A stretch of 64,000 nt of DNA. Origin: Magnetospirillum sp. (lineage in GTDB: Bacteria; Pseudomonadota; Alphaproteobacteria; CACIAM-22H2). The position numbers were made by a program, and so were the translations under genes. Positions 1-64,000 of this stretch are shown here, in pieces. The notes beneath the pieces were generated by a model that was not told where the DNA came from, searched no databases, and was given only the letters and a program-made list of their open reading frames with translations. The stretch lies in contig JAPZUA010000001.1 of NCBI GenBank assembly GCA_027532905.1, positions 397,565 to 461,564 of the forward strand. The letters are read 5' to 3'. How positions within the stretch are numbered: position 1 is the first letter of the stretch; the number at the start of each line of letters is the position of its first letter.

Positions 1-691
1 CACCCAGGAACGACAAAGTCGCCTCGGTGAGGATCGCGCCGGCCAGATTGATCGTCGCGATCACGAGTACGCTGCTCATCACGTTGGGCAGAATGTGGCG
101 ACCGAGGATGCGCAAAGGCGGCAGGCCAATGACTTTGGCGGCGCGCACATATTCGCGCTGCACCTCGACCATCGTGGCCGCGCGCACCGTGCGCGCATAC
201 TGCACCCATTCGTGGATCGCGATGGCGCCGATCAGGATGAACGGCGCCCACGAGGCCGACGCGGCATTCGGGATCAACGCGCGCGCAAGGCCGCTCACCA
301 GCAAAGCCAGCAGGATCGTGGGCAGGCTCAAGATCACGTCGCCCACGCGCATGATCACGGCATCGATCCAGCCGCCGAAATAGCCGGCGATCAGCCCCAA
401 CGTCACGCCGAGCAAGGCGGCAAGTGCGACGGCTCCGCCGCCAATCAGGATCGAGACGCGGGCACCGTAGAGAATGGCCGACAGAAGATCGCGCCCCTGA
501 TTGTCGGTGCCAAGAAAATAGCGCGCCTCGCCGCCGGCCACGAAAGACGGCGGCAATTCCGAATCGATCAGATTGTAGGAGGCGATGTCGGTCGGGTCGG
601 CGGGTGCCACCCACGGGGCGAGCAACGCGGTCGCGATGAGGGCAATCGCGACAGCCCCTGCGATCGCCACGCTTTTCGGAATACGCTTCAC
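1..691 (-). CDS. Family-5 ABC transporter inner-membrane permease (DppC/OppC type), partial
   Basis: This is the second permease of a peptide/opine-type ABC importer; its C-terminus lies beyond the left edge. Translation starts at a GTG (689-691) that overlaps the TGA of the upstream permease as GTGA, which fixes the start. The N-terminus MKRIPKSVAIAG leads into a membrane segment. A periplasmic stretch with FLGTDNQGRDLLSAILYGAR follows; this GTDxxGRD motif is typical of DppC/OppC proteins. Several membrane segments and an EAA-like loop come next (EVQREYVRAAKVIGL). About 230 codons are present of an expected 270-300. The family and role are secure; the substrate is not known. Confidence 0.88.
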   Translation of the reverse strand, partial: MKRIPKSVAIAGAVAIALIATALLAPWVAPADPTDIASYNLIDSELPPSFVAGGEARYFLGTDNQGRDLLSAILYGARVSILIGGGAVALAALLGVTLGLIAGYFGGWIDAVIMRVGDVILSLPTILLALLVSGLARALIPNAASASWAPFILIGAIAIHEWVQYARTVRAATMVEVQREYVRAAKVIGLPPLRILGRHILPNVMSSVLVIATINLAGAILTEATLSFLG

Positions 692-1659
692 CGCGCACCG
701 CTGCGCAAGCGCGGATCGACGATCGCGTAGAGCACATCGACCGTCATGTTGATGGCGACGAACAGGAAGCCCACGAACAGCAGATAGGCCGCCATCACCG
801 GGATATCGACGAAGCTCACGGCCTGGATGAACAGAAGCCCCATGCCGGGCCATTGGAAGACCGTCTCGGTCACGATCGCAAACGCGATCAGCGAGCCGAC
901 CTGCAGGCCCGTGACCGTAATGACCGGCATCAGCGCGTTGCGCAAAGCGAGCGTGAAATGGATGTAGCGGCGCGGCAGGCCGCGCGCGCGCGCAAAACGG
1001 ATATAGTCGCTGGCCAGAACATCGCGCATTTCCGCGCGCACGAGCCGCATGATCAGCGTGATCGAAAACAGGGCGAGCGTGACGGCCGGCAGCACCAGCG
1101 AGCGCAGACCGCTTGGCGTCAAAAGCCCGGTCGTCCACCAGCCGAGTGCGACCGTCTCGCCGCGCCCAAAGGACGGCAGCCAGCGCAAGCCCACCGCGAA
1201 CAGCATGATAAGGCCAATGCCGGTCACGAAAGTCGGCATCGAAATGCCGAGCAGCGACACGGCCTGGATCGCCTGCGCGTACCAAGCCTTGGGATGCAGC
1301 GCACTCAGCACGCCGAGCGGAATGCCGAGGCCGAGTGCTATCGCCATCGCGACCGCCACAAGCTCGAGCGTGGCGGGCAGGCGCTCGGCCAACAATTTGG
1401 CCACGGGACGCTGGTTGCGATAGCTGATGCCGAGATCGCCCACGGCGACGCGGCCGACGAACTTCGCATACTGCACGATCACAGGCGCCTCGAGGCCGAG
1501 TGCCGCGCGCAGTTCCTCGCGCTCGGCCGGCGTTGCGTCCTCGCGCGACATGATCAGCACCGGATCGCCGACATAGCGGAACATCGCAAAGGCGATGGCG
1601 GTCACTGCCGCCATCACCAAAAGCGCCTGGGCCAGTCGGTTGAGCAGAACCCCCGTCAT
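688..1659 (-). CDS. Family-5 ABC transporter inner-membrane permease (DppB/OppB type)
   Basis: This is the first permease of the importer, 323 residues, of normal length for DppB proteins. The N-terminal segment (LLNRLAQALLVMAAVTAIAF) is a membrane anchor. It is followed by the periplasmic region typical of DppB and a block of five further membrane helices. A cytoplasmic EAA-type loop (around SDYIRFARARGLP) should dock the ATPase. It lies 25 bp downstream of the binding-protein gene and overlaps the next permease by GTGA, so the three genes form one operon. The ATPase genes (DppD/F) are not in view and would lie beyond the left edge. Confidence 0.9.
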   Translation of the reverse strand: MTGVLLNRLAQALLVMAAVTAIAFAMFRYVGDPVLIMSREDATPAEREELRAALGLEAPVIVQYAKFVGRVAVGDLGISYRNQRPVAKLLAERLPATLELVAVAMAIALGLGIPLGVLSALHPKAWYAQAIQAVSLLGISMPTFVTGIGLIMLFAVGLRWLPSFGRGETVALGWWTTGLLTPSGLRSLVLPAVTLALFSITLIMRLVRAEMRDVLASDYIRFARARGLPRRYIHFTLALRNALMPVITVTGLQVGSLIAFAIVTETVFQWPGMGLLFIQAVSFVDIPVMAAYLLFVGFLFVAINMTVDVLYAIVDPRLRSGAR

Positions 1660-1684
1660 CGGCGGCCGTTGCGGCCGATGGCGC

Positions 1685-3256
1685 TCACTTCAGGTTCGCG
1701 AACCAGAGCCGCACATACTCGTCGGCGAACACCGGCACGTCGAGCGCGTTGCGCATCGCCCAGGCGACCGGCTGCTGGTGGATCGGGATAAACAAGGCTT
1801 CGTCGCGCGCGATCTTCAGCGACTCGGTCAGCATTGCGCGCCGCTTGGTCTCGTCGAGCTCGGTGCCGGCCGCGTCGGCCAACGCGTCGAGGCGCGGCAC
1901 GACCAGGCCGTTCGGGTTGTTGCCGCCGAACGTGCCGCGGCGCGAGGCGAAGATCGCCGACAGCACGCTGTAGGTGTCCATCGGCGGCAGCGTGGCCCAG
2001 CCCAGCATGTACATGTCGGTCTCGCCGCGATCGACCTTCGGGAAATAGGTCGTGCGGCTTTCGATCTTGAGATCGACCTGCACGCCGATGCGCGTCCACA
2101 TGGCCGCGATCGCCACGCATGTCTGCTCGTCGGCAATGTAGCGGTCGTTGGGGCAAGCCAAGCCCACTTTGAAGCCGTTCGGATAGCCTGCCGCCGTCAG
2201 CAACGCTTTGGCGCGGTCGGGATCGAAGGCGAGCGGCTTGTCGACATCCGCCGAGTAGCCGGGCACGGGCGGCGCCACGAGGGCGCCCACAGTGCGCGAC
2301 TTGCCGCGCATGATGCGGCGCTGGATCGTGTCGAGATCGACCGCGTGCCACAAAGCCTGGCGCACGCGCAGATCGAGCAGCGGGTTCTTCTTGCCGGGTT
2401 CGGCGAAGAGTTCGGGGCGCCAGTTCATGCCGAGGAAGATGAGGCGCAAGGACGGTTCTTCGACCACCTTGAAGCCCGCCGCCTGGCCGATGCGCGCAAG
2501 ATCCTGCAAGGGAGCCGGTGCGATCATGTCGAGTTCGCCCGACAGGAGGGCCGCCACGCGCGTGGCGTCCGAGCGGATCGGGCGGAACTCGATGCGCTTC
2601 AGATTATGCTGCGGCTTGTCCCACCAGGCGTCGTTGACGACCATGACCGTGCGCGAATCGGGCTGGTAGCTTTCGAGCTTGAAAGGGCCGGTGCCGTTGG
2701 CGTTGGTCGAGGCGTAGGTGGTGGTGCCCGTGGTGATGTTGCCGGGCTTAAGCGCGTCGTTGCGCGCCATCCAGCTGCGGCTCATGATGAAGATGCCGGA
2801 GAGGTCGTTCAGCAGCAGCGGATAGGGCCCGCGCAGCACGAAGTCGACCGTGAAATCGTCGACCTTCTCGGCCGCCGTCACATTGGCGAGGTTGCCGCGC
2901 GCGCGCGCCGTGGGATCGAGCAGGCGCGTGACTGAGGCGACGACGTCGTCGGCCGTAAACGGCGAGCCGTCGTGGAATTTGACGTCGCGGCGCAGGCTGA
3001 AGCGCCAGCGATTGGGCGCCACCACCTGCCACGACGTCGCGAGTGCGGGCTCGATCTGCATGTTGCGGTCGCGCCGCACAAGCGGATCGTAGATGTGATG
3101 GTGCATGTTGGAGGTGAAGCTCTCCGTATGCGCATAGGGGTCCATCGTGGCGATGTCGCCCTGCGAGGACCAGCGCAGCGTTTGCGCTTGCGCGGACGAA
3201 GCCGCCGACACGCCTGCCGCAACGCCGATCGCGAGCAGCGTCTTGAAGATCGTCAT
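1685..3256 (-). CDS. Family-5 extracellular solute-binding protein of the ABC importer
   Basis: This is the periplasmic binding protein that delivers ligand to the two permeases downstream. It has 523 residues, usual for SBP_bac_5 (DppA/OppA-like). A Sec signal peptide is visible at residues 1-24, with a hydrophobic core and probable cleavage after AQA. The mature protein starts TLRWSSQGDIATMDP, the usual entry strand of this family. The motif KFHDGSPFTADDVVAS (family signature around residues 95-110) is present. The ligand could be a peptide, opine, nickel chelate or glutathione; nothing in the sequence separates these. It is first in the operon and preceded by direct repeats that may be regulatory. 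Confidence 0.9.
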   Translation of the reverse strand: MTIFKTLLAIGVAAGVSAASSAQAQTLRWSSQGDIATMDPYAHTESFTSNMHHHIYDPLVRRDRNMQIEPALATSWQVVAPNRWRFSLRRDVKFHDGSPFTADDVVASVTRLLDPTARARGNLANVTAAEKVDDFTVDFVLRGPYPLLLNDLSGIFIMSRSWMARNDALKPGNITTGTTTYASTNANGTGPFKLESYQPDSRTVMVVNDAWWDKPQHNLKRIEFRPIRSDATRVAALLSGELDMIAPAPLQDLARIGQAAGFKVVEEPSLRLIFLGMNWRPELFAEPGKKNPLLDLRVRQALWHAVDLDTIQRRIMRGKSRTVGALVAPPVPGYSADVDKPLAFDPDRAKALLTAAGYPNGFKVGLACPNDRYIADEQTCVAIAAMWTRIGVQVDLKIESRTTYFPKVDRGETDMYMLGWATLPPMDTYSVLSAIFASRRGTFGGNNPNGLVVPRLDALADAAGTELDETKRRAMLTESLKIARDEALFIPIHQQPVAWAMRNALDVPVFADEYVRLWFANLK

Positions 3257-3842
3257 TTCCCGAACCCCCCTGGTTTTTACGTTTGCCCAGCTTTTACGTT
3301 TGTATGCCGACAGGGTTCGCTTGGAAGCGGCCCGCTGTCAAGAACCCCATCCCATTTACGTGCAAACGATGCACCATGCCCCGAAGGCGCGCGCCCGAAA
3401 TAGGTTACCTTGCGCGACAACCTGCGACCGTCGCCGATTTATCCCCTTGATGTTGCAGGGACGTAACCACGGCGACGATTTCGGTTACATGTTTCCGAAC
3501 CCGCCAAAAGGCGCGTTTGGCCATTCTCTTTATTCACTTTTCAAACAGCACACGGCGCCGGGGGAGGGTCCGGCGCAAGATGCGCAATTCAAGCACAGGA
3601 GAAGGTTCATTTCAAGAACAGAGAAATTTAGCTTAGAAAAGAAATGTTACTTGAAATTGAAATGACGCTCCAGCGCCAACGCTCAAACAGGGGGATTTGC
3701 AAAGCTACCTGTACAAGGACGCCAAAGTCGGGCGACGCGACGGAAAGACAAGTATTGAGTCCCATAATCCGCCAATTCGAATCAGGCGCTCAAGCGAGTG
3801 AGCAGAATGAGATCCGCCGCGAACCGACCGAATTTGGGAGGC
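3257..3842. other. Intergenic region upstream of the family-5 importer
   Basis: About 590 bp without a convincing gene. It is visibly less GC-rich than its surroundings, particularly 3530-3700. It holds the probable promoter of the importer operon. It also holds two direct TTTTACGTTTG repeats, three scattered GGTTAC motifs in either orientation (near 3413, 3473 and 3483), and a small inverted repeat GCCAAA/TTTGGC at 3503-3521. I see no tRNA, terminator with a clean T-run, or insertion-sequence end. Confidence 0.5.
3275..3302. repeat. Direct repeat TTTTACGTTTG x2, possible operator
   Basis: Two identical 11-bp copies at 3275-3285 and 3292-3302, 17 bp apart, begin 19 bp upstream of the binding-protein start codon. 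A related sequence, TTTACG followed by TGCAAACG, occurs near 3355. The position suggests a regulator site for the importer, but no regulator is known. Confidence 0.4.
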
Positions 3843-4616
3843 TTATTTGTTGGTATGCCCTCCCGTCGATTCCGGTGTGCCGTCGAGTTTCTTGTACTGC
3901 GCCAGCAGCGACCTCATCTTCTCGTCTCCGCCGGGCCGTGGGAAGGCCTCGCACATACCCTCGAGGGCGAACATCATCGCAGTACATGAGGCACGCAGCG
4001 CGTCGTCTATTCCTTCGTCATCTGGGCCGTACCGCAGTTCTTTCACTCGGCCATGCTCATCTTTGACAACGTGCCGCTGAAGGCTGTCCAATGTGCAATG
4101 TACGCCATCGTTGCTTAATGGCCTGTAGACCATCTGATAAAGGTGATCGAGTTGGTTTTCCCGAGCGATCGCTTCCCATTTCAGGCCGTCGGCTGTCTCG
4201 TTAGCGAGAGACTGCAAAAACTCAACCACCTTTTTGGTGTTCTCCGCGTTCAGCCAGTCGGCCCGCTCGCCCTCCCGGAGCGTCGCCGCCATGTTCTTCC
4301 GCTTTGAGCGGAAGTCAGAAGCCATTTTTTCGAGGAACTGCCCATCCTTGTTGATCGCGCGGATGGCGATTGCTCGCTCCGCAGCGGTCCTAGCGAGGGA
4401 GCGGACGTCGTTTACCTTTCCGCGCTCAGCGAGCCACAAGGTAGACTCGAACGTCTCGCGACATTGGGCGAATGCGCACCACGATAGCAGCTTTGAATCG
4501 TCGGACAGCTTGACCGTAGATGTCAACATCACTTCGGTGGAGAACTTAAGCAACTCGTCCGCCAATGCGAACCAGCCTGAAAATCTAGGGTCTGCTCTGA
4601 AATCAATCGTCGCCAT
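3843..4616 (-). CDS. DUF5677-like protein of unknown function
   Basis: A 257-residue, mostly helical soluble protein without signal peptide or membrane segments. A central region (residues about 50-85: CRETFESTLWLAERG ... ARTAAERAIAIRAI) resembles the arginine/glutamate-containing helices of DUF5677 proteins, which are scattered in mobile and defence-associated loci. The sequence is charged, and its codon use is less GC-biased than the neighbours', which suggests acquisition by transfer. It is a single gene flanked by long intergenic stretches with no obvious operon partner. The DUF5677 assignment is from memory of the family and is moderate; no function can be given. Confidence 0.6.
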   Translation of the reverse strand: MATIDFRADPRFSGWFALADELLKFSTEVMLTSTVKLSDDSKLLSWCAFAQCRETFESTLWLAERGKVNDVRSLARTAAERAIAIRAINKDGQFLEKMASDFRSKRKNMAATLREGERADWLNAENTKKVVEFLQSLANETADGLKWEAIARENQLDHLYQMVYRPLSNDGVHCTLDSLQRHVVKDEHGRVKELRYGPDDEGIDDALRASCTAMMFALEGMCEAFPRPGGDEKMRSLLAQYKKLDGTPESTGGHTNK

Positions 4617-4683
4617 CCTTGTCCTCGACAGCTTCGGTTCGCCATTTCGGCGAAGTTATACTTAATCGAGAATCTTCGCGACA

Positions 4684-4815
4684 CTATACCCCATCGAGAA
4701 ACCGCTCCGACGGCACGCCGCTTAGCAAGGCCGACTGATAAAACTGCATCGCCGACCAGCTGCCGGGGCGGTGGGGAGTCTCGGACACCAACTGCGCGCT
4801 CGGGGCAGCGCTCAC
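4684..4815 (-). CDS. Possible 43-residue ORF, unknown
   Basis: A short open frame starting at GTG (4813-4815) just downstream of the winged-helix gene and ending in TAG. Its product is rich in ordinary protein-like composition (for example SWSAMQFYQSALLSGV) and may be the C-terminal remnant of a larger gene in another frame. No ribosome-binding site is clear. It could equally be non-coding. Confidence 0.2.
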   Translation of the reverse strand: MSAAPSAQLVSETPHRPGSWSAMQFYQSALLSGVPSERFLDGV

Positions 4816-4831
4816 GTCGAACCGGCGTCGC

Positions 4832-5179
4832 TCAGAAAATCAACTGACAGCGGGTGCCGCGACCGGCGCCAAGGCGTTGAATGAGGCCGGCCTTGAGAAG
4901 GGCAACCAGCACGTTCTGGACGGTGCGCCGCACTAAGCCGGTTTCTGCCATGAGACCCGCCGGCGTCAGGCGTTGTTCCGATGCTGAACGGAAGCAGGCG
5001 AGCACCCGAACCGCACTCTCGGATAGCTTTTGCAGGGAAGCATAGCGCTCCCGCAGTGCTTCGATGCCGCACAGCGCTTTGTCCAAAATTTTGGGGAAAA
5101 CCACGCCAGTGCCGCGAAGCCAATGGGCCTGCGGATCGACCCATAATGCACCTGACGACGACGGTGCAATATGGTGCAT
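4832..5179 (-). CDS. Small putative winged-helix DNA-binding protein
   Basis: A 115-residue protein. Residues about 50-115 look like a winged helix: an AVRVLACFRSA helix, then LTPAGLMAETGLVRRTVQNV as the helix-turn-helix, then a LIQRLGAGRGTRC wing. The N-terminal 45 residues are not recognised. It may be an autonomous regulator or the C-terminal remnant of a longer protein that ended in such a domain, such as a Fic protein or nucleotidyltransferase. GGTGCA repeats overlap its start region and could serve autoregulation. It sits in the accessory patch with the DUF5677-like gene. Function is inferred only from fold-like sequence. Confidence 0.45.
   Translation of the reverse strand: MHHIAPSSSGALWVDPQAHWLRGTGVVFPKILDKALCGIEALRERYASLQKLSESAVRVLACFRSASEQRLTPAGLMAETGLVRRTVQNVLVALLKAGLIQRLGAGRGTRCQLIF
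5147..5178. repeat. TGCACC/GGTGCA repeats over the start of the winged-helix gene
   Basis: TGCACC at 5147-5152 is followed by GGTGCA at 5163-5168 (inverted) and again at 5173-5178 (direct copy, 10 bp apart, one helical turn). They cover the first eleven codons of the downstream minus-strand gene. This could be an autoregulatory site, or chance within coding sequence. Confidence 0.3.
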
Positions 5180-5299
5180 TTCAGCGGCAAGCTAGAACCC
5201 AGCGAAACCGCGTCCGAAGCCTGAAAGATTTCTTATGACTGGTTTCGGCGGCACGCGCCCCGATCAATGGGCCATGCCGCCGCTCAACGTCGCTTGCGT

Positions 5300-5908
5300 T
5301 TACACGCCGATCAGCAGGGCCACGCCGGCAACCGCCATCGCGGCCCCACCGAAACGCACCGCCGTCGGACGAACCGAGGCGGCGAAAGCCGCAAGCGCGA
5401 TACCGGCCACATGCAGCATGGCACTCGCCGCGAGGAAGCCTGCGGCATAACCGGCCGCACCGGCAGCGGCCGGCAATTCGGCGCCGTGCGCGAACCCGTG
5501 GAACATTGCGAAGAAGCCGACCAAAGCGGCGGCGGCGGCCGTCGGCAGCTTTTGGCGCAGGGCGATTGCCGCGCCGAAGGCCACCAGCGACAAGGCAATA
5601 CCTGTCTCAAAGAACGGCAGTTCGAACCCGGCGAAGCCTGCGAGGCCGCCCACGGCCATCAGCGCCACGAACGCCGTCGGCACGGCCCAGATCGCGCGGC
5701 CGCCGAGGCGCCAGGCGAGCAAGCCCACGCCCAGCATCGCCAGCAGATGGTCGAGCCCGCCCAGCGGATGCGCAAAACCGTCGGCCATATCGACATGGAA
5801 ATGCGCCCCCGGATGCGCCCCAACGTGCGCCAGGGCGAGGCTCGGGATCAGGGCGATTGCGATGGCGATGGGGGCGGCGACGGTTGCGGCAACTCGGGCA
5901 AAACGCAT
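5300..5908 (-). CDS. hupE: HupE/UreJ family nickel/metal permease
   Basis: A 202-residue membrane protein with a cleavable signal (residues 1-27, ending ALA-HVGAHPGAH) and about six membrane helices. The two family motifs are present: HPLGGLDHLLAM near residue 47 and FHGFAHGAE near residue 139, whose His/Asp/Glu residues bind nickel in HupE and UreJ. A CAGGAG ribosome-binding site precedes the ATG. No hydrogenase or urease genes are in this window, so the gene stands alone and the transported metal (nickel or cobalt) is inferred from the family only. Confidence 0.85.
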   Translation of the reverse strand: MRFARVAATVAAPIAIAIALIPSLALAHVGAHPGAHFHVDMADGFAHPLGGLDHLLAMLGVGLLAWRLGGRAIWAVPTAFVALMAVGGLAGFAGFELPFFETGIALSLVAFGAAIALRQKLPTAAAAALVGFFAMFHGFAHGAELPAAAGAAGYAAGFLAASAMLHVAGIALAAFAASVRPTAVRFGGAAMAVAGVALLIGV

Positions 5909-6007
5909 GGGCTACTCCTGACAAAATTCGGTCGCACACGCGACTCACATGCGGTGATCCTAGCGCATCCGCACGCAATTGCGAGATGGGTCTTGCGACG
6001 CGGTATC

Positions 6008-6871
6008 CTAAGGTGCTGCCATCTTGCCGTTCTGGGCGGCGATGGCGGCGAGGAATTGCGGGCCGTATGCAGTGCCTTCGCGTTTGTCGTGCGCCAGCAG
6101 CATGTGAAGGGCCAGATCGTAGCTGCGATAGCAATCGTGCACGATCGCGGCCAAGCGCAGCAATTGGCCCGGCGTCAGGCGGTCGGGATAGGCGAAATCC
6201 TTCACGAAGATCGCGTCGCTCCACATGGTTTGGCTGAGGCCCGCATAGGCGTCGTTGTTGGCGACCATCGGCTTGATCGTGCGGCTCATCAACGGCGTGA
6301 AGCGGTGCAGCACGAAACCTTGCGCGCGCAGAAACTGGTCGATGTCGGAAAACAGCGGCTGGCCGCGATACATTTGCACGAACTCGACTTCCGTCTGCAC
6401 CACCACGGCATCGCGCAGCCGCTCCACCGCATTGCGCATCGCCATAAGCTCGCCGCCTTGGATGTCGATCTTGAGCAGATCGAACCCGGCGGTTTCGGGA
6501 ATGTCGTCGAGGCGTTTCGTCTGCACGGGTTCCGTGCGCACGATGCGCCGCCATTGCTCGAACCCGTGGAACAGGTCGAGCACGTCGGGATTGGGTTCCA
6601 GCAGCGAGGTCATGCCCTGGGCAAAGCAGATATGGAGCGTATGCGCCACACCGTCGCCGATCACGAAGGGCAGATACGTCTCGCCCGCGCCCTTGCGCTG
6701 CTCGAGCACGGCGAGTGCTTCGAGATTGGGCTCGAAGCCCACGACATGCGTGTTCCCACCCTGCATCAACGGGGCATAAGGCGGTTTGCCGTCGATCGGA
6801 TTGGCGCCCACATCGACGATTTTGATCGGGCAGTCGATCTTGAGCAGGGCGCGCAACGATTGAGGATACAT
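6008..6871 (-). CDS. FkbM-family SAM-dependent methyltransferase
   Basis: A class I methyltransferase of the FkbM family. Visible motifs are IVDVGAN (motif I, SAM binding) near residue 18, VGFEPN (motif II acidic residue), and LLKIDIQGGE (the FkbM signature) near residue 136. FkbM enzymes usually O-methylate sugars or polyketides. The C-terminal third is a helical extension. I prefer the ATG at 6871; a TTG five codons upstream (6886) is also possible, and neither has a good ribosome-binding site. It is a single gene, divergent from the RND operon, with no glycan genes nearby, so the substrate is unknown. Confidence 0.8.
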   Translation of the reverse strand: MYPQSLRALLKIDCPIKIVDVGANPIDGKPPYAPLMQGGNTHVVGFEPNLEALAVLEQRKGAGETYLPFVIGDGVAHTLHICFAQGMTSLLEPNPDVLDLFHGFEQWRRIVRTEPVQTKRLDDIPETAGFDLLKIDIQGGELMAMRNAVERLRDAVVVQTEVEFVQMYRGQPLFSDIDQFLRAQGFVLHRFTPLMSRTIKPMVANNDAYAGLSQTMWSDAIFVKDFAYPDRLTPGQLLRLAAIVHDCYRSYDLALHMLLAHDKREGTAYGPQFLAAIAAQNGKMAAP

Positions 6872-7069
6872 CAGGACAGCTTTCAAGGCGGGCGGGATTA
6901 GCGCTAGGGCTCTGAAAACTATATGATTTGAGTGCGTCTGTCAGCCCGACAGAGCAGCTGCACGCCGTAACCGACTGTGACAATCGGAAACGCAATGCCC
7001 GCTTTTAACGCAGGGCGTTTGCGCTACTCTCTGTGCCATGCAGCAGCAAGCGACGAAAGAACGGAACGC

Positions 7070-8275
7070 ATGAAAACGCGGTGGTGGATCGCATCTGTCG
7101 GTCTGGCGGCGTCTGTCGGCCTTGGCTGGTGGGCTTCGACGACGGATATGCCGATTCCGTTCGTGCGCGCGCCCGCAGCCGAAGCGGCACCCGGCCCTGC
7201 GGCCGCCGCCCGCCGCGGCCCGCAGGCACCGGTCGTGCGCGTGGCAACCGCGCGCGTCGGCGATCTGGCGATTTCGCTCGACGGGCTGGGCACCGTTCAG
7301 GCTTACAACTCGGTCGTAGTGGCAAGCCGCGTCGACGGCCAGCTCATGCGCCTCAATTTCCGCGAGGGGCAGGATGTGAAAGAGGGCGATCTGTTGGCGC
7401 AGATCGATCCGCGCAGCTACCAGGCCCAACTCGACCAGGCCATCGCCAAGCGCGCGCAAGACCAAGCCCAGCTCGACAACGCCAAGCGCGATCTCGAGCG
7501 TTTCAGCTCGCTCGTGCAGCAGAATTTCGCGAGCCGCCAGCAATACGACACGGCGCGCGCCCAAGTGGCGCAGTTCGAAGCGCTGCTCAAATCCGACGAT
7601 GCCGCGATCGCGTCGGCACGCGTGCTGCTGTCTTACACGAACATCGTCGCCCCCATCTCCGGGCGCCTCGGCTTGCGCGTGGTCGACGCGGGCAACATCG
7701 TGCGCGCCAACGATGCGGCCGGTATCGTCGTCATCACGCAGCTGCAGCCGATCAGCGTCGTCTTCACGCTGCCGCAGCAGCGCCTGCCCGAGATCAACAC
7801 GAAGCTGCGCGCAGGCGAGCGGCTCGAAGTGCGCGCCCTTCGCGCCGACGGCACGGCACTCGATACCGGCCGCGTGGAATTCGTCGACAACCAAATCGAT
7901 CCCGCGACCGGCACCATCAAGCTCAAAGCCGTGTTCCCGAACGAAGCGCAGGAGCTGTGGCCCGGCGGCTTCGTGAATGTGCGGCTGCGCCTGGGTACGG
8001 TCAGCAATGCCGTGCTGGTGCCTTCATCGGCCGTGCAGTACGGGCCCGACGGACCGTTTGCGTTTGTCGTTGGTCCCGCCATGACGGCCGAGATGCGGCC
8101 GATCCGCCCGTTGCAGAGCGAGGGCGACACGACCGCGATCGCTGCCGGGCTTGCGGCGGGCGAGCGCGTGGTGCTGGGCGGCCAGGACCGCTTGCGCAAT
8201 GGCGGACCGGTCGCGATCGCTGGCGAAAGCGAGCCGGGCGCGCGGCGTCCCGGCGGCGCCCGCCCGCCTTCATGA
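7070..8275 (+). CDS. mdtA: RND efflux periplasmic adaptor subunit (MdtA-like)
   Basis: The membrane-fusion protein of a tripartite efflux pump, 401 residues from the ATG at 7070. The first 20 residues form a signal-anchor (WWIASVGLAASVGLGWW) without a lipobox. A beta-barrel/lipoyl half (QAYNSVVVASRVDGQL) comes first. A long coiled-coil hairpin follows at about residues 125-185 (YQAQLDQAIAKRAQDQAQ), then the second lipoyl half and the membrane-proximal domain. It is the first gene of a four-gene operon (adaptor, pump, pump, outer-membrane factor). The longer reading from 6977 lacks signal-like sequence and was not chosen. Confidence 0.9.
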   Translation: MKTRWWIASVGLAASVGLGWWASTTDMPIPFVRAPAAEAAPGPAAAARRGPQAPVVRVATARVGDLAISLDGLGTVQAYNSVVVASRVDGQLMRLNFREGQDVKEGDLLAQIDPRSYQAQLDQAIAKRAQDQAQLDNAKRDLERFSSLVQQNFASRQQYDTARAQVAQFEALLKSDDAAIASARVLLSYTNIVAPISGRLGLRVVDAGNIVRANDAAGIVVITQLQPISVVFTLPQQRLPEINTKLRAGERLEVRALRADGTALDTGRVEFVDNQIDPATGTIKLKAVFPNEAQELWPGGFVNVRLRLGTVSNAVLVPSSAVQYGPDGPFAFVVGPAMTAEMRPIRPLQSEGDTTAIAAGLAAGERVVLGGQDRLRNGGPVAIAGESEPGARRPGGARPPS

Positions 8276-8305
8276 ACCCGCCCTCGTGACGCGCAAACCC
8301 GCCCA

Positions 8306-11300
8306 ATGAAAATCAGCGCGCCCTTCATCGCAAGGCCGATCGCGACCACGCTGCTGACCTTGGCCGTGGTACTGGCGGGCATACTCGGCTATCGCGCTCT
8401 GCCGGTCTCGGCCCTGCCCGAGGTCGATTTCCCGACGATCCAAGTGACCACGCGGCTGCCGGGGGCGGATCCCGAAACGGTTGCGGCCCTCGTGACGGCC
8501 CCGCTCGAACGCCAGCTCGGCCAGATCGCGGGCCTCACGACGATGACGTCGAGTTCGAGCTACGGCACGAGCGCGATCACGCTGCAGTTTCTGCTCGGCC
8601 GCAAGATCGACGATGCCGCACAAGACGTGCAGGCCGCGATCAACGTCGCCAACGGCTTCCTGCCGCGCAGCCTGCCCTACCCGCCCGTCTACGCGAAAGT
8701 GAATCCGGCCGATCCGCCGATTTTGAGCCTCGCTCTCACCTCCGACACGCTGCCCATCGTGCGCATCAGCGATGCGGCCGACAGCGTGCTCGCGCAGAAA
8801 CTGAGCCAAATCTCCGGCGTGGGCCGCGTGAGCGTGCAAGGCGACCAGAAACCCGCCGTGCGCATCCAGATCGACCCGCGCCGCTTGAACGCCTACGGCC
8901 TCGGCCTTGAAGATGTGCGCGCCGTGTTGGGTCGCGCCAACACCAAACAATCCAAAGGCAGTTTCGACGGGCCCGCTCAGGCCTTCACGATTACCGCCAA
9001 CGACCAGATCACGGAGCCAAGCCAATATCGCGACGTGATCGTCGCCTACCGCAATGGTGCTCCCTTGCGTTTGCGCGACGTGGCCGACGTGGTCGAGGGC
9101 CTCGAGAATTCGAAAGTACTGGCGACGGTCGACGGCAAACCGGCCGTGTTGATCGAAGTGCAGCGCCAGCCGGGGGCCAACGTCGTCGACACGGCCGAGC
9201 GCATCAAGCGCGCGATCCCCGAGCTCGAGCGCGCGATCCCGCCCGGCATTCGCATCCTCGTCGTCGCCGACCGCACCGTGACGATCCGTGCCAGCGTCGC
9301 CGATGTGCAGTTCACGCTCGCACTCGCCACAGGCCTCGTGGTGCTGGTCATGTTCGTGTTCTTGCGCAACTGGCGTGCGACCGCCATCCCGGCGGTGGCG
9401 TTGCCGGTTTCGCTCGTCGCGACGTTCGGTGCGATGTCGCTGTGCGGCTTCAGTCTCGACAATCTGTCGCTGATGGCGCTCACGCTCGCAACCGGCTTCG
9501 TCGTCGACGACGCGATCGTGATGATCGAAAACGTCGTGCGCCACATCGAAGAGGGCGAAACGCCGCTTGCCGCCGCCTACAAGGGTGCCGAGCAGATCGG
9601 CTTCACGATCGTGGGCCTCACCGTGTCGCTTGTCGCCGTGTTCATCCCAATGCTGTTCATGACCGGCATCGTGGGACGCCTGTTCCGCGAATTTGCGGTG
9701 ACGCTTTCGATCGCGGTAATCGTGTCGGCGTTCGTGTCGCTGACCTTGACGCCAATGATGTGCGCGCGCCTGCTCAAAGCCAAACGCGAAACCAAAGACG
9801 GCCCCGTGGCGCGCTTCCTCGAAGCAGGCTTCGAAGCCACGCGCAGCGCCTATATGTCGTCGCTCGATTGGGTCTTGGCGCGCCAAGGGCTCACGCTTGC
9901 CGTGGCGCTGGGCACGCTGGTCGCGACAGTGGCGCTCTATGTTTGGATCCCGAAAGGCTTTCTGCCGCAGCAGGACACCGGCGTGATCGTGGCAACACTC
10001 GATGCCGAGCAGGATGCGAGCTTCGGGCGTACGGCCGAGCTGCAGATGGCGGCCGTCGCGATCGCCAGGACCGACCCGGACGTCGAGACCGTGACGGGCT
10101 TTTCAGGGGCGGGCACGCTCGCGGGCAGCAGCAACAGCGTGCGCCTCACGATCGTGCTGAAGCCGCGCGCAAGCCGCAAAGCATCGGCCGCCCAAATCGC
10201 CGAGCGCCTGCGCGACAGCCTCGGCGTTCTGCCGGCCGAAGCGCATCTGCAGGCCGTGCAGGACATCCAGATCGGCGCGCGCTCGAGCCGCACGCTCTAC
10301 CAATACACGCTCTCGGGCCCCGACGGCGCCGAGCTTGCCCTGTGGGCGCCCGAGCTTGTGCGTGCCTTGCGCGCCGAGCCCGTGTTGCGCGACATCGCGT
10401 CGGACCAACAAACGAACGCGCGCCAGCTGCGCGTGACGATCGACCGCGACGCCGCCTCGCGCCTGGGCGTGAGCCTGCAAGCGATCGACGACACGCTCTA
10501 CAACGCGTTCGGCCAGCGCCAAGTCTCCACGATCTACGCGCAGACCAACCAGTATCGCGTGGTGATGGAACTCACGCCCGCTTTGCAGAGCGATCCCGCC
10601 ACGGTCGGCACGCTGCGAGTCTCAGGCGCCAATGGTGCCCAAGTGCCGATCGCCGCCTTGGCGCGCATCGAACAGGCGCCGACCGCGCTCACGATCAACC
10701 GCCAGGCGCAGTTCCCCGCTGTGACGGTGAGTTTCGATCTTGCGCAGGGTGCGAGCCTCGATCAGGCCTTGGCCGCGATCGTCGGGGCCGAGCGCAGCCT
10801 CGGCATGCCGCCTTCGATCACCGGCGCTTTTTTCGGCGACGCGGCCGAGTTCGAGAATGCTCTGGGCTCGCAGCCCTGGCTCATTCTGGCGGCCATCCTC
10901 GTGATCTACATAAGCCTCGGCGTGCTCTACGAGAGCCTGATCCATCCGGTGACGATCCTATCGACTCTGCCGTCCGCCGGCATCGGCGCATTGCTGGCTT
11001 TGTGGGCGGCCAGCATGGATCTGTCGATCGTGGGCCTCATCGGCATCGTGCTGCTGATGGGCATCGTCAAAAAGAACGCGATCATGATGATCGATTTCGC
11101 CCTCGATGCCGAACGCAACGAAGGCAAATCGCCGGACGTGGCGATCCGCGAAGCCTGCCACATGCGCTACCGCCCGATCATGATGACGACGATGGCGGCC
11201 TTGCTCGGCGCCTTGCCGCTGGCGATCGAAAGCGGGACCGGCTCTGAGCTGCGCAATCCGCTCGGCGTGTCGATCGTCGGCGGCTTGATCTTGTCGCAGT

Positions 11301-11401
11301 TGCTGACCCTCTACACCACGCCGGTCGTGTATCTGGCGTTCGAACGCCTGAAACAGCGCCTTCGAAAGTCCGCAGCACCAGCGCCGGAAGCGGCCGAGTG
11401 A
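8306..11401 (+). CDS. mdtB: RND multidrug efflux inner-membrane pump (MdtB-like)
   Basis: A 1031-residue proton-driven RND transporter of the HAE1 group, of normal length. TM1 follows the N-terminal SAPFIARPIATTLLTL. Two large periplasmic loops flank TM2-6 and TM8-12. The essential proton-relay pair is visible in TM4 (GFVVDDAIVMIENVV). The next gene encodes a second, paralogous pump, as in MdtBC systems, where the two form a heterotrimer. Substrates cannot be read from sequence; MdtABC exports bile salts, novobiocin and similar compounds. It ends in a TGATG junction with the next gene. Confidence 0.93.
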   Translation: MKISAPFIARPIATTLLTLAVVLAGILGYRALPVSALPEVDFPTIQVTTRLPGADPETVAALVTAPLERQLGQIAGLTTMTSSSSYGTSAITLQFLLGRKIDDAAQDVQAAINVANGFLPRSLPYPPVYAKVNPADPPILSLALTSDTLPIVRISDAADSVLAQKLSQISGVGRVSVQGDQKPAVRIQIDPRRLNAYGLGLEDVRAVLGRANTKQSKGSFDGPAQAFTITANDQITEPSQYRDVIVAYRNGAPLRLRDVADVVEGLENSKVLATVDGKPAVLIEVQRQPGANVVDTAERIKRAIPELERAIPPGIRILVVADRTVTIRASVADVQFTLALATGLVVLVMFVFLRNWRATAIPAVALPVSLVATFGAMSLCGFSLDNLSLMALTLATGFVVDDAIVMIENVVRHIEEGETPLAAAYKGAEQIGFTIVGLTVSLVAVFIPMLFMTGIVGRLFREFAVTLSIAVIVSAFVSLTLTPMMCARLLKAKRETKDGPVARFLEAGFEATRSAYMSSLDWVLARQGLTLAVALGTLVATVALYVWIPKGFLPQQDTGVIVATLDAEQDASFGRTAELQMAAVAIARTDPDVETVTGFSGAGTLAGSSNSVRLTIVLKPRASRKASAAQIAERLRDSLGVLPAEAHLQAVQDIQIGARSSRTLYQYTLSGPDGAELALWAPELVRALRAEPVLRDIASDQQTNARQLRVTIDRDAASRLGVSLQAIDDTLYNAFGQRQVSTIYAQTNQYRVVMELTPALQSDPATVGTLRVSGANGAQVPIAALARIEQAPTALTINRQAQFPAVTVSFDLAQGASLDQALAAIVGAERSLGMPPSITGAFFGDAAEFENALGSQPWLILAAILVIYISLGVLYESLIHPVTILSTLPSAGIGALLALWAASMDLSIVGLIGIVLLMGIVKKNAIMMIDFALDAERNEGKSPDVAIREACHMRYRPIMMTTMAALLGALPLAIESGTGSELRNPLGVSIVGGLILSQLLTLYTTPVVYLAFERLKQRLRKSAAPAPEAAE

Positions 11402-14400
11402 TGGCGTTCTCGGCCCCCTTCATCCGCCGCCCGATCGGCACGTGCCTGCTCTCGCTCGGGCTGTTCTTGGCAGGCCTCGTCGCCTATTTCGATCTGCCGG
11501 TGTCGCCCTTGCCGAACACCGACCTGCCGGTCGTGTTCGTGCGCGCGAACCAGCCCGGCACCGATCCCGAGACGATGGCCGCAACCATCACGGCGACACT
11601 CGAGCGCCATCTTGGTGCTATTTCGGGCGTCAACGAGATGACGAGTACGAGTGCGCTCGGCAGTTCGACCGTGGTGCTGCAGTTCGATCCCTCGCGCAAG
11701 CCCGCCGATGCCGCCAAAGACGTGCAAGCCGCGATAAATGCCGCGATCCCGGATCTGCCCGCAGGCTTGCCGCAGCCGCCAACCTACCGCAAAGCCAATC
11801 CCAACCAGCGCCCGGTGCTGATCCTGGCGCTGACGTCCGAAACCATGACGACGCAAGCCGTGTTCGACGCGGCCGACACGATCCTCGCCCAGCGCCTGGC
11901 ACAAGTCGAAGGGGTGGCGCAGGCCAACGTGATGGGAGCCGAGAAGCCGGCCGTGCGCGTGCAGGCCGATCTGCGACGCCTCGCCGCAATGGGCCTGTCG
12001 CTCGAGGATCTGCGCAGCGCCATCGTGGCCGCCAATGTCGATCAGCCCACGGGCCGCATCGACACGGATGAGACCAACATGACGCTCGCCGTCAGCGACA
12101 CGTTGCAGAATGCCGACGCCTACCGTGCCATCCTGCTGCGCGCGGACAATGGGCGCACGGTGCGCTTGGGCGACGTCGCCAACGTGTTCGCCGGCGTCGA
12201 AAACGAACGCCAAGCCGCGTGGTTCGGCGACCGGCGCGCCGTACTCGTCCAGATTCTGCGCCAACCTGGGGCCAACGTGATCGAGACGGTCGATCGCGTC
12301 AAAGCGATCCTGCCCGAACTTGCGCGCTGGATGCCGGCCGGCATCGACACGGTGCCGATCTTCGACCAGACCGCGACGATCCGCGCCTCGGTGCGCGACG
12401 TGCAATTCACGCTCGTGGTGTCGATCGCGCTGGTGATCGCGGTCGTGGGCCTCTTCCTGCGGCGCTTGGCGCTCACGCTTGCCGCGTGCGTCGCCGTCCC
12501 GCTCGCACTCGCCGCGACGTTTGCCGGCATGTGGTGGCTCGGCTTCAGCCTCAACAATCTGTCGCTGATGGCGCTCACGATTTCGGTCGGGTTCGTCGTC
12601 GACGACGCGATTGTGGTGATCGAGAATATCGCACGCCATCGCGAGCGCGGACTGAGTGCGCTCGACGCCGCATTCGAAGGCTCGCGCGAGATCGGCTTTA
12701 CCGTCGTGTCGATGACGCTCGCCCTCGTGGCCGTTTTCATCCCGCTTTATTTCATGGGCGGCTTGCAGGGACGTTTCATCCGCGAGTTTGCCCTCGCCCT
12801 CACGCTTGCGATCGTCGTGTCGGGCATCGTGTCGCTGACCTTGACGCCGTCGATCTGCGCGCGGCTGTCGGCGCAAACAAAACCCGCCTCGCGCTTCGAC
12901 CGCGGCTTCGAGCGCGCGTTCGGCGCATTGACCGCTTTTTATATGCGCCTGCTGCGCGTCGTCGTCGCCTGGCGGCGCACGGCGGTGCTGGCGACGTTGC
13001 TCGCCATCGCCGCGACCGTGCAGCTCTACATCGCTGCCCCCAAGGGCGGCTTCGTGCCGCAGCAGGATACGGGCCTCATGCGCGCTTTTGCGCGCGCCAC
13101 TCCCGATACCTCGTTCCGCGCCATGACCGAGCGCATGGATGCAGCCGTGCGCATCGTGCGCGCAGACCCTGCCGTGGCAAGCGTGGGCGGCGTCACGGGC
13201 GGCGGTTTTTTCAGTGCTGCCAATTCAGGGCAGATGTTCATCGCCCTCAAACCGCGCGCCGAGCGCGGCGTGTCGGTCGATCAGGTGATTGCGCGCCTGC
13301 GCCCGCAACTGGCGCGGCTCGAAAACGTGCAGGTGTTCCTTTCGGCCGAACAGGATCTGCAATTCGGCGGGCGCGGCGGGCGCGCACAGTTCCAAGTCGC
13401 CTTGCTGGCACCGCGCGCGGCCGATCTTGCCGAATGGGCGCCGCAGCTCGTGCGCCGCCTGCAGCAGGAACCGGACATCCAGGACGTGTCGAACGATCTC
13501 GAGCGCGGCGGCCTCGATGCGCGCATCGCGATCGACCGGGATGCGGCCGCGCGCATGGGCATCCAGCCCGCCGAGATCGCGACAGCCCTCAACAACGCCT
13601 ATTCCCAGCGACTCGTCTCCACCATCTACCGCGAGCGCAACCAATATCGCGTGGTGCTCGAAGCGTTGCCCGAACAGCAGCGAGGGCCCCGCGATTTGAC
13701 GAGCCTGTTCGTCAAAGGCCCAGGCGGCACGCAGATTCCGCTTTCTGCCGTCGCGAGCGTGCAGATCGGCCAGACGCCGATCAGCATCGCGCATGACGGC
13801 CAGTTTCCGTCCTCGACGATAAGCTTCAATCTGCCCGAAGGGGCGGCCCTCAACGAAACCCTGGCGCGCGTGCGCGACATTGCGGCATCGATGGGCATGC
13901 CCGGCGGCATGCGGCTCGAGCCCGCCGGCTTTGCACGCATCAGCCGCCAGCAGGATTCGGGCGTGCCATTGCTGATCGTCGCAGCGCTGATCGCGATCTA
14001 TCTCGTACTCGGCATCCTCTACGAAAGCTGGACGCAGGCGGTGACGATCCTGTCGACGATTCCGTCGGCCGGCATGGGGGCACTCCTCGCCAACATGGCG
14101 ACGGGCACCAATTTGAGCCTCGTCAGCGTGATCGGCATCATCCTGCTGATGGGCATCGTGATGAAAAACGCCATCATGATGGTGGATTTCGCCCTCGTGG
14201 CCGAACGGCGCGACGGTCTGCCCCCCGACCAAGCGATCCTTGCGGCCTGCCAAGCGCGGCTGCGGCCCATTCTGATGACGACGCTGACCGCCATGCTGGG
14301 TGCGGTCCCACTGGCCATCGGCGGCGGTGTGGGCGCTGAACTGCGCGAGCCGCTCGGTATCGCCATCATCGGCGGCCTTGCCGCGAGCCAGATCCTGACC

Positions 14401-14490
14401 CTCTTCACCACGCCCGCCATCTATCTCGCATTGCGCGGACGTGCGAAGTCCACGGCCCAACCGCTTGCCGAACCGAGTGCCGCCGAATGA
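11401..14490 (+). CDS. mdtC: RND multidrug efflux inner-membrane pump (MdtC-like)
   Basis: The second RND pump of the operon, 1029 residues from the ATG at 11401, whose A is the last base of the preceding TGA (TGATG). A GTG one codon upstream is possible. It has the same HAE1 topology as its neighbour, with the proton-relay Asp pair in TM4 (GFVVDDAIVVIENIA). It is clearly paralogous to the upstream gene but diverged throughout, as expected for a heteromeric MdtBC pump. The 3' end overlaps the outer-membrane factor gene by ATGA. Confidence 0.93.
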   Translation: MAFSAPFIRRPIGTCLLSLGLFLAGLVAYFDLPVSPLPNTDLPVVFVRANQPGTDPETMAATITATLERHLGAISGVNEMTSTSALGSSTVVLQFDPSRKPADAAKDVQAAINAAIPDLPAGLPQPPTYRKANPNQRPVLILALTSETMTTQAVFDAADTILAQRLAQVEGVAQANVMGAEKPAVRVQADLRRLAAMGLSLEDLRSAIVAANVDQPTGRIDTDETNMTLAVSDTLQNADAYRAILLRADNGRTVRLGDVANVFAGVENERQAAWFGDRRAVLVQILRQPGANVIETVDRVKAILPELARWMPAGIDTVPIFDQTATIRASVRDVQFTLVVSIALVIAVVGLFLRRLALTLAACVAVPLALAATFAGMWWLGFSLNNLSLMALTISVGFVVDDAIVVIENIARHRERGLSALDAAFEGSREIGFTVVSMTLALVAVFIPLYFMGGLQGRFIREFALALTLAIVVSGIVSLTLTPSICARLSAQTKPASRFDRGFERAFGALTAFYMRLLRVVVAWRRTAVLATLLAIAATVQLYIAAPKGGFVPQQDTGLMRAFARATPDTSFRAMTERMDAAVRIVRADPAVASVGGVTGGGFFSAANSGQMFIALKPRAERGVSVDQVIARLRPQLARLENVQVFLSAEQDLQFGGRGGRAQFQVALLAPRAADLAEWAPQLVRRLQQEPDIQDVSNDLERGGLDARIAIDRDAAARMGIQPAEIATALNNAYSQRLVSTIYRERNQYRVVLEALPEQQRGPRDLTSLFVKGPGGTQIPLSAVASVQIGQTPISIAHDGQFPSSTISFNLPEGAALNETLARVRDIAASMGMPGGMRLEPAGFARISRQQDSGVPLLIVAALIAIYLVLGILYESWTQAVTILSTIPSAGMGALLANMATGTNLSLVSVIGIILLMGIVMKNAIMMVDFALVAERRDGLPPDQAILAACQARLRPILMTTLTAMLGAVPLAIGGGVGAELREPLGIAIIGGLAASQILTLFTTPAIYLALRGRAKSTAQPLAEPSAAE

Positions 14491-15935
14491 CGCGTTTCCG
14501 CCTTCTTGTTGCTGCCGTTTGCGCCTTGTCTTTGTCCGGCTGCGATCTTGCCAGTTCCGAATATCTGCGCCCCATCGTCGAGCTGCCGGCGTTTTTCCGC
14601 GGCAGCGCGCCTTCGGCACCTGCCGCGGCGACGGTGACCGAAGAAGCCGCACCCGAGCCGCGCAACGATGCCGCCTGGTGGTCGCAATTCGGCTCGGCCG
14701 ATCTCGACCGGCTGATCGCCCAAGCGCAAGACAGCAATTTCGATCTGGCGGCAGCCGAAGCCCGCATCCGTCAGGCGATGGCCCAGCAGCAGGTCTCGGC
14801 GGCCCCCTTGTTCCCGAGCCTCGACTTCACGAGTAATGCCACGCGCCAGCAATCGGCTCCCACGGCTTCGACCTCGCGTACCGGATCCGTGGCTAGGCCC
14901 GTCTGGTCGAACCGCTTCAACATGCAGCTCGAAGCAAGCTACGAGATCGATTTCTGGGGCAAGAACCGTGCGGCAGCGGATGCGGCCAACGCTACTTTGG
15001 CGGCCCGCCGCTTCGATCTTGCGACCGTGGCGCTGACGACCGAGGCCAACGTCGCCAACGCCTTTTTCCAATTGCTCGGCTTCGGCGAGCGGCTCGATTA
15101 TGCGCGCCAGTCGCTGGCCGACGCCGAAGACATCTTGGCCGCCATCCGCGCGCGTGAGGCCGCCGGTACGGCAAGCCTCATCGACATCGCCCCGCAAGTC
15201 GGCATCGTCGAGGGCCAGCGCGCCACGATCGCAAGCCTCGAGCGCCAGTTCGCCCAGCAATACGATGCGCTCGCCGTGTTGCTGGGCACGCCGCAGCGCC
15301 CGAGCTACACGACTATGCCGCTCACCGATTTGCGCGTTCCCGTGGTCGCGGCGGGTGTGCCGTCCGAGTTGCTGCGCCGTCGCCCGGACATCGCGTCTGC
15401 CGAAGCGCAGCTGATCGCCGCCAATGCCGATCTCAGAAACGCGATAGCACAGCGCTTCCCGAGCCTCAGCCTCACGGGGGCGGCGGGCTATCAATCCTCG
15501 GAACTCGGGCGACTGCTCGATCCGACCTCGCAGATCTTCTCGATCGCCGCCGGTCTCACGGCACCGATCTTTGCGGGCGGCAGGCTGCAGGGGCAAGAAC
15601 GCCTGCAGCGCGCACGCCTCGAAGAGCTCGCCGCGACCTACCAGAAGACGGTCGTGCAAGCGTTCGCCGACGTCGAGACGGCTTTGTCTGGCTTGCGCCG
15701 CACGCGCGAACAGCTCGACGCACAAATCGCCGCAACCGCTGCCTCGCGGCTTGGCTTCGATGCCGCACAAGCGCAATACCGCGCAGGCTCGATCGACTCG
15801 GTCGCGCTGCGCGATACGCAGCGCAGCTATTTCACCGCCCTCGACGCGCTCGCCCAAGCGCGGCTCGGCTACTACCAAGCGCTCGTGTCGATGTTCCAGG
15901 CTTTGGGCGGCGGCTGGCAGCTTGCTGCGCCTTGA
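14487..15935 (+). CDS. NodT-family outer-membrane efflux lipoprotein
   Basis: The TolC-like outer-membrane channel of the pump, 482 residues. A lipoprotein signal is visible at residues 1-19, ending in the lipobox LSGC. The body consists of two OEP repeats with long coiled-coil helices, for example DLAAAEARIRQAMAQQQ and LRNAIAQRFPSLSLTGAAGY. The start codon overlaps the stop of the pump gene (ATGA). The 3' end is notable: its stop codon lies only about 20 bp before a 16-bp palindrome at the start of arsR, and a TTG in the stop (TTGA) could even couple translation into arsR. Confidence 0.92.
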   Translation: MTRFRLLVAAVCALSLSGCDLASSEYLRPIVELPAFFRGSAPSAPAAATVTEEAAPEPRNDAAWWSQFGSADLDRLIAQAQDSNFDLAAAEARIRQAMAQQQVSAAPLFPSLDFTSNATRQQSAPTASTSRTGSVARPVWSNRFNMQLEASYEIDFWGKNRAAADAANATLAARRFDLATVALTTEANVANAFFQLLGFGERLDYARQSLADAEDILAAIRAREAAGTASLIDIAPQVGIVEGQRATIASLERQFAQQYDALAVLLGTPQRPSYTTMPLTDLRVPVVAAGVPSELLRRRPDIASAEAQLIAANADLRNAIAQRFPSLSLTGAAGYQSSELGRLLDPTSQIFSIAAGLTAPIFAGGRLQGQERLQRARLEELAATYQKTVVQAFADVETALSGLRRTREQLDAQIAATAASRLGFDAAQAQYRAGSIDSVALRDTQRSYFTALDALAQARLGYYQALVSMFQALGGGWQLAAP

Positions 15936-15953
15936 CAGGGCGAAATCAATTCG

Positions 15954-15969
15954 ATATTTCTAGAAATAT
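15954..15969. promoter_or_regulatory. Perfect 16-bp palindrome, probable ArsR operator
   Basis: ATATTTCTAGAAATAT reads identically on both strands and is strikingly AT-rich in this GC-rich region. It ends inside the ATG of arsR. ArsR-family repressors bind such palindromes next to their own start, so autoregulation of the arsenic operon is likely. The overlap with the start codon suggests a short or absent leader on the transcript. Confidence 0.65.
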
Positions 15970-16321
15970 GAAACTAAGTGCAGCCGTCGTGGCGCTGGGA
16001 GCGCTGGCGCAGGAAACGCGCCTTGGCATCTTCCGCGCCCTTGTCCAAGCGGGGCCTGCCGGCCTTTCGGCAGGCGAGCTTGCGCGCTTGCTCGACGTGC
16101 CGCCGCCCACGCTCTCGTTCCATCTGCGCGATCTGGTGGCGGCCGGCCTTGCCTCGGCCACGCGCAACGGCCGCTCGATCGGCTACCGCGCCGACTTCGC
16201 TTCCATGGACGCGCTGATGGCGTTCCTCTCCGACAATTGCTGCGGCGGCAATCCCGCTTTGTGCGTGCCCGCCGCCCCCAAACCCGCGAAATCGAAACCC
16301 GCCAAAGGAGCCCGCGCATGA
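15968..16321 (+). CDS. arsR: ArsR/SmtB-family arsenic-responsive repressor
   Basis: A 117-residue winged-helix repressor, first gene of the arsenic cluster. The HTH spans about residues 33-60 (LSAGELARLLDVPPPTLSFH). The C-terminus carries Cys91-Cys92 and Cys99 (NCCGGNPALC), matching the C-terminal three-cysteine As(III) site of the Acidithiobacillus-type ArsR rather than the CVC site of plasmid ArsR. The ATG at 15968 aligns with family N-termini; a TTG at 15932 overlapping the previous stop would add 12 residues. Binding of trivalent arsenic should release it from the palindrome at its start. It overlaps arsI by ATGA. Confidence 0.9.
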   Translation: MKLSAAVVALGALAQETRLGIFRALVQAGPAGLSAGELARLLDVPPPTLSFHLRDLVAAGLASATRNGRSIGYRADFASMDALMAFLSDNCCGGNPALCVPAAPKPAKSKPAKGARA

Positions 16322-16782
16322 AACGCCTCCATATCCATGTGAGCGTCGACAGCATCGCCGTCGCCACGCGCTTCTACGCCGACCTGTTCGGCGCTGCCCC
16401 CAGCGTCGTCAAAGACGACTACGCCAAATGGATGCTCGAAGATCCGCGCGTTAATTTCGCGGTCTCGACGCGCGGTAAAACGCCAGGCCTCGACCATCTC
16501 GGCATCCAGGTCGACGACACGGCCGAACTCGACGTTTTGGCCGAACGGCTCGAAGCGGCAGGCCACGCGACCTTCGACAAGGGTGAAACGACCTGCTGCT
16601 ATGCAGAATCGGAAAAAGCCTGGACGCGCGATCCTGCCGGCATTGCCTGGGAAGCTTTCCGCACCTTCGGCGAATCGACCGTCTACAGCGCGCCCAAAGC
16701 GGCTGCGACAAAAGCGGCCAGTTCTTGCTGCGCTCCGGCCGTCGCCGCACCGAACGCCCCCGCAAAGGCCGCCTGCTGCTAG
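16318..16782 (+). CDS. arsI: ArsI/CadI-type C-As lyase (vicinal-oxygen-chelate dioxygenase)
   Basis: A 154-residue glyoxalase-fold protein. ArsI cleaves the carbon-arsenic bond of trivalent organoarsenicals such as MAs(III), using Fe(II) and O2. The family's vicinal cysteine pair, which binds the arsenical, is present as Cys93-Cys94 (TTCCYAE). Likely iron ligands are His5 or His7, His60 and Glu112. A Cys-rich tail (SCCAP ... AACC) follows and could bind further metalloid. Some homologues are named CadI for cadmium induction. The AAAGGAG ribosome-binding site and ATGA overlap with arsR fix the start. Its presence suggests exposure to methylated arsenicals as well as inorganic arsenic. Confidence 0.85.
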   Translation: MKRLHIHVSVDSIAVATRFYADLFGAAPSVVKDDYAKWMLEDPRVNFAVSTRGKTPGLDHLGIQVDDTAELDVLAERLEAAGHATFDKGETTCCYAESEKAWTRDPAGIAWEAFRTFGESTVYSAPKAAATKAASSCCAPAVAAPNAPAKAACC

Positions 16783-16794
16783 GGAGAAGGCCCC

Positions 16795-17301
16795 ATGTCC
16801 GACACGCCCAAGAACGTCCTGTTTCTCTGCACGCACAATTCGGCGCGCAGCGTGATGGCCGAAGCGCTGCTGAACCGCTTCAGCGGCGGCCGTTTCAAGG
16901 CCTACAGTGCGGGCAGCAGCCCCACAGGCAAGATCAACCCGTATGTCGCGGCTTTGCTCGAAAAGCTCGGCTTCGACATTTCGGGCTTCCGCTCGAAGCC
17001 GTGGGACGAGTTCGCCGCCCCCGGTGCGCCGCAGATGAATTTTGTGTTCACGGTCTGCGACCAGGCGGCAGGCGAAGTGTGCCCGGTCTGGCCGGGCCAA
17101 CCGATGACCGCGCATTGGGGCTTTCCCGATCCCTCGACCGCTGCGGGCAGCGAGGCCGAAAAAGCCGCTTTCACCGCCGACGTGTTCCGCATGATCGAGC
17201 GGCGCATCCGCATTTTTTCGGCATTGCCGCTCGCAACCTTGTCCAATCTCGAGATCAAGACGAAGATCGACGAGTTGGGCCAAGATCGCAGCGGCGCCTA
17301 G
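16795..17301 (+). CDS. arsC: Arsenate reductase, low-molecular-weight phosphatase type
   Basis: A 168-residue LMW-PTP-fold arsenate reductase that converts As(V) to As(III). The P-loop CX5R is at Cys12-Arg18 (CTHNSAR), with the catalytic acid near Asp112 (GFPDP). Cys88 and Cys96 are candidates for the resolving disulphide relay; thioredoxin is the usual reductant of this family, though glutathione-linked members exist. The gene lies 12 bp after arsI. A second, unrelated arsenate reductase occurs two genes later, so the two may use different reductants. Confidence 0.9.
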   Translation: MSDTPKNVLFLCTHNSARSVMAEALLNRFSGGRFKAYSAGSSPTGKINPYVAALLEKLGFDISGFRSKPWDEFAAPGAPQMNFVFTVCDQAAGEVCPVWPGQPMTAHWGFPDPSTAAGSEAEKAAFTADVFRMIERRIRIFSALPLATLSNLEIKTKIDELGQDRSGA

Positions 17302-17305
17302 CGCC

Positions 17306-17977
17306 ATGATGTATTCGAAGTCGCGTCGCTATGCGGCCGAGTTTCTCGGCACGGCCTTGCTGCTGGCGATCGTCGTGGGCTCGGGCATCATGGGCGAGCG
17401 TTTGGCGGCCGGCAACAACGCGGTCGCCTTGATCGGCAACACGCTGTCGACGGCCGCCGGTCTCGTGATCCTGATCACTGCGTTCGGGCCCGTGTCGGGT
17501 GCGCATTTCAACCCGGTCGTGACCCTCGTGTTCGCAGCGCGCGGCGAATTTCCGCGCGGCGATGTGCTGGCCTACATCGCCCTGCAGGTTGCAGGTGCGA
17601 TCGCCGGCGTATGGTTGGCACACGCAATGTTCGCCGAGCCGATCCTGCAAGTCTCGCTCAAGCTCCGCGAAGGCCCCGCCCAAGGGTTGGCCGAGGCGGT
17701 CGCAACGTTCGGCCTCATCGCGACGATCCTAGGCGGCTTGCGCTTCAAGCCCGACGCGGTGCCGACCTTGGTCGGGCTCTACATCGCCTCGGCCTATTGG
17801 TTCACGGCCTCGACGTCCTTCGCCAACCCGGCCGTGACGGTGGCGCGTTCGCTCAGCGACAGTTTCGCCGGCATTGCGCCAGCCTCCGCACCTGTGTTCA
17901 TTGTCGGACAGCTCGTCGGGGCCGGCGCGGCCGTGGCGTTTTTCGGCTGGCTCTATGGGAAATCCGAAAGAGACTGA
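17306..17977 (+). CDS. aqpS: Aquaglyceroporin of the arsenic cluster (AqpS-like)
   Basis: A 223-residue MIP-family channel with six membrane helices. The two pore half-helices carry NPV (residues 69-71, HFNPVVT) and NPA (174-176, FANPAVT), followed by the selectivity-filter Arg181. In rhizobial arsenic operons AqpS replaces ArsB: it lets arsenite formed by ArsC, and methylarsenicals, leave the cell down their gradient. Its position between two arsC genes supports this role. The NPV variant of the first motif is seen in such arsenic-associated channels. A second in-frame ATG at 17309 is equally possible. Confidence 0.88.
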   Translation: MMYSKSRRYAAEFLGTALLLAIVVGSGIMGERLAAGNNAVALIGNTLSTAAGLVILITAFGPVSGAHFNPVVTLVFAARGEFPRGDVLAYIALQVAGAIAGVWLAHAMFAEPILQVSLKLREGPAQGLAEAVATFGLIATILGGLRFKPDAVPTLVGLYIASAYWFTASTSFANPAVTVARSLSDSFAGIAPASAPVFIVGQLVGAGAAVAFFGWLYGKSERD

Positions 17978-17978
17978 G

Positions 17979-18413
17979 ATGTCCGACGCCTTCCCCGTCA
18001 CGATCTACCACAACCCCGCCTGCGGCACGTCGCGCAACGCCCTCGCAATGATCCGCGAGGTCGGCTATACGCCGACGGTGATCGAATATCTCAAAACCGG
18101 CTGGACGCGCGCGCAACTGGGCGAGCTTTTGGCCGCCCTCGCCCTTGCACCGCGCGACATTCTGCGCGCCAAGGGCACGCCGGCGGAAGAACTCGGCTTG
18201 CTCGAAGCTTCGGCAAGCGACGCGCAGATAATCGACGCGATGCTCGTCCATCCGATCCTGGTCAACCGACCGATCGTCGTGACCAAGATGGGTGCACGCC
18301 TTGCGCGGCCCTCGGAGGTCGTGTTCGAAATTCTCGACAAGCGCCCGGCGGAATTCCGCAAGGAAGACGGCGAGGTCGTGCGCGCGCGCGCACCAGCGGG
18401 CGGCAAAAATTGA
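17979..18413 (+). CDS. arsC: Arsenate reductase, glutaredoxin/glutathione type
   Basis: A 144-residue ArsC of the thioredoxin-fold R773 type, unrelated to the phosphatase-type enzyme upstream. The catalytic Cys15 lies in NPACGTSRNALAMI. The conserved arginines that hold arsenate are visible in NRPIVVTKMGARLARPSE. These enzymes use glutathione and glutaredoxin. The ATG directly follows the aquaporin stop, with GAAAGAGA as a plausible ribosome-binding site. The 3' end overlaps the MFS gene by TTGA. Confidence 0.9.
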   Translation: MSDAFPVTIYHNPACGTSRNALAMIREVGYTPTVIEYLKTGWTRAQLGELLAALALAPRDILRAKGTPAEELGLLEASASDAQIIDAMLVHPILVNRPIVVTKMGARLARPSEVVFEILDKRPAEFRKEDGEVVRARAPAGGKN

Positions 18414-19609
18414 GTTCCGAGAAGCGTCTCTGGCTAGCCGTTCTGGCGTTGGGCGTAACCCAAGTCGTCGGCTACGGCACGCTCTACTATGCGTATTCGA
18501 TCCTTGCCGCGTCGGTCGCCGCCGATTTCGGCGTCGCCCAATCGGCAATGTTCGGCGCGTTTTCGGCCGGCATGCTGGCGGGCGGGCTCGCGGCACCGCG
18601 CCTGGGTGCTCTCATGGACCGGCTGGGTGCGCCGCGCGTGATGGCGTTCGGCAGCCTTGCCGCTGCGGCCGCCTTGGCGGGCTTGGCATTCGCGCCGAAT
18701 TTCCCGGTCTTCGCGGTTCTCGTGGTCGCAACCGAAATCGTTGCGGTCGCAGTCTGCTACGATGCAGCGTTCGCCACGCTCGTGCTGTTTGGCGGTGCCA
18801 AAGCGCGCGGGGCGATCACGCGGCTCACGCTGATTGCGGGCTTCGCCTCGACGCTGTTCTGGCCGCTCACCGGGGCGCTTGACGCAAGCTTCGGCTGGCG
18901 TACCACCTTTCTGGTTTTCGCTGGATTGCATGTCGCCGTGGCCTTGCCGCTGCATCTGTGGCTCGCGGCCCAAGCGAAAAACGAAGCGGCTGCAAGCAGC
19001 GCGAAAGCTCCGGCGGCACCCGCCGCCGCACAGTTGCGCCCGCAGGACGAACGCTTTGCGTTCTGGGCCGTGGGTGCGAGCTTCGCGCTGAGCGGCATGG
19101 TCATTGCGGCAATGGGCGTGCACATGGTGCCCGTGCTGAGCGCCATGGGCCTCGGTGCATCGGCCTATGTCGTGTCGATGCTGATGGGGCCAACGCAAGT
19201 CGCGATCCGGCTCACCGACGCGCTGTTTTGGCGCAGCCTGCATCCGCTGCAGGTCGCGACGATTTCGGGCCTCGCCTTGCCGCTGTCGGTCGTGGCCTTG
19301 ATGCTGCCGATCGAAGGGCTGATCGCAGGGGCGTTGTTCGCAGCCGCCACGGGCGTGGGCCAGGGCCTGTCGAGCATCGTGCGCGGCACGGTTCCGTTGG
19401 CGCTGTTCGGCAGTGCTGGCTATGCCGCACGCCTCGGGCGGCTTGCCGCTGTGCGCACGGTGCTGAGCGCAAGCGCCCCGTTCCTGTTTGCGCTGGGAAT
19501 GCAGGAGGCGGGTCTTACGACGACACTGTGGATTGCGTTTGCGATTGGCGTTGTAGCGCTGCTTCCGCTTTTGATGCTGATGACGCGCCTCAAACGCAGC
19601 GCGGCCTAA
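18410..19609 (+). CDS. MFS transporter of the arsenic cluster (ArsK-like exporter)
   Basis: A 399-residue, 12-helix major-facilitator protein that starts at TTG (18410-18412) overlapping the arsC stop as TTGA. The N-terminus (ALGVTQVVGYGTLYYAYS) resembles MFS proteins found in alphaproteobacterial ars operons, including ArsK, which exports As(III), Sb(III) and trivalent organoarsenicals in Agrobacterium. A hydrophilic Ala-rich linker separates the two six-helix halves (about residues 185-205). Membership of the operon is firm. ArsK rather than ArsJ or another MFS drug exporter is an inference; ArsJ would normally be paired with a GAPDH gene, which is absent here. Confidence 0.7.
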   Translation: MSSEKRLWLAVLALGVTQVVGYGTLYYAYSILAASVAADFGVAQSAMFGAFSAGMLAGGLAAPRLGALMDRLGAPRVMAFGSLAAAAALAGLAFAPNFPVFAVLVVATEIVAVAVCYDAAFATLVLFGGAKARGAITRLTLIAGFASTLFWPLTGALDASFGWRTTFLVFAGLHVAVALPLHLWLAAQAKNEAAASSAKAPAAPAAAQLRPQDERFAFWAVGASFALSGMVIAAMGVHMVPVLSAMGLGASAYVVSMLMGPTQVAIRLTDALFWRSLHPLQVATISGLALPLSVVALMLPIEGLIAGALFAAATGVGQGLSSIVRGTVPLALFGSAGYAARLGRLAAVRTVLSASAPFLFALGMQEAGLTTTLWIAFAIGVVALLPLLMLMTRLKRSAA

Positions 19610-19709
19610 TCGTTTCCTGCGTCGGCGCCACACCGTCTTTGCCGCCCTGGACGCGCAGCACGGCGCGGAAATTGGCGAGGTCAGCCAACATGCGCTGGAT
19701 CGTCGCCAT
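19590..19709 (-). CDS. Possible 39-residue small protein
   Basis: A short ATG-started frame in the gap after the MFS gene, 33 bp downstream of the conserved small gene on the same strand. The product begins MATIQRMLADLANFRAVLR, amphipathic and protein-like. Its 3' end overlaps the end of the convergent MFS gene by 20 bp. The ribosome-binding site is weak. I do not recognise a family; it may simply fill the gap by chance. Confidence 0.25.
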   Translation of the reverse strand: MATIQRMLADLANFRAVLRVQGGKDGVAPTQETIRPRCV

Positions 19710-19742
19710 CTTCTATTCCGTCCGGATTGGGTTTCCGAAAGC

Positions 19743-20048
19743 CTAGCGCGGCTGGTCCTCCGCCAGCAATGCAGCTGCGATTTCCGCCCATTCGGCATCG
19801 AGCGCGCTGGTCGCGACGGGCTTGCCTGCGCGCCGGTACCAGTAGCGCGCATTGCCAAGATCGCCTTCTACACGATGCAGGTGTGCATGCACCCAATCGT
19901 GGCGCGTCTCGCCTTCGTCCTGCTGCACGAGCGCATGGGCGGCGTCCCAGTCGCCTTTCTTCAGGTGCCACAGCGCCAGCACCGGCCGCGCCAAGCCCGG
20001 CGGCGGTTGTGCCCGCTTGACGGATGCCAAAAACGCCGAGAATTCCAC
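19743..20048 (-). CDS. Conserved small protein of unknown function
   Basis: A 101-residue soluble helical protein. The block [20 protein letters not shown] followed by YWYRRAGKP is characteristic of a conserved hypothetical family of proteobacteria that resembles one or two tetratricopeptide-type helix pairs. The GTG at 20048 is chosen because AGAGGTGG lies just upstream. Upstream in-frame codons to 20108 would add 20 basic residues of doubtful value. No function is known to me. The gene stands alone between the arsenic cluster and the sensor kinase pair. Confidence 0.6.
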
Positions 20049-20322
20049 TGTCCACCTCTGCCGCGATGCGCCTAATGCCGCCACCAACCTTAAAGCCTTT
20101 TGTCGCATCTCGGGATCGCAATACGCGCGCCTCGACTCGGTTTTTGCTGGATCTGCTCAAGCAGATGGGCTTCGACGCATTGGCGCGAATGCGCGAAATT
20201 CTGCGCATCGGCCGAGAGCGACCGACGCCTAAACGGGGGAAAACGGCCCAATCAGCGCCTTGTCAAAGACCCGGACGGGCCTATAATTCGCGCCAATCCG
20301 TCAGTTGCAGGAGCCCCCCGGA

Positions 20323-20919
20323 ATGTCGCTAAAAGACACAGCCTTGATCATGGTCGGATACCAGAACGACTATTTCGCCAAGGACGGCATCCTGCGCGGC
20401 GTGGTCGAAGAGCCGGGCCGCGTCGACAGCGTGCTGGCCGCGACCGTCGATCTGCTGACGCGCCTGCGCGACACCGAAATCACCATCGTCTCGACGCCGA
20501 TCGTTCTGAAGCCGGACTATCGCGCCCTTGCAAGCCCGGTCGGCATCCTGAATGCGATCAAGGAGTCGGGCGCATTCGCGATCGGCAGCACGGGTGCGCA
20601 GGTGGTACCCGCGATCAAGCCCTTCGAAGACCGCATCATCACGCTGTCGGGCAAAATCGGCTTCAACGGCTTCGTGAACACCGAACTCGACGAGATCCTG
20701 AAGCAGCGCGGCATCAAGAACGTGTGGCTCGCGGGGATGGTCACGTCGCTGTGCATCGATTCGACCGGGCGTGCCGCCTACGAGCGCGGCTACAACGTCT
20801 CGGTCCTCAAGGACTGCACCTCGGCCCGCACCGCGGTCGAACAGGATTTCTTCTGCACGACGGTCTTCCCGCTCTACGGCAGCGTGATCGTCGGGTCGGA
20901 ACTGAAGATAGCGGCTTGA
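20323..20919 (+). CDS. Isochorismatase-like cysteine hydrolase homologue lacking the catalytic Asp
   Basis: A 198-residue isochorismatase-fold protein. Typical members carry an Asp-Lys-Cys triad. Here Lys111 (SGKIGFNGF) and Cys144 (MVTSLCIDSTGRAAY) are present. The first Asp, normally in a V-I-D-x-Q-N-D motif, is replaced by Gly12 (MVGYQNDYF), while Asp16 remains. The protein may be inactive, use another acid, or serve as a ligand sensor. GCAGGAG precedes the ATG. It overlaps the downstream hybrid kinase by TTGA, so the two are translationally coupled and probably work together. Confidence 0.8.
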   Translation: MSLKDTALIMVGYQNDYFAKDGILRGVVEEPGRVDSVLAATVDLLTRLRDTEITIVSTPIVLKPDYRALASPVGILNAIKESGAFAIGSTGAQVVPAIKPFEDRIITLSGKIGFNGFVNTELDEILKQRGIKNVWLAGMVTSLCIDSTGRAAYERGYNVSVLKDCTSARTAVEQDFFCTTVFPLYGSVIVGSELKIAA

Positions 20920-22889
20920 GCGAAAGCCCGCACGACGGGGATACCGAACGCCTGGATCTTCAGGTCCAGGCGACCAACCGTCTCATCGAAGCGCTGGCGG
21001 CAAGCGAACAGACGATGCGCCGCCGCATCGAGCTGATCAGCGACGTCGTATTCGAGCTCGACCAGGACGAACGCATCGTGTTCGTGAACCGCGCCTGGAC
21101 GAGCGTCGTCGGCGGAGCGCCGGAAGCGGCCCTCGGCAAGCGGCTTGGCGAATTTCTGGTCGAGCCCGACGCGTGGCACATCGACGCGATCGTGGCCGCC
21201 GATCCGAGCGCGGCGCGAAGCACAAACGCACGGGCCTTGAAACGCGCGGACGGCGCCCTTGCCTGGGTCGAGATCTCGCTCACGCGCTTGGCGCCGACCG
21301 GCTATCTCGGCACGCTGCACGACGTCACGCGCCAGCGCGCCTACCAGAAGGAACTCGAGCAGCTTTCCCTCGTCGCGAACAACACCGACAATTTCGTTAT
21401 CATCGCCGACGCACAAGGCCACTGCGAATGGGTCAATCCGGCCTTCACCGCGCGCACCGGCTTCACCCTCGAGGAGATGCTCGGCAAACGGCCGGGCCAC
21501 GTGCTGCAGGGGCCCGGCACTGATCCGGGCGTGGTCGCCGAGATCGCGATCGCCTTGCGCGAGAACCGCTCGGTTTCGACCGAGATCCTGAACTACACCA
21601 AACGCGGCGAACCTTACTGGACGATGGTCCATATCAACCCGATCGTCGGGGCCGACGGCACGCTGCAGCGCTTCGTTTCGGTGCAGACCGAAACCACGCG
21701 CCTGCGCGCGATCCAGCACGAGCTCGAAGCCGCGAAAGCCGCGGCCGAAGCGGCGAGCCGCGACAAATCGCTGCTGCTGGCCAATGTGAGCCACGAGCTG
21801 CGCACCCCGATGACCGGCGTGCTCGGCATCGCCGAGCTGCTGCTGGCGACCGACCTCGTGCCGCAGCAGCGCCGCTACGTCGAGGTCATGCAATCGTCCG
21901 GCAATCTTCTGCTGCGCGTCATCAACGACGTGCTCGAGTTTTCGCGCATCGAGGAAGGGCGCATCGAAATCGAAGTGAAACCTTTCGATCTCGCCGCCGC
22001 GATCGCGGGCGTTGTCGACATTCTCGCCCCCATGTTCCGGGAAAGGGGCCTCGCTTTCGACGTGCGCCTGCCGCCCGAGGGCCTGCCGAAACTGGTGGGC
22101 GACGCAGCGCGTTTCCAGCAGATCCTCTACAATATTCTCGGCAACGCGCTCAAATTCACGCAAGAGGGTTCGGTCACGCTGGCGGTCGAATGTGCGCCGA
22201 CCGCGACGGGGGCCACAAACGTGCTCGTGTGGGTGCGCGACACTGGCGGCGGCATCGCACCGACCAAGCTCGAGAGCATCTTCCGCCCCTTCGAGCAGGC
22301 GGACAAAAGTGTGGCCCAGCGCTTCGGCGGCTTCGGGCTCGGCCTGTGGATCTGCAAGCGCCTGGTCGAGCGCATGGGCGGCGAGATTTCGGCGACAAGC
22401 GTGCTCAAGCGCGGATCGGAATTCTTTTTTTCGCTGCCGCTGCAATTGGCCGAAGCCGGATCTGCGGGCGAACGTATCCCCTCAGGGACGCACACGGCCG
22501 CCGCTGCGCTCGACATTCTTCTGGCCGACGACAGCGACGTCAACCGCCTCGTCATCAAGAGCGTGCTCGAAAAGGAGGGCCATCGCGTCGTCGAGGTGAC
22601 CGACGGCGCGCAAGCCGTCGAACGCGTCCAAACGGCGGCGTTTGACGTGGTGCTGATGGACATCCAGATGCCGGTCATGGACGGGCTGACGGCTGCTGAA
22701 AAAATCCGGGCACTCGGCGGTGGCCTGGCGCGCATGCCGATTTTTGCGCTGACGGCGGACATCGTCAGCGAACGGCGCGAAGCCTATCTCAATGGCGGCT
22801 TCGACATGGTGCTGGCCAAGCCTATCGACTGGACTTTGCTCAAACAGGCCCTGCGCTCAGTGCCGCCCGGCATCGGCCGCGCGCCTTAG
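20916..22889 (+). CDS. PAS-domain hybrid sensor histidine kinase with receiver
   Basis: A 657-residue cytoplasmic hybrid kinase without membrane segments, read from a TTG (20916) that overlaps the previous stop as TTGA. Order of domains: N-terminal helix (15-40), PAS 1 (40-140), PAS/PAC 2 (150-265, VLQGPGTDP), coiled linker, HisKA with phospho-acceptor His293 (NVSHELRTPMTG), HATPase with N-box Asn410 and DTGGG at 442-446, receiver with Asp582 (LMDIQMP), Thr613 and Lys635. There is no DNA-binding output, so it should pass phosphate on to an unlinked Hpt or regulator. Its signal may involve the isochorismatase-like partner. PAS 2 lacks the LOV cysteine motif. Confidence 0.92.
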   Translation: MSESPHDGDTERLDLQVQATNRLIEALAASEQTMRRRIELISDVVFELDQDERIVFVNRAWTSVVGGAPEAALGKRLGEFLVEPDAWHIDAIVAADPSAARSTNARALKRADGALAWVEISLTRLAPTGYLGTLHDVTRQRAYQKELEQLSLVANNTDNFVIIADAQGHCEWVNPAFTARTGFTLEEMLGKRPGHVLQGPGTDPGVVAEIAIALRENRSVSTEILNYTKRGEPYWTMVHINPIVGADGTLQRFVSVQTETTRLRAIQHELEAAKAAAEAASRDKSLLLANVSHELRTPMTGVLGIAELLLATDLVPQQRRYVEVMQSSGNLLLRVINDVLEFSRIEEGRIEIEVKPFDLAAAIAGVVDILAPMFRERGLAFDVRLPPEGLPKLVGDAARFQQILYNILGNALKFTQEGSVTLAVECAPTATGATNVLVWVRDTGGGIAPTKLESIFRPFEQADKSVAQRFGGFGLGLWICKRLVERMGGEISATSVLKRGSEFFFSLPLQLAEAGSAGERIPSGTHTAAAALDILLADDSDVNRLVIKSVLEKEGHRVVEVTDGAQAVERVQTAAFDVVLMDIQMPVMDGLTAAEKIRALGGGLARMPIFALTADIVSERREAYLNGGFDMVLAKPIDWTLLKQALRSVPPGIGRAP

Positions 22890-22891
22890 TA

Positions 22892-23434
22892 CTAGCGAAC
22901 GAAACAGGCGAGCCGCACGCGCAGTTCGATCGCGCGCGCCCGCAGATTGCGCAGGAAAGTCTTGGAACGGCGCAAGGCGTTGCGCAGACCGCCATGCGCC
23001 ATGACCGACAGATAGATCCAACGCCGCCAGCCGAGCACGCGATCATGGAGGCGCTTGTACCAGGCGATCGACAGAAGTTTGGGTTCGGCGATCGCGTGCA
23101 GCCGCAATATCACGGCCATGCCGAATATCTTGGCGGCGACAAGTACGGTCGCACCCGCCAGCAACCGTCCCGAAGCGATCCAATAGAGCGCTGCGAGCTT
23201 GACCGGCTCCAGCAGCAGCATCGGCACGGCGAGCACGCAGAGTGCGCCGTGCGGCGGCAGTGCTGCAATCAAGCGCTCCGCGCGCTGCCACAAGCGCAGC
23301 TTCGCAAGCCCCGCCAGCACGGGAGCCACGAGAAAACGCGCGAGGTCTTCGGTGGCGAAATAGAGCAGCCCCAGCAGAAAGCCCAACCCGCGCAGGATGC
23401 GCCCGATCGCCGCCCCCATTTGCGCCGCCGCCAT
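22892..23434 (-). CDS. Conserved membrane protein of unknown function
   Basis: A 180-residue protein, from the ATG at 23434 preceded by GGTGGAG. Two long hydrophobic stretches are visible (about residues 12-40, and 60-110 as GALCVLAVPMLLLEPVKLAA then GATVLVAAKIFGMAVIL). The C-terminal third is very basic and amphipathic (RRSKTFLRNLRARAIELRVR). This architecture occurs in uncharacterised alphaproteobacterial membrane proteins. It converges on the kinase gene with only 2 bp between the stops and is divergent from the transglutaminase-like gene. No function can be assigned. Confidence 0.65.
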   Translation of the reverse strand: MAAAQMGAAIGRILRGLGFLLGLLYFATEDLARFLVAPVLAGLAKLRLWQRAERLIAALPPHGALCVLAVPMLLLEPVKLAALYWIASGRLLAGATVLVAAKIFGMAVILRLHAIAEPKLLSIAWYKRLHDRVLGWRRWIYLSVMAHGGLRNALRRSKTFLRNLRARAIELRVRLACFVR

Positions 23435-23505
23435 TTTCTCCACCTTGTCCGATTGATCGCCGCGCAGCCGAAATAAAGCGTAGGATGGCATGGATTGGAG
23501 GTCCC

Positions 23506-24309
23506 GTGCAGATCCGCCTCGGCTACGACATCGCCTACGAATGCGCGCAGGCGACACCGCTCCTGCTGATGCTGCGTGTGCATCCGTCGTTGGCGGGCGA
23601 TCTCGTGGTGCCGGATTTCATCGCAACCATTCCGGCCGTCCCTCTCCAGACCTATCTCGACGGCTTCGGCAATCTGTGCACGCGGTTGACGGCACCCCAA
23701 GGAACGTTCCGCATGACGGCCGATGCGACGATCGCGTGCGCCGGCGAAGCGGACGCAGTAGCCCCCTTTGCGGCCGAGATACCGGTCCCGGATCTGCCGG
23801 CCGAGTTGCTCGTGTTCCTGCTCGGCAGCCGCTATTGCGAAACCGACAAGCTCTCCGAGATCGCCTGGGGGCTGTTCGGCCCGGTTGCGCCCGGCTGGTC
23901 GCGCGTGCAGGCGATCTGCGATTTCGTGCACGACCATATTCGCTTCGACTACATGCAGGCGCGCGCCACGAAATCGGCGTTCGACGTGTACGGCGAGCGC
24001 ACGGGCGTGTGCCGCGACTTCGCGCATCTGGCGGTCGCACTGTGCCGCTGCATGAACATCCCCGCGCGCTACTGCACGGGCTATCTCGGCGACATCGGCG
24101 TGCCGCGCGATCCCGCCCCGATGGATTTCAGCGCGTGGTTCGAAGTCTATCTCGGGCACCGCTGGTACGTTTTCGACGCGCGCTACAACCGTCCGCGCAT
24201 CGGCCGCGTGCTGATCGGCCGCGGCCGCGACGCCGCCGACGTGCCCTTGTCGAACAGTTTCGGCACGACCGTACTGAAGGCGTTTTTCGTGCGCTCGGAC
24301 GAGATCTGA
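23506..24309 (+). CDS. Transglutaminase-like (TGL superfamily) protein
   Basis: A 267-residue protein, from a GTG preceded by GGAGG at five-base spacing. Residues 1-100 form the N-terminal beta domain of bacterial transglutaminase-like proteins. The catalytic core has Cys169 (RTGVCRDFAHLA) and Asp224 (YVFDARYN). The usual His of the HAW motif is Ser209 here (MDFSAWFEVYLG), with His218 nearby. Several bacterial relatives also lack that His as far as I recall, so this may be a subfamily feature. Such proteins are thought to act as proteases or amidases. Its own substrate is unknown and there is no operon partner. Confidence 0.82.
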   Translation: MQIRLGYDIAYECAQATPLLLMLRVHPSLAGDLVVPDFIATIPAVPLQTYLDGFGNLCTRLTAPQGTFRMTADATIACAGEADAVAPFAAEIPVPDLPAELLVFLLGSRYCETDKLSEIAWGLFGPVAPGWSRVQAICDFVHDHIRFDYMQARATKSAFDVYGERTGVCRDFAHLAVALCRCMNIPARYCTGYLGDIGVPRDPAPMDFSAWFEVYLGHRWYVFDARYNRPRIGRVLIGRGRDAADVPLSNSFGTTVLKAFFVRSDEI

Positions 24310-24406
24310 ATTGAAAATATCGGCGCCGCTGTCGAGTACCCGACAAGATTGTAGGGTGCGGCCGGTGCCGTCGCGCCCGTCTTTTGTGGGCAAACAGCCG
24401 ATCGAT

Positions 24407-24423
24407 GCCGGGTCGTGCCCGGC
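24407..24423. terminator. Short GC hairpin between convergent genes
   Basis: GCCGGG (24407-24412) and CCCGGC (24418-24423) flank a five-base loop in the 125-bp gap between the transglutaminase-like gene and bluB, which converge here. There is no T-run on either side, so it is at best a weak bidirectional terminator. Confidence 0.3.
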
Positions 24424-24434
24424 TGCGTCGGTGC

Positions 24435-25082
24435 CTAAACCTCGCTGACGAAGCGGGCAAAATCGGCACGCGCTTGCCAGCCATGGCGCTCCAGTTCCGG
24501 GTCCAGATGCGCCTCTTCCGGCCAGCCGACGCACAGATAGGCGACCAGCCGCCAAGCGGGCGGCACGCCGAGCGCTTGCGCCACGTCCTCGGGCTCGAGA
24601 ATGGAGACCCAACCGACGCCGATGCCGCGCGCACGTGCCGCGAGCCAAAACGTATGGATCGCGAGCACGACGGAATGGACGACCGTCTCGGGCATCGTGC
24701 CGCGCCCCAACCCGTGGCCCGCCGCCGGATCGGGATCGGCGAACACGGCAAGCTGCACCGGTGCGCGATCAAGGCCCGACAATTTGAGACGCGCATAAAG
24801 CTCGGCCTGCGGCCCTTCATACGCGTCGAGCGCGCGGCGATTGCAGGCAGCAAAATTCGTCTGCACGGCCGCCCGTGCGGCCAGGCTTTTGACTTTCACG
24901 AAGCGCCAAGGCTGGCAGTTCCCGACCGACGGTGCCCGGCAGGCGATCGCAAGCAATTCGTCCACGCGCGCGTCTTCGAGGGGCACCTCGCGGAACCGCC
25001 GCACATCGCGCCGCCACGCGAACAAATCGTCGAGGCGCGCGCAAAAAGCCGCGTCGAAAGTGGGGAGCGATTGGAAATCCAT
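24435..25082 (-). CDS. bluB: 5,6-dimethylbenzimidazole synthase
   Basis: BluB is a flavin-destroying nitroreductase-fold enzyme that converts FMNH2 and O2 into 5,6-dimethylbenzimidazole, the lower ligand of vitamin B12. It has 215 residues from the ATG at 25082. Characteristic stretches are FAWRRDVRRFREVPL (phosphate binding) near residue 21, CRAPSVGNCQPWRF near 48, and GIGVGWVSILEPEDVA near 150. An in-frame extension to 25286 has no family similarity. The gene is single, with no other cobalamin genes in view, and I could not see a B12 box in the 270 bp upstream. Confidence 0.9.
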   Translation of the reverse strand: MDFQSLPTFDAAFCARLDDLFAWRRDVRRFREVPLEDARVDELLAIACRAPSVGNCQPWRFVKVKSLAARAAVQTNFAACNRRALDAYEGPQAELYARLKLSGLDRAPVQLAVFADPDPAAGHGLGRGTMPETVVHSVVLAIHTFWLAARARGIGVGWVSILEPEDVAQALGVPPAWRLVAYLCVGWPEEAHLDPELERHGWQARADFARFVSEV

Positions 25083-25353
25083 GCCGCATCTTGCGTCGCT
25101 TCGCGTGCAAACGCCAGGGATCGGGATCGGTTCCGCCGACAGCCGCGCTCTGAATCTGATCCGTGCGAAATGGCGTCCCGCAATCGACATCGGCGCAGGC
25201 CGTTGGCGAGAGGTCGACTCGAATGTCCGCAATCCCGCGCCAGAGGATTCTTTCAAATGACTTTGATGACATGTATCACATTGCATTCATCGAGCCGAGG
25301 CAGGTCCGAGCGCTTCTTCTTTTCGCAACGAATTTCCAGATCAGGCCCGACCT

Positions 25354-26244
25354 ATGCCGATTCGAAACAATCACCTTCTCGTTCTGTTTTGGATGCTCGG
25401 CTCGCTCGTGTCGTTCGCGGGCGTTGCGCTTTCGGTTCGCGGCATGCAGGGGGCGATGACCGTGTTCGAGATGCTCGCGATCCGCAATCTCGGCGGCATC
25501 GGCATCTTGGTTGCGATGGCGGTTGCCGCCCCCGGTCCGGAGCGGGTCGTTCGGATGACGCGACCGGTGCTCCATCTGCTGCGCAACGTCGCCCATTTCG
25601 CCGGGCAGGCGCTGTGGGCGTGGGGCGTGACAGTGCTGCCGCTCGCCATGGTGTTCGCGATCGAGTTCACCACGCCCGCCTGGGTCGCGGTGTTCGCGGT
25701 TCTGTTCCTCAAGGAGCGCATGACGTTCGCCCGTCTGCTCGCCATCGCTCTCGGCTTCGCGGGCGTTGTGATCATTCTGCGTCCCGGCCTCGATGCCTTC
25801 CGCCCCGAGGCGTTGGCCGTCGTGCTCGCAGCGGTTTGTTTCGGGATCCAGATCGTCGCGACGAAAAAGCTCACGGGGTCCAACTCGACCTGGACTATCC
25901 TGCTCTGGATGAACTTGCTGCAATTGCCGATGAACATGGTTGCCGCTTGGCTCGCGGGGCAATCGCCTTGGATCGTCGGTCGGCTGAGCTGGGATATCTG
26001 GCTGCCGGCGCTCGGGATCGCGGTCACGGGCTTCCTCGCCCACTATTGTCTGACGAACGCCTTCAAACGCGGCGATGCGACGATCGTCGTGCCGATCGAC
26101 TTTCTGCGCGTGCCGTTGATCGCGCTGATCGGCTGGATGTTCTACGACGAAACGCCCGAGCTCGCGGTTTTGCTCGGCGCCGTTGTCGTGATCGGCGGCG
26201 TGGTCGTCAGCATCGTCGCCGACGCGCGGGAGAAGAAGGTCTGA
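25354..26244 (+). CDS. EamA-family (DMT superfamily) transporter
   Basis: A 296-residue inner-membrane protein with ten predicted helices arranged as two five-helix EamA repeats (residues about 10-142 and 150-290). The typical LRNVAHFAGQALWAWG and FTTPAWVAVFAVLFLKERM segments at the end of the first repeat are present. Members export amino acids or other small metabolites, and some import. It is divergent from bluB, with 271 bp between them, and convergent with the sugar-acid operon. The substrate is unknown. Confidence 0.88.
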   Translation: MPIRNNHLLVLFWMLGSLVSFAGVALSVRGMQGAMTVFEMLAIRNLGGIGILVAMAVAAPGPERVVRMTRPVLHLLRNVAHFAGQALWAWGVTVLPLAMVFAIEFTTPAWVAVFAVLFLKERMTFARLLAIALGFAGVVIILRPGLDAFRPEALAVVLAAVCFGIQIVATKKLTGSNSTWTILLWMNLLQLPMNMVAAWLAGQSPWIVGRLSWDIWLPALGIAVTGFLAHYCLTNAFKRGDATIVVPIDFLRVPLIALIGWMFYDETPELAVLLGAVVVIGGVVVSIVADAREKKV

Positions 26245-26276
26245 GCGATGCGGTCAAGTGAGCGCAGACGCAGGGA

Positions 26277-27110
26277 CTAGCCCTTGACGGCGCCCGCCGT
26301 GATGGCGCTTACCAAGTGCCGTTCGAGGAATGCGAAGAGCACGATCACCGGCAGTGCTGCGATCACGGCCGCCGCCATCAACTCGTTCCATTGGACCCGA
26401 TACTCGCCGACCATGTTGGCGATCCCGACCGACAGCACGAACATCGACGGGTCCGTCGTCAGGACCAGCGCCCACACATACGCGTTCCAGGAAATCAGGA
26501 AGGTGAAAAGCGCGACCGCAACAAGGCCCGGGCGCGCGAGCGGCAGGATCACGCGCCAGAAAACCACGAGCCGCGTCGCACCATCCATGATCGCGGCTTC
26601 GTCGATTTCGCGCGGGATCGATCGAAAGAACCCGATCAGCATCCAGACGCTGAAAGGCAGGGCAAACGACGAGTAGGCCAGGATCAGCGCCAGGTAGGAA
26701 TTGATGAGCCCGAGTTCGGACATCAAGCGGAAATAGGGAATGATCAGCAACGTCTCGGGAAGCATCTTCGTGAAAAGCAGAAAGACGATAAGTGCGGAAG
26801 CGCCGCGAATGTGGAATCGCGTGAACCCGTAGGCCGCGAGGGCTGCAAGCGTCACCGAAAGGAGCGTCGACCCTGCCGAGACCACCAGGCTGTTCAGGAA
26901 ATAGCGCGCGAATGGCCGCTCGACCAGCAGCGTCGAAAACGCCGCAAGCGACCAGTTCGCCGAAGCGAAGGTCGGCGGCGACAGGAAAACTTCGCTGTGC
27001 GGCTTCAGCGCCGTGTTCAGCATCCAATAGAAGGGGAAGACGGTCACGACGGCGGCGACGAGAATCGTCGCATAGAGAGCCGCGGAGGCCGGGAACGAAC
27101 GGCTGTTCAT
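26277..27110 (-). CDS. Carbohydrate ABC transporter permease (MalG-like)
   Basis: A 277-residue inner-membrane permease of the CUT1 type with six helices. It starts MNSRSFPASAALYATILV, overlapping the upstream permease stop as ATGA. The cytoplasmic EAA loop is visible (EIDEAAIMDGATRLVVFWRV, about residues 175-195) and would dock the ATPase. The C-terminus ends AITAGAVKG, a usual MalG-like end. It is the last gene of the operon. No ATPase follows, so the importer must borrow one encoded elsewhere. A longer frame running upstream through the first permease is antisense-like and rejected. Confidence 0.9.
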   Translation of the reverse strand: MNSRSFPASAALYATILVAAVVTVFPFYWMLNTALKPHSEVFLSPPTFASANWSLAAFSTLLVERPFARYFLNSLVVSAGSTLLSVTLAALAAYGFTRFHIRGASALIVFLLFTKMLPETLLIIPYFRLMSELGLINSYLALILAYSSFALPFSVWMLIGFFRSIPREIDEAAIMDGATRLVVFWRVILPLARPGLVAVALFTFLISWNAYVWALVLTTDPSMFVLSVGIANMVGEYRVQWNELMAAAVIAALPVIVLFAFLERHLVSAITAGAVKG

Positions 27111-28030
27111 GCGTCGCCGTCCGAACGCCCGATTCGCGTGGCGCGCAGATAGAGGATCGAGAACACGAGGACCATGGCCAGCAGCAGGACGCCGATCGCC
27201 GCCGCCTCGCCGAAGCGATTGGCGCGAAATGCGGTGTTGTAGAGCAGCGCTGGCAGGACCTCGGTCGCACCGGCCGGGCCGCCGGCCGTCATGATGCCGA
27301 TGATGTCGTAGTGGCGAACGACATTGATGATGTCGAGGGTCGACGCGACGACGATGAGATATTTGAGATTGGGCAACGTGATCCATCTGAAACGCTGCCA
27401 GGTGGAAGCGCCGTCGATGTCTGCCGCCTCGTATTGTTCGACCGGAATGGTCTGCAGACCAGCCAACATCAGGAGCATCACGAACGGCACGCCGCGCCAC
27501 ACTTCCACGGCCGTCACCGCCGCGAAGGCCGGGCCGGGCTCCCCGAGCCACGCGACGGGCCGGTCGATGATGTCCGCCGCGCGAAGTAGATAGTTCACGA
27601 CGCCGAATTGCGGCTCGAGCAGCCAGAGCCAGATCGTCGCGCCGACGGCTGCCGAAACCATCCACGGCGTCAGGAAGACGACGCGCAACGCCGTCCGGGC
27701 AACCCGAATTTCGTTCAAGGCCAGCGCAAGCGCCAGCCCCAGAAGCATGTGCAGCGTCACCGATACCGAGACGAATCCCAACGAGACCTTCAAGGCGTGC
27801 CAGAACGCATCGTCTTCGAGGACGCGAAAATAGTTCGCGAGCCCGACGAACGTCGAACGCAGACCGCGTATCCGATGGAGGCTCGTCCAGAACGCATGCG
27901 CCAAAGGAAGGACGATGACCGCCGCCAGAAACAGCAGGACCGGCAAAAGGAACAGGTAGCCATGCCAGCGCTCGCGCGCGAGACCGGTGCCGGTCCACGC
28001 GCGAGCCCGCGGCCGCGTCGTCGCCGTCAT
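27107..28030 (-). CDS. Carbohydrate ABC transporter permease (MalF-like)
   Basis: A 307-residue CUT1 permease with a short cytoplasmic N-terminus and six helices. The EAA loop reads EQYEAADIDGASTWQRFRWI (about residues 208-227). It overlaps the binding-protein gene upstream and the second permease downstream by four bases each, giving a tight operon. It probably imports the sugar acid or glycoside that feeds the enolase-superfamily enzyme at the head of the operon. Confidence 0.9.
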   Translation of the reverse strand: MTATTRPRARAWTGTGLARERWHGYLFLLPVLLFLAAVIVLPLAHAFWTSLHRIRGLRSTFVGLANYFRVLEDDAFWHALKVSLGFVSVSVTLHMLLGLALALALNEIRVARTALRVVFLTPWMVSAAVGATIWLWLLEPQFGVVNYLLRAADIIDRPVAWLGEPGPAFAAVTAVEVWRGVPFVMLLMLAGLQTIPVEQYEAADIDGASTWQRFRWITLPNLKYLIVVASTLDIINVVRHYDIIGIMTAGGPAGATEVLPALLYNTAFRANRFGEAAAIGVLLLAMVLVFSILYLRATRIGRSDGDA

Positions 28031-29292
28031 TGGTCTTTCAGCTTGCGGCTAAGCCGGACATCCAGGTCCTGGAAGATCTGTTCCGTGCGCGCCGGCTCGA
28101 GCAGTGCGCGTTGGACCGCATCGACGATGTCGTTGGCGGCAATGTCGGCCCATGCGGGATGCGGCAGCGGATAGCTCCTGGCGTTGGTCCCAATCCGCAC
28201 GAACTCGGAAAGCATGGGATCGGCCTTGATTTCGGGTTCGTCGGCAAGATCGCGGCGCAGCGGCATCCAGTTCGCCTTCACCGCGCGCGCGACGGCCCAC
28301 TTCTTGTCCATGTCGAACTTGATGAAGCGCCACGCTTCTTCCGGATGGCGGCAGCTCTCCGAAATCGAATGCGCCGTCACGGTCGCCAGGGTCGGCGCGT
28401 TCGGAATCTGCGCCGGCAAAGGGGCTGCGAACATCTTGCCTTCGATCTGCGGATTGTCGCCGATCACCTTTGCGACCGACCAATAGGCGTTTCGCATCGT
28501 GGCGATCTTGCCTTGCGAGAACAGGACGGTCTGCTCGAGATAGTTGGTGGTCGTCGGTGCGGGCGATGCGACTTTATGGTCCGAAAAAAGTCCGAGGTAG
28601 AACTTGATCGCTTCGAGGGATTTGGGGTCCTTGGCGAACCGCGACTCGGTCATGTCGGCATTGAACGGTTCGCCGCCGTTCCCGTAGATCCAGGTCAGCA
28701 GCACGCGCGTCGTCGTGTCGGTCTTTCCGCCGAGGACGGAGGTCGCCCAATGGTCGGTGCCGGTCAGCGCCTTCGCCCACTGCAGATACTCGGCCCAGTT
28801 CTTGGGCGGATTCTTCGGGTCGAGCCCTGCCTTCACGACGAGTTCGCGATTGTAGATCTCGGCGTAGACGCCGCCCCAGTTCGGCAGGCCGTAGAGCTTG
28901 CCCTTCCAGCGCGCCGCTTTGAGCATGTCGTCGCTCCACGCGTTGCGGAACGCGGCCGGCTCCTTGTCCCAAAGATCATCAATCGGCCGCAGATAGCCTT
29001 CGGCGGCGGCCGTCGTGAGATCGACGGCCACAATGCACGGCGCCTGGCGGGCCTGGGCGGCGGCCACAAACTTTGTCCAATGGTCGCGGCGCGCCACGAG
29101 AATCGGCTCGATTTTGATGTTCGGGTTCGCTGCCTCGAACGCGGCGATCGTCTGTTTCCAGATCGGCTCGTATTGCGCTTCGGTGAGGTTGGGCGTCTGC
29201 CATTGCAGGACGACGCGCTGCTGTGCTGCTGCCGGTCCGATCGCACCGATCAGCAGAGCGGCAACGGCAGTCGATGTCGCGAACTTCGTCAT
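28027..29292 (-). CDS. Extracellular solute-binding protein, family 1
   Basis: A 421-residue periplasmic sugar-binding protein. The ATG at 29292 is preceded by GGGAGAG. A Sec signal (ATSTAVAALLIGAIGPAAAQ) has its probable cleavage after AAA. The mature start VVLQWQTPNLTEAQYEPIW and the TAAFEAANPNIKIEP-type helix are family-1 features. WGGVYAEIYNRELVVKAGLD around residue 150 is another family signature. It overlaps the first permease by ATGA and follows the dehydratase by 22 bp. The ligand is likely a sugar acid or a precursor of it, inferred from context. Confidence 0.9.
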   Translation of the reverse strand: MTKFATSTAVAALLIGAIGPAAAQQRVVLQWQTPNLTEAQYEPIWKQTIAAFEAANPNIKIEPILVARRDHWTKFVAAAQARQAPCIVAVDLTTAAAEGYLRPIDDLWDKEPAAFRNAWSDDMLKAARWKGKLYGLPNWGGVYAEIYNRELVVKAGLDPKNPPKNWAEYLQWAKALTGTDHWATSVLGGKTDTTTRVLLTWIYGNGGEPFNADMTESRFAKDPKSLEAIKFYLGLFSDHKVASPAPTTTNYLEQTVLFSQGKIATMRNAYWSVAKVIGDNPQIEGKMFAAPLPAQIPNAPTLATVTAHSISESCRHPEEAWRFIKFDMDKKWAVARAVKANWMPLRRDLADEPEIKADPMLSEFVRIGTNARSYPLPHPAWADIAANDIVDAVQRALLEPARTEQIFQDLDVRLSRKLKDQ

Positions 29293-29314
29293 GGTTTCTC
29301 TCCCTTTGTTTTTT

Positions 29315-30448
29315 TTACGTCCACAAGGCACCGCCCCGTTCGCTGCGGGGCTGGGGCCGGAAGGGCATCGTTGCGAGAAGTTCGAGATCAGGTTCGATTC
29401 CGAACCCAGGTGCTTCGGGCAGAACGAAATGCCCGGCGTCGAACTGCACCGCCGGCCGCGATGCGCGGTCGCGGAACGCGCGCTGCGGCTCCATCTGCTC
29501 CAGCACGTAGAAATTCGGAATGGCGGCCGCAAGATGCATCGACGCCATCGTGCAGATCGGCCCGCCCGGATTGTGAGGTGCGACGGGCACGTAGTAGGTG
29601 TCCGCAAAACTCGCGATCCGCCGAACTTCGGTGAGCCCACCGGCATGCATCAGGTCGGGCTGGACGATCTTGCAGCCGCCGCCCTCAAGCAGTTCGCGGA
29701 ACTCGTAGCGCGACAAGAGCCGTTCGCCCGTCGCGATCGGAGTCGAAATTTCCTTTTGCAGCCGCACCATCACGGCCGCATTTTCGAACGGGAGCGGTTC
29801 TTCGAACCATCCCGGCCGATAAGGTGCAAAGGCGCGATCGAGCATCACGGCCGTTCGCGGCGTCAGCAACTCGCTGCACTCGATGAAGATGTCGACGTCG
29901 GGTCCAGCGCCCTCGCGCGCCGCCGCCATCATCTCGGTCGCACGCCGAATGGCGCCGCTCTCGTCCGCTTTGAGGGCCTCGCGGGTCAGCGGCGAGTATT
30001 TGAACGCCGTGAAGCCCAAATCCACCGCCTCTTTTGCCCGCGCATAGCCCTCTTCGGGCCGCGTGGCACCGCGCAGCCAGTGGCTCGCATAGACCCGCAG
30101 CCGCGTGCGATGCGCACCGCCGAGCAGACGATGGACGGGCACGCCGAGGCGCTTGCCCTCGAGGTCCCACAGCGCGAGATCGATGCCCGCGAGGGCCGAC
30201 ATGAAGACGGCCCCGCCGCGCCAGCGCCAGGCGTTGTAGAGACGATGCCAGTGACGCTCAGGGCCGGCCGGATCTTCGCCAATAAGGTGCGGCGCAAACT
30301 CCGCGATCGCCGTCGCGACCGATTCGAGCGCGCCGTGCAAAGACGCCTCGCCCCAGCCGACGAGCCCCTCATCCGTCTCGATGCGGACGAACATCCAATT
30401 GCACCAATCGACCCAGTATTTGAACGTTTCAATTTTCGTGATTTTCAT
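29315..30448 (-). CDS. Enolase-superfamily sugar-acid dehydratase (mandelate racemase/DgoD-like)
   Basis: A 377-residue enzyme of the mandelate racemase subgroup. It has an N-terminal capping domain (residues 1-115), then a (beta/alpha)7 barrel. Metal ligands are visible as Glu190 (FIECSE), Glu216 (GWFEEP) and Glu242 (ATGERL). His292 (APHNPGGP) is the general acid/base, with Glu317 (VLEQ) late in the barrel. This residue pattern fits galactonate/gluconate-type dehydratases, which make 2-keto-3-deoxy acids. It heads the operon with the transporter. One LacI-type operator lies inside codons 6-10. The exact sugar acid is not readable from sequence. Confidence 0.85.
   Translation of the reverse strand: MKITKIETFKYWVDWCNWMFVRIETDEGLVGWGEASLHGALESVATAIAEFAPHLIGEDPAGPERHWHRLYNAWRWRGGAVFMSALAGIDLALWDLEGKRLGVPVHRLLGGAHRTRLRVYASHWLRGATRPEEGYARAKEAVDLGFTAFKYSPLTREALKADESGAIRRATEMMAAAREGAGPDVDIFIECSELLTPRTAVMLDRAFAPYRPGWFEEPLPFENAAVMVRLQKEISTPIATGERLLSRYEFRELLEGGGCKIVQPDLMHAGGLTEVRRIASFADTYYVPVAPHNPGGPICTMASMHLAAAIPNFYVLEQMEPQRAFRDRASRPAVQFDAGHFVLPEAPGFGIEPDLELLATMPFRPQPRSERGGALWT
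30420..30432. promoter_or_regulatory. LacI-family operator O2, inside the dehydratase gene
   Basis: TTGAACGTTTCAA is the exact reverse complement of the site at 30495-30507. It has TTGAA/TTCAA arms around a 3-bp centre. It lies in codons 6-10 of the minus-strand dehydratase gene, where a bound repressor would block elongation or form a loop with the upstream site. Confidence 0.75.
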
Positions 30449-30494
30449 TGGATGCCTGCGTTCTCCCCATCATCGGAGCGGTTTTTACTCTCGA

Positions 30495-30507
30495 TTGAAA
30501 CGTTCAA
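30495..30507. promoter_or_regulatory. LacI-family operator O1, in the divergent promoter region
   Basis: TTGAAACGTTCAA has inverted arms TTGAA and TTCAA and lies 20 bp before the lacI-type start codon, in the 78-bp divergent promoter region. Its partner is 75 bp away centre to centre, close to seven helical turns, which suits repression by looping and would control both directions. Confidence 0.78.
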
Positions 30508-30526
30508 ATAAGCATAAAATGGATCC

Positions 30527-31540
30527 ATGCCAAAGGCAAGCCGCTTGAAGGACAGACCCAAAGCGACGATCAGCGACGTCGCACGCCTTGCCGGCGTTTC
30601 GATCGGCACAGTCTCGAACGTTCTCAATCCAAGAATTCCGGTGAGCGACGCGAGGCGTGCGGCCGTCGTCGCGGCAATCGACACGCTTGGCTTTCTGCCG
30701 AACCGGGTCGCGCAAAGTTTGCGTCGGCGCCATTCGCGGGTCGTCGGGCTGATTGCCCACGACACGGCCAGCGCCTATTTCGCAGCACTGCTGGACAATT
30801 TCGAGAGTATTGGCGCGCAGCAAGGCTACGAGGTCATGCAGGTTCTGAGTCGCGGCGAGCCTGAGACGGAGGTGCGCCGCGCGCGTGCATTGCTGGAACG
30901 CCAAGTCGATGGGATCCTTTTGGTGCCGACCGCCGCACCGAGCGCTGCCTTCGACCAGATCGCGGCGGCCGGCGTGCCGGCGGTCGTCATCGACCGCGTC
31001 AGCGACGATCCGCGCTTCGACTATGTCTCGATGGACAATAGCGGCGCCATGGCGGATGCGGTTGCGGCCCTCGCCGCGGCCGGGCGAAAGCGCGTGACGT
31101 TCATTGTGCGATTCCCCGAACTGATCACAACGCAGCATCGCATGGCAGCGCTCGCTGCCGCGGGCAAGAAAATTGGAATCCACACGGAAACATTCGTGCG
31201 CGCCGCCGACGATGGCGAATTTGCCGCCCAAATCGAAACGATCCTGCGCCGCCGCGAGCGCCCGGACGCGATCATCGCGTCGAACAGCATCCTGGCGTTG
31301 CCGCTGATCGCGACGATCAAACGGTCCAACGTCCGGATTCCGGACGACATATCGCTGCTCGTTTTCGACGAACCGAATTGGGCATTGGTTGTCGAGCCGC
31401 CGCTTTCCATCATCCGCCACCCGATCAAAGACATGGCGCGCAGCGCTTGGAACGCTTTGATCGAAAGGATCGACGGCTATTCGGGTCCCAGCCGCCGCAT
31501 TGTTCACGCGGCCGAACTCGTGATTCGCGCCTCGATATGA
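30527..31540 (+). CDS. LacI-family transcriptional regulator
   Basis: A 337-residue repressor with an N-terminal LacI HTH (residues about 14-36, ATISDVARLAGVSIGTVSNV) and hinge helix (PNRVAQSLRRRHS). A periplasmic-binding-protein-like effector domain follows (VVGLIAHDTASAYFAALLDN). It is divergent from the dehydratase/transport operon. Two matching 13-bp operators lie between and inside the divergent genes, so it almost certainly represses that operon and itself. The inducer is presumably the imported sugar acid. Confidence 0.92.
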   Translation: MPKASRLKDRPKATISDVARLAGVSIGTVSNVLNPRIPVSDARRAAVVAAIDTLGFLPNRVAQSLRRRHSRVVGLIAHDTASAYFAALLDNFESIGAQQGYEVMQVLSRGEPETEVRRARALLERQVDGILLVPTAAPSAAFDQIAAAGVPAVVIDRVSDDPRFDYVSMDNSGAMADAVAALAAAGRKRVTFIVRFPELITTQHRMAALAAAGKKIGIHTETFVRAADDGEFAAQIETILRRRERPDAIIASNSILALPLIATIKRSNVRIPDDISLLVFDEPNWALVVEPPLSIIRHPIKDMARSAWNALIERIDGYSGPSRRIVHAAELVIRASI

Positions 31541-31597
31541 ACGCAGATTTCAGTGCCGCCCGCCGCACTGCATAAAGGTGTTCAATTTCATCCGCGC

Positions 31598-31673
31598 TGG
31601 CGTCCCCACGGGGATTCGAACCCCGGTCTGCACCGTGAGAGGGTGCCGTCCTAGGCCTCTAGACGATGGGGAC
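31598..31673 (-). tRNA. tRNA-Glu (anticodon CTC)
   Basis: On the minus strand a complete 76-nt tRNA is present. The acceptor stem is GTCCCCA with its complement before an encoded CCA, the D arm contains CGTCTAGAGGCCTAGGAC, the anticodon stem GCACC/GGTGC holds the loop CTCTCAC, and the T arm is CCGGGGTTCGAATCCCCG. The loop gives anticodon CTC, reading GAG. It closely matches the standard bacterial tRNA-Glu pattern. It lies 19 bp downstream of the threonine aldolase stop, on the same strand. I see no integrated element or att duplication at its 3' end. Confidence 0.97.
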
Positions 31674-31692
31674 CTTGCACGTCCGCTAGGGC

Positions 31693-32736
31693 TTAGCCGA
31701 TACGGCTCGCTGCGGCAAGGGCGGTGGCGGCGAGGCGGTCGGCGTCTTCCTGGCGCGACGACCACGACACGACCAAGCGCAAAAGTTGCGTGCCCGGCCC
31801 GTTCCAGCGATAGACGGCAAAACCCGCCTGTTCAAGCGCCACGATCGACGCTTCGGGGAGTTCGACGAAGATCTCGTTGGCTTCGACCGTGTGCGCGAGT
31901 TTCGCACCCGGGATCGCCGCGAGCGCGTTTGCCAAGCGCTGTGCCAGCGCGTTGGCATGGCGCGCCATCACGAGCCAGAGATCGTCGGCGAGATAGGCTT
32001 CGAGCTGGGCTGCAAGATAGCGCATCTTCGAAAACAGATGCCCCGCACGCTTGCGGCGCAATGCGATCGTCGCGGCGAGCGCTTCGTCGAACACCACGAT
32101 CGCTTCGGCCGCCATGCAGCCGTTCTTCGTGGCGCCGAAGGACAGGATATCGACGCCCGCACGCCATGTCGCGTCGGCCGGCGTTGCACCCTGGTGCACA
32201 AGCGCATTGGCAAAGCGCGCCCCGTCGAGATGGAATTTGAGGTCGGCGCGGTGCGCGATCTCGGCCAAGGCCGCGATCTCGGACACCGCATAGACCGTGC
32301 CTGCTTCGGTCGCGTTGGTGATCGACACGGCAGCCGGCTGCACTTGATGCACGCCGATATGGCGTGCCGCCGCAAGCGTTGCAGCGAGCGTGTGCGCGTC
32401 GATCTTACCACTCGCACCCTGGACGCCGACGAGTTTGGCCCCGCCCGTATAGAACTCCGGCGCACCGCACTCGTCGGTGTTGATGTGCGCGTCCGGATGG
32501 CAATAGACAGCCCCCCATGGCGGGGTCATCGCCGCCAGCGAGAGCGAATTGGCGGCCGTCCCCGTGGCCACGGGAAACACGGCGCAAGGCCGCTCGAACA
32601 GATCGGCGAAATGTTTGTCGAGCCGCTTGGCGATCGCGTCGTTGCCGTAAGCCATCGCATGGCCCGAATTGGCGGCTTCGAGAGCCGCCATGATCTTGGG
32701 ATGGACGGGGGCCGTATTGTCGGACGCAAAATTCAT
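31693..32736 (-). CDS. ltaE: Low-specificity L-threonine aldolase
   Basis: A 347-residue fold-type I PLP enzyme that cleaves L-threonine and allo-threonine to glycine and acetaldehyde. Visible are the PLP lysine Lys204 (SFGATKNGCMAAE), Asp171 of the cofactor-binding HLDGARF, and VATGTAANSLSL near residue 56. The start MNFASDNTAPVHP is typical of the proteobacterial family, and its ATG overlaps the stop of the small membrane protein (ATGA). The in-frame extension to 33021 is out-of-frame sequence of that upstream gene and is rejected. Confidence 0.92.
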   Translation of the reverse strand: MNFASDNTAPVHPKIMAALEAANSGHAMAYGNDAIAKRLDKHFADLFERPCAVFPVATGTAANSLSLAAMTPPWGAVYCHPDAHINTDECGAPEFYTGGAKLVGVQGASGKIDAHTLAATLAAARHIGVHQVQPAAVSITNATEAGTVYAVSEIAALAEIAHRADLKFHLDGARFANALVHQGATPADATWRAGVDILSFGATKNGCMAAEAIVVFDEALAATIALRRKRAGHLFSKMRYLAAQLEAYLADDLWLVMARHANALAQRLANALAAIPGAKLAHTVEANEIFVELPEASIVALEQAGFAVYRWNGPGTQLLRLVVSWSSRQEDADRLAATALAAASRIG

Positions 32737-33062
32737 GGTGTTGTTCCCGGCATGATGCGGCCGCGCAATTGGCCGCTCGCAGGATCGACGAGCAGGATGA
32801 TGCCCGCCCCGCCCGGCGCTTCGACATGGATCGCAAGTAAGCCGCCCGTCGACACCACGCCGACAATGCGCGTGCCCGCAGGCTGCCCCAGCGACAGGTC
32901 GTTCCAGCGCAGGCCGGCCAAGGGTGGGGCGGTCGTTGCGGTTTGCGCAGGAACAGACGCTTCCTTGCCGCCGATCCCCGCCACGACCAGATAGACCAGA
33001 ACGCCGAAGGCGGCCACGCACAATGCCCCCAGCGACAGAACAACGGCTTTCAACGCGCGCAT
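32733..33062 (-). CDS. Small single-pass membrane protein, DUF6476-like
   Basis: A 109-residue protein with one N-terminal membrane helix (MRALKAVVLSLGALCVAAFG onward) and a short periplasmic beta-rich domain (WNDLSLGQPAGTRIVGV ... GIILLVDPASGQLRG). It resembles the DUF6476 family of alphaproteobacteria, often found next to an RluA/RluD gene as here; that label is from memory. The ATG at 33062 is preferred to a TTG four codons upstream. It is translationally coupled to ltaE by ATGA and divergent from rluD, with 39 bp between. Function unknown. Confidence 0.7.
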   Translation of the reverse strand: MRALKAVVLSLGALCVAAFGVLVYLVVAGIGGKEASVPAQTATTAPPLAGLRWNDLSLGQPAGTRIVGVVSTGGLLAIHVEAPGGAGIILLVDPASGQLRGRIMPGTTP

Positions 33063-33101
33063 GGGTGGATTCAAGACCTCGCTTCAGGTACCAAACAGCC
33101 T

Positions 33102-34100
33102 ATGAACGCAGCGCCGACCCTCTTTTCAGCGCCCGTGCCCGACGATCTTGTCGGCACGCGGCTCGACCGCGCTCTTGTCGTGCTACACGGCGCTGCACTG
33201 TCGCGCAGCCGCCTCAAAGCGCTGATCGAAGAAGGCCATGCGCGCATCGACGGCGCGACGATAACGGAGCCGTCGCACAAGGTCAAAGCGGGCGAAACGC
33301 TGGAACTCGCCGTGCCGGACGCCACCCCAGCGCGCCAGGAAGCGCAAGCGATCGCACTCGACGTGGTCTACGAAGATGCGCACTTGATCGTGATCGACAA
33401 ACCCGCGGGCCTCGTCGTGCACCCTGCCCCCGGCAATGCCGACGGCACGCTCGTGAATGCGCTGCTCGCCCATTGTGCGGGTTCGCTGTCGGGGATCGGC
33501 GGCGTCGAACGGCCGGGCATCGTGCATCGGCTCGACAAAGACACGAGCGGCCTCATGGTCGCCGCCAAGACCGATGCAGCACACCGCCATTTGGCCGCAC
33601 AATTCGCAAGCCACACGGTCGAGCGGCTCTATGCCGCGATCGTGCGCGGCGTGCCCCGCCCTTCCGAGGGCGATATCGAAGGGGCCATCGGCCGCGATCC
33701 GGGCAATCGCAAACGCATGGCGATCGTGCGCAGCGGCGGCAAACCTGCCCGAACCCACTACCGCACGCTCGAACGTTTTTCCGATCGTGCGGCCTTGGTC
33801 GAATGCCGTCTCGCGACGGGCCGCACGCACCAGATTCGCGTGCATCTCACCGCCATCGGCTGTCCGCTTGCGGGCGACGGTATCTACGGACGCAAAGCGT
33901 CGCCGCGTGCAAGCGCGCTCGATGCCGAAATCGCATCGTTCGGCCGCCAAGCGCTGGATGCATTCGTGCTTGGATTTGCACACCCGCACGACGGTCGGCC
34001 GTTGCGATTCGAACGCGGCTTCGCCCCCGATCTTGCTGCCTTCGCCGAACGTTTGCGACGGGCCGCAGCGTCGCTAGGCATGCGCGGCGGCAAAGGGTAA
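33102..34100 (+). CDS. rluD: RluA/RluD-family rRNA pseudouridine synthase
   Basis: A 332-residue RNA modification enzyme. An N-terminal S4 RNA-binding domain (residues about 15-62) is followed by the pseudouridine synthase core, with catalytic Asp145 in HRLDKDTSG and the family motifs DKPAGLVVHP and RTHQIRVH. RluD modifies 23S rRNA helix 69 (positions 1911, 1915, 1917). Alphaproteobacteria have several RluA paralogues, so RluD is the likely but not certain identity. It sits upstream of rpoH in the same direction with 56 bp between, an arrangement I recall as common in this group. Confidence 0.9.
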   Translation: MNAAPTLFSAPVPDDLVGTRLDRALVVLHGAALSRSRLKALIEEGHARIDGATITEPSHKVKAGETLELAVPDATPARQEAQAIALDVVYEDAHLIVIDKPAGLVVHPAPGNADGTLVNALLAHCAGSLSGIGGVERPGIVHRLDKDTSGLMVAAKTDAAHRHLAAQFASHTVERLYAAIVRGVPRPSEGDIEGAIGRDPGNRKRMAIVRSGGKPARTHYRTLERFSDRAALVECRLATGRTHQIRVHLTAIGCPLAGDGIYGRKASPRASALDAEIASFGRQALDAFVLGFAHPHDGRPLRFERGFAPDLAAFAERLRRAAASLGMRGGKG

Positions 34101-34156
34101 GATCGCTCACGGCAGAGCGGGGCCCTGCCGAAGGGGATATCGAAGGGGGCGGGCGG

Positions 34157-35026
34157 TTGCGTGCGCAGATACCAGCGCTAGGCTCGGACGGAAACTTGCA
34201 GCGCTATCTCCAGGAGATACGCAAGTTCCCGATGCTCGAGCAGGACGAAGAATACATGCTGGCGAAAGCCTGGCGTGAACGCGAAGACGCGGCCGCCGCC
34301 CACCGCCTCGTGACCTCGCATCTGCGCCTCGTGGCCAAAATCGCGATGGGTTATCGCGGCTACGGCTTGCCGGTGGCCGAGCTCATCTCGGAAGGCAATG
34401 TCGGCATGATGCAGGCCGTCAAACGCTTCGAGCCCGAGCGCGGATTTCGCCTCGCCACCTACGCGATGTGGTGGATCCGCGCCGCCATCCAAGAATACAT
34501 CCTGCATTCCTGGTCGCTGGTCAAAATGGGCACGACGGCGGCGCAGAAAAAGCTGTTTTTCAATCTGCGCAAGCTCAAAGGCCAGATGCGCCAGCTCGAA
34601 GAGGGCGATCTGCGGCCCGAGATCGTGACCAAGATCGCGACTGACCTCAAGGTACCCGAGCAGGACGTGATCAATATGAACCGGCGCTTGGCAGCGCCCG
34701 ACCATTCGCTGAACGCGCCCGTGCGCGGCGATTTCGAAGGCGAGTGGCAGGACTGGCTCGTGGACGAGGTCGAGAGCCAGGAAACGCGGCTCGCCGAGAG
34801 CCAGGAATCGGCACGCCGCCACAAGCTGCTCGAAAAGGCGCTGGCCCAGCTCAATGCGCGCGAACGCACGATCCTGGTGGAGCGGCGCCTGTCCGAAGAG
34901 CCCGCCACGCTCGAGGATCTCAGCCAAAAATACGGCATCAGCCGCGAGCGCGTGCGCCAGATCGAAGTGCGCGCCTTCGAAAAACTGCAGCGCGCGGTCA
35001 AAGCGGGCATTGCAAGCGGCGGCTAA
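34157..35026 (+). CDS. rpoH: RNA polymerase heat-shock sigma factor (sigma-32)
   Basis: RpoH directs transcription of heat-shock genes. The product has 289 residues from a TTG (34157) placed just where the family N-terminus is expected, after a G-rich ribosome-binding stretch. Region 2 is plain (GLPVAELISEGNVGMMQAVK, RLATYAMWWIRAAIQ). The RpoH box, diagnostic against RpoD, reads QKKLFFNLRKLK. Region 4 has the HTH (TLEDLSQKYGISRERVRQIE). Heat control is often by mRNA structure around the start; I did not find a convincing thermometer. The much longer upstream frame overlaps rluD and is not coding. Confidence 0.93.
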   Translation: MRAQIPALGSDGNLQRYLQEIRKFPMLEQDEEYMLAKAWREREDAAAAHRLVTSHLRLVAKIAMGYRGYGLPVAELISEGNVGMMQAVKRFEPERGFRLATYAMWWIRAAIQEYILHSWSLVKMGTTAAQKKLFFNLRKLKGQMRQLEEGDLRPEIVTKIATDLKVPEQDVINMNRRLAAPDHSLNAPVRGDFEGEWQDWLVDEVESQETRLAESQESARRHKLLEKALAQLNARERTILVERRLSEEPATLEDLSQKYGISRERVRQIEVRAFEKLQRAVKAGIASGG

Positions 35027-35041
35027 ACGCGCGCCGTACCG

Positions 35042-35536
35042 TCAGCGCGGCAGCTTGTCTTCCTCGCCGCGCACGGACTCGCCCCATTCGGCTTCCAGCA
35101 TCGTCTTGCGCCGCTCGAGCATGCGGATGCGCGCCTGGGCGCGGTTTTCGTAGGCGATGTTCACGACGATGGGGAACAGCCAGCACAGCGCATAGGCGAA
35201 GCTCGCCGCGATATAGACCGAGACCCAGGCATAGGCGTTGCCCAGGATCTCGCGCCCGCCGGTGCGCCCGGCACTCGCAAGCCCGTCGAGCAGGAAGGGC
35301 AGCATGGCACCAGCGCTCAGCGTGCCGACGGCGATCGTGTCGAATTTCTGGCGCGACGGATCGCTCAGATACGCCGCGATCGTCGGCAGGAAGCCGCCGA
35401 TCATGTACACGCACAGCCACGGCACGTTGAAGCCGAGCCAGCCGAGGATCGCGAGCACGCCCACGCCGGCCGTGGCGAGCACCATCGGGCTGCGTTGGCC
35501 GGATTTCTTTTCTTTGGGCTTCGCCATCTTGGCCAT
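35042..35536 (-). CDS. Four-helix membrane protein coupled to the pseudokinase
   Basis: A 164-residue protein with a basic N-terminus (KPKEKKSGQRS) and four hydrophobic segments at about residues 18-34, 37-56, 67-86 and 103-128. A charged, probably coiled cytoplasmic tail follows (NRAQARIRMLERRKTMLEAE). The ATG overlaps the TAA of the pseudokinase gene (TAATG), so the two proteins are made together and probably interact in the inner membrane. No known family comes to mind. It ends 16 bp from the convergent rpoH. Function unknown. Confidence 0.75.
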   Translation of the reverse strand: MAKMAKPKEKKSGQRSPMVLATAGVGVLAILGWLGFNVPWLCVYMIGGFLPTIAAYLSDPSRQKFDTIAVGTLSAGAMLPFLLDGLASAGRTGGREILGNAYAWVSVYIAASFAYALCWLFPIVVNIAYENRAQARIRMLERRKTMLEAEWGESVRGEEDKLPR

Positions 35537-37587
35537 TACATGAGCCTCAGCAGCAGCGAGCCGATCCCGACCACGCCCGACAGGCTTGCGGCCGTAAGTG
35601 CTGCCGCCTCTTTGCCGGCATGGATGGCGAGCGTGGTGCGGATCTTGCCGCCGTTCTTGAGCTCGCCGATTTCGAACAAAGCACTTTGGTAGGATTCCTT
35701 GGCGTTCTCGAACGCGCGCGCGTCGGCGTCGCGCATCTTCTCGTTGTCCACGAGCTCGAGAAGTTTCTTGAGATCGCCCTCTTCCGAGACCTTGTTGAGC
35801 TGCTCGAGCTGCAGCGTGCGCAGCGGCAGATTGCGGATCGTGTCGATGAACTGGCGCACGAGGCCTGCGCACCACGCGGTGAGGCGCGGCACCGAGGGCG
35901 GCCCGAATTTTTCCTGCAGATCGGCCAGCAGCTTCACGATCGACAGGCCGCCGTGTGCGTCGACTTGTTCGGGATTCATGAGCGCTTTGATCTGGCCCGA
36001 ATTGGCACCGGCATGCGACGCCAAAAACGCCGCGATATGCCGATCGACCGGCTTGCGGTCAGCCCCTGCGGAAACCTCGAGCGCTTCGAGCACGTGCTCA
36101 GGCTCCGAGACCCACATACCCGCCGCCAGTTCGGAGAAACACGGCAGATTGGGATTGAGCTCGTAGAGGCAGCGCTCGATGCCGTTGCCGGGGGCCGGAT
36201 CTTCGACCCAGCGCCCGACGCGGTCGAGGATGCTGTTGGCCGGCAGGTTCTTGCCGCCGGCGAGTTTGTAGAAATGCGCCCAGCTGCCCAGAATGCGCGA
36301 GCGGATGAGATCGGTGAAAATCGGGCCGTTGCCGGGCTTGCGCATCGCGGCCGCAAGGGCTGGCCCGAGCCCGTCGGCCGTAACGCTGTGGCCGCGGAAG
36401 CGCACGGGCGCCATCGGATCGAGAATCACGCAAGCGCGCCCGACGATCGTGGCGTCGTTGTAGGTGGCGTTGGTATCGCCGGTCGATTCGTTGACAGCCG
36501 CCATCAGGCGGTCGTGCAGCTTCTGCTCGCCCAGCGACGTGCGCACCCACATGGGGATCGCACCGTTGCGCAGCTCGCGCGCGGCCGCTTCGAAATTGCG
36601 GCCCATCGCGTGGGCAAGCGTGCGCGCGTTTTTGTGCTCGCGCTTGCCGAATTTGTAGCCTTGCGCCGCGCGCGACATCTGCGGGGCGGTGTTGGGAATC
36701 TGCTGGCGCTTGCCTTCGAGCCAGCCGCGCAGATGCTCGATCGTCCAGCGATCGGGCTCCCAATCGTTGAGGAGACCGCGCAGCACATCCATCAGCACGG
36801 GCGGCAGCTTGTTGAGATCGGCGAACGTGTCAAACGAGTTCGTATCGATGCGCCGGTAGATCGCTTCGTCGGGATCAAGGCCCGCACCCGGCATCGAGCC
36901 TTGCGCGAAGGCCATCAGCGTCATGCCGAGCGCGAACATGTCGTCGGCGCGCGTGCCGTTGCCGCGGCCCTCGGGATCGGTCATCGCACCGGCCAGCGGC
37001 TCGAAGGCCGGCGGCTGGTCGAAGCCGGGCGGCGCCTGCAGGCATGGCCCCATCACCACGCGCGTGCGCGCCTCGTCGAGCCAGAACAGATTCTGCGGGC
37101 GGAGGGAGCGATGCGTGACGTTGCGCACGAAGAGTTCGCTCAAACCCGTGGCAAGCGGGCCCAGAATATGGCTCACGATCTTGGCCCCGGTCCACGCCTC
37201 GCGCGGCGCTTTGCCCGACCACAGCGGCCCGCCCTCGGGGAAGTCATAGATAAGGGCAAGCCGCTTGCCCTTGGTGCCGGGCCAGTTCACGAGGTCGAAA
37301 TCGTAGAGCCGCAAGAGGCCGGGCCGCTCGACGGTCTTGAGGGCCTTGGCCATCTCGAGGCGCGGCAGCAGATCGTTGCTGCAGATGAGGGCGACGCGCG
37401 GCACGCCGTCGTCGCGCGTGTCGGCGGCCGAAAACGCGCGCACGGTCGGCGTCGACATGTCCGGGATCGGAATGGCGGGGAATATCTGGAAGCGATTGCC
37501 GAGCGGCACGCCGCCGCCCGCAAGGGCAGCCGCCTGCGGGGCCGCTTCGCCCGGTTGCTTGGCTTCGATGTTGGCAGGTTCCGCCAT
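35536..37587 (-). CDS. Large membrane-anchored pseudokinase-like protein
   Basis: A 683-residue protein. Residues about 30-310 follow the order of a Ser/Thr kinase domain, but the catalytic residues are replaced. The VAIK lysine region is VALIC (65-69), HRD is HRS (159-161, THRSLRPQNLF), and DFG is MGP (179-181). The late-domain RADDMFALGMTLM segment is kept. The middle and C-terminal parts (310-640) are helical and of unknown type. A hydrophobic C-terminal helix (about 655-683, TAASLSGVVGIGSLLLRLM) would anchor it to the membrane. It is coupled to the four-helix protein downstream, with purA upstream. A signalling or scaffold role is inferred. Confidence 0.75.
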   Translation of the reverse strand: MAEPANIEAKQPGEAAPQAAALAGGGVPLGNRFQIFPAIPIPDMSTPTVRAFSAADTRDDGVPRVALICSNDLLPRLEMAKALKTVERPGLLRLYDFDLVNWPGTKGKRLALIYDFPEGGPLWSGKAPREAWTGAKIVSHILGPLATGLSELFVRNVTHRSLRPQNLFWLDEARTRVVMGPCLQAPPGFDQPPAFEPLAGAMTDPEGRGNGTRADDMFALGMTLMAFAQGSMPGAGLDPDEAIYRRIDTNSFDTFADLNKLPPVLMDVLRGLLNDWEPDRWTIEHLRGWLEGKRQQIPNTAPQMSRAAQGYKFGKREHKNARTLAHAMGRNFEAAARELRNGAIPMWVRTSLGEQKLHDRLMAAVNESTGDTNATYNDATIVGRACVILDPMAPVRFRGHSVTADGLGPALAAAMRKPGNGPIFTDLIRSRILGSWAHFYKLAGGKNLPANSILDRVGRWVEDPAPGNGIERCLYELNPNLPCFSELAAGMWVSEPEHVLEALEVSAGADRKPVDRHIAAFLASHAGANSGQIKALMNPEQVDAHGGLSIVKLLADLQEKFGPPSVPRLTAWCAGLVRQFIDTIRNLPLRTLQLEQLNKVSEEGDLKKLLELVDNEKMRDADARAFENAKESYQSALFEIGELKNGGKIRTTLAIHAGKEAAALTAASLSGVVGIGSLLLRLM

Positions 37588-37626
37588 GGCCCCGTCTTCC
37601 CGGCCGCAGAATGGCCGACGATCCGA

Positions 37627-37664
37627 CTCGTGATTCTACGCCAAACCGCGGCGCGAATCACGAG
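37627..37664. repeat. Perfect 10-bp inverted repeat between purA and the pseudokinase gene
   Basis: CTCGTGATTC (37627-37636) and GAATCACGAG (37655-37664) pair exactly around an 18-base loop. The structure fills much of the 92-bp gap. No T-run follows on the minus strand, so it is not a classic terminator. It may be an operator or mRNA structure for the pseudokinase gene. Confidence 0.5.
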
Positions 37665-37679
37665 ATAGGACGGCCGCCC

Positions 37680-38975
37680 CTACCCGCCCGCGAAAGGATC
37701 GGCCGTGAGGATCGTGTCGTTGCGCTCGGGACTCGTGGAGAGCATGGCCACGCGGCAGCCGATCAGCTCTTCGATGCGCACGATGTATTTGATTGCGGCG
37801 GCCGGGAGCTCGGCCCACGAGCGAGCCCCGCGCGTCGATTCCTTCCAGCCGCGCATCGTTTCGTAGACGGGGACCGCGCGCGCCTGCAGATGCTGGGCGG
37901 CCGGCAGACGGTCGTAGCGCCGCCCGTCGATGTCGTAGGCCACGCATACTTTGAGTTCGTCCATGCCGTCGAGCACGTCGAGCTTGGTGAGGGCGATGCC
38001 GCGAATGCCGCCCACGCGCACGCTCTGGCGCACGAGCACGGCGTCGAACCAGCCGCAGCGCCGCGGCCGCCCGGTGACGGTGCCGAATTCGTGCCCGCGT
38101 TCGCCCAAACCTTGGCCGACCGCATCGGTGAGCTCCGTCGGGAACGGGCCCGAGCCCACGCGCGTCGTGTAGGCCTTGGTGATGCCGAGCACGAAGCCCG
38201 TTGCGTTGGGTCCGACACCCGCGCCGGTTGCAGCTTGTGCGGCCACTGTGTTCGACGACGTCACGAACGGATAGGTGCCGTGGTCGATGTCGAGCAAAGC
38301 GCCTTGCGCACCCTCGAACAGGATGCGGCGGCCTTTGCGCACCGCCTCGTCGAGGAACGGCCACACCGGATCGGCATAGGGCAGAATCTGCGGCGCCATC
38401 TCTGCCAAGGATTTTTCGAGTGCGGCGCGGTCGACGGGTGCGAAGCCCAAGCCTTTGCGCAGCGCGTCGTGGTGGCGCAGCAGCTCGTCGAGCTTGGTCT
38501 TGAGCGTGGCAGGGTCCGAGAGATCGCACAGGCGGATGGCGCGGCGCGCGACCTTGTCTTCGTAGGCGGGGCCGATGCCGCGCCCGGTCGTGCCGATCTT
38601 GGCGGCCCCGCGCGCTTCCTCGCGCAGGCGGTCTATTTCGGCGTGCAATGGCAGGATGAGCGCCGCATTTTCGGCAACTCTGAGATTGTCGGGACCGACA
38701 TCCACACCCTTCTCGCGGATCGCGGCGATCTCCTTGAGGAGATGCCACGGATCGACGACCACGCCGTTGCCGATGATGCCGAGCTTGCCCGGCCGTACCA
38801 CGCCCGAGGGCAGCAGCGACAGCTTGTAGGTGACGCCGTCGACCACGAGCGTGTGGCCGGCATTGTGCCCGCCCTGGAAGCGCACGACGATTTCGGCGCG
38901 CTCGCTGAGCCAGTCGACGATTTTGCCTTTGCCTTCATCGCCCCATTGCGAACCGACGACAGTGACGTTGGTCAT
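37680..38975 (-). CDS. purA: Adenylosuccinate synthetase
   Basis: PurA joins IMP and aspartate using GTP, the first committed step to AMP. It has 431 residues, normal for the family. The N-terminal [16 protein letters not shown] carries the catalytic Asp and the P-loop. [12 protein letters not shown] and the IMP-binding [13 protein letters not shown] are present, as is the C-terminal substrate loop [13 protein letters not shown]. Its ATG overlaps the hisZ stop (ATGA), so the two are co-transcribed, an alphaproteobacterial arrangement that links purine and histidine synthesis. Confidence 0.96.
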
Positions 38976-40141
38976 TTCTTCGTTTCCTCAAGAATGACGG
39001 CCTTGCCGCCTTCGACGATATGGCTGCAGCCCAGGCGCCGCGCTTCGGCATTTGCGTCCGCGACGGCGCCGAAACCTTCGCGCACCACGCGGCCGCCGTC
39101 GCGCAAGGCGCGCACGAGTTCGGGCGGCGTGCCGAAGGGTGCGAACGCGCACGCCTCGGCCGCCGGAAACGGCAAGGCGCGCAGCACCGTGTCGGTGAAG
39201 AGCGTGACGCCCGTCGCGGTTTCGCCCGCCCCTTCCATCAGATCTTCGCCCGCAAGATAGCGCCCGCCGCGGCCGAGTTCGCCGCGCACGCCCCGCGCGA
39301 AGATCGTGAAGGACAGGCCCTTCTGGTATTCGAAGCCGCGCCGCTCGACCGTATCGATCGTCAGAACAAGATCGGGGCGTGCCGCTTGCACGAGGCGCAC
39401 GGCCTCCTTGAGGCGCACGACCTCGCCGCGCGCGGTCGGCGGAAGATCGAGCCCCTCAAGCTTGGCAAGGGCTGCGGCGGCAGGGCCGCTTGCGGCCACA
39501 AGATCGGCCAGCAAAGCGCCGACCTTGCCGCCGAGGCGCGCCACTTCCGCCGCATCCTTGCGGTCGAGGGCGGCGCGCAAGTTCGCGGCGATGTCGGGCG
39601 GCACCTGGCTCCAGCCGATGATTGCAGGAACGAGATAGGGGATCGTGAGATCGATCGAGACGTTGGCGGCTCCCACGTCGGCGAGTGCCGCCGCCGACAT
39701 GGCGATGATTTCGGCGTCGGCTGCGGGCTCGTCGGCGCCGATGAGCTCGGCCCCTACCTGGCCGAATTGGCGTTCGGGCCGCAACCCGTCGCCCTTCACG
39801 CGCAGCACCTGGCCCGCATAGGACAGGCGCAACGGCCGCGCTTCGCCCTTGAGGCGCGTGGCGGCGATGCGCGCCACTTGCGGCGTCATGTCGGCGCGGA
39901 GCGCCATCATGCGCTGGCTGTCGGGATCCATGAGGCGGAAGCAATGGCGCGACATGCCGGCTTGGCTTCCCGCCAGCAGCGATTCTTCGAACTCGACCAT
40001 CGGCGGCTTCACGCGCGCATAGCCGTAGCGCTTGAAAACTTGCGTGACGCGCCAGACGATTTCCGCCTCTTGGTCGGCTTCCGCCGGCAGCGCATCGCGC
40101 AGGCCCGCCGGCAGCAAGGCGCGTGTGACAAGTTCGTTCAT
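38972..40141 (-). CDS. hisZ: ATP phosphoribosyltransferase regulatory subunit
   Basis: HisZ is a histidyl-tRNA-synthetase paralogue that activates the short form of HisG in histidine synthesis. It has 389 residues from the ATG at 40141. Synthetase-like motifs remain: [29 protein letters not shown] (motif 2) and the GGRYLAG loop (residues about 297-303). No anticodon-binding domain of full-length HisRS is present. HisG itself is not in view. A cluster of GGCGAC repeats lies in the region upstream and may hold its promoter. An extension to 40255 is unlikely, as it lacks family similarity. Confidence 0.92.
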
Positions 40142-40216
40142 GGCTCCCCCAGCTGGCGAGGGTCCACCTCGCATGGGCGCGCTTGAGTAGCCGGTTTTGT
40201 CGGGCCACGCCATGGG

Positions 40217-40349
40217 AAATAGGCGACTTTCGGCAACCGTCGCCAATTCGCGCAACCTATTTTAACGCCCTGATCCGACGAGAAAAAACCTTCTTCAGGC
40301 GACATGTTACGCCGATTTTTTCCGTCGCCTATTTCGGCGCAAAGGCGAC
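40217..40349. repeat. Cluster of GGCGAC/GTCGCC repeats upstream of hisZ
   Basis: The 356-bp gap upstream of hisZ holds GGCGAC or its complement five times: 40222, 40239, 40298, 40324 and 40344. The outer AAATAGGCGAC (40217-40227) and GTCGCCTATTT (40324-40334) form an exact 11-bp inverted repeat. GGCGAC and GTCGCC at 40222 and 40239 form a smaller one. This looks like a regulator-binding array or remains of a mobile-element end. Confidence 0.45.
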
Positions 40350-40497
40350 CGCCGATGCGGCCGACAAGCGGTGCGCCAAACGAATCCTTTAGTGCCAATA
40401 TGATGCTCATAGTCCTAAAATACTACTTTTTATTCCTTAAATCAAGGCCTCCTCCCATCTCAAACTGGTATTTGCGACGGAAGCGAAGGGGCACGTC

Positions 40498-40761
40498 ATG
40501 GGGGCATTTCACGATTCGGCGACGATTTTGGTGCGCGAAGGGCTCGAGGCGTTGCTCGTCTTGGCCGCGATCGGCGCTTCTCTCGCTAGGCGCGGGGCGG
40601 CCGACCGATCGCGGGCGCACGACGATCTCGCCGAAGCGGGCGTGATGCTTGGCAGTGACGAACGCGGCGCCGAAGACGGGGTAGCTGCGGCGCGAAACAG
40701 CGAAGAACGGGACGCGCGCCACCAGATCCGGCGCGCGCGTCCCCGCCCTATCGCCTTCTAG
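40498..40761 (+). pseudogene. N-terminal remnant of an FTR1-family iron permease
   Basis: The frame opens at an ATG. Its first 30 residues (FHDSATILVREGLEALLVLA) match the start of FTR1/EfeU iron permeases, including the REGLE motif that binds iron in the first membrane helix. After about residue 33 the sequence becomes hydrophilic and unlike any permease, and it ends after 87 residues instead of some 280 or more. The rest of the gene is absent, so this is a truncated relic or 3'-replaced fragment. An AT-rich stretch (40395-40445) upstream may be its old promoter. It sits between hisZ and serA. Confidence 0.6.
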
Positions 40762-42335
40762 AACCGCAGTGCCCGCGCGCGCAGCACTTGCGGCAAGGCG
40801 CGGATTTTTTCGAGCAAGGCTTCGCCGATCGGCTGGTCGACGGCAATCAAGCAGATCGCTTCGCCGCCGCGCGTCTGGCGGCCCAGATTGAACGAGGCGA
40901 TGTTGAGGCTCGAGTCGCCGAACAAGCGGCCGATCGAGCCGATGAAGCCCGGCTTGTCCTGGTTGCGCACATAGAGCATCGAAGCGCTGAACTCGGCTTC
41001 GATCGGCACATCGGCGATCGCGACGATGCGCGGCTTGGCGTTGCCGAACAGCGAGCCCGCAATCTTGCGCGTCTGGCCCTGGCTTACGACCGTCACGCTG
41101 ATGAGCGTGGGATAGTCCGATGCGCGGTCATGGCGCGCCTCGGTCACGGCAATGCCGCGCTCGCGCGCGACGGCCGGGGCCGAGACCGAGTTCACCGTCT
41201 CGAGCTGCGCGCCCAGGAAGCCCGCGAGCACGCACGCCGTAAGCGGCTTCGTGTTGAGGGCGGCCACGGCCCCCTCGTATTCGATCGCGACCGAGACGAC
41301 ATTTTCGTCCTGTAGCTGGCCCAGATACGAGCCGAGATTGGTCGCAAGCTGCATGTAGGGCTTGAGCTTGGGCGCGTCTTCGGCCGAAACCGACGGCATG
41401 TTGACGGCGTTGGTGACGGCACCGGTGAGCAGGAAGTCCGACATCTGCTCGGCCACCTGAAGCGCCACATTCTCCTGCGCCTCGTTGGTCGAAGCGCCCA
41501 GATGCGGCGTGCAGATCACGTCGTCGCGGCCGAAGAGCGGGTTTTCCTTGGCGGGTTCGGTCAAAAACACGTCGAGGGCCGCACCGGCGACCTGGCCGCT
41601 GTCGAGTGCGGCTTTGAGATCTTCTTCGACGATGAGGCCGCCGCGCGCGCAATTGACGATGCGCACGCCCTTCTTGGTCTTGGCGAGCGCTTTGGCATCG
41701 AGCAGATTCTTGGTCTGCTCGGTCATCGGCGTGTGCAGCGTGATGAAATCAGCGCGCGCCAGCAGCGTATCAAGATCGACTTTTTCCACACCCATCGCCT
41801 GCGCGCGTTCGGGTGCCAAGAACGGGTCGTAGGCCACGACCTTCATCTTGAGGCCCAAGGCGCGGTCGGCGACGATCGAGCCGATATTGCCGGCCCCGAT
41901 GAGGCCGAGTGTCTTGCCCGAGATTTCCACGCCCATGAAGCGGTTCTTCTCCCACTTGCCGGCCTGGGTCGAACGGTCGGCACTGGGGAGCTGGCGGGCG
42001 AGCGCCATCATCATTGCGATCGCGTGTTCGGCCGTCGTGATCGAATTGCCGAACGGCGTGTTCATCACCACCACGCCGCGCGCGGTGGCGGCGGGCACGT
42101 CGACATTATCGACGCCGATACCGGCACGGCCGATCACTTTGAGATGCGGGGCGGCGGCCAGGATTTCCTTGGTCACTTTCGTGGCCGAGCGGATGGCGAG
42201 ACCGTCGTAATTGCCGATGATGGCTTTGAGCTCGTCGGGTTTGAGGCCGACTTTCATGTCGGTTTCGATGCCGCGCTCCTTGAAGATATCGACGGCGCGC
42301 GGGCTCAGGGCATCGGAGATCAGAACTTTGGCCAT
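40758..42335 (-). CDS. serA: D-3-phosphoglycerate dehydrogenase
   Basis: SerA oxidises 3-phosphoglycerate to 3-phosphohydroxypyruvate, the first step of serine synthesis. It has 525 residues, the long form: a substrate domain (1-100 and 285-315), an NAD domain with GLIGAGNIGSIVADRA near residue 147 and catalytic Arg/Glu/His (CARGGLIVEEDL; TPHLGAST), an ASB domain (about 320-450), and a C-terminal ACT domain (from about 453) that may bind serine for feedback inhibition. The ATG at 42335 was chosen; upstream in-frame codons carry no family sequence. It follows serC by 55 bp. Confidence 0.96.
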   Translation of the reverse strand: MAKVLISDALSPRAVDIFKERGIETDMKVGLKPDELKAIIGNYDGLAIRSATKVTKEILAAAPHLKVIGRAGIGVDNVDVPAATARGVVVMNTPFGNSITTAEHAIAMMMALARQLPSADRSTQAGKWEKNRFMGVEISGKTLGLIGAGNIGSIVADRALGLKMKVVAYDPFLAPERAQAMGVEKVDLDTLLARADFITLHTPMTEQTKNLLDAKALAKTKKGVRIVNCARGGLIVEEDLKAALDSGQVAGAALDVFLTEPAKENPLFGRDDVICTPHLGASTNEAQENVALQVAEQMSDFLLTGAVTNAVNMPSVSAEDAPKLKPYMQLATNLGSYLGQLQDENVVSVAIEYEGAVAALNTKPLTACVLAGFLGAQLETVNSVSAPAVARERGIAVTEARHDRASDYPTLISVTVVSQGQTRKIAGSLFGNAKPRIVAIADVPIEAEFSASMLYVRNQDKPGFIGSIGRLFGDSSLNIASFNLGRQTRGGEAICLIAVDQPIGEALLEKIRALPQVLRARALRF

Positions 42336-42390
42336 GACGGATTCCTTGCGTTTAAGGACGCACAAAATTTGAAAGGGAAAGCGAGCTGCT

Positions 42391-43548
42391 TCAGCCGGCT
42401 TTGACGGTCGCGAAGGCCCAGTCGAGCCAGCCGAACAAAGCTTCGAGATCGGCGGTTTCGACGGTGGCACCGGCCCAAATGCGCAAGCCCGGCGGGGCGT
42501 CGCGATAGGCGTCGATGTCGAAAGCGACCTTCTCGGCTTCGAGCAAGGCCACCATCTTTTTCGAGAAGGCGGCTTTGGCTTCAGCGTCGAGCTTGGCCAC
42601 GTCCGGGTCTTGGATCACCAAGCACACCGACGTGCAGGAGCGGATCGCCTTGTCCGCGGCAAGAAAGCCGACCCACGGCGTCTTGGCGGCCCAGGCTTCG
42701 ATCGCGGCGAGGTTTTTTTCCGAGCGCGCGATTAGCGCGTCGAGCCCGCCGATTTTTTCGGACCAGATCAGACCGTCGAGCGCGTCTTCAACCGCAAGCA
42801 TCGAGGGCGTGTTGATCGTCTCGCCCTTGAACACGCCTTCGATCAGCTTGCCGCCTTGCGTGAGACGGAAGATCTTGGGCATCGGCCACGGCGGCGTATA
42901 GGTCGTGAGCCGCTCGACCGCGCGGGGGCTCAGCACCAGCATGCCGTGCTGGCCTTCGCCGCCCAGCACTTTCTGCCACGACCAGGTCACGACATCGAGC
43001 TTGTCCCACGGCAGGCGCATCGCGAAGGCAGCCGAGGTCGCGTCGCAGATCGTGAGCCCCTTGCGGTCGGCCGGGATCCAGTCGCCGTTGGGCACGCGCA
43101 CGCCCGAGGTGGTGCCGTTCCAGGTGAAGACGACGTCGTTGTCGAAATCGACGGCTTTGAGATCGGGAAGCTGCCCGTAAGGCGCTTCGAAGGTGCGCGT
43201 GTTCTTGAGCTTGAGCTGCTTCACGGCGTCCGTGACCCAGCCCGCCCCGAACGATTCCCAGGTCATCAGATCGGCACCGCGCGCACCCAACAGCGACCAC
43301 ATCGCCATTTCGAATGCACCCGTGTCCGATGCCGGCACAATGCCGATGCGGTAGTCGGCCGGGATGCCGAGCACTTTGCGCGTGCGCTCGATCGTGTCGG
43401 CGAGCTTGGCTTTGCCGAGCTTGGAGCGATGCGAACGGCCGAGGGCCGCGTCTTTGAGAGTGTCGAGGGACCAGCCGGGGCGCTTGGCGCAAGGGCCGGA
43501 AGAAAAATTCGCGCACGCGGGGCGTACGCTTGGTTTGCTTTGTGTCAT
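42391..43548 (-). CDS. serC: Phosphoserine aminotransferase
   Basis: SerC converts 3-phosphohydroxypyruvate and glutamate to phosphoserine. It has 385 residues, the alphaproteobacterial form, which begins [20 protein letters not shown]. The PLP lysine is in [16 protein letters not shown] substrate-binding stretch [14 protein letters not shown] lies before it. The same enzyme acts in pyridoxal phosphate synthesis in many proteobacteria. The gene is first in the serC-serA operon and is preceded by two hairpins in its leader. Confidence 0.95.
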
Positions 43549-43553
43549 TTTAA

Positions 43554-43594
43554 GCTCTTCCTTTCAGAAGAGCCGGGACCCGTTGGGAGGTCCT
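43554..43594 (-). promoter_or_regulatory. serC leader RNA motif (two hairpins) upstream of serC
   Basis: On the minus strand the serC leader folds into two adjacent hairpins. GGACC/GGTCC (43576-43593) comes first. Next, GCTCTTC/GAAGAGC has a six-base loop (43554-43573), ending five bases before the ATG. Alphaproteobacteria carry a described but ligand-less serC RNA motif with paired hairpins at this position, which this matches in outline. It may regulate translation by hiding or exposing the start. Confidence 0.65.
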
Positions 43595-43687
43595 GGCCCG
43601 AGGTCTTGTTAATGCGTTGGCCTCCGCGTTGCAACCAATAAATCGGCACGTTTAAAATCGGCAACATTCCGGTGTTAGGGTGACTGC

Positions 43688-44461
43688 ATGCAAACGACAG
43701 CGCCGCTCGGCGGCAAAAAAGCACTGATTTTCGGCGTGGCCAATGCCGATTCCATCGCCGCCGGCAGTGCCGCCGCCTTCAAAGCGGCGGGGGCGGACGT
43801 GGCCCTCACCTATCTCAGCGACAAGGCGCGACCGCATGTCGCAGCTGTTGCCGAACCGCTCCAAGCGGCCTTAGTCGGCCCTTGCGACGTGCGCGTACCG
43901 GGTGCGCTCGAAGCGGCGTTTGCCGATGCGCGCACGCGCTGGGGCAAACTCGATATCGTGCTGCACTCGATCGCGTTCGCACCGCGCGAAGATCTGCATG
44001 CGCGCGTAGTCGATTGCAGCGAGGCAGGATTCCTGCAGGCTATGGCAGTCTCGTGCCACAGCTTCATCCGGATGGCGCGCTTAGCCGAACCCTTGATGGC
44101 CGACGGCGGCACGCTGTTGACCGTGAGCTTCTACGGGGCCGAAAAGGCAGTTGCGAACTACAACATGATGGGCCCCGTGAAGGCCGCGCTCGAAGCCAGC
44201 ATGCGCAGCATCGCGGCAGAACTCGGCCCCAAGCACATACGCGCACACGCGCTCTCGCCGGGACCGCTGCTCACGCGTGCGGCCTCGGGCATCGACCGGT
44301 TCGACGAACTCGTCGAGCGCGCCAAGGCGCAGAGCCCGGGCAAGCGCCTCGTGACCATCGACGAGATCGGCGCGTTGGCGGCCTTCCTTGCGAGCGACGC
44401 GGCCGCCGGCATGACCGGCGGCGTGCATTATGTCGATGCGGGCTACAACATCGTCGGCTAG
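43688..44461 (+). CDS. fabI: Enoyl-[acyl-carrier-protein] reductase (NADH), FabI type
   Basis: FabI reduces enoyl-ACP in the last step of each fatty-acid elongation cycle. It has 257 residues. The N-terminal nucleotide motif GKKALIFGVANADSIA is FabI-specific. The catalytic pair lies in YNMMGPVK (Tyr-x6-Lys). ALSPGPLLTRAASGI is the flexible substrate-binding loop, the target region of triclosan. Sequence is somewhat diverged from the commoner alphaproteobacterial FabI, so a second paralogue elsewhere in the genome is possible. It is divergent from serC and followed after 10 bp by the YkuD-fold gene. Confidence 0.9.
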   Translation: MQTTAPLGGKKALIFGVANADSIAAGSAAAFKAAGADVALTYLSDKARPHVAAVAEPLQAALVGPCDVRVPGALEAAFADARTRWGKLDIVLHSIAFAPREDLHARVVDCSEAGFLQAMAVSCHSFIRMARLAEPLMADGGTLLTVSFYGAEKAVANYNMMGPVKAALEASMRSIAAELGPKHIRAHALSPGPLLTRAASGIDRFDELVERAKAQSPGKRLVTIDEIGALAAFLASDAAAGMTGGVHYVDAGYNIVG

Positions 44462-44471
44462 TCTCGTTTGC

Positions 44472-44987
44472 ATGATCGTGACGGGACAAGGTGCGCGCGG
44501 CACGCTCGCCATCGGCGGCCGGCACTACGACTGCGCCTTGGGCCGCAGCGGAATCATTGCGGCCGACGCAAAGCGCGAGGGTGACGGTGCCACGCCCGCA
44601 GGCATGTGGCCGCTGCGTCGCGGTTTCTATCGCGCCGACCGTCTCACGCTGCCGGCGTCGCTCAAAGACTGGTTCCATCCCATCGAAGCCGACATGGCGT
44701 GGGACGACGATGCGGCCTCGCCGAACTACAATCGCCTGATCCGCACCCGCGTCGAAAACCATCCCGAACGTTTGGCGCGCAACGACGGCGTCTACGACAT
44801 CGTGGTGCCGCTCGGCTACAACGACGAACCGCCGCAGGCCGGGCGCGGCAGTGCGATCTTTCTGCATGTGGCACGCGCGGATTTTTCGCCGACGGCGGGC
44901 TGCGTTGCATTGGCGCTGCCCGATCTATTGGCGGTGCTCGCCCAATGCGACGAAGGCAGCATGCTCGCGATTCGCCTGCCCGGCTAA
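44472..44987 (+). CDS. L,D-transpeptidase (YkuD) family protein
   Basis: A 171-residue protein from the ATG at 44472, without a signal peptide. The YkuD catalytic pattern is present late in the protein: His in IFLHVAR and the nucleophile Cys in SPTAGCVALALP. YkuD enzymes cross-link peptidoglycan through meso-DAP or attach Braun lipoprotein. The lack of an export signal suggests a different or cytoplasmic role, or export by another route. An N-terminal extension to 44430 overlaps fabI and adds no signal. Confidence 0.82.
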   Translation: MIVTGQGARGTLAIGGRHYDCALGRSGIIAADAKREGDGATPAGMWPLRRGFYRADRLTLPASLKDWFHPIEADMAWDDDAASPNYNRLIRTRVENHPERLARNDGVYDIVVPLGYNDEPPQAGRGSAIFLHVARADFSPTAGCVALALPDLLAVLAQCDEGSMLAIRLPG

Positions 44988-45481
44988 GACGCAGTGTCCC
45001 GTGCAGCGAGCGCTTCGAGGGCGGAGCCGTCAATGCGCACATTGAGCCACGCAGCGGATTCGCGCGCCCCCATCGCGACGTAGAAATCGCGCGCGGGCTG
45101 GTTCCAGTCGAGCACCTGCCAATGGTATTTGCCGAAGCCGCGCTGAACGGCGCGCTTTGCCCCTGCGACGATCAGCGCCTTGCCGATGCCGAGACCGCGC
45201 GCGGCTTCGTCCACGAAAAGATCTTCGAGATAGAGACCGGGCCTGCCCATGAAGGTCGAAAAGCTGCGATAGAACAGCGCGAAGCCGACGGGCCCTTGCG
45301 GCGTCTCGGCAAGGATCGCCTCGGCGACCGCGTCGGGCCCGAACATCCAACGCTGCAGGTTCGCCTCGGTCGCTTCGACCTCGTGGGCGAGTTTTTCGTA
45401 GATCGCGAGCTGCTTGATGAAATGCAGTACGAGGCCGACGTCTTTGGGTTCGGCGTCGCGCAAGGCGAATTCGCGGCTCAT
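44984..45481 (-). CDS. GNAT-family N-acetyltransferase (diamine acetyltransferase-like)
   Basis: A 165-residue acetyl-CoA-dependent acetyltransferase. Motif A is visible as DLFVDEAARGLGIGKALIVA near residue 90. The segments FYRSFSTFMGRPGLYLED and LDWNQPARDFYVAMGA are characteristic of the spermidine/spermine or diamine acetyltransferase branch. It overlaps the upstream MaoC-like gene by ATGA and the convergent YkuD-fold gene by 4 bp. The likely substrate is a polyamine or a similar amine, inferred from similarity. Confidence 0.87.
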   Translation of the reverse strand: MSREFALRDAEPKDVGLVLHFIKQLAIYEKLAHEVEATEANLQRWMFGPDAVAEAILAETPQGPVGFALFYRSFSTFMGRPGLYLEDLFVDEAARGLGIGKALIVAGAKRAVQRGFGKYHWQVLDWNQPARDFYVAMGARESAAWLNVRIDGSALEALAARDTAS

Positions 45482-45933
45482 GCTTCGGGCTTTCGTTTGA
45501 GCAGGATGATGAAGGTCACCGTCATCACGGTTTCGTCGGCTTGATTGCGCGCGGCCAGAGCAAGCTTCAGGATGCCGCGATCGGGTTTCGAGCGCGATGG
45601 CGACACTTCCAGCACTTCGGCCGAGCAGCGCAGCGTGTCGCCGGGCCGTACGGGCTTGAGCCAGCGCAGCTCGTCCATGCCGGGGCCGCCCATCGAGGCG
45701 TCGCGCACGAAGCCCGTTTGGTAGAAGAGCCGGAACGCGACCGACAGCGTGTGGAAGCCCGACGCGATGAGCCCGCCGAAATGCGAGGCGGCGGCGGCGG
45801 TTGCATCGATATGGAAAGGCTGCGGATCGTACAGAAACGCAAAATCGACGATGCTCGATTCCGTGAAGGTGTAGCCGCCGCTGTCGAAGCGGTCGCCTTT
45901 TTTGAGATCGTCGAGATAGTTGTTGGTTTTCAT
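45478..45933 (-). CDS. MaoC-family hot-dog dehydratase
   Basis: A 151-residue single hot-dog protein. The hydratase motif is FAFLYDPQPFHID, with the catalytic Asp/His spacing of MaoC/PhaJ-type enoyl-CoA hydratases. ASHFGGLIASGFHTLS follows, another family signature. It probably hydrates or dehydrates a CoA or ACP thioester. It overlaps the acetyltransferase gene and lies just downstream of the Ogt gene in a same-strand run. Confidence 0.88.
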   Translation of the reverse strand: MKTNNYLDDLKKGDRFDSGGYTFTESSIVDFAFLYDPQPFHIDATAAAASHFGGLIASGFHTLSVAFRLFYQTGFVRDASMGGPGMDELRWLKPVRPGDTLRCSAEVLEVSPSRSKPDRGILKLALAARNQADETVMTVTFIILLKRKPEA

Positions 45934-45943
45934 AGGCCGCAGT

Positions 45944-46795
45944 CTAGCCGGGCGCAGACGCGCTCGCCAGTTCGGCCTGTGCGGCCTCCCAACCGATCAT
46001 CGCCAGCTTGCGCGGCCGGCCCCAATGGTAGTGGCTGATCGCACCCGATTTGCGGATCACGCGATGGCACGGCACAAGCCAGGAAATCGGATTGGCGCCG
46101 ACGGCCGTCCCCACGGCACGGCTCGCGCGCTTCGCACCGATCAGCGAAGCGATGTCGTCGTACGAAACAAGCTGGCCCGGCGGGATCGCGAGCAGCGCTT
46201 CCCACACTTTGATTTGCCAGGGCGAGCCGTAGAGGACGAGTTTGAGAGCGTCGTCGCGTTTCTCGGCAAACAAATGGCCCGCGATCTTGGCGACCGCCGC
46301 ACGGTCTTCGCGATACGTTGCGGCCGGCCAGCGCGCTTGCATGTCGGCGAAGGTGGCGGCCTTTGCGGCCGGTTCGTCGCTCGAGAAGGCGAGCCCGCAC
46401 AGGCCGCGCGCTGTTGCGAGCACCAAGGCTTCACCGAACGGCGACTGCGCCCAGCCCCAGAAAATCTCGAGCCCGGCGCCGCGCGCTTTGTATTCGCCCG
46501 GTGTTACGGCCTCGTGCGCCACGAACAGATCGTGGAGCCGCCCCGGCCCCGACAAGCCGGCGGCAAACGACGCATCGAGCACCGAGCCCGCCTGTGCGAG
46601 ACATTCCTTGGCGCGGCCCAAGCTCAGATACTGCAGAAACTTCTTCGGGCTCACACCGACCCAGCGCGTGAAAAGGCGCTGGAAATGGAACGGCGACAGC
46701 CCGATTTCCGCCGCAACGCGGTCGAGGTCCGGCTGTTCGTCCACATTGGCCGCGAGATAGCCCAAGGCCTTTTCGATGCGCGCATAGTCGCTCAT
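45944..46795 (-). CDS. AraC-domain/O6-methylguanine-DNA methyltransferase fusion (Ada-like)
   Basis: A 283-residue protein with two halves. The N-terminal AraC-type HTH covers residues 1-100 (DRVAAEIGLSPFHFQRLFTR). The C-terminal Ogt domain covers about 185-275, with the suicide cysteine Cys243 in the PCHRV motif (SWLVPCHRVIRKSG). The zinc-binding phosphotriester domain of full Ada is missing. It removes methyl groups from O6-methylguanine and may regulate adaptive-response genes. It is the commoner short Ada form in alphaproteobacteria. An AlkC-like repair protein occurs about 10 kb away. Confidence 0.9.
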   Translation of the reverse strand: MSDYARIEKALGYLAANVDEQPDLDRVAAEIGLSPFHFQRLFTRWVGVSPKKFLQYLSLGRAKECLAQAGSVLDASFAAGLSGPGRLHDLFVAHEAVTPGEYKARGAGLEIFWGWAQSPFGEALVLATARGLCGLAFSSDEPAAKAATFADMQARWPAATYREDRAAVAKIAGHLFAEKRDDALKLVLYGSPWQIKVWEALLAIPPGQLVSYDDIASLIGAKRASRAVGTAVGANPISWLVPCHRVIRKSGAISHYHWGRPRKLAMIGWEAAQAELASASAPG

Positions 46796-46850
46796 GGACC
46801 TGAAGATAAGCACGCGCACGGGCGCGCACCACCCGGAACTTGCGGCATAT

Positions 46851-47450
46851 CTAACCCCGCAACATCGGCACGAGCGAGACCACGAGCAGGGCCGCACAGC
46901 TCCAATTGAAGATGCGCACGATCTTGGGATCGCCCAGGAACCGCCGCAGCCACACGCCGAACAAGGCCCAGCTCGACACGGTCGGCAGATTGACGAGGCC
47001 GAACACGAGCGCCACCAACGCAACGCTCAACACGAAATCCTCGGGCAGCGTGTAGGCACCAAGTGCGGTCACCGCCATTGCCCAGGCCTTCGGGTTGACC
47101 CATTGGAACGCGGCGGCGGCCAGGAACGTCATCGGCCGGCCGACCTCCTTGCCCTCGCCGATGCGGCCCGAATTAGCGATCTTCCAGGCGAGATAGAGCA
47201 TGTAGGCAAAGCCCGCATATTTGATCGCATCATGCAGCCACGGCAGGGCTTCGAACACAGCGCCGAGTCCTAGCCCCACCAGCACGATCATCAGCATGAA
47301 GCCAAGCCCGATGCCAAGCATGTGCGGGATCGTGCGCGCGAAGCCGAAATTCACGCCCGAAGCGAGCAGCATCAGATTGTTGGGTCCCGGCGTCACCGAC
47401 GTCACGAACGAAAACACCACGAGCGAGGCGAGCGCTTCAAGGCTCAGCAT
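46851..47450 (-). CDS. LysE/RhtB-family amino-acid exporter
   Basis: A 199-residue inner-membrane protein with about six helices. The family start TSVTPGPNNLMLLASGVNFG is plain near residue 17. A central FQWVNPKAWAMAV segment, typical of LysE/RhtB, lies near residue 115. It exports amino acids or their derivatives. It lies downstream of two GNAT genes in a same-strand run, suggesting that acetylated or modified amino compounds are exported, but this is inference. Confidence 0.9.
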   Translation of the reverse strand: MLSLEALASLVVFSFVTSVTPGPNNLMLLASGVNFGFARTIPHMLGIGLGFMLMIVLVGLGLGAVFEALPWLHDAIKYAGFAYMLYLAWKIANSGRIGEGKEVGRPMTFLAAAAFQWVNPKAWAMAVTALGAYTLPEDFVLSVALVALVFGLVNLPTVSSWALFGVWLRRFLGDPKIVRIFNWSCAALLVVSLVPMLRG

Positions 47451-47453
47451 GGT

Positions 47454-47906
47454 TCAGCGCCCGCTCGCATAGACATTGGGACTGTGGCGCTCCATGTGCT
47501 TGCCGGGCTCGGCCAACGGCGCAAAACCAAAACGCGCATAGAGGCTGTGCGCGTCGCTCGTGACGAGGCTCCAGCGCCGAAAGCCCTGCAAGGCGGGATG
47601 GCCGAGGATCGTTTCGACCAGAAATTTCGACAGGCCGCGCTTGCGGTGTGCGGCATCGACGAACACGTCGCCCAAATAGCCGAACGTGGCACGATCGGAA
47701 ATGCAGCGCGCGAACCCGACTTGGCCGCCGTCGGGCGCATAGATGCCGAAACACATCGCGCCGTCAACCGAGCGCTCGAACACCGCACGCGGCAGATCGC
47801 GCGCCCAGTAGGATTGGGTCGAAAGCCACATGTGCACATAGTCGCGGTCGAGGCGTGCTGCCTCGTCCGACACGCTGTAGCCGTCCTCGCGCTGCCACAC
47901 GCTCAT
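47454..47906 (-). CDS. GNAT-family N-acetyltransferase
   Basis: A 150-residue acetyltransferase, from the ATG at 47906 that overlaps the previous GNAT stop by ATGA. Acetyl-CoA motif A reads YLGDVFVDAAHRKRGLSKFL, followed by LVTSDAHSLYARFGFAPLAE. This is the short single-domain type close to uncharacterised YjgM/ArgA-unrelated GNATs, and the substrate is unknown. A longer frame to 48275 is the antisense-free overlap of the previous gene and is not used. It lies 4 bp from the LysE-type exporter. Confidence 0.85.
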   Translation of the reverse strand: MSVWQREDGYSVSDEAARLDRDYVHMWLSTQSYWARDLPRAVFERSVDGAMCFGIYAPDGGQVGFARCISDRATFGYLGDVFVDAAHRKRGLSKFLVETILGHPALQGFRRWSLVTSDAHSLYARFGFAPLAEPGKHMERHSPNVYASGR

Positions 47907-48376
47907 AGCGACAGCTCGTAATGCTGCACGCCCGCGATCGGATTGTCGTTGTAGGCGGCGATCGGGCGGAAACCCATGTCGAGATAGAGTGCGATGGCGG
48001 CGTTGAGATGCGGCAACGTATCGAGACGCATGGCCGCATAGCCGCTTGCCCGCGCCTCGGCGACGAGGGCCTGCGCCAGCTTGCGCCCAAGCCCGAGACC
48101 GCGGGCTGCGTCGCGTACGTAGAGGCGCTTCATTTCGGCAATGCCGGGCCCGAGGGCGCGCAACGCGCCGACACCCATCGGCTGCCCGCCGCGCTCGGCC
48201 AAGAAGATGATGCCGCCGGGCCGCGCATAGGCACCCGGCAGTTCGGCCAGTTCGCGCTCGAAATCCTGGAAACACAGCGACACGCCGAGCCCCTGCTGGT
48301 ATTCGCGGAACAGGGACGCGACAATCGCCATGTCGGCAGCACCTTCGGCAGCGCGCATCCGGACGGCGTCAGACAT
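47903..48376 (-). CDS. GNAT-family N-acetyltransferase
   Basis: A 157-residue acetyltransferase from the ATG at 48376. Motif A is MKRLYVRDAARGLGLGRKLA near residue 105, with LDTLPHLNAAIALYLDMGF as the later motif B part. It overlaps the PhzF-type gene by 8 bp and the next GNAT by 4 bp. Two unrelated GNATs in tandem plus a PhzF-type isomerase and a LysE-type exporter suggest a resistance or metabolite-modification unit, but no substrate can be named. Confidence 0.85.
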   Translation of the reverse strand: MSDAVRMRAAEGAADMAIVASLFREYQQGLGVSLCFQDFERELAELPGAYARPGGIIFLAERGGQPMGVGALRALGPGIAEMKRLYVRDAARGLGLGRKLAQALVAEARASGYAAMRLDTLPHLNAAIALYLDMGFRPIAAYNDNPIAGVQHYELSL

Positions 48377-49160
48377 AGATGCTGCCCTCGAGATAGAGCT
48401 TGGCACGGCCCGACATGATCGTGCGCTTCCCCGCATCTTGGCAGAACAGCGTGCCGCCGCGCTTGCTCACCTGGCGGGCGACGAGCTTGGTTTTGCCGAG
48501 GCGCTTGGCCCAGTAGGGGACAAGCGTGCAATGCGAGGAGCCGGTGACCGGATCTTCGTCGATGCCGGCAAAGGGGGCAAAAAAGCGCGACACGAAATCG
48601 CAGCCTTCTTCGCCGGGTGCGGTCGCGATCGCACGGCCGTATTTCGTGGCGAGCAGCTTTTTCATGTCGGGCTTGAGGGCGCGCACTTCGTCGGCGGTCT
48701 CGTAGAGCGCCATGTAGCGGTCGGTCGAAAACGACACGGCGACGGGTGCCCCGCCAAGCGCCTGCGCCACCGCATCGGGGTCGGCGGCCGCTTCGAGCCC
48801 GCGCGACGGGAAATCGAGCGCATAGAGCTCGCCGTCGCGCGCGACTTCGAGTGCCCCCGATTTGGTGTGGAAGCGCACATGCGTGCGTGCGGGCTCGAGC
48901 TTCGTCATCAGCACGAAGGCGCTTGCGAGCGTGGCGTGGCCGCACAAAGGCACTTCGATTTCCGGCGTGAACCAGCGCAAGCCGAAACCGTCGTCCTGCG
49001 GCACGAAAAACGCCGTCTCGGCCAGATTGTTCTCGGCCGCGATGGCGGTCATCGTCGCCTCGGGTAGCCAAGTTTCGAGCGGCACGACGGCCGCAGGGTT
49101 GCCCGCAAACAGCCGGTCGGCAAACGCATCGACCTGATAGATCGGCAAACGCATCGTCAT
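48369..49160 (-). CDS. PhzF-family isomerase/epimerase
   Basis: A 263-residue protein of the PhzF/diaminopimelate-epimerase-like fold, two similar halves. The N-terminal LPIYQVDAFADRLFAGNPAA carries the family start. The catalytic Glu is in AENNLAETAFF (Glu47 region), the position used by PhzF for proton transfer. EIEVPLCGHATLASA and DPVTGSSHCTLVPYWA are family signatures. PhzF isomerises a phenazine precursor; most homologues are uncharacterised. The ATG overlaps the PaiB-type stop (ATGA). There is no phenazine cluster nearby. Confidence 0.88.
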   Translation of the reverse strand: MTMRLPIYQVDAFADRLFAGNPAAVVPLETWLPEATMTAIAAENNLAETAFFVPQDDGFGLRWFTPEIEVPLCGHATLASAFVLMTKLEPARTHVRFHTKSGALEVARDGELYALDFPSRGLEAAADPDAVAQALGGAPVAVSFSTDRYMALYETADEVRALKPDMKKLLATKYGRAIATAPGEEGCDFVSRFFAPFAGIDEDPVTGSSHCTLVPYWAKRLGKTKLVARQVSKRGGTLFCQDAGKRTIMSGRAKLYLEGSIYV

Positions 49161-49786
49161 TTTCCTTTTTCGAGGTGGCTCTGCATCAATTCGGCAAGGG
49201 CCGCGTCGTCGGCATTGCCGCTCGCCGCCAACGCCGCGATCACGTTGGCGCGGTCCGTCGCATTGCGATTCTGCGACAATTTGAACTTGCCTTCGATGCG
49301 CGATATCGCGAGCTCGAAGCCGACGATGCCGCCCAGCATCGTGTCGATATAGGCTTTGTCCTGCGCTTCGATGTGCCAGCCCAAACGCTCGTATTGTTTG
49401 GCAAGATTGTCGACGAGGCCGTGCAGTGCTGCTTTGTCGGTGATCAGGCGCGGCACGCCGTAGACGTGTGCGGCGGCGTAGTTCCAAGTCGGTACGGATT
49501 TGTTCGTGGGCGCATACCAGCTCGGCGATACGTAGCCGTGCGGCCCCTCGAACATCGCGAGCACCTGCCCGCCCGATTTAGCGCACGCCGCCAGATGGTC
49601 GGTCTGCGGATTGGGACCGGCCAAATGGCCGATCAGCACGTTGCGCGCGCGATCGAGCTGCATCGGCAGATGCGAGGCGATGAGGCCATCGACCCCGTTG
49701 GTGACGAGTTGGCCGAAGCCGTAGCGCTCGACCAGCGCAAGCGTGGCTTCTTCGTGCGGGCTGGCAAAGGGGCCGGGAATATACAT
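49157..49786 (-). CDS. PaiB-family FMN-binding protein
   Basis: A 209-residue protein of the PaiB family (FMN-binding negative transcriptional regulator by name). Visible are the start MYIPGPFASP, the HLAGPNPQ segment, the diagnostic YVSPSWYAPTNKSVPTWNYA, and GFELAISRIEGKFKLSQNR near the C-terminus. Bacillus PaiB works with the PaiA acetyltransferase; here too it is in an operon with GNATs, though the genes are not adjacent. It may be an FMN-dependent enzyme rather than a regulator. It lies 6 bp downstream of the LctP-like gene. Confidence 0.9.
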   Translation of the reverse strand: MYIPGPFASPHEEATLALVERYGFGQLVTNGVDGLIASHLPMQLDRARNVLIGHLAGPNPQTDHLAACAKSGGQVLAMFEGPHGYVSPSWYAPTNKSVPTWNYAAAHVYGVPRLITDKAALHGLVDNLAKQYERLGWHIEAQDKAYIDTMLGGIVGFELAISRIEGKFKLSQNRNATDRANVIAALAASGNADDAALAELMQSHLEKGK

Positions 49787-49792
49787 CGGGGG

Positions 49793-51202
49793 TCAGATCC
49801 TTTCGGCGGCAAAAGCGACGAACGACGCAAGCACGAGCCCGGCTGCCAACGGCACCAAGGCGCGATAGGCCAAACCGAGCCCGCCCGCAAGCCCGACCAG
49901 CGACACCGCAAGCGCCACGCGCGACGGCGACAAGGCCGTGAAGGCTGCCGCGATCGCGGTCTGCAGGCCGGTCCCGCCCAGCGCATCGGCACCCCACAAA
50001 GGCAAGGTCAGCGGCAAGGCCATCGCATTGGCCGCAAGGGCCGAGCCCGTCATCGCCCCGCCAAAAGCCGCCAGCATTGGTGCCAGAAGCAATGCGCTCG
50101 GACCCGCCGCGTGTTCGGCGACAGTCACCAAAGTTTGCGCAAAGCCGGGCCGCGCCAACATTTCGCCGAAGAGGATGAAGGCGCCGCCCGCGACCAAGGC
50201 GCCGCGCGCCGTGACGATCGCGCTGCCGATCGAAGCCGCCACGTTGCGCCCTTGTGCAAGGCATGCCGCGACGGCAACCAGCCCGAGCCAGAAAGCGGCA
50301 TGGTGGAACGGTGCGAACGGTGCAAGATCGACCGCCGTCGGGATCGCGGCGCGCGTCAACAGGTCGGCGATCGGTGCGACCAGCCGCACGCACACCAAGA
50401 GCGGTACGAGCGCGAGATAGGGCCAGAAGCGGCGCCACAAACTCGCATCGATGCGCCCGCCATCGACAAAACCGCGCACCGCAAGCACAGCCCCGATGGC
50501 GGCAAGGCCAGCGATGTCGGGCGCGAGAAATTCGCTGGCGGCGCGCAACGTGCCCCAGGTTGCCGCAAGCCACAGCGCATCTTCGAGATATTGCGCGGGC
50601 GGGATCTTTTGGTCGCGCGTGAGCCACCAGAACACCGCCAGAAAGGCCGGCAGCAGAAACGCGGTCGATTCCGCCGCCGCAATGCCGAGGTCCAGAGGCG
50701 ACAGATCGGCGATCGCGGCACTCGCCATCGTGCCGATGGCAAGCGCACCCCACGGCACGAAGCTTTGCGCGAGCATGCCGAGTGCCACCGCGCGCGGACC
50801 GCTCCATCCGGCAGCGGCGATAAACGGGAGTGCGAGCATCGTGCCGATGCCGAAACCGACCGCGCATTCGAAAAAGGGACCGAGCAGAAAACACGCGACA
50901 TAGAGCTTGCGGTGGCGCGTGCGCGCGTCTTGCGTGCCGCTTATCGCCGCTGCTGCAACCGCCGGCGGGCTTGCATCGCGCAAGACCACGCCCGCCACGA
51001 TTACCAGCGACATCGGCCCGGCGATCCACAAGCTGCGCCACAGGGCATCGGCGGCCGCACCGGTTTTGTCGAACAGGAGAGCTACAGCAAATGCCGTCGC
51101 TGCTCCGGCGAGGGCGGCGCGGTGCGGCACACGCGGCCACATCCACGCCGCCGCCGCAAAAGCAGCGATCGGCAAACTTGCCGCCACGCCGGGCGACAAC
51201 AT
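49793..51202 (-). CDS. Lactate-permease-like membrane transporter
   Basis: A 469-residue inner-membrane protein from the ATG at 51202, with about 12-14 helices. Two signature-like segments echo the L-lactate permease (LctP) family: FFECAVGFGIGTMLALPF in the first half and FGGAMTGSALAANAMALPLT in the second. The family label is from these and moderate. An alternative start at 51400 would run into the DUF1127 gene. The product may move organic acids; neither substrate nor coupling ion is visible. It follows the DUF1127 gene by 7 bp in the same direction. Confidence 0.65.
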   Translation of the reverse strand: MLSPGVAASLPIAAFAAAAWMWPRVPHRAALAGAATAFAVALLFDKTGAAADALWRSLWIAGPMSLVIVAGVVLRDASPPAVAAAAISGTQDARTRHRKLYVACFLLGPFFECAVGFGIGTMLALPFIAAAGWSGPRAVALGMLAQSFVPWGALAIGTMASAAIADLSPLDLGIAAAESTAFLLPAFLAVFWWLTRDQKIPPAQYLEDALWLAATWGTLRAASEFLAPDIAGLAAIGAVLAVRGFVDGGRIDASLWRRFWPYLALVPLLVCVRLVAPIADLLTRAAIPTAVDLAPFAPFHHAAFWLGLVAVAACLAQGRNVAASIGSAIVTARGALVAGGAFILFGEMLARPGFAQTLVTVAEHAAGPSALLLAPMLAAFGGAMTGSALAANAMALPLTLPLWGADALGGTGLQTAIAAAFTALSPSRVALAVSLVGLAGGLGLAYRALVPLAAGLVLASFVAFAAERI

Positions 51203-51209
51203 TGCAGCC

Positions 51210-51470
51210 TTAGCCCTGCCAGAAGGGCTTGCGCGTTTCGACCCACACGTCGGCGTCGGTAAGACCCATGTCGGCACGCATATGCGGACAAAGCTCGGCC
51301 ATTTGGGTGCGTTGGCGCGCACGGTCCTGCCACGCGAAGAGATGTTTGACGCACATGAGCAAAACGCGATCGACAGCGCGCACGGCGCCGACAACGACAT
51401 GGCGCAGCGACAGCGCCGTTTGTTCGATCGGACCAGCCCCGGCGGGGCCGATTTGCATCATTGTACCCAT
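51210..51470 (-). CDS. DUF1127-domain small protein
   Basis: An 86-residue protein. The C-terminal DUF1127 motif is clear: W-x-DRARQRTQMAELCPHM, then GLTDADVWVETRKPFW. DUF1127 proteins are small basic proteins of alphaproteobacteria; some bind RNA and act with phosphate metabolism or RNA turnover. The ATG is preceded by GAGGAGG at good spacing. It heads the minus-strand run and is divergent from the MocR-type regulator with 123 bp between the starts. Confidence 0.88.
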   Translation of the reverse strand: MGTMMQIGPAGAGPIEQTALSLRHVVVGAVRAVDRVLLMCVKHLFAWQDRARQRTQMAELCPHMRADMGLTDADVWVETRKPFWQG

Positions 51471-51539
51471 ACAAACCTCCTCTTTCGCGCGGATATGTGA
51501 GTGAATGTCACCCTCATTGTTCGCCAAGCCACCCTCTCA

Positions 51540-51569
51540 TTGACACAATCTGGGGTCAACGAATACATT
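51540..51569 (+). promoter_or_regulatory. Sigma-70-type promoter of the MocR-type gene
   Basis: TTGACA at 51540-51545 is followed by an 18-bp spacer and TACATT (51564-51569), 25 bp before the ATG. Two TGTCACC copies at 51506-51512 and 51569-51575 flank it and could be regulator sites, since MocR proteins often bind direct repeats at their own promoter. Confidence 0.55.
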
Positions 51570-51593
51570 GTCACCATAACAAAGCGAGACATC

Positions 51594-52982
51594 ATGACCG
51601 ATTGGCTCCCCGAAATTGCCACCCGTCGCGGCCCGCGCTATCTCGCGGTGGCCGACCAACTTGCCGCCGACATCTCCAGCGGGCGGCTCAAAGCCGGCGA
51701 CCGCTTGCCCACGCATCGCGACCTTGCGTGGCGTCTGCATGTGACCGTCGGCACGGTCACGCGCGCCTATGCCGAGGCCGAGCGGCGCGGCCTCATCGCG
51801 GGCGAAGTCGGGCGCGGCACCTTCATTCGCGAGCGCATCGGCGACGCGGCCCCGTCGATGCCGATGGCGGCCCCCACAACCGACGATTACGTGGACCTGT
51901 CGCGCAATCTGCCGGCCGTATCGGGCCCGGCAAGCCATATGATCGCGCGCCACATGGCCGAGATGGCGCAGGGCGACCTTGCGGGGCTGCTGGGCTACGT
52001 CGAAACGCAAGGCCTGCCCGCCCATCGCGAGGCGGGTGCCCAATGGATTTCGCGCCGCGGCCTTGCGGCCAACCCGGCGCGCGTGGCGGTCGTGGCCGGC
52101 GCGCAGAACGCGATGATGCTGACGATCGCGGCGATCGCACGGCCCGGCGACGCCGTGCTCGTCGAAGCGCTCACCTTCTACGGCATGAAGTCGATCGCCA
52201 ATCTGCTCGGGGTCCGGCTGATCGGCATCGAACTCGACGACGAAGGCCTGTTGCCCGACGCCCTCGAAGCCGCCTGCCGCCAGCACGCGCCAAAAGCCAT
52301 CTACACGGTGCCGACCTTCCAGAATCCGACCACGAGCCTGATGCCGCTCGCGCGGCGCAAGGCGATCGTCGAGATCTGCCGCCGCTACAACGTGGCGATG
52401 ATCGAGGACGACATCTACGGCTTCCTCGACGAAGGCAACGTGCCGCTTGCGGCCCTCGCCCCCGAGATCGGCATTTTCATCACGTCGTTTTCGAAGAGCG
52501 TGGCGCCCGGCTTGCGCCTGGGCTACGTGCTGTCGCCCGAACCGATCGCGATGCGCATTTCCGCCGCGATCCGGGCTTCAACCTACATGACCACTCCGTT
52601 GACGGCCGAATTGGGTGCGCGCCTGGTGCGCAGCGGCGATGCGGCCAAGGCCGCTGCCTGGCAGAAGGGGCTCACCGAGCGGCGCCAGAAAATTGCTAGC
52701 CGCCTGCTCGCGCGCCAGGAATTCGCGAGCCATCCGGCGGCTTCGCAAATCTGGCTCAAACTGCCCGAGCCGTGGCGACGCGAGGAATTCACCGACGTTG
52801 CGCGCAAGCGCGGCGTGGGCGTGGCCCCCGCCAACGCGTTTGCGATCGGCCGCGCACCCGTGCCGCATGCCGTGCGCCTCGCCCTCGCCGCCCCCAGGGC
52901 CGACGCCGATCTCGAACGCGCGATCGGCACGATCGTAGAAATTCTGGAAGAACCGCCGATCGGCAGCCTGCGGATGGTTTAA
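51594..52982 (+). CDS. MocR-type regulator (GntR HTH fused to aminotransferase domain)
   Basis: A 462-residue protein, from the ATG at 51594. The GntR-type winged helix covers residues 1-85 (YLAVADQLAADISSGRLKAG, RDLAWRLHVTVGTVTRAYAE). A fold-type I aminotransferase-like domain follows (about 110-455), with the PLP lysine in FITSFSKSVAPGLRLGYVLS. MocR proteins sense PLP-linked ligands such as GABA or vitamin B6 and control neighbouring genes, often divergent ones. Here the divergent target would be the DUF1127/LctP-like run. A start 31 codons upstream is excluded by the promoter position. Confidence 0.9.
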   Translation: MTDWLPEIATRRGPRYLAVADQLAADISSGRLKAGDRLPTHRDLAWRLHVTVGTVTRAYAEAERRGLIAGEVGRGTFIRERIGDAAPSMPMAAPTTDDYVDLSRNLPAVSGPASHMIARHMAEMAQGDLAGLLGYVETQGLPAHREAGAQWISRRGLAANPARVAVVAGAQNAMMLTIAAIARPGDAVLVEALTFYGMKSIANLLGVRLIGIELDDEGLLPDALEAACRQHAPKAIYTVPTFQNPTTSLMPLARRKAIVEICRRYNVAMIEDDIYGFLDEGNVPLAALAPEIGIFITSFSKSVAPGLRLGYVLSPEPIAMRISAAIRASTYMTTPLTAELGARLVRSGDAAKAAAWQKGLTERRQKIASRLLARQEFASHPAASQIWLKLPEPWRREEFTDVARKRGVGVAPANAFAIGRAPVPHAVRLALAAPRADADLERAIGTIVEILEEPPIGSLRMV

Positions 52983-53782
52983 ACGGGCGAGTCCGGCACT
53001 GTGTGCGCGTGGTTGAGCGGCCCGTGCCCGGCGCCGAAATTGGGGGCGGTTTCGATCGCACGCCGCACATAGGCACGCGCACGCACGACGGCCGCGACAA
53101 GATCGAGGCCTTGCGCCAGGCCCACGGCAATGGCCGAGGCGAGCGTGCAGCCGGTCCCGTGCGTCGAGCGCGTTTCGATGCGGGCACTTTCAAAGACCTG
53201 CACGCCGTCGTCGGTCGCGAGCACGTCGACCAGGCGATTGCCGTCGAGATGCCCGCCTTTGAGCAGGACGGCGTTGCAGCCGAGCGTGAGCATCGTTTGC
53301 GCTGCGTGGCGCATTTCTTCGGCCGTGTGGATCGTGCGGCCCGAGAGCGCTTCGGCCTCCGGCAGGTTCGGCGTGAGGATCGCGGCATGCACGATCAAGC
53401 GGCGCTTCAGCGTTTCGACCGCGTCGCGTTTCAGGAGCGCGTGCCCGCCTTTGGCGTACATGACCGGATCGACGACGAGCGGGATGCCGAGCGCGTGCGC
53501 ATCGAGCACGTCGCACACCGCGTCGATCGTCGCACTGTCGTGCAGCATGCCGGTTTTGATCGCGTCCGCGCCGATATCGGCCAGCACCACGCGCATCTGC
53601 TGGGCGATGAAATCGGGCGGGACCGCATGCACGCCGTGCACGCCTTTGGTGTCTTGCGCCGTGAGGGCGGTAATCGCGGTCGCGGCATAGCCCCCCAAAG
53701 CCGTCACGGTCTTGATGTCGGCCTGGATGCCGGCACCGCCGCCCGAATCCGAGCCTGCGACGATCAGAACGCGGCCACGCAT
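52979..53782 (-). CDS. thiD: Hydroxymethylpyrimidine/phosphomethylpyrimidine kinase
   Basis: ThiD phosphorylates HMP and HMP-phosphate in thiamine synthesis. It has 267 residues from the ATG at 53782. Substrate and ribokinase-fold motifs are visible: AGSDSGGGAGIQADIKTV at the N-terminus, DPVMYAKGGHALL near residue 117, and the catalytic THGTGCTLASAIA with its anion hole near 212. It is downstream of glmM by 5 bp, as in many Rhodospirillales. It overlaps the convergent MocR-type gene by four bases. Confidence 0.93.
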   Translation of the reverse strand: MRGRVLIVAGSDSGGGAGIQADIKTVTALGGYAATAITALTAQDTKGVHGVHAVPPDFIAQQMRVVLADIGADAIKTGMLHDSATIDAVCDVLDAHALGIPLVVDPVMYAKGGHALLKRDAVETLKRRLIVHAAILTPNLPEAEALSGRTIHTAEEMRHAAQTMLTLGCNAVLLKGGHLDGNRLVDVLATDDGVQVFESARIETRSTHGTGCTLASAIAVGLAQGLDLVAAVVRARAYVRRAIETAPNFGAGHGPLNHAHTVPDSPV

Positions 53783-53787
53783 GCGCG

Positions 53788-55245
53788 CTATTGCCCCACG
53801 CTGGGCGACGCCACGCGGCGGCGGCGCATATAGCCCGGCAAATCGCCGGCAGCTGCCGAATCCGGTGACGGGGCGACGGCGGCACTCGCCTTGGTGCCGC
53901 CCGCAAGGGTACCGCCCGCCGCGATCAAGGCTTCGACCACGCGGTCCACGCTCGCTGCCACAAGCGCGTCGCTGCCGGCCTCGGCCATCACGCGCACCAA
54001 AGGTTCGGTGCCGGATTTGCGGATCAGCAGGCGTCCGTCTTTGGCAAGAGCCGCTTCGGAGGCCACGATCGCGGCCTTGACCTTCGCGTCGTCGAGCGGA
54101 GGGGCCCCCGCAAAACGCACGTTCTTCAGCAATTGCGGATAGGGATCGAACACGTGCGCCACTTCGGATGCGGGCTTGTCCGCCTGCACCAAAGCGGCCA
54201 GCACCTGCAATCCTGCGATAAGGCCGTCGCCGGTGGTCGCGTAGTCGGCCAAGATCACATGGCCCGATTGTTCGCCGCCGAGATTGGCATCGAGCTCGCG
54301 CATCATCTCGAGCACGTTGCGGTCGCCGACCTTGGCGCGCGCAAGCGCCAGGCCCTCGCCCGCCAGCCAGCGCTCGAGCCCAATGTTCGACATCACGGTC
54401 GCAACGACATTGCGCCCGCGCAAGCGGCCCTCGGCCTTCCAACCGCGCGCGATCGCGGCGAGCGTCTGGTCGCCGTCGATCGAGCGGCCTTTTTCGTCGA
54501 CGAGCTGCACGCGGTCGGCATCGCCGTCGAGTGCGAGGCCGATATGCGCCCCGTGGGCCACGACCGCTTGCTGCAGCAATTCGATGTGCGTGGCGCCGCA
54601 GCCGCGATTGATGTTGAGCCCGTCAGGATCGACCGCGATCGGCACGATCTCGGCGCCCAATTCCCACAGCACCGTGGGCGCCACGCGATAGGCGGCCCCG
54701 TTGGCGCAATCGACGACGATCTTGAGCCCGTCGAGGCGCAGGCCTTTGGGGAACGTGGCTTTGGCGAATTCGATGTAGCGGCCCGGCCCGTCGTCGAGGC
54801 GGCGCACGCGGCCGAGCAGCTCGGGGGCGACATGGCCGTCCAACGTGTCGAGCGAGGCTTCGATTTCGGCTTCCATCTCGTCCGAAATTTTGTAGCCGTC
54901 GGCGCCGAACAATTTGATGCCGTTGTCCTGGTGCGGATTGTGCGAGGCCGAAATCATCACGCCCAAATCGGCGCGCAGGCTGCGCGTGAGCATTGCCACG
55001 GCCGGCGTGGGCAACGGCTCGAGGATCACCACATCCATGCCGATCGAAACGAACCCGGCCGTGAGTGCGGGCTGGAACAGGTAGCCGGAGAGGCGCGTAT
55101 CCTTGCCGATCACCACGCGATGGCGGTGATTGCCCTGGCGCAGCAATTTGCCCGCCGCCATCGCGACTTTGGTCGCGATTTCCGCCGTCATCGGCCAGCG
55201 ATTGGCCTGGCCGCGAATCCCATCTGTGCCGAAAAGCTTTGCCAT
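53788..55245 (-). CDS. glmM: Phosphoglucosamine mutase
   Basis: GlmM interconverts glucosamine-6- and -1-phosphate for UDP-GlcNAc. The catalytic phosphoserine is Ser101 in [14 protein letters not shown]. The Mg-binding loop is DGDADR ([10 protein letters not shown]) and the sugar-binding loop GGEQSGHVI. The phosphate-binding end [18 protein letters not shown] is complete. Length is 485 residues against about 445-450 usual; the excess is a C-terminal tail of about 40 residues, Ala/Pro-rich then basic ([11 protein letters not shown]). The gene sits between folP and thiD as expected for the ftsH-folP-glmM block. Confidence 0.95.
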
Positions 55246-55281
55246 GCCCCGCTTATAGGCGTTGGCGGATAGGCGGTAAAG

Positions 55282-56115
55282 TCATGTTGATTTGCGCGCA
55301 TTTGCGACTGCCCGCCAAACACTTAGCGCCTGGCGGGTGGCGGCCACGTCGTGCACACGCAAAATGTCCGCCCCGCCGGCCACAGCGGCCAAGGCGGCGG
55401 CAAGCGAACCCGGCAGACGCTCCTTTGGCCGTTCGGCCTTCGACAAAGCGCCGATGAAGGCCTTGCGACTCGCCCCGATCAGCACCGCCACGCCCAACGC
55501 GCGCAATGTCGGAACATTGGCGAGTATCTCGGCATTGTGCGCGACACTCTTGCCGAAGCCGATGCCGGGATCGACGCACAGCATCACAGGCGCGATGCCG
55601 GCCGCACGGCACACGGCAAGGCGCTGGGCCAGATACGCCGCGATTTCGGCAGGCGCATCGTCGTAGCTCGGGTTGGCCTGCATCGTCTGTGGCTCGCCCT
55701 GCATGTGCATGAGCACCACGCCCACACGGCGCTGTGCAACAAGTTCGAGCGACGCCGGATCGCCCGAGAGTGCCGTCACGTCGTTGACGATCGCAGCGCC
55801 CGCATCGAGTGCGGCTGCCATGGTGGCGGCGTTGCGCGTATCGATCGAAACGACAGCGCCCGCTTTGGCGAGCGCTGCGATCACGGGTACGACGCGCCGC
55901 TGCTCCTCGTCTGGCGGCACCATCGCAGCCCCGGGCCGCGTCGACTCGCCGCCGATATCGAGGATGTCCGCCCCCTCGGCGTGGAGAGCAAGCCCGTGCG
56001 CGATGGCGGCCTCTGTATCGAAAAAATCGCCGCCGTCGGAAAACGAGTCCGGTGTCGCGTTGACGATGCCCATGACCAAGGGCGCGTCGAAGGTAAATCT
56101 TTCGAACCTGCGCAT
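55282..56115 (-). CDS. folP: Dihydropteroate synthase
   Basis: FolP condenses p-aminobenzoate with dihydropterin pyrophosphate in folate synthesis and is the sulphonamide target. It has 277 residues from the ATG at 56115. Conserved loops are MGIVNATPDSFSDGG (loop 1), DIGGESTRPGAA (loop 2), IDTRNAATMAAALDAGA, VNDVTAL, DPGIGFGKSVAHN, and LIGASRKAFIG with the pterin-binding Ser-Arg-Lys. It precedes glmM by 36 bp. Its usual upstream neighbour ftsH is about 7 kb away here, because other genes intervene. Confidence 0.95.
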   Translation of the reverse strand: MRRFERFTFDAPLVMGIVNATPDSFSDGGDFFDTEAAIAHGLALHAEGADILDIGGESTRPGAAMVPPDEEQRRVVPVIAALAKAGAVVSIDTRNAATMAAALDAGAAIVNDVTALSGDPASLELVAQRRVGVVLMHMQGEPQTMQANPSYDDAPAEIAAYLAQRLAVCRAAGIAPVMLCVDPGIGFGKSVAHNAEILANVPTLRALGVAVLIGASRKAFIGALSKAERPKERLPGSLAAALAAVAGGADILRVHDVAATRQALSVWRAVANARKST

Positions 56116-56187
56116 GGCTCTGGAATAGCGCAAATCGGTCCGGCGTTGTCGGGAAAATCGCAGCGCTTTTTCGCGAAAGGTGCCGAT

Positions 56188-56457
56188 ATGCGGATCCGCT
56201 TGGCGCTCGTGTGCATGATGGCGCTGCTGCTGCAAGCTTGCCTCCCGGCGGGCGGCAGCGTGTGGGCGGTCGATGCGGGCTACGGTACGCGCGGGCCTGT
56301 CTACGGCCCCTATCCCTACCCCAGCTACGCCGTGCCTTACGGCTACTACCCCTATAGCCGCTTCGAGCCGTCGCCGTTCTGGGGCACGCGACCGGTCTTT
56401 CCCTACGGCCACCCGCGTCGCTGTGTCCGCGACCGCTGGGGCCGCATCTGGTGCTAG
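56188..56457 (+). CDS. Small Tyr/Pro-rich lipoprotein
   Basis: An 89-residue predicted lipoprotein. The signal peptide RLALVCMMALLLQAC ends in the lipobox LQAC (Cys18). The mature part is short and rich in Tyr and Pro (YGPYPYPSYAVPYGYYPYSR), and ends with CVRDRWGRIWC, two Cys that could pair. Such surface lipoproteins occur in alphaproteobacteria without known function. It is divergent from folP (72 bp) and convergent with the AlkC-like gene (4 bp). Confidence 0.7.
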   Translation: MRIRLALVCMMALLLQACLPAGGSVWAVDAGYGTRGPVYGPYPYPSYAVPYGYYPYSRFEPSPFWGTRPVFPYGHPRRCVRDRWGRIWC

Positions 56458-56461
56458 GCCC

Positions 56462-57571
56462 TTAAGGCAGGCGCAGCGTGAATTCGCCGCGCGCAAGCTC
56501 GCGGCCGTTCACGAGCAGGGCCAACGCATGCAGGCCCGCATGGTAGCGGCGCGTGGTGATGGCGCGGATCGCGTGGCGCTTCTCGAGGCGGCAGCTTTCG
56601 CCCGGCCCCAATTCGCGCACCGCGAGCTTGAACACTTTGGCCGTGGTGCCGCCATTGGCCTTGCGATGATGCACGGCGTAGTCGATCGACAATCGCACGC
56701 GGCGGCTTCCGGCGTTGCGCAAGGTGGCCGCAAAAATCACCGCCTCGCCGAGCGCGATCTTTTTGGGCGACAGCGCAAAATCCGTCGCGGCAAGCTGCGC
56801 ACCGCCTTCGAAGCCGAGCAGCTTGAGGGCATCGCCGTTGCCGGCCTTCACGAGCGTGCGCAAACCGTGGCGTACCACCTCGTGCGCTTCGTGTGCTTTG
56901 AGCCACGCGGCTGCGGCGGCGACGGCTTTGGCCGGATGGTCCTTGGCAATGTCGTTGAGATTGTTGGCAACCGACCGGCGCACAATCGGATGCGGATCGA
57001 CGACGAGGTGCGCGATCACGCCAAGTACCGGTGCCGGATCGGCCGCAAAATGCGGCAGCCGCATCGCCCACGGCAGGCGCGGGCGAATGCCTTCACTTGC
57101 AAGCCTGCGCACGCGCCAATCGCGGTCGCGGGCCCAGGATTTGACATGCGTGAGCGCATGCTTCGGATCCGCCAATAGATAGGGACGCACGTCGAATTCG
57201 GCCGAGAAAAAGCAGGTGAGCTGTGCCAGCGCTTGCAGCGACAATTCCGGCGCTTCGAGCCCATGGCGGCCGACAAAATTGAGAAACGGCATATAGCGAA
57301 ACCCGCCCATCCCGCCATCGGCATCAGCCGACGGCGGCGTGCCGGCGGCTTTGCGCACGAGGGCAAGCTGCTGCGGATAACGGCCCGGCAACGCGTCGCG
57401 AATGCCGTCGGCAATGCGGGCCGCGCGCGCTTTGAGTTCGAGGGCTGGCAGGTCGGCCGCGACGACCTGCGAAAAATTCTTGGCGTCGAAAGACGGACAA
57501 ACGGCCGCCAATTTCCCTGCCAGGAAATCGACGGCCGCTCGGTCGAACATGTCTTTGAGCGAAGCGGACAT
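56462..57571 (-). CDS. AlkC-like DNA alkylation repair protein with C-terminal Ig-like domain
   Basis: A 369-residue protein. Residues about 1-260 are helical HEAT-like repeats of the AlkC/AlkD glycosylase superfamily, with signature-like stretches FVGRHGLEAPELSLQALAQL, ARDRDWRVRRLASEGIRPRL and DPHPIVRRSVANNLNDIAKD. Residues about 265-369 look like a beta-sandwich (KKIALGEAVIFAATLRNAG), matching the Ig-like domain found on some AlkC proteins. AlkC removes 3-methyladenine. The family is fairly clear; catalytic residues were not verified. It ends 4 bp from the lipoprotein gene. Confidence 0.8.
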   Translation of the reverse strand: MSASLKDMFDRAAVDFLAGKLAAVCPSFDAKNFSQVVAADLPALELKARAARIADGIRDALPGRYPQQLALVRKAAGTPPSADADGGMGGFRYMPFLNFVGRHGLEAPELSLQALAQLTCFFSAEFDVRPYLLADPKHALTHVKSWARDRDWRVRRLASEGIRPRLPWAMRLPHFAADPAPVLGVIAHLVVDPHPIVRRSVANNLNDIAKDHPAKAVAAAAAWLKAHEAHEVVRHGLRTLVKAGNGDALKLLGFEGGAQLAATDFALSPKKIALGEAVIFAATLRNAGSRRVRLSIDYAVHHRKANGGTTAKVFKLAVRELGPGESCRLEKRHAIRAITTRRYHAGLHALALLVNGRELARGEFTLRLP

Positions 57572-57604
57572 CGGCGGATCGTAAGCCGCCGCGCGAAGAA
57601 AAAT

Positions 57605-58849
57605 CTAGGGGGCAAGCCCCAGATCGGCGCCGAGCGTGTTCTTGGCGGGTTTACCGTCTTTAAGGATGAGCGGCATATGCGCCCCCTCGTTCTGCAGCAC
57701 TTTGAGGTCCGAAAGCGGATCGCCTTCGACGACGAGAAGATCGGCGTAAGCGCCGGGTGCGACGACGCCAAGCTTGCCGACCATGCGCAGCACTTCGGCG
57801 CCGATCAGGGTCGCACTGCGCAGAATCTCGGCGGGCTTTTGCACTTCCGCGCGCACCAGGAATTCCTCGGGCTGGTGGATCTTCGGCGAATAGGCGAGGT
57901 CGGTTCCGTAGGCGATCTTGACGCCCGCCTTCATCGCGATCTCGAGCGAGCGCGTGCCGGCGGACAGCACTTCCGTATTCTTGACGAGCGTTTCTTCCGT
58001 GAATCCGATCGCTTTGCCGTTCGCACCGTCGACGCGGTAGGTGACGAGCGTGGGCACGAGAAACGCGTCGCGTTGCGCCATCGCTTTGGCGGAATCATCG
58101 TCGAGGAAATTGCCGTGCTCGATCGTGCGGATGCCGAGCTCGACCGAGCGCTTGATGCCGCGCGCCGTGTAGACATGCGCCATGCAGTAGGTGTTCTGGC
58201 GTGCTGCCTCGTCGACGATGGCGAGCAGCTCTTCGTCGGAATACTGCAGATGCGAAATCGAATCGGACGGCGAAGAAACACCGCCGCCGGCCATGACCTT
58301 GATGTGGTCGGCCCCCATGCGCAGCTCGTCGCGCACGGCCTTGCGCACTTCCGGCACGCCGTCCGCAACACGTGCAAGCGACGCGTTCGCCTCGCCGCAC
58401 GCACAGCCGTATTCCGACGACCAGCGCTTGTCGCCGTGCCCGCCTGTCTGGCTGATGGCGCGGCCCGCCACGAACAGGCGCGGCCCGATCGCGATGGCGG
58501 CTTCGACGGCCTTGCGGTAGCCCGCATCGGCACCGCCTGCGTCGCGCGCCGTCGTGAATCCGCGCCGCAGCATCTCCGACAGCCATTTGACGCCGCGCGC
58601 GGCGACGAACGAGCCGTGCAGCTTGGGCTGGTTCAGCACGGCACCGGGTGCGATATGCACGTGGCAGTCGATGAGGCCCGGCATCAATGTGCGCCCACCC
58701 AAATCGACGACCGAAGCGCCGCCTGGGTCGATGCGCCCCGTCTCGACGGCGGCGATCTTGTTGTCGCGCACGAGCACTTGCACGCCGCTGCGCAGCACCC
58801 CCGCCGCCACATCCAGAAACGCCAGATTCGTAAACAGAACATTCGCCAT
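57605..58849 (-). CDS. Metal-dependent amidohydrolase (imidazolonepropionase/prolidase-like)
   Basis: A 414-residue amidohydrolase-superfamily enzyme. The TIM-barrel metal site is complete: His63-x-His65 (LIDCHVHIAPG), carboxylated Lys184 (HIKVMAGGG), His225 (CMAHVYTARG), His245 (TIEHGNFL) and Asp317 (AYGTDLAY). The flanking beta domain lies at both ends. This pattern fits the group that hydrolyses imidazolonepropionate-like compounds and Xaa-Pro/Xaa-Arg N-acyl dipeptides. It follows the ATPase gene by 5 bp and is last in the importer operon, so it probably processes the imported substrate. A longer upstream frame is spurious. Confidence 0.87.
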   Translation of the reverse strand: MANVLFTNLAFLDVAAGVLRSGVQVLVRDNKIAAVETGRIDPGGASVVDLGGRTLMPGLIDCHVHIAPGAVLNQPKLHGSFVAARGVKWLSEMLRRGFTTARDAGGADAGYRKAVEAAIAIGPRLFVAGRAISQTGGHGDKRWSSEYGCACGEANASLARVADGVPEVRKAVRDELRMGADHIKVMAGGGVSSPSDSISHLQYSDEELLAIVDEAARQNTYCMAHVYTARGIKRSVELGIRTIEHGNFLDDDSAKAMAQRDAFLVPTLVTYRVDGANGKAIGFTEETLVKNTEVLSAGTRSLEIAMKAGVKIAYGTDLAYSPKIHQPEEFLVRAEVQKPAEILRSATLIGAEVLRMVGKLGVVAPGAYADLLVVEGDPLSDLKVLQNEGAHMPLILKDGKPAKNTLGADLGLAP

Positions 58850-58854
58850 GGCCG

Positions 58855-59928
58855 TCACCCCCCTATTCGGTTGCCGTCCGTCTTCGCGAAAAAATGCACA
58901 TGCGCGTCTGCGATCTCGAAGCGGACCTTTTCGCCGACGCGCACCGCGACATCGGGGCGCGTGCGCACCGCGATCTCGTCGGTCCCGGCGGTCAGCAGCA
59001 CGAGCGTTTCGTGGCCGAGCGCTTCGATGACGGAGACTTCCGCTTGCGCCGTTCCCTGCCCCAGCAGCACATGCTCGGAGCGGAATCCCACCTCCACCGC
59101 CATGCCGACGGCGGCCCCGCGCAAGCTCGGGACGGGAATCGCGGGCAGAAGCTTGCTGCGGAATTCGAGCCCGGAGGCCCCGTTCGCAAAAACGCCTTCG
59201 ACGAAATTCATGGTCGGCGTGCCGACGAAACCGGCCACGAAGCGGTTGGCGGGCCGGCTGTAGATCGTGGCCGGCGTGTCGATCTGCTGCAGACGGCCCT
59301 TGTACATGACCGCGATGCGCGTCGACATCGTCATGGCTTCGAGCTGATCGTGCGTGACGTAGACCATCGTCTTGCCGAGGCGCGAATGCAGGCGCACGAG
59401 TTCGGCGCGCATCGTGGCGCGCAGCTGCGCGTCGAGATTGGACAAAGGCTCGTCGAACAGGAACACGGCCGGATCGCGGATCATGGCCCGGCCGAGCGCA
59501 ACGCGCTGCTGCTGGCCGCCCGACAATTGGCGCGGGCGCCGATCGAGCAGTTCTTCGATCTGCAGCATCTTGGCGGTGGTCGCGACCATGGTCTGGCGCT
59601 GGTCGCGCGGCACGCCGCGCTTCTTGAGAGGATATTCGAGATTGCCGTGCACATTGAGATGCGGATAGAGCGCGTAGTTCTGGAACACCATCGCGACGTT
59701 GCGCTGGCCGGGGGCGAGCTGGTCGATGCGCTTTTCGTTGAAGCGGATCTCGCCCGACGTCAGCGTCTCGAGGCCCGCAATCATGCGCAAGGTCGTCGTC
59801 TTGCCGCAGCCCGACGGGCCCAGCAGCGTCAGGAACTCGCCCTTGGCGATGACGAGATCGAGGTTTTCGACCGCGTACACGTCCGCACCGAATTTCTTCT
59901 GCACACCCTTGAGAACAATCTCGGTCAC
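58855..59928 (-). CDS. ABC transporter ATPase of the CUT1/UgpC type
   Basis: A 357-residue ATPase that starts at GTG. Walker A is GPSGCGKT (37-44), the Q-loop is VFQNYALYPH, the signature is LSGGQQQR (135-142), Walker B is FLFDEPLSNLDA (156-167) and the switch His is in VTHDQLEAM. A C-terminal TOBE-type domain (from about 235) is present, typical of UgpC/MalK/MsmX proteins that can serve several importers. It powers the adjacent permeases. The other CUT1 importer at 26.3-29.3 kb has no ATPase and could share this one. Confidence 0.93.
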   Translation of the reverse strand: MTEIVLKGVQKKFGADVYAVENLDLVIAKGEFLTLLGPSGCGKTTTLRMIAGLETLTSGEIRFNEKRIDQLAPGQRNVAMVFQNYALYPHLNVHGNLEYPLKKRGVPRDQRQTMVATTAKMLQIEELLDRRPRQLSGGQQQRVALGRAMIRDPAVFLFDEPLSNLDAQLRATMRAELVRLHSRLGKTMVYVTHDQLEAMTMSTRIAVMYKGRLQQIDTPATIYSRPANRFVAGFVGTPTMNFVEGVFANGASGLEFRSKLLPAIPVPSLRGAAVGMAVEVGFRSEHVLLGQGTAQAEVSVIEALGHETLVLLTAGTDEIAVRTRPDVAVRVGEKVRFEIADAHVHFFAKTDGNRIGG

Positions 59929-59934
59929 AAAACC

Positions 59935-60774
59935 CTATCCTTTGACGGCGCCGGCGCCGAAGCCCTGCACCACGTAGCGCTGGAGAAACAGGAAGACGAG
60001 CAGCAGCGGCACGCTCATCATCGTCGCCGCCGCCATGACCATGCCCCACTCGATGGCGTAGCCGTTCACGAGCGTGCCCATGATGCCGGTCGGCAGCGTG
60101 CGCGTGCGGTCGTCGTTGATCATCACGAGCGAGTAGAGATACTCGTTCCAGCAGATCAGAAACGAAAACACGCCGGTCGTGACGATGCCGGGCAAAGCCT
60201 GCGGCAGCACCACGTCGACGAAGGCGCGCAGCCTCGAAGCGCCGTCGATGAGGGCGGCGGCTTCGATCTCGGGCGGGATGCCCGCGAAAAAAGCGCGCAT
60301 CAGCCACAAAGCGAACGGCAGCGTGAGGCTCGTATAGGCGACGATGAGGCCCGAAAGGCTGTTGGCAAGGCCGAGGCCCGCGATCATCAGATAGATCGGA
60401 ATCAGCACGGCGGTCGTCGGCAGCATGTAGCAGAGGAGAAGTGCGCGTGCCACGACGTGGCGGCCCATCAGCTTGAACGACACCATCGCATGCGCCCCGA
60501 GCGTCGCCACGACGAGCACGAACAGGGTCGTGACGGTGGCCACGATCAGGCTGTTGGTGGCGTAGGTCGTGAACTTCGTCTGCTCCAGAACGTCGACGAA
60601 GTTCTGCAGGGTCGGCGCGTGCGGAAAGAACGTCGGCGGTTTGGCGAACAATTCGGTCGGCCGCTTGAACGCCGTGCCGAGCATCCACAGCAGCGGAAAC
60701 GTAACGGCCAGCACCAATACCCAAGTGAAGGACGTCGCAGCGTATCCGAGCAAGCGCATCGGCAGCGATCTCAT
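59935..60774 (-). CDS. Carbohydrate-type ABC transporter permease (MalG-like)
   Basis: A 279-residue CUT1 permease with six helices and the EAA loop EIEAAALIDGASRLRAFVDV (about residues 178-197). The C-terminus ends GFGAGAVKG, the usual MalG-type end. Its ATG overlaps the stop of the first permease (ATGA). It lies 6 bp before the ATPase gene, giving a complete operon with binding protein, two permeases, ATPase and amidohydrolase. Upstream frame continuation into the other genes is not coding. Confidence 0.92.
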   Translation of the reverse strand: MRSLPMRLLGYAATSFTWVLVLAVTFPLLWMLGTAFKRPTELFAKPPTFFPHAPTLQNFVDVLEQTKFTTYATNSLIVATVTTLFVLVVATLGAHAMVSFKLMGRHVVARALLLCYMLPTTAVLIPIYLMIAGLGLANSLSGLIVAYTSLTLPFALWLMRAFFAGIPPEIEAAALIDGASRLRAFVDVVLPQALPGIVTTGVFSFLICWNEYLYSLVMINDDRTRTLPTGIMGTLVNGYAIEWGMVMAAATMMSVPLLLVFLFLQRYVVQGFGAGAVKG

Positions 60775-61661
60775 CGGATTTCCTCCGACGCCGGCGCATT
60801 GCGCACCGAACGCAGATAGGCGGCGATCAGCACCAGCATGCAGAGCATCATGATAACCGCGATCGCGAGCGCCTTGCCCATTTTGAAGAGCTCGAACGCT
60901 TCCTTGTAAACAAGCAGCGGCAATGTGGTGGTGCCGATCACCGGGCCGCCGCCGGTCATCAGGAAGATGAGGTCGAATTCGCGGAAATCCCAGATCGCGC
61001 GCAGCAGTATGATGACCGACAGAACGTTGGCGATCTGCGGCATCGTCACGTCCCAGAACTGCGACCAGCGCGACGCCCCGTCCACTTCGGCCGCTTCGTA
61101 GAGCTGCTGCGGAATGGATTGCAGCCGTGCGAGCACGGCGATCACCACGAACGGAAACACGCGCCAGCTGCCCACGACGATGACCGTGACCATCGCGTTG
61201 GGCATCGAGCTCAGCCAATCCACGCGTTTGAGCCCCATGCCGATCCACGCGTAGTTCACGATGCCGTGGATGTCGTCGAGCATCCAGCGCCAGACGAGGG
61301 CCGCGACCAGGACCGGCATCAGATACGGGAACAGGATCAGCGAACGCGCGATGCCGCGCCCAATGAAAGTGCGGTTCAGCAGCAGCGCCACCACCACGCC
61401 GCCGCCGATCTGCAGGAACAGCGAACCCGCCAGCCAGACAAAGTTGTTGGCAAAGGCGCGCCAGAACATGTCGTCTTCGAAGATGTCGGTGTAGTTCTCG
61501 ATGCCGACATAGATAATGCGCCGCGTCAGCGGATGCATGTCGTAGAAGCTGAGCAGCACCGCCTGGATGAGAGGCCATCCAAGCAGGCCGCCCAGCAGCA
61601 AGAGCGACGGCGCCAGCAGCGCGTAGCCAAGGGCTTGGTCGCGCCGCGTGGAGGGCAGCAA
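60771..61661 (-). CDS. Carbohydrate-type ABC transporter permease (MalF-like)
   Basis: A 296-residue CUT1 permease, read from a TTG (61659-61661) six bases after the binding-protein stop. It has six helices (ALLAPSLLLLGGLLGWPLIQ first) and the EAA loop QQLYEAAEVDGASRWSQFWD (about residues 208-227). It overlaps the second permease by four bases. The TTG start is one of several in this window. Confidence 0.9.
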   Translation of the reverse strand: MLPSTRRDQALGYALLAPSLLLLGGLLGWPLIQAVLLSFYDMHPLTRRIIYVGIENYTDIFEDDMFWRAFANNFVWLAGSLFLQIGGGVVVALLLNRTFIGRGIARSLILFPYLMPVLVAALVWRWMLDDIHGIVNYAWIGMGLKRVDWLSSMPNAMVTVIVVGSWRVFPFVVIAVLARLQSIPQQLYEAAEVDGASRWSQFWDVTMPQIANVLSVIILLRAIWDFREFDLIFLMTGGGPVIGTTTLPLLVYKEAFELFKMGKALAIAVIMMLCMLVLIAAYLRSVRNAPASEEIR

Positions 61662-61667
61662 GGCCGC

Positions 61668-62996
61668 CTAGCCCCGCATCAGGCGTGCGATGCGGTCCTG
61701 GCCCCACGCGGCAGCACGCCGCGGCGCTTCGCCTTCGATGACCACGCGCTGGATCGTCTCGGCGAAGATGCCGCTGCTCTGGATTTCGCCGGCTTTGACG
61801 ATCAGCGGGCTCTTGTCGTCGGGCTTGGCAGTCGCGTGCGCCTTTGCGAGCGTGTCGATCGTGACGTCGAGCTCCTTGCGGTACTTCACGAGCAGCGGAT
61901 GGCTCAGATACTCGGGCGACGCCAGCACCGATTTCAGCATCGGGATCTGGTGGCCCGGTGTCGCGTTGATGAATTCGATGTAGGTGTCGAGCTTGAAATT
62001 CCAGGCCGCGAAGAGTTTGGCGGCGGCGGCGTTCTTCGCTGCCTTGGGCACGATCAGCGATTCGAACGCACCCGACCACCAGGGCCGGTCGAGGCTGCGC
62101 AGTGGGAAGGGCACGCACGAGATGTGGTCCGCGATCGCCGGGTTCTCGTTGTTGACGTTGACGATGGCGCGGCCCGTGTACATGCACGTCGCCGACGTGC
62201 CCTGGACATACGCGTTCAGCACGTCCGAAAAATCGTAGCGGTTGACGCCCGGCGGCATGAAGGGATGCATCTCCTTCAGGAACTCGAGTACCGCCACGGT
62301 CGCGTCGGAATTGAAGACGACCGAATTGTCGGGCGCGATGATGCGCCCGCCCGCCTGGTACACGAGCGTCCAGGTGATGCTGTTGGTCATCGCGGTTTTG
62401 CCGTACGGCATGGACGCGCCGTATTTGTCGCCCTTGGTGAGCCTGCGCGCGACGTTGACGAGCTGATCCCAGGTCTGCGGCGGGGCCAACCCCGCTTCGC
62501 CGAGCAGATCCTTGCGGTACCAGAGGAGCGACACGCAGTTGTTCGAAGCGGGTACGGCGAAATAGGAGCCCTTGTCCTTGAACAGATTCTGGGCAGCCGG
62601 CTCGATATCCGCCTCGCCGAGGGCGCGCACGACGTCGTCGACCGGCTGCAGCAGCCCCTGGCCGTACAGCGACACGGCGTTCTCGGAGGTGATCTGCATC
62701 ACGAGATCGGGCACGTCGCCGCCCGCATAGGCGGCGGCAAGCTTGGGCCACAGATCGGTCTGCGAGACCGGCAGCACTTCGACCTTGATGTTGCGATTGA
62801 CAGCCTCGAAGCCCTTGACCATGGCTTCGTAGGCTTTCATCTGCAGCGGTGCGCGCTGCAGCGTCATGGCGCGCAGCGTGACGGGCGCCTGGGCTTCGGC
62901 TTCGGGGATGCGCCCGGCAAGCGACAGGGCAGCGGCAGCCCCCGCGGCCTTCAAGAGGGACCGGCGGTTGGGCGAAGCGATATCTTTTGCAGGCAT
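61668..62996 (-). CDS. Extracellular solute-binding protein, family 1, Tat-exported
   Basis: A 442-residue binding protein. The ATG at 62996 is preceded by GGAGAG. The N-terminus carries a twin-arginine signal (SPNRRSLLKAAGAAAALSLA) with cleavage around AEA. The mature part has the family-1 pattern: FEAVNRNIKVEVLPVSQTDL, then LWYRKDLLGEAGLAPPQTWD and the late SHPLLVKYRKELDVTIDTLA. Tat export suggests folding in the cytoplasm, not unusual in this family. It heads the importer operon. The ligand is unknown; the amidohydrolase suggests a small amide or peptide-like substrate, though the transporter class is usually for sugars. Confidence 0.9.
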   Translation of the reverse strand: MPAKDIASPNRRSLLKAAGAAAALSLAGRIPEAEAQAPVTLRAMTLQRAPLQMKAYEAMVKGFEAVNRNIKVEVLPVSQTDLWPKLAAAYAGGDVPDLVMQITSENAVSLYGQGLLQPVDDVVRALGEADIEPAAQNLFKDKGSYFAVPASNNCVSLLWYRKDLLGEAGLAPPQTWDQLVNVARRLTKGDKYGASMPYGKTAMTNSITWTLVYQAGGRIIAPDNSVVFNSDATVAVLEFLKEMHPFMPPGVNRYDFSDVLNAYVQGTSATCMYTGRAIVNVNNENPAIADHISCVPFPLRSLDRPWWSGAFESLIVPKAAKNAAAAKLFAAWNFKLDTYIEFINATPGHQIPMLKSVLASPEYLSHPLLVKYRKELDVTIDTLAKAHATAKPDDKSPLIVKAGEIQSSGIFAETIQRVVIEGEAPRRAAAWGQDRIARLMRG

Positions 62997-63092
62997 CGGC
63001 GCTCTCCATTTCCCAGAGGATCGACAGAGACGGCACGCCATTCGGCGCACCGGTCGGCACCTTTTGCAAGGCGATACTGTGGAATGTTGAGC

Positions 63093-63154
63093 AAAAAATG
63101 TGCCGGACCCGGCCCTGCCCCCCGCGTCAGCGGGCGCAAGACCTTGTCCGGCAC
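63093..63154 (-). terminator. Intrinsic terminator of ftsH
   Basis: Reading the minus strand after the ftsH stop, GTGCCGGAC and GTCCGGCAC form a 9-bp stem (63100-63108 and 63146-63154) with an inner CCCGC/GCGGG hairpin (63121-63134). Six T bases follow immediately (63098-63093). The stem plus T-run is a typical rho-independent terminator, and shows that ftsH transcription ends before the importer operon. Confidence 0.85.
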
Positions 63155-63190
63155 CTAATACAATTCAATAAACCTGCGGAAACGACGCGC

Positions 63191-64000
63191 TCAAGCGCCC
63201 GGCTGCGGCTGCGGATCGAAGCCGCCGGCCGGCTTGGGACCGCCCGAGGACGGCACCGAGCCGCGCCGCCCGCCGGGCTTGGTCGAGGGCGGCGGATCGT
63301 CGGCGGTCGGGCGCACGATGGGCTCGCCGCGCAACAGCGCGTTGACCTCGTCGCCCGACAGCGTCTCGAACTCGAGCAGCGCTTTGGCGAGCTTGTGCAG
63401 ATCGTCCATGCGGCTGCCGAGCAGTTCGCGCGCGCGCACTTCGGCCGTTTCGATGATGCGGCGCACTTCCGAATCGATCGTCTCGGCCGTGGCTTCGGAC
63501 ATGTTCTGCGTCTGCGTGACCGAATGGCCCAGGAACACTTCCTGCTCGTTGGCCGAGTAACGCACGCGGCCGAGTTTTTCGGACATGCCGAATTCGGTCA
63601 CCATGCGCTTGGCCATGTTGGTGGCCATCTGGATGTCGCCCGACGCACCGGTCGTGACGTTTTCGGCCCCGAAGATAAGTTCTTCGGCCGTGCGCCCGCC
63701 GAACGCCATCACGAGCTTGGCTTCGATCTCGCGCTTGGACGTGGAGAGCTTGTCGCGCTCGGGCAGCATCATGGTGAGGCCCAAAGCGCGGCCGCGCGGA
63801 ATGATCGTGACCTTGTGCAACGGATCGTTGCCGGGCACCCAGATCGACAAGAGTGCATGCCCCGCCTCGTGATAGGCGGTCAGCTCCTTTTCCTTCTCGG
63901 TCATGACCATCGAGCGCCGCTCGGTGCCCATCATGACCTTGTCCTTGGCGTCTTCGAGCTCGGCCATCGTGACCACGCGCTTGCCGCGACGGGCCGCGAG
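63191..64000 (-). CDS. ftsH: ATP-dependent zinc metalloprotease FtsH, 3' part
   Basis: The C-terminal 269 residues of FtsH; the gene continues beyond the right edge. The zinc-binding HEAGH is visible ([16 protein letters not shown]), followed by the third-ligand region ([20 protein letters not shown]). The helical protease domain ends in a Gly/Pro-rich tail ([14 protein letters not shown]) usual for alphaproteobacterial FtsH. The AAA+ and membrane parts lie outside the window. It degrades membrane and regulatory proteins, including RpoH in many bacteria. RpoH is encoded 28 kb away. Confidence 0.96.

Follow-up and report, generated by a model that had tools for sequence, protein, structure and literature searches.

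A pseudokinase is generally defined as a protein that retains the kinase fold and has lost at least one catalytic motif, and to our knowledge few bacterial pseudokinases have a known function. WNK kinases are active enzymes, in which the Asp residues of HRD and DFG are kept and the catalytic Lys has moved from strand beta3 to strand beta2. Further groups are characterised in the group descriptions of O'Boyle et al. (2025; PMC12599244). There, EssB/YukC of Firmicutes is a membrane-anchored scaffold pseudokinase of type VII secretion, and MviN of Mycobacterium (ActPs3) is a membrane protein that bears a dead kinase domain and recruits a partner; ActPs3/MviN are marked by an activation-loop deletion and ActPs1 by family-specific motifs, both primarily in actinobacteria. 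According to the same descriptions (PMC12599244), the GLW pseudokinases of proteobacteria bear GLW in the place of HRD and a C-terminal membrane region, ActPs2 has Arg for the beta3 Lys and Asn for the HRD Asp, CP1 has no membrane region and is linked to a COG3899 ATPase, and DLHK keeps the HRD Asp and likewise has no membrane region.

In the present study a pair of genes between purA and rpoH was analyzed (Table 1), which lies in a DNA stretch of 64,000 nucleotides, here called the window. The larger gene codes for a pseudokinase with a C-terminal membrane helix and the smaller one for a membrane protein, its partner; papers on this family were not found in open-access PMC. An earlier note on this DNA had described a kinase-like protein with replaced catalytic motifs next to a four-helix membrane protein, an observation which holds overall and is stronger than first stated. 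An ORF check returned both frames at the places given there, including the overlap of the pseudokinase stop with the partner start (TAATG, minus strand). The pseudokinase is under purifying selection (dN/dS 0.07 versus close relatives) and is conserved family-wide, which argues against a chance locus. Across loci the gap between purA and the pseudokinase gene is mostly 67-250 bp; since a promoter scan of the locus found no sigma-70-like promoter, it is this spacing by itself that points to co-transcription of purA and the pair.

Table 1. Features of the pseudokinase locus in the window, and partner paralogues that stand alone in another genome.
Feature	Position	Strand	Basis and remarks
Tail-anchored pseudokinase	35536..37587	-	ORF, 683 aa; family of 130 unique members
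Partner membrane protein	35042..35536	-	ORF, 164 aa; 58-member alignment; hydropathy
Kinase-like domain, residues 24-293	36709..37518	-	AlphaFold; WNK3 superposition
HRS replacing HRD, residues 159-161	37105..37113	-	column 161 counts
PCL replacing DFG, residues 181-183	37039..37047	-	aligned to WNK DLG motif
Second cytoplasmic domain (predicted), residues 300-636	35680..36690	-	AlphaFold of domain alone; invariant residues
C-terminal membrane helix (tail anchor), ~residues 655-683	35539..35625	-	hydropathy; AlphaFold long helix
purA, upstream neighbour	37680..38975	-	92 bp before pseudokinase start; conserved neighbour in most loci
rpoH, convergent	34110..35026, start approximate	+	end 15 bp from partner gene end
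Stand-alone partner paralogues, genome G036	L179 4053-4496; L180 4267-4875; L181 1878-2438		

That the larger protein folds as a kinase, as the earlier note had supposed, is well supported and confidently predicted. The Pfam Pkinase match of the window's protein is weak (E 1.3e-5), and 47 of 58 homologues match as well. An AlphaFold model with 58 homologues as input (pLDDT 90, pTM 0.84) displays the bilobal protein-kinase fold, and its residues 23-292 superpose on WNK3 (5o21_A) with Z 24.0 and an rmsd of 2.7 over 254 residues, WNK1 and WNK3 being the solved structures closest to this domain.

The fold is kept and the loss of catalytic motifs is conserved across the family, which corresponds to the general definition of a pseudokinase. 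Columns were counted in 130 unique members, some of which have no letter at a given position. The beta3 Lys column 68 holds V, I or L (I68 in the window) and Lys in a single one of 127 members. At the HRD Asp position, column 161 (S161 in the window), the eight commonest letters in 128 members are A (77), S (27), G (10), N (6), E (2), D (1), K (1) and C (1), and Asp is missing in 127 of them. The sole member seen with an Asp there (HGD; locus L131) still has no beta3 Lys; it comes from genome G323, in which the pseudokinase family has three matches. Profile alignment to the DLG motif of WNK places the DFG Asp site at residue 181, where E47, D42, P34 and Q3 were counted in 129 members, 89 of which are acidic, and where the window's pseudokinase and its three paralogues have Pro. 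Thus the three residues expected of an active Hanks-type Ser/Thr kinase occur in 1/127 (beta3 Lys), 1/128 (HRD Asp) and 42/129 members (DFG Asp), and the earlier expectation that homologues would be devoid of intact catalytic residues proved right for the beta3 Lys and the HRD Asp. For the window's protein, the reported VAxx motif without Lys and HRS in place of HRD were found again; MGP had been proposed in place of DFG, where the loss of the Asp stands and the position was two residues off, residue 181 giving PCL. Other residues have been retained: the His of HRD in 124/128 members, the catalytic-loop Asn166 (Asn171 position) in 128/128, the alphaF Asp in 127/128 and Arg280 in 128/128, and the Lys168 position is now Arg (Arg163) in 120/128.

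Behind the kinase domain, where the earlier note had mentioned a long helical stretch without assignment, a second domain is predicted. Folded alone, residues 300-636 gave a confident AlphaFold model (pLDDT 92, pTM 0.83). It is largely helical, opens with two hairpin-plus-helix units and found no counterpart in the PDB (best Foldseek E 0.5; VIA Z at most 4.8); as the search covered the PDB, this does not prove a new fold. Y475, C483 and D515 are invariant among members, so that the second domain is selected at least as tightly as the kinase pocket. A Cys-His-Asp catalytic triad was considered and dropped, because the His beside D515 is Asn in some members. The C-terminal membrane helix had been recognised before, and hydropathy predicts it in 102 of 105 members; in the AlphaFold model the tail anchor is the end of a single long helix (616-682).

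The partner has about four membrane segments by hydropathy only, in line with the four helices described earlier, and a tail with an EWG motif; P51 and W151 are invariant in the 58-member alignment. Neither the partner nor the second domain belongs to a family in Pfam, NCBIfam or PADLOC. Identities as MdtG or as a riboflavin transporter, each a single weak match, were set aside. Genome G036, from another family of the class, contains three extra partner-type proteins with no detectable pseudokinase nearby (Table 1), so the membrane protein can exist apart from the pseudokinase and may have a role of its own or other clients. In L181 a hybrid histidine kinase (1010-aa frame) directly precedes the paralogue, at a distance of ~35 bp. 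In G157, of the same genus, four partner matches were counted versus one pseudokinase match (match counts only).

Pseudokinase and partner form a genetic unit. Separate whole-genome searches for each family in the same 387 alphaproteobacterial genomes found both in 129, the pseudokinase alone in 1, the partner alone in 0 and neither in 257, and co-occurrence, as had been suggested, is nearly complete; because the genomes are related, the Fisher p value (3e-104) should not be read as a true probability. Weak kinase matches of the class search (E 1e-4 to 1e-9) were taken for ordinary kinases and left out of membership, and very diverged members may have escaped the first-look filters used on the genomes. 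The partner gene directly follows the pseudokinase gene in 107 of 111 loci, and three of the four non-adjacent loci end at or near a contig end. Among 61 close and distant relatives, the partner was present in 28/28 genomes whose pseudokinase is full-length or a clear homologue; in the remaining 33 a clear partner match was found only in G054, as a fragment at a contig end. Protein distances of pseudokinase and partner correlate across 35 loci after correction for purA (partial r 0.79), and the pair is kept in near-complete genomes of 1.4-2 Mb.

The surroundings of the pair are conserved as well, as the earlier note had proposed for purA and rpoH: the common order serC-serA-hisZ-purA-[pair]-><-rpoH-rluD occurs in distant families, and when neighbourhoods were clustered, no third conserved gene emerged besides those of the purA/rpoH context. 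In Azospirillum thermophilum purA, the pair and rpoH lie together on a large plasmid, and the pair is annotated as 'serine/threonine protein kinase' and 'hypothetical protein'; the former is the NCBI label of Azospirillum pseudokinase copies (L166 5935-7971, L167 5923-7968). The L167 pair has a different context and adjoins a sensor histidine kinase and a class A beta-lactamase. Full-length members were found in Alphaproteobacteria only, apart from one contig (L088 3207-5679) with the pair in the same rpoH context, from a MAG labelled Nitrosovibrio (Betaproteobacteria), which is probably a case of binning contamination.

The two genes have also been duplicated together. The window's genome holds four diverged pairs, each pseudokinase with its own partner, so that three further paralogous pairs are added to the one known from the earlier note; the four paralogues form separate clades, supported at 99-100%, and four pseudokinase matches, including fragments, were obtained in every genome searched of the window's genus. 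The whole pair occurs in tandem copies in G144, G261 and G327. Joint loss is seen too, and some genera of the window's family have neither gene. In G014 the convergent rpoH ends within about 30 bases of the purA stop and the pair is absent; it was lost, or never present, while the purA-rpoH junction stayed. In G018, a relative, an acetyltransferase-like gene lies between purA and rpoH. In G021 the pair is missing and an Hsp20-like gene follows purA on the purA strand (L178 about 3270-3810), close to the position of the heat-shock sigma factor. All PF00069 matches in the window's genome belong to this family and no other protein-kinase-family gene was found there, so that in that genome the pair is unlikely to scaffold a resident Hanks kinase or to be its target.

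How the kinase fold is used can be read in several ways. The retained residues leave non-canonical catalysis possible in some members, to judge from the alignment: Arg163, Asn166 and the acidic residue 181 could serve another transfer reaction, as in SelO and other atypical kinase-fold enzymes, to which the pseudokinase here may be comparable. However, Pro181 and the lack of a beta3 Lys are common to the window copy and its three paralogues, hardly any member has the HRD Asp, and we regard such an enzyme as rather unlikely. A genuine serine/threonine kinase with residues displaced in the manner of WNK would agree with the closest solved structures and with the NCBI label, but WNKs keep both Asp residues, whereas the HRD Asp is nearly universally lost here; moreover, no more than 12/58 homologues have K at position 50 in beta2, where 10/58 have R, and columns 48-56 contain no conserved Lys. 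This makes an active kinase the least credible of the readings weighed here, with hardly any chance of being correct.

Only slightly better stands an anti-phage defence or toxin-like module, which we hold to be very improbable. The kinase domain is nearest to mad6, MkoA and PD-T4-6 in PADLOC (best match mad6, E 6e-8; mad6 and MkoA both score weakly), and the family reaches an hhalign probability of 98.7 to a kinase-DUF4011 protein; yet the defence HMMs mostly reflect generic kinase similarity, and the pair has a fixed housekeeping context across families, is mostly single copy and mostly inherited vertically, and is retained in small genomes.

It seems more probable, and we hold this with moderate confidence, that the pair is an inner-membrane module of a non-catalytic, tail-anchored scaffold or ligand switch with a bound partner and a client-binding second domain. 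The C-terminal helix would hold the larger protein to the membrane, with two domains in the cytoplasm, and the kinase fold, presumably no longer engaged in phosphate transfer, would act as a scaffold or ligand-gated switch; the catalytic-loop Asn and the Arg that replaces Lys168 have been kept, and two thirds of members also retain an acidic residue at the DFG position. The multi-pass partner would bind the pseudokinase via membrane helices and its conserved EWG-motif tail, and the second domain would offer a surface to a client, probably an envelope or housekeeping one. What has been shown is the predicted fold, the lost catalytic residues, the purifying selection and that the two genes are inherited, duplicated and lost together; what we infer in this model is that the two proteins bind directly and form a physical complex of the inner membrane, and likewise their orientation, the ligand and the client. 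The stand-alone partner paralogues of G036, the residues that would allow non-canonical catalysis and the lineages without the pair speak against it. The closeness of purA hints at a connection with adenine nucleotides without demonstrating one. A further-reaching version, an undescribed alphaproteobacterial signalling or assembly module of the membrane, in which a pseudokinase, a new fold and a dedicated partner are coexpressed with purA, sense adenine nucleotides or energy state and control an envelope process, is speculative and in our view doubtful.

The pair is present in about a third of the sampled alphaproteobacterial genomes, and the 'kinase' label on Azospirillum copies would misdirect work on phosphorylation. 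With one constant partner, natural paralogues, natural losses and no further protein-kinase-family gene detected in the window's genome, it offers a clean case, and the second domain adds a confident prediction unmatched in the PDB.

Compared with the known systems, the larger protein shares the lack of a beta3 Lys with WNK, its best structural match; however, a conserved Lys in columns 48-56 is absent and the HRD Asp is lost. Like the GLW pseudokinases it has a C-terminal membrane region, yet HRA or HRS is found instead of GLW, with the His (124/128) and the Asn kept. V, I or L at 68 and mostly A or S at 161 differ from the Arg and Asn of ActPs2, and a C-terminal helix in 102/105 members and Pfam matches to kinases only differ from CP1. 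Like EssB/YukC it is a membrane-anchored pseudokinase, the scaffold role being that of EssB/YukC, but it occurs in other taxa and with another second domain; the recurrent neighbours at the pair loci are serC, serA, hisZ, purA, rpoH and rluD, and secretion genes were not seen there. Like MviN it joins a dead kinase domain to the membrane, but by a single C-terminal helix and not as a multi-pass protein, and no resident Hanks kinase that could phosphorylate it was found in the window's genome. As far as these groups are described in O'Boyle et al. (2025; PMC12599244), the family fits none of GLW, ActPs2, CP1, DLHK and EssB/YukC. Its nearest detectable kin, by profile comparison, are helicase-linked bacterial kinases: the family profile matches large kinase-DUF4011 proteins over the C-lobe and the beginning of the second domain, and these proteins resemble the DLHK group as described in that source. 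One such protein (L161 355-3270, a 2380-aa frame) has the same kinase-associated hairpin-helix unit. In contrast to the pseudokinase, the kinase-DUF4011 protein examined has the HRD Asp and a DUF4011 region, DLHK is described as free of a membrane region, and the helicase-linked kinases are without a small membrane partner, whereas the pseudokinase studied here has a C-terminal helix and a partner of its own.
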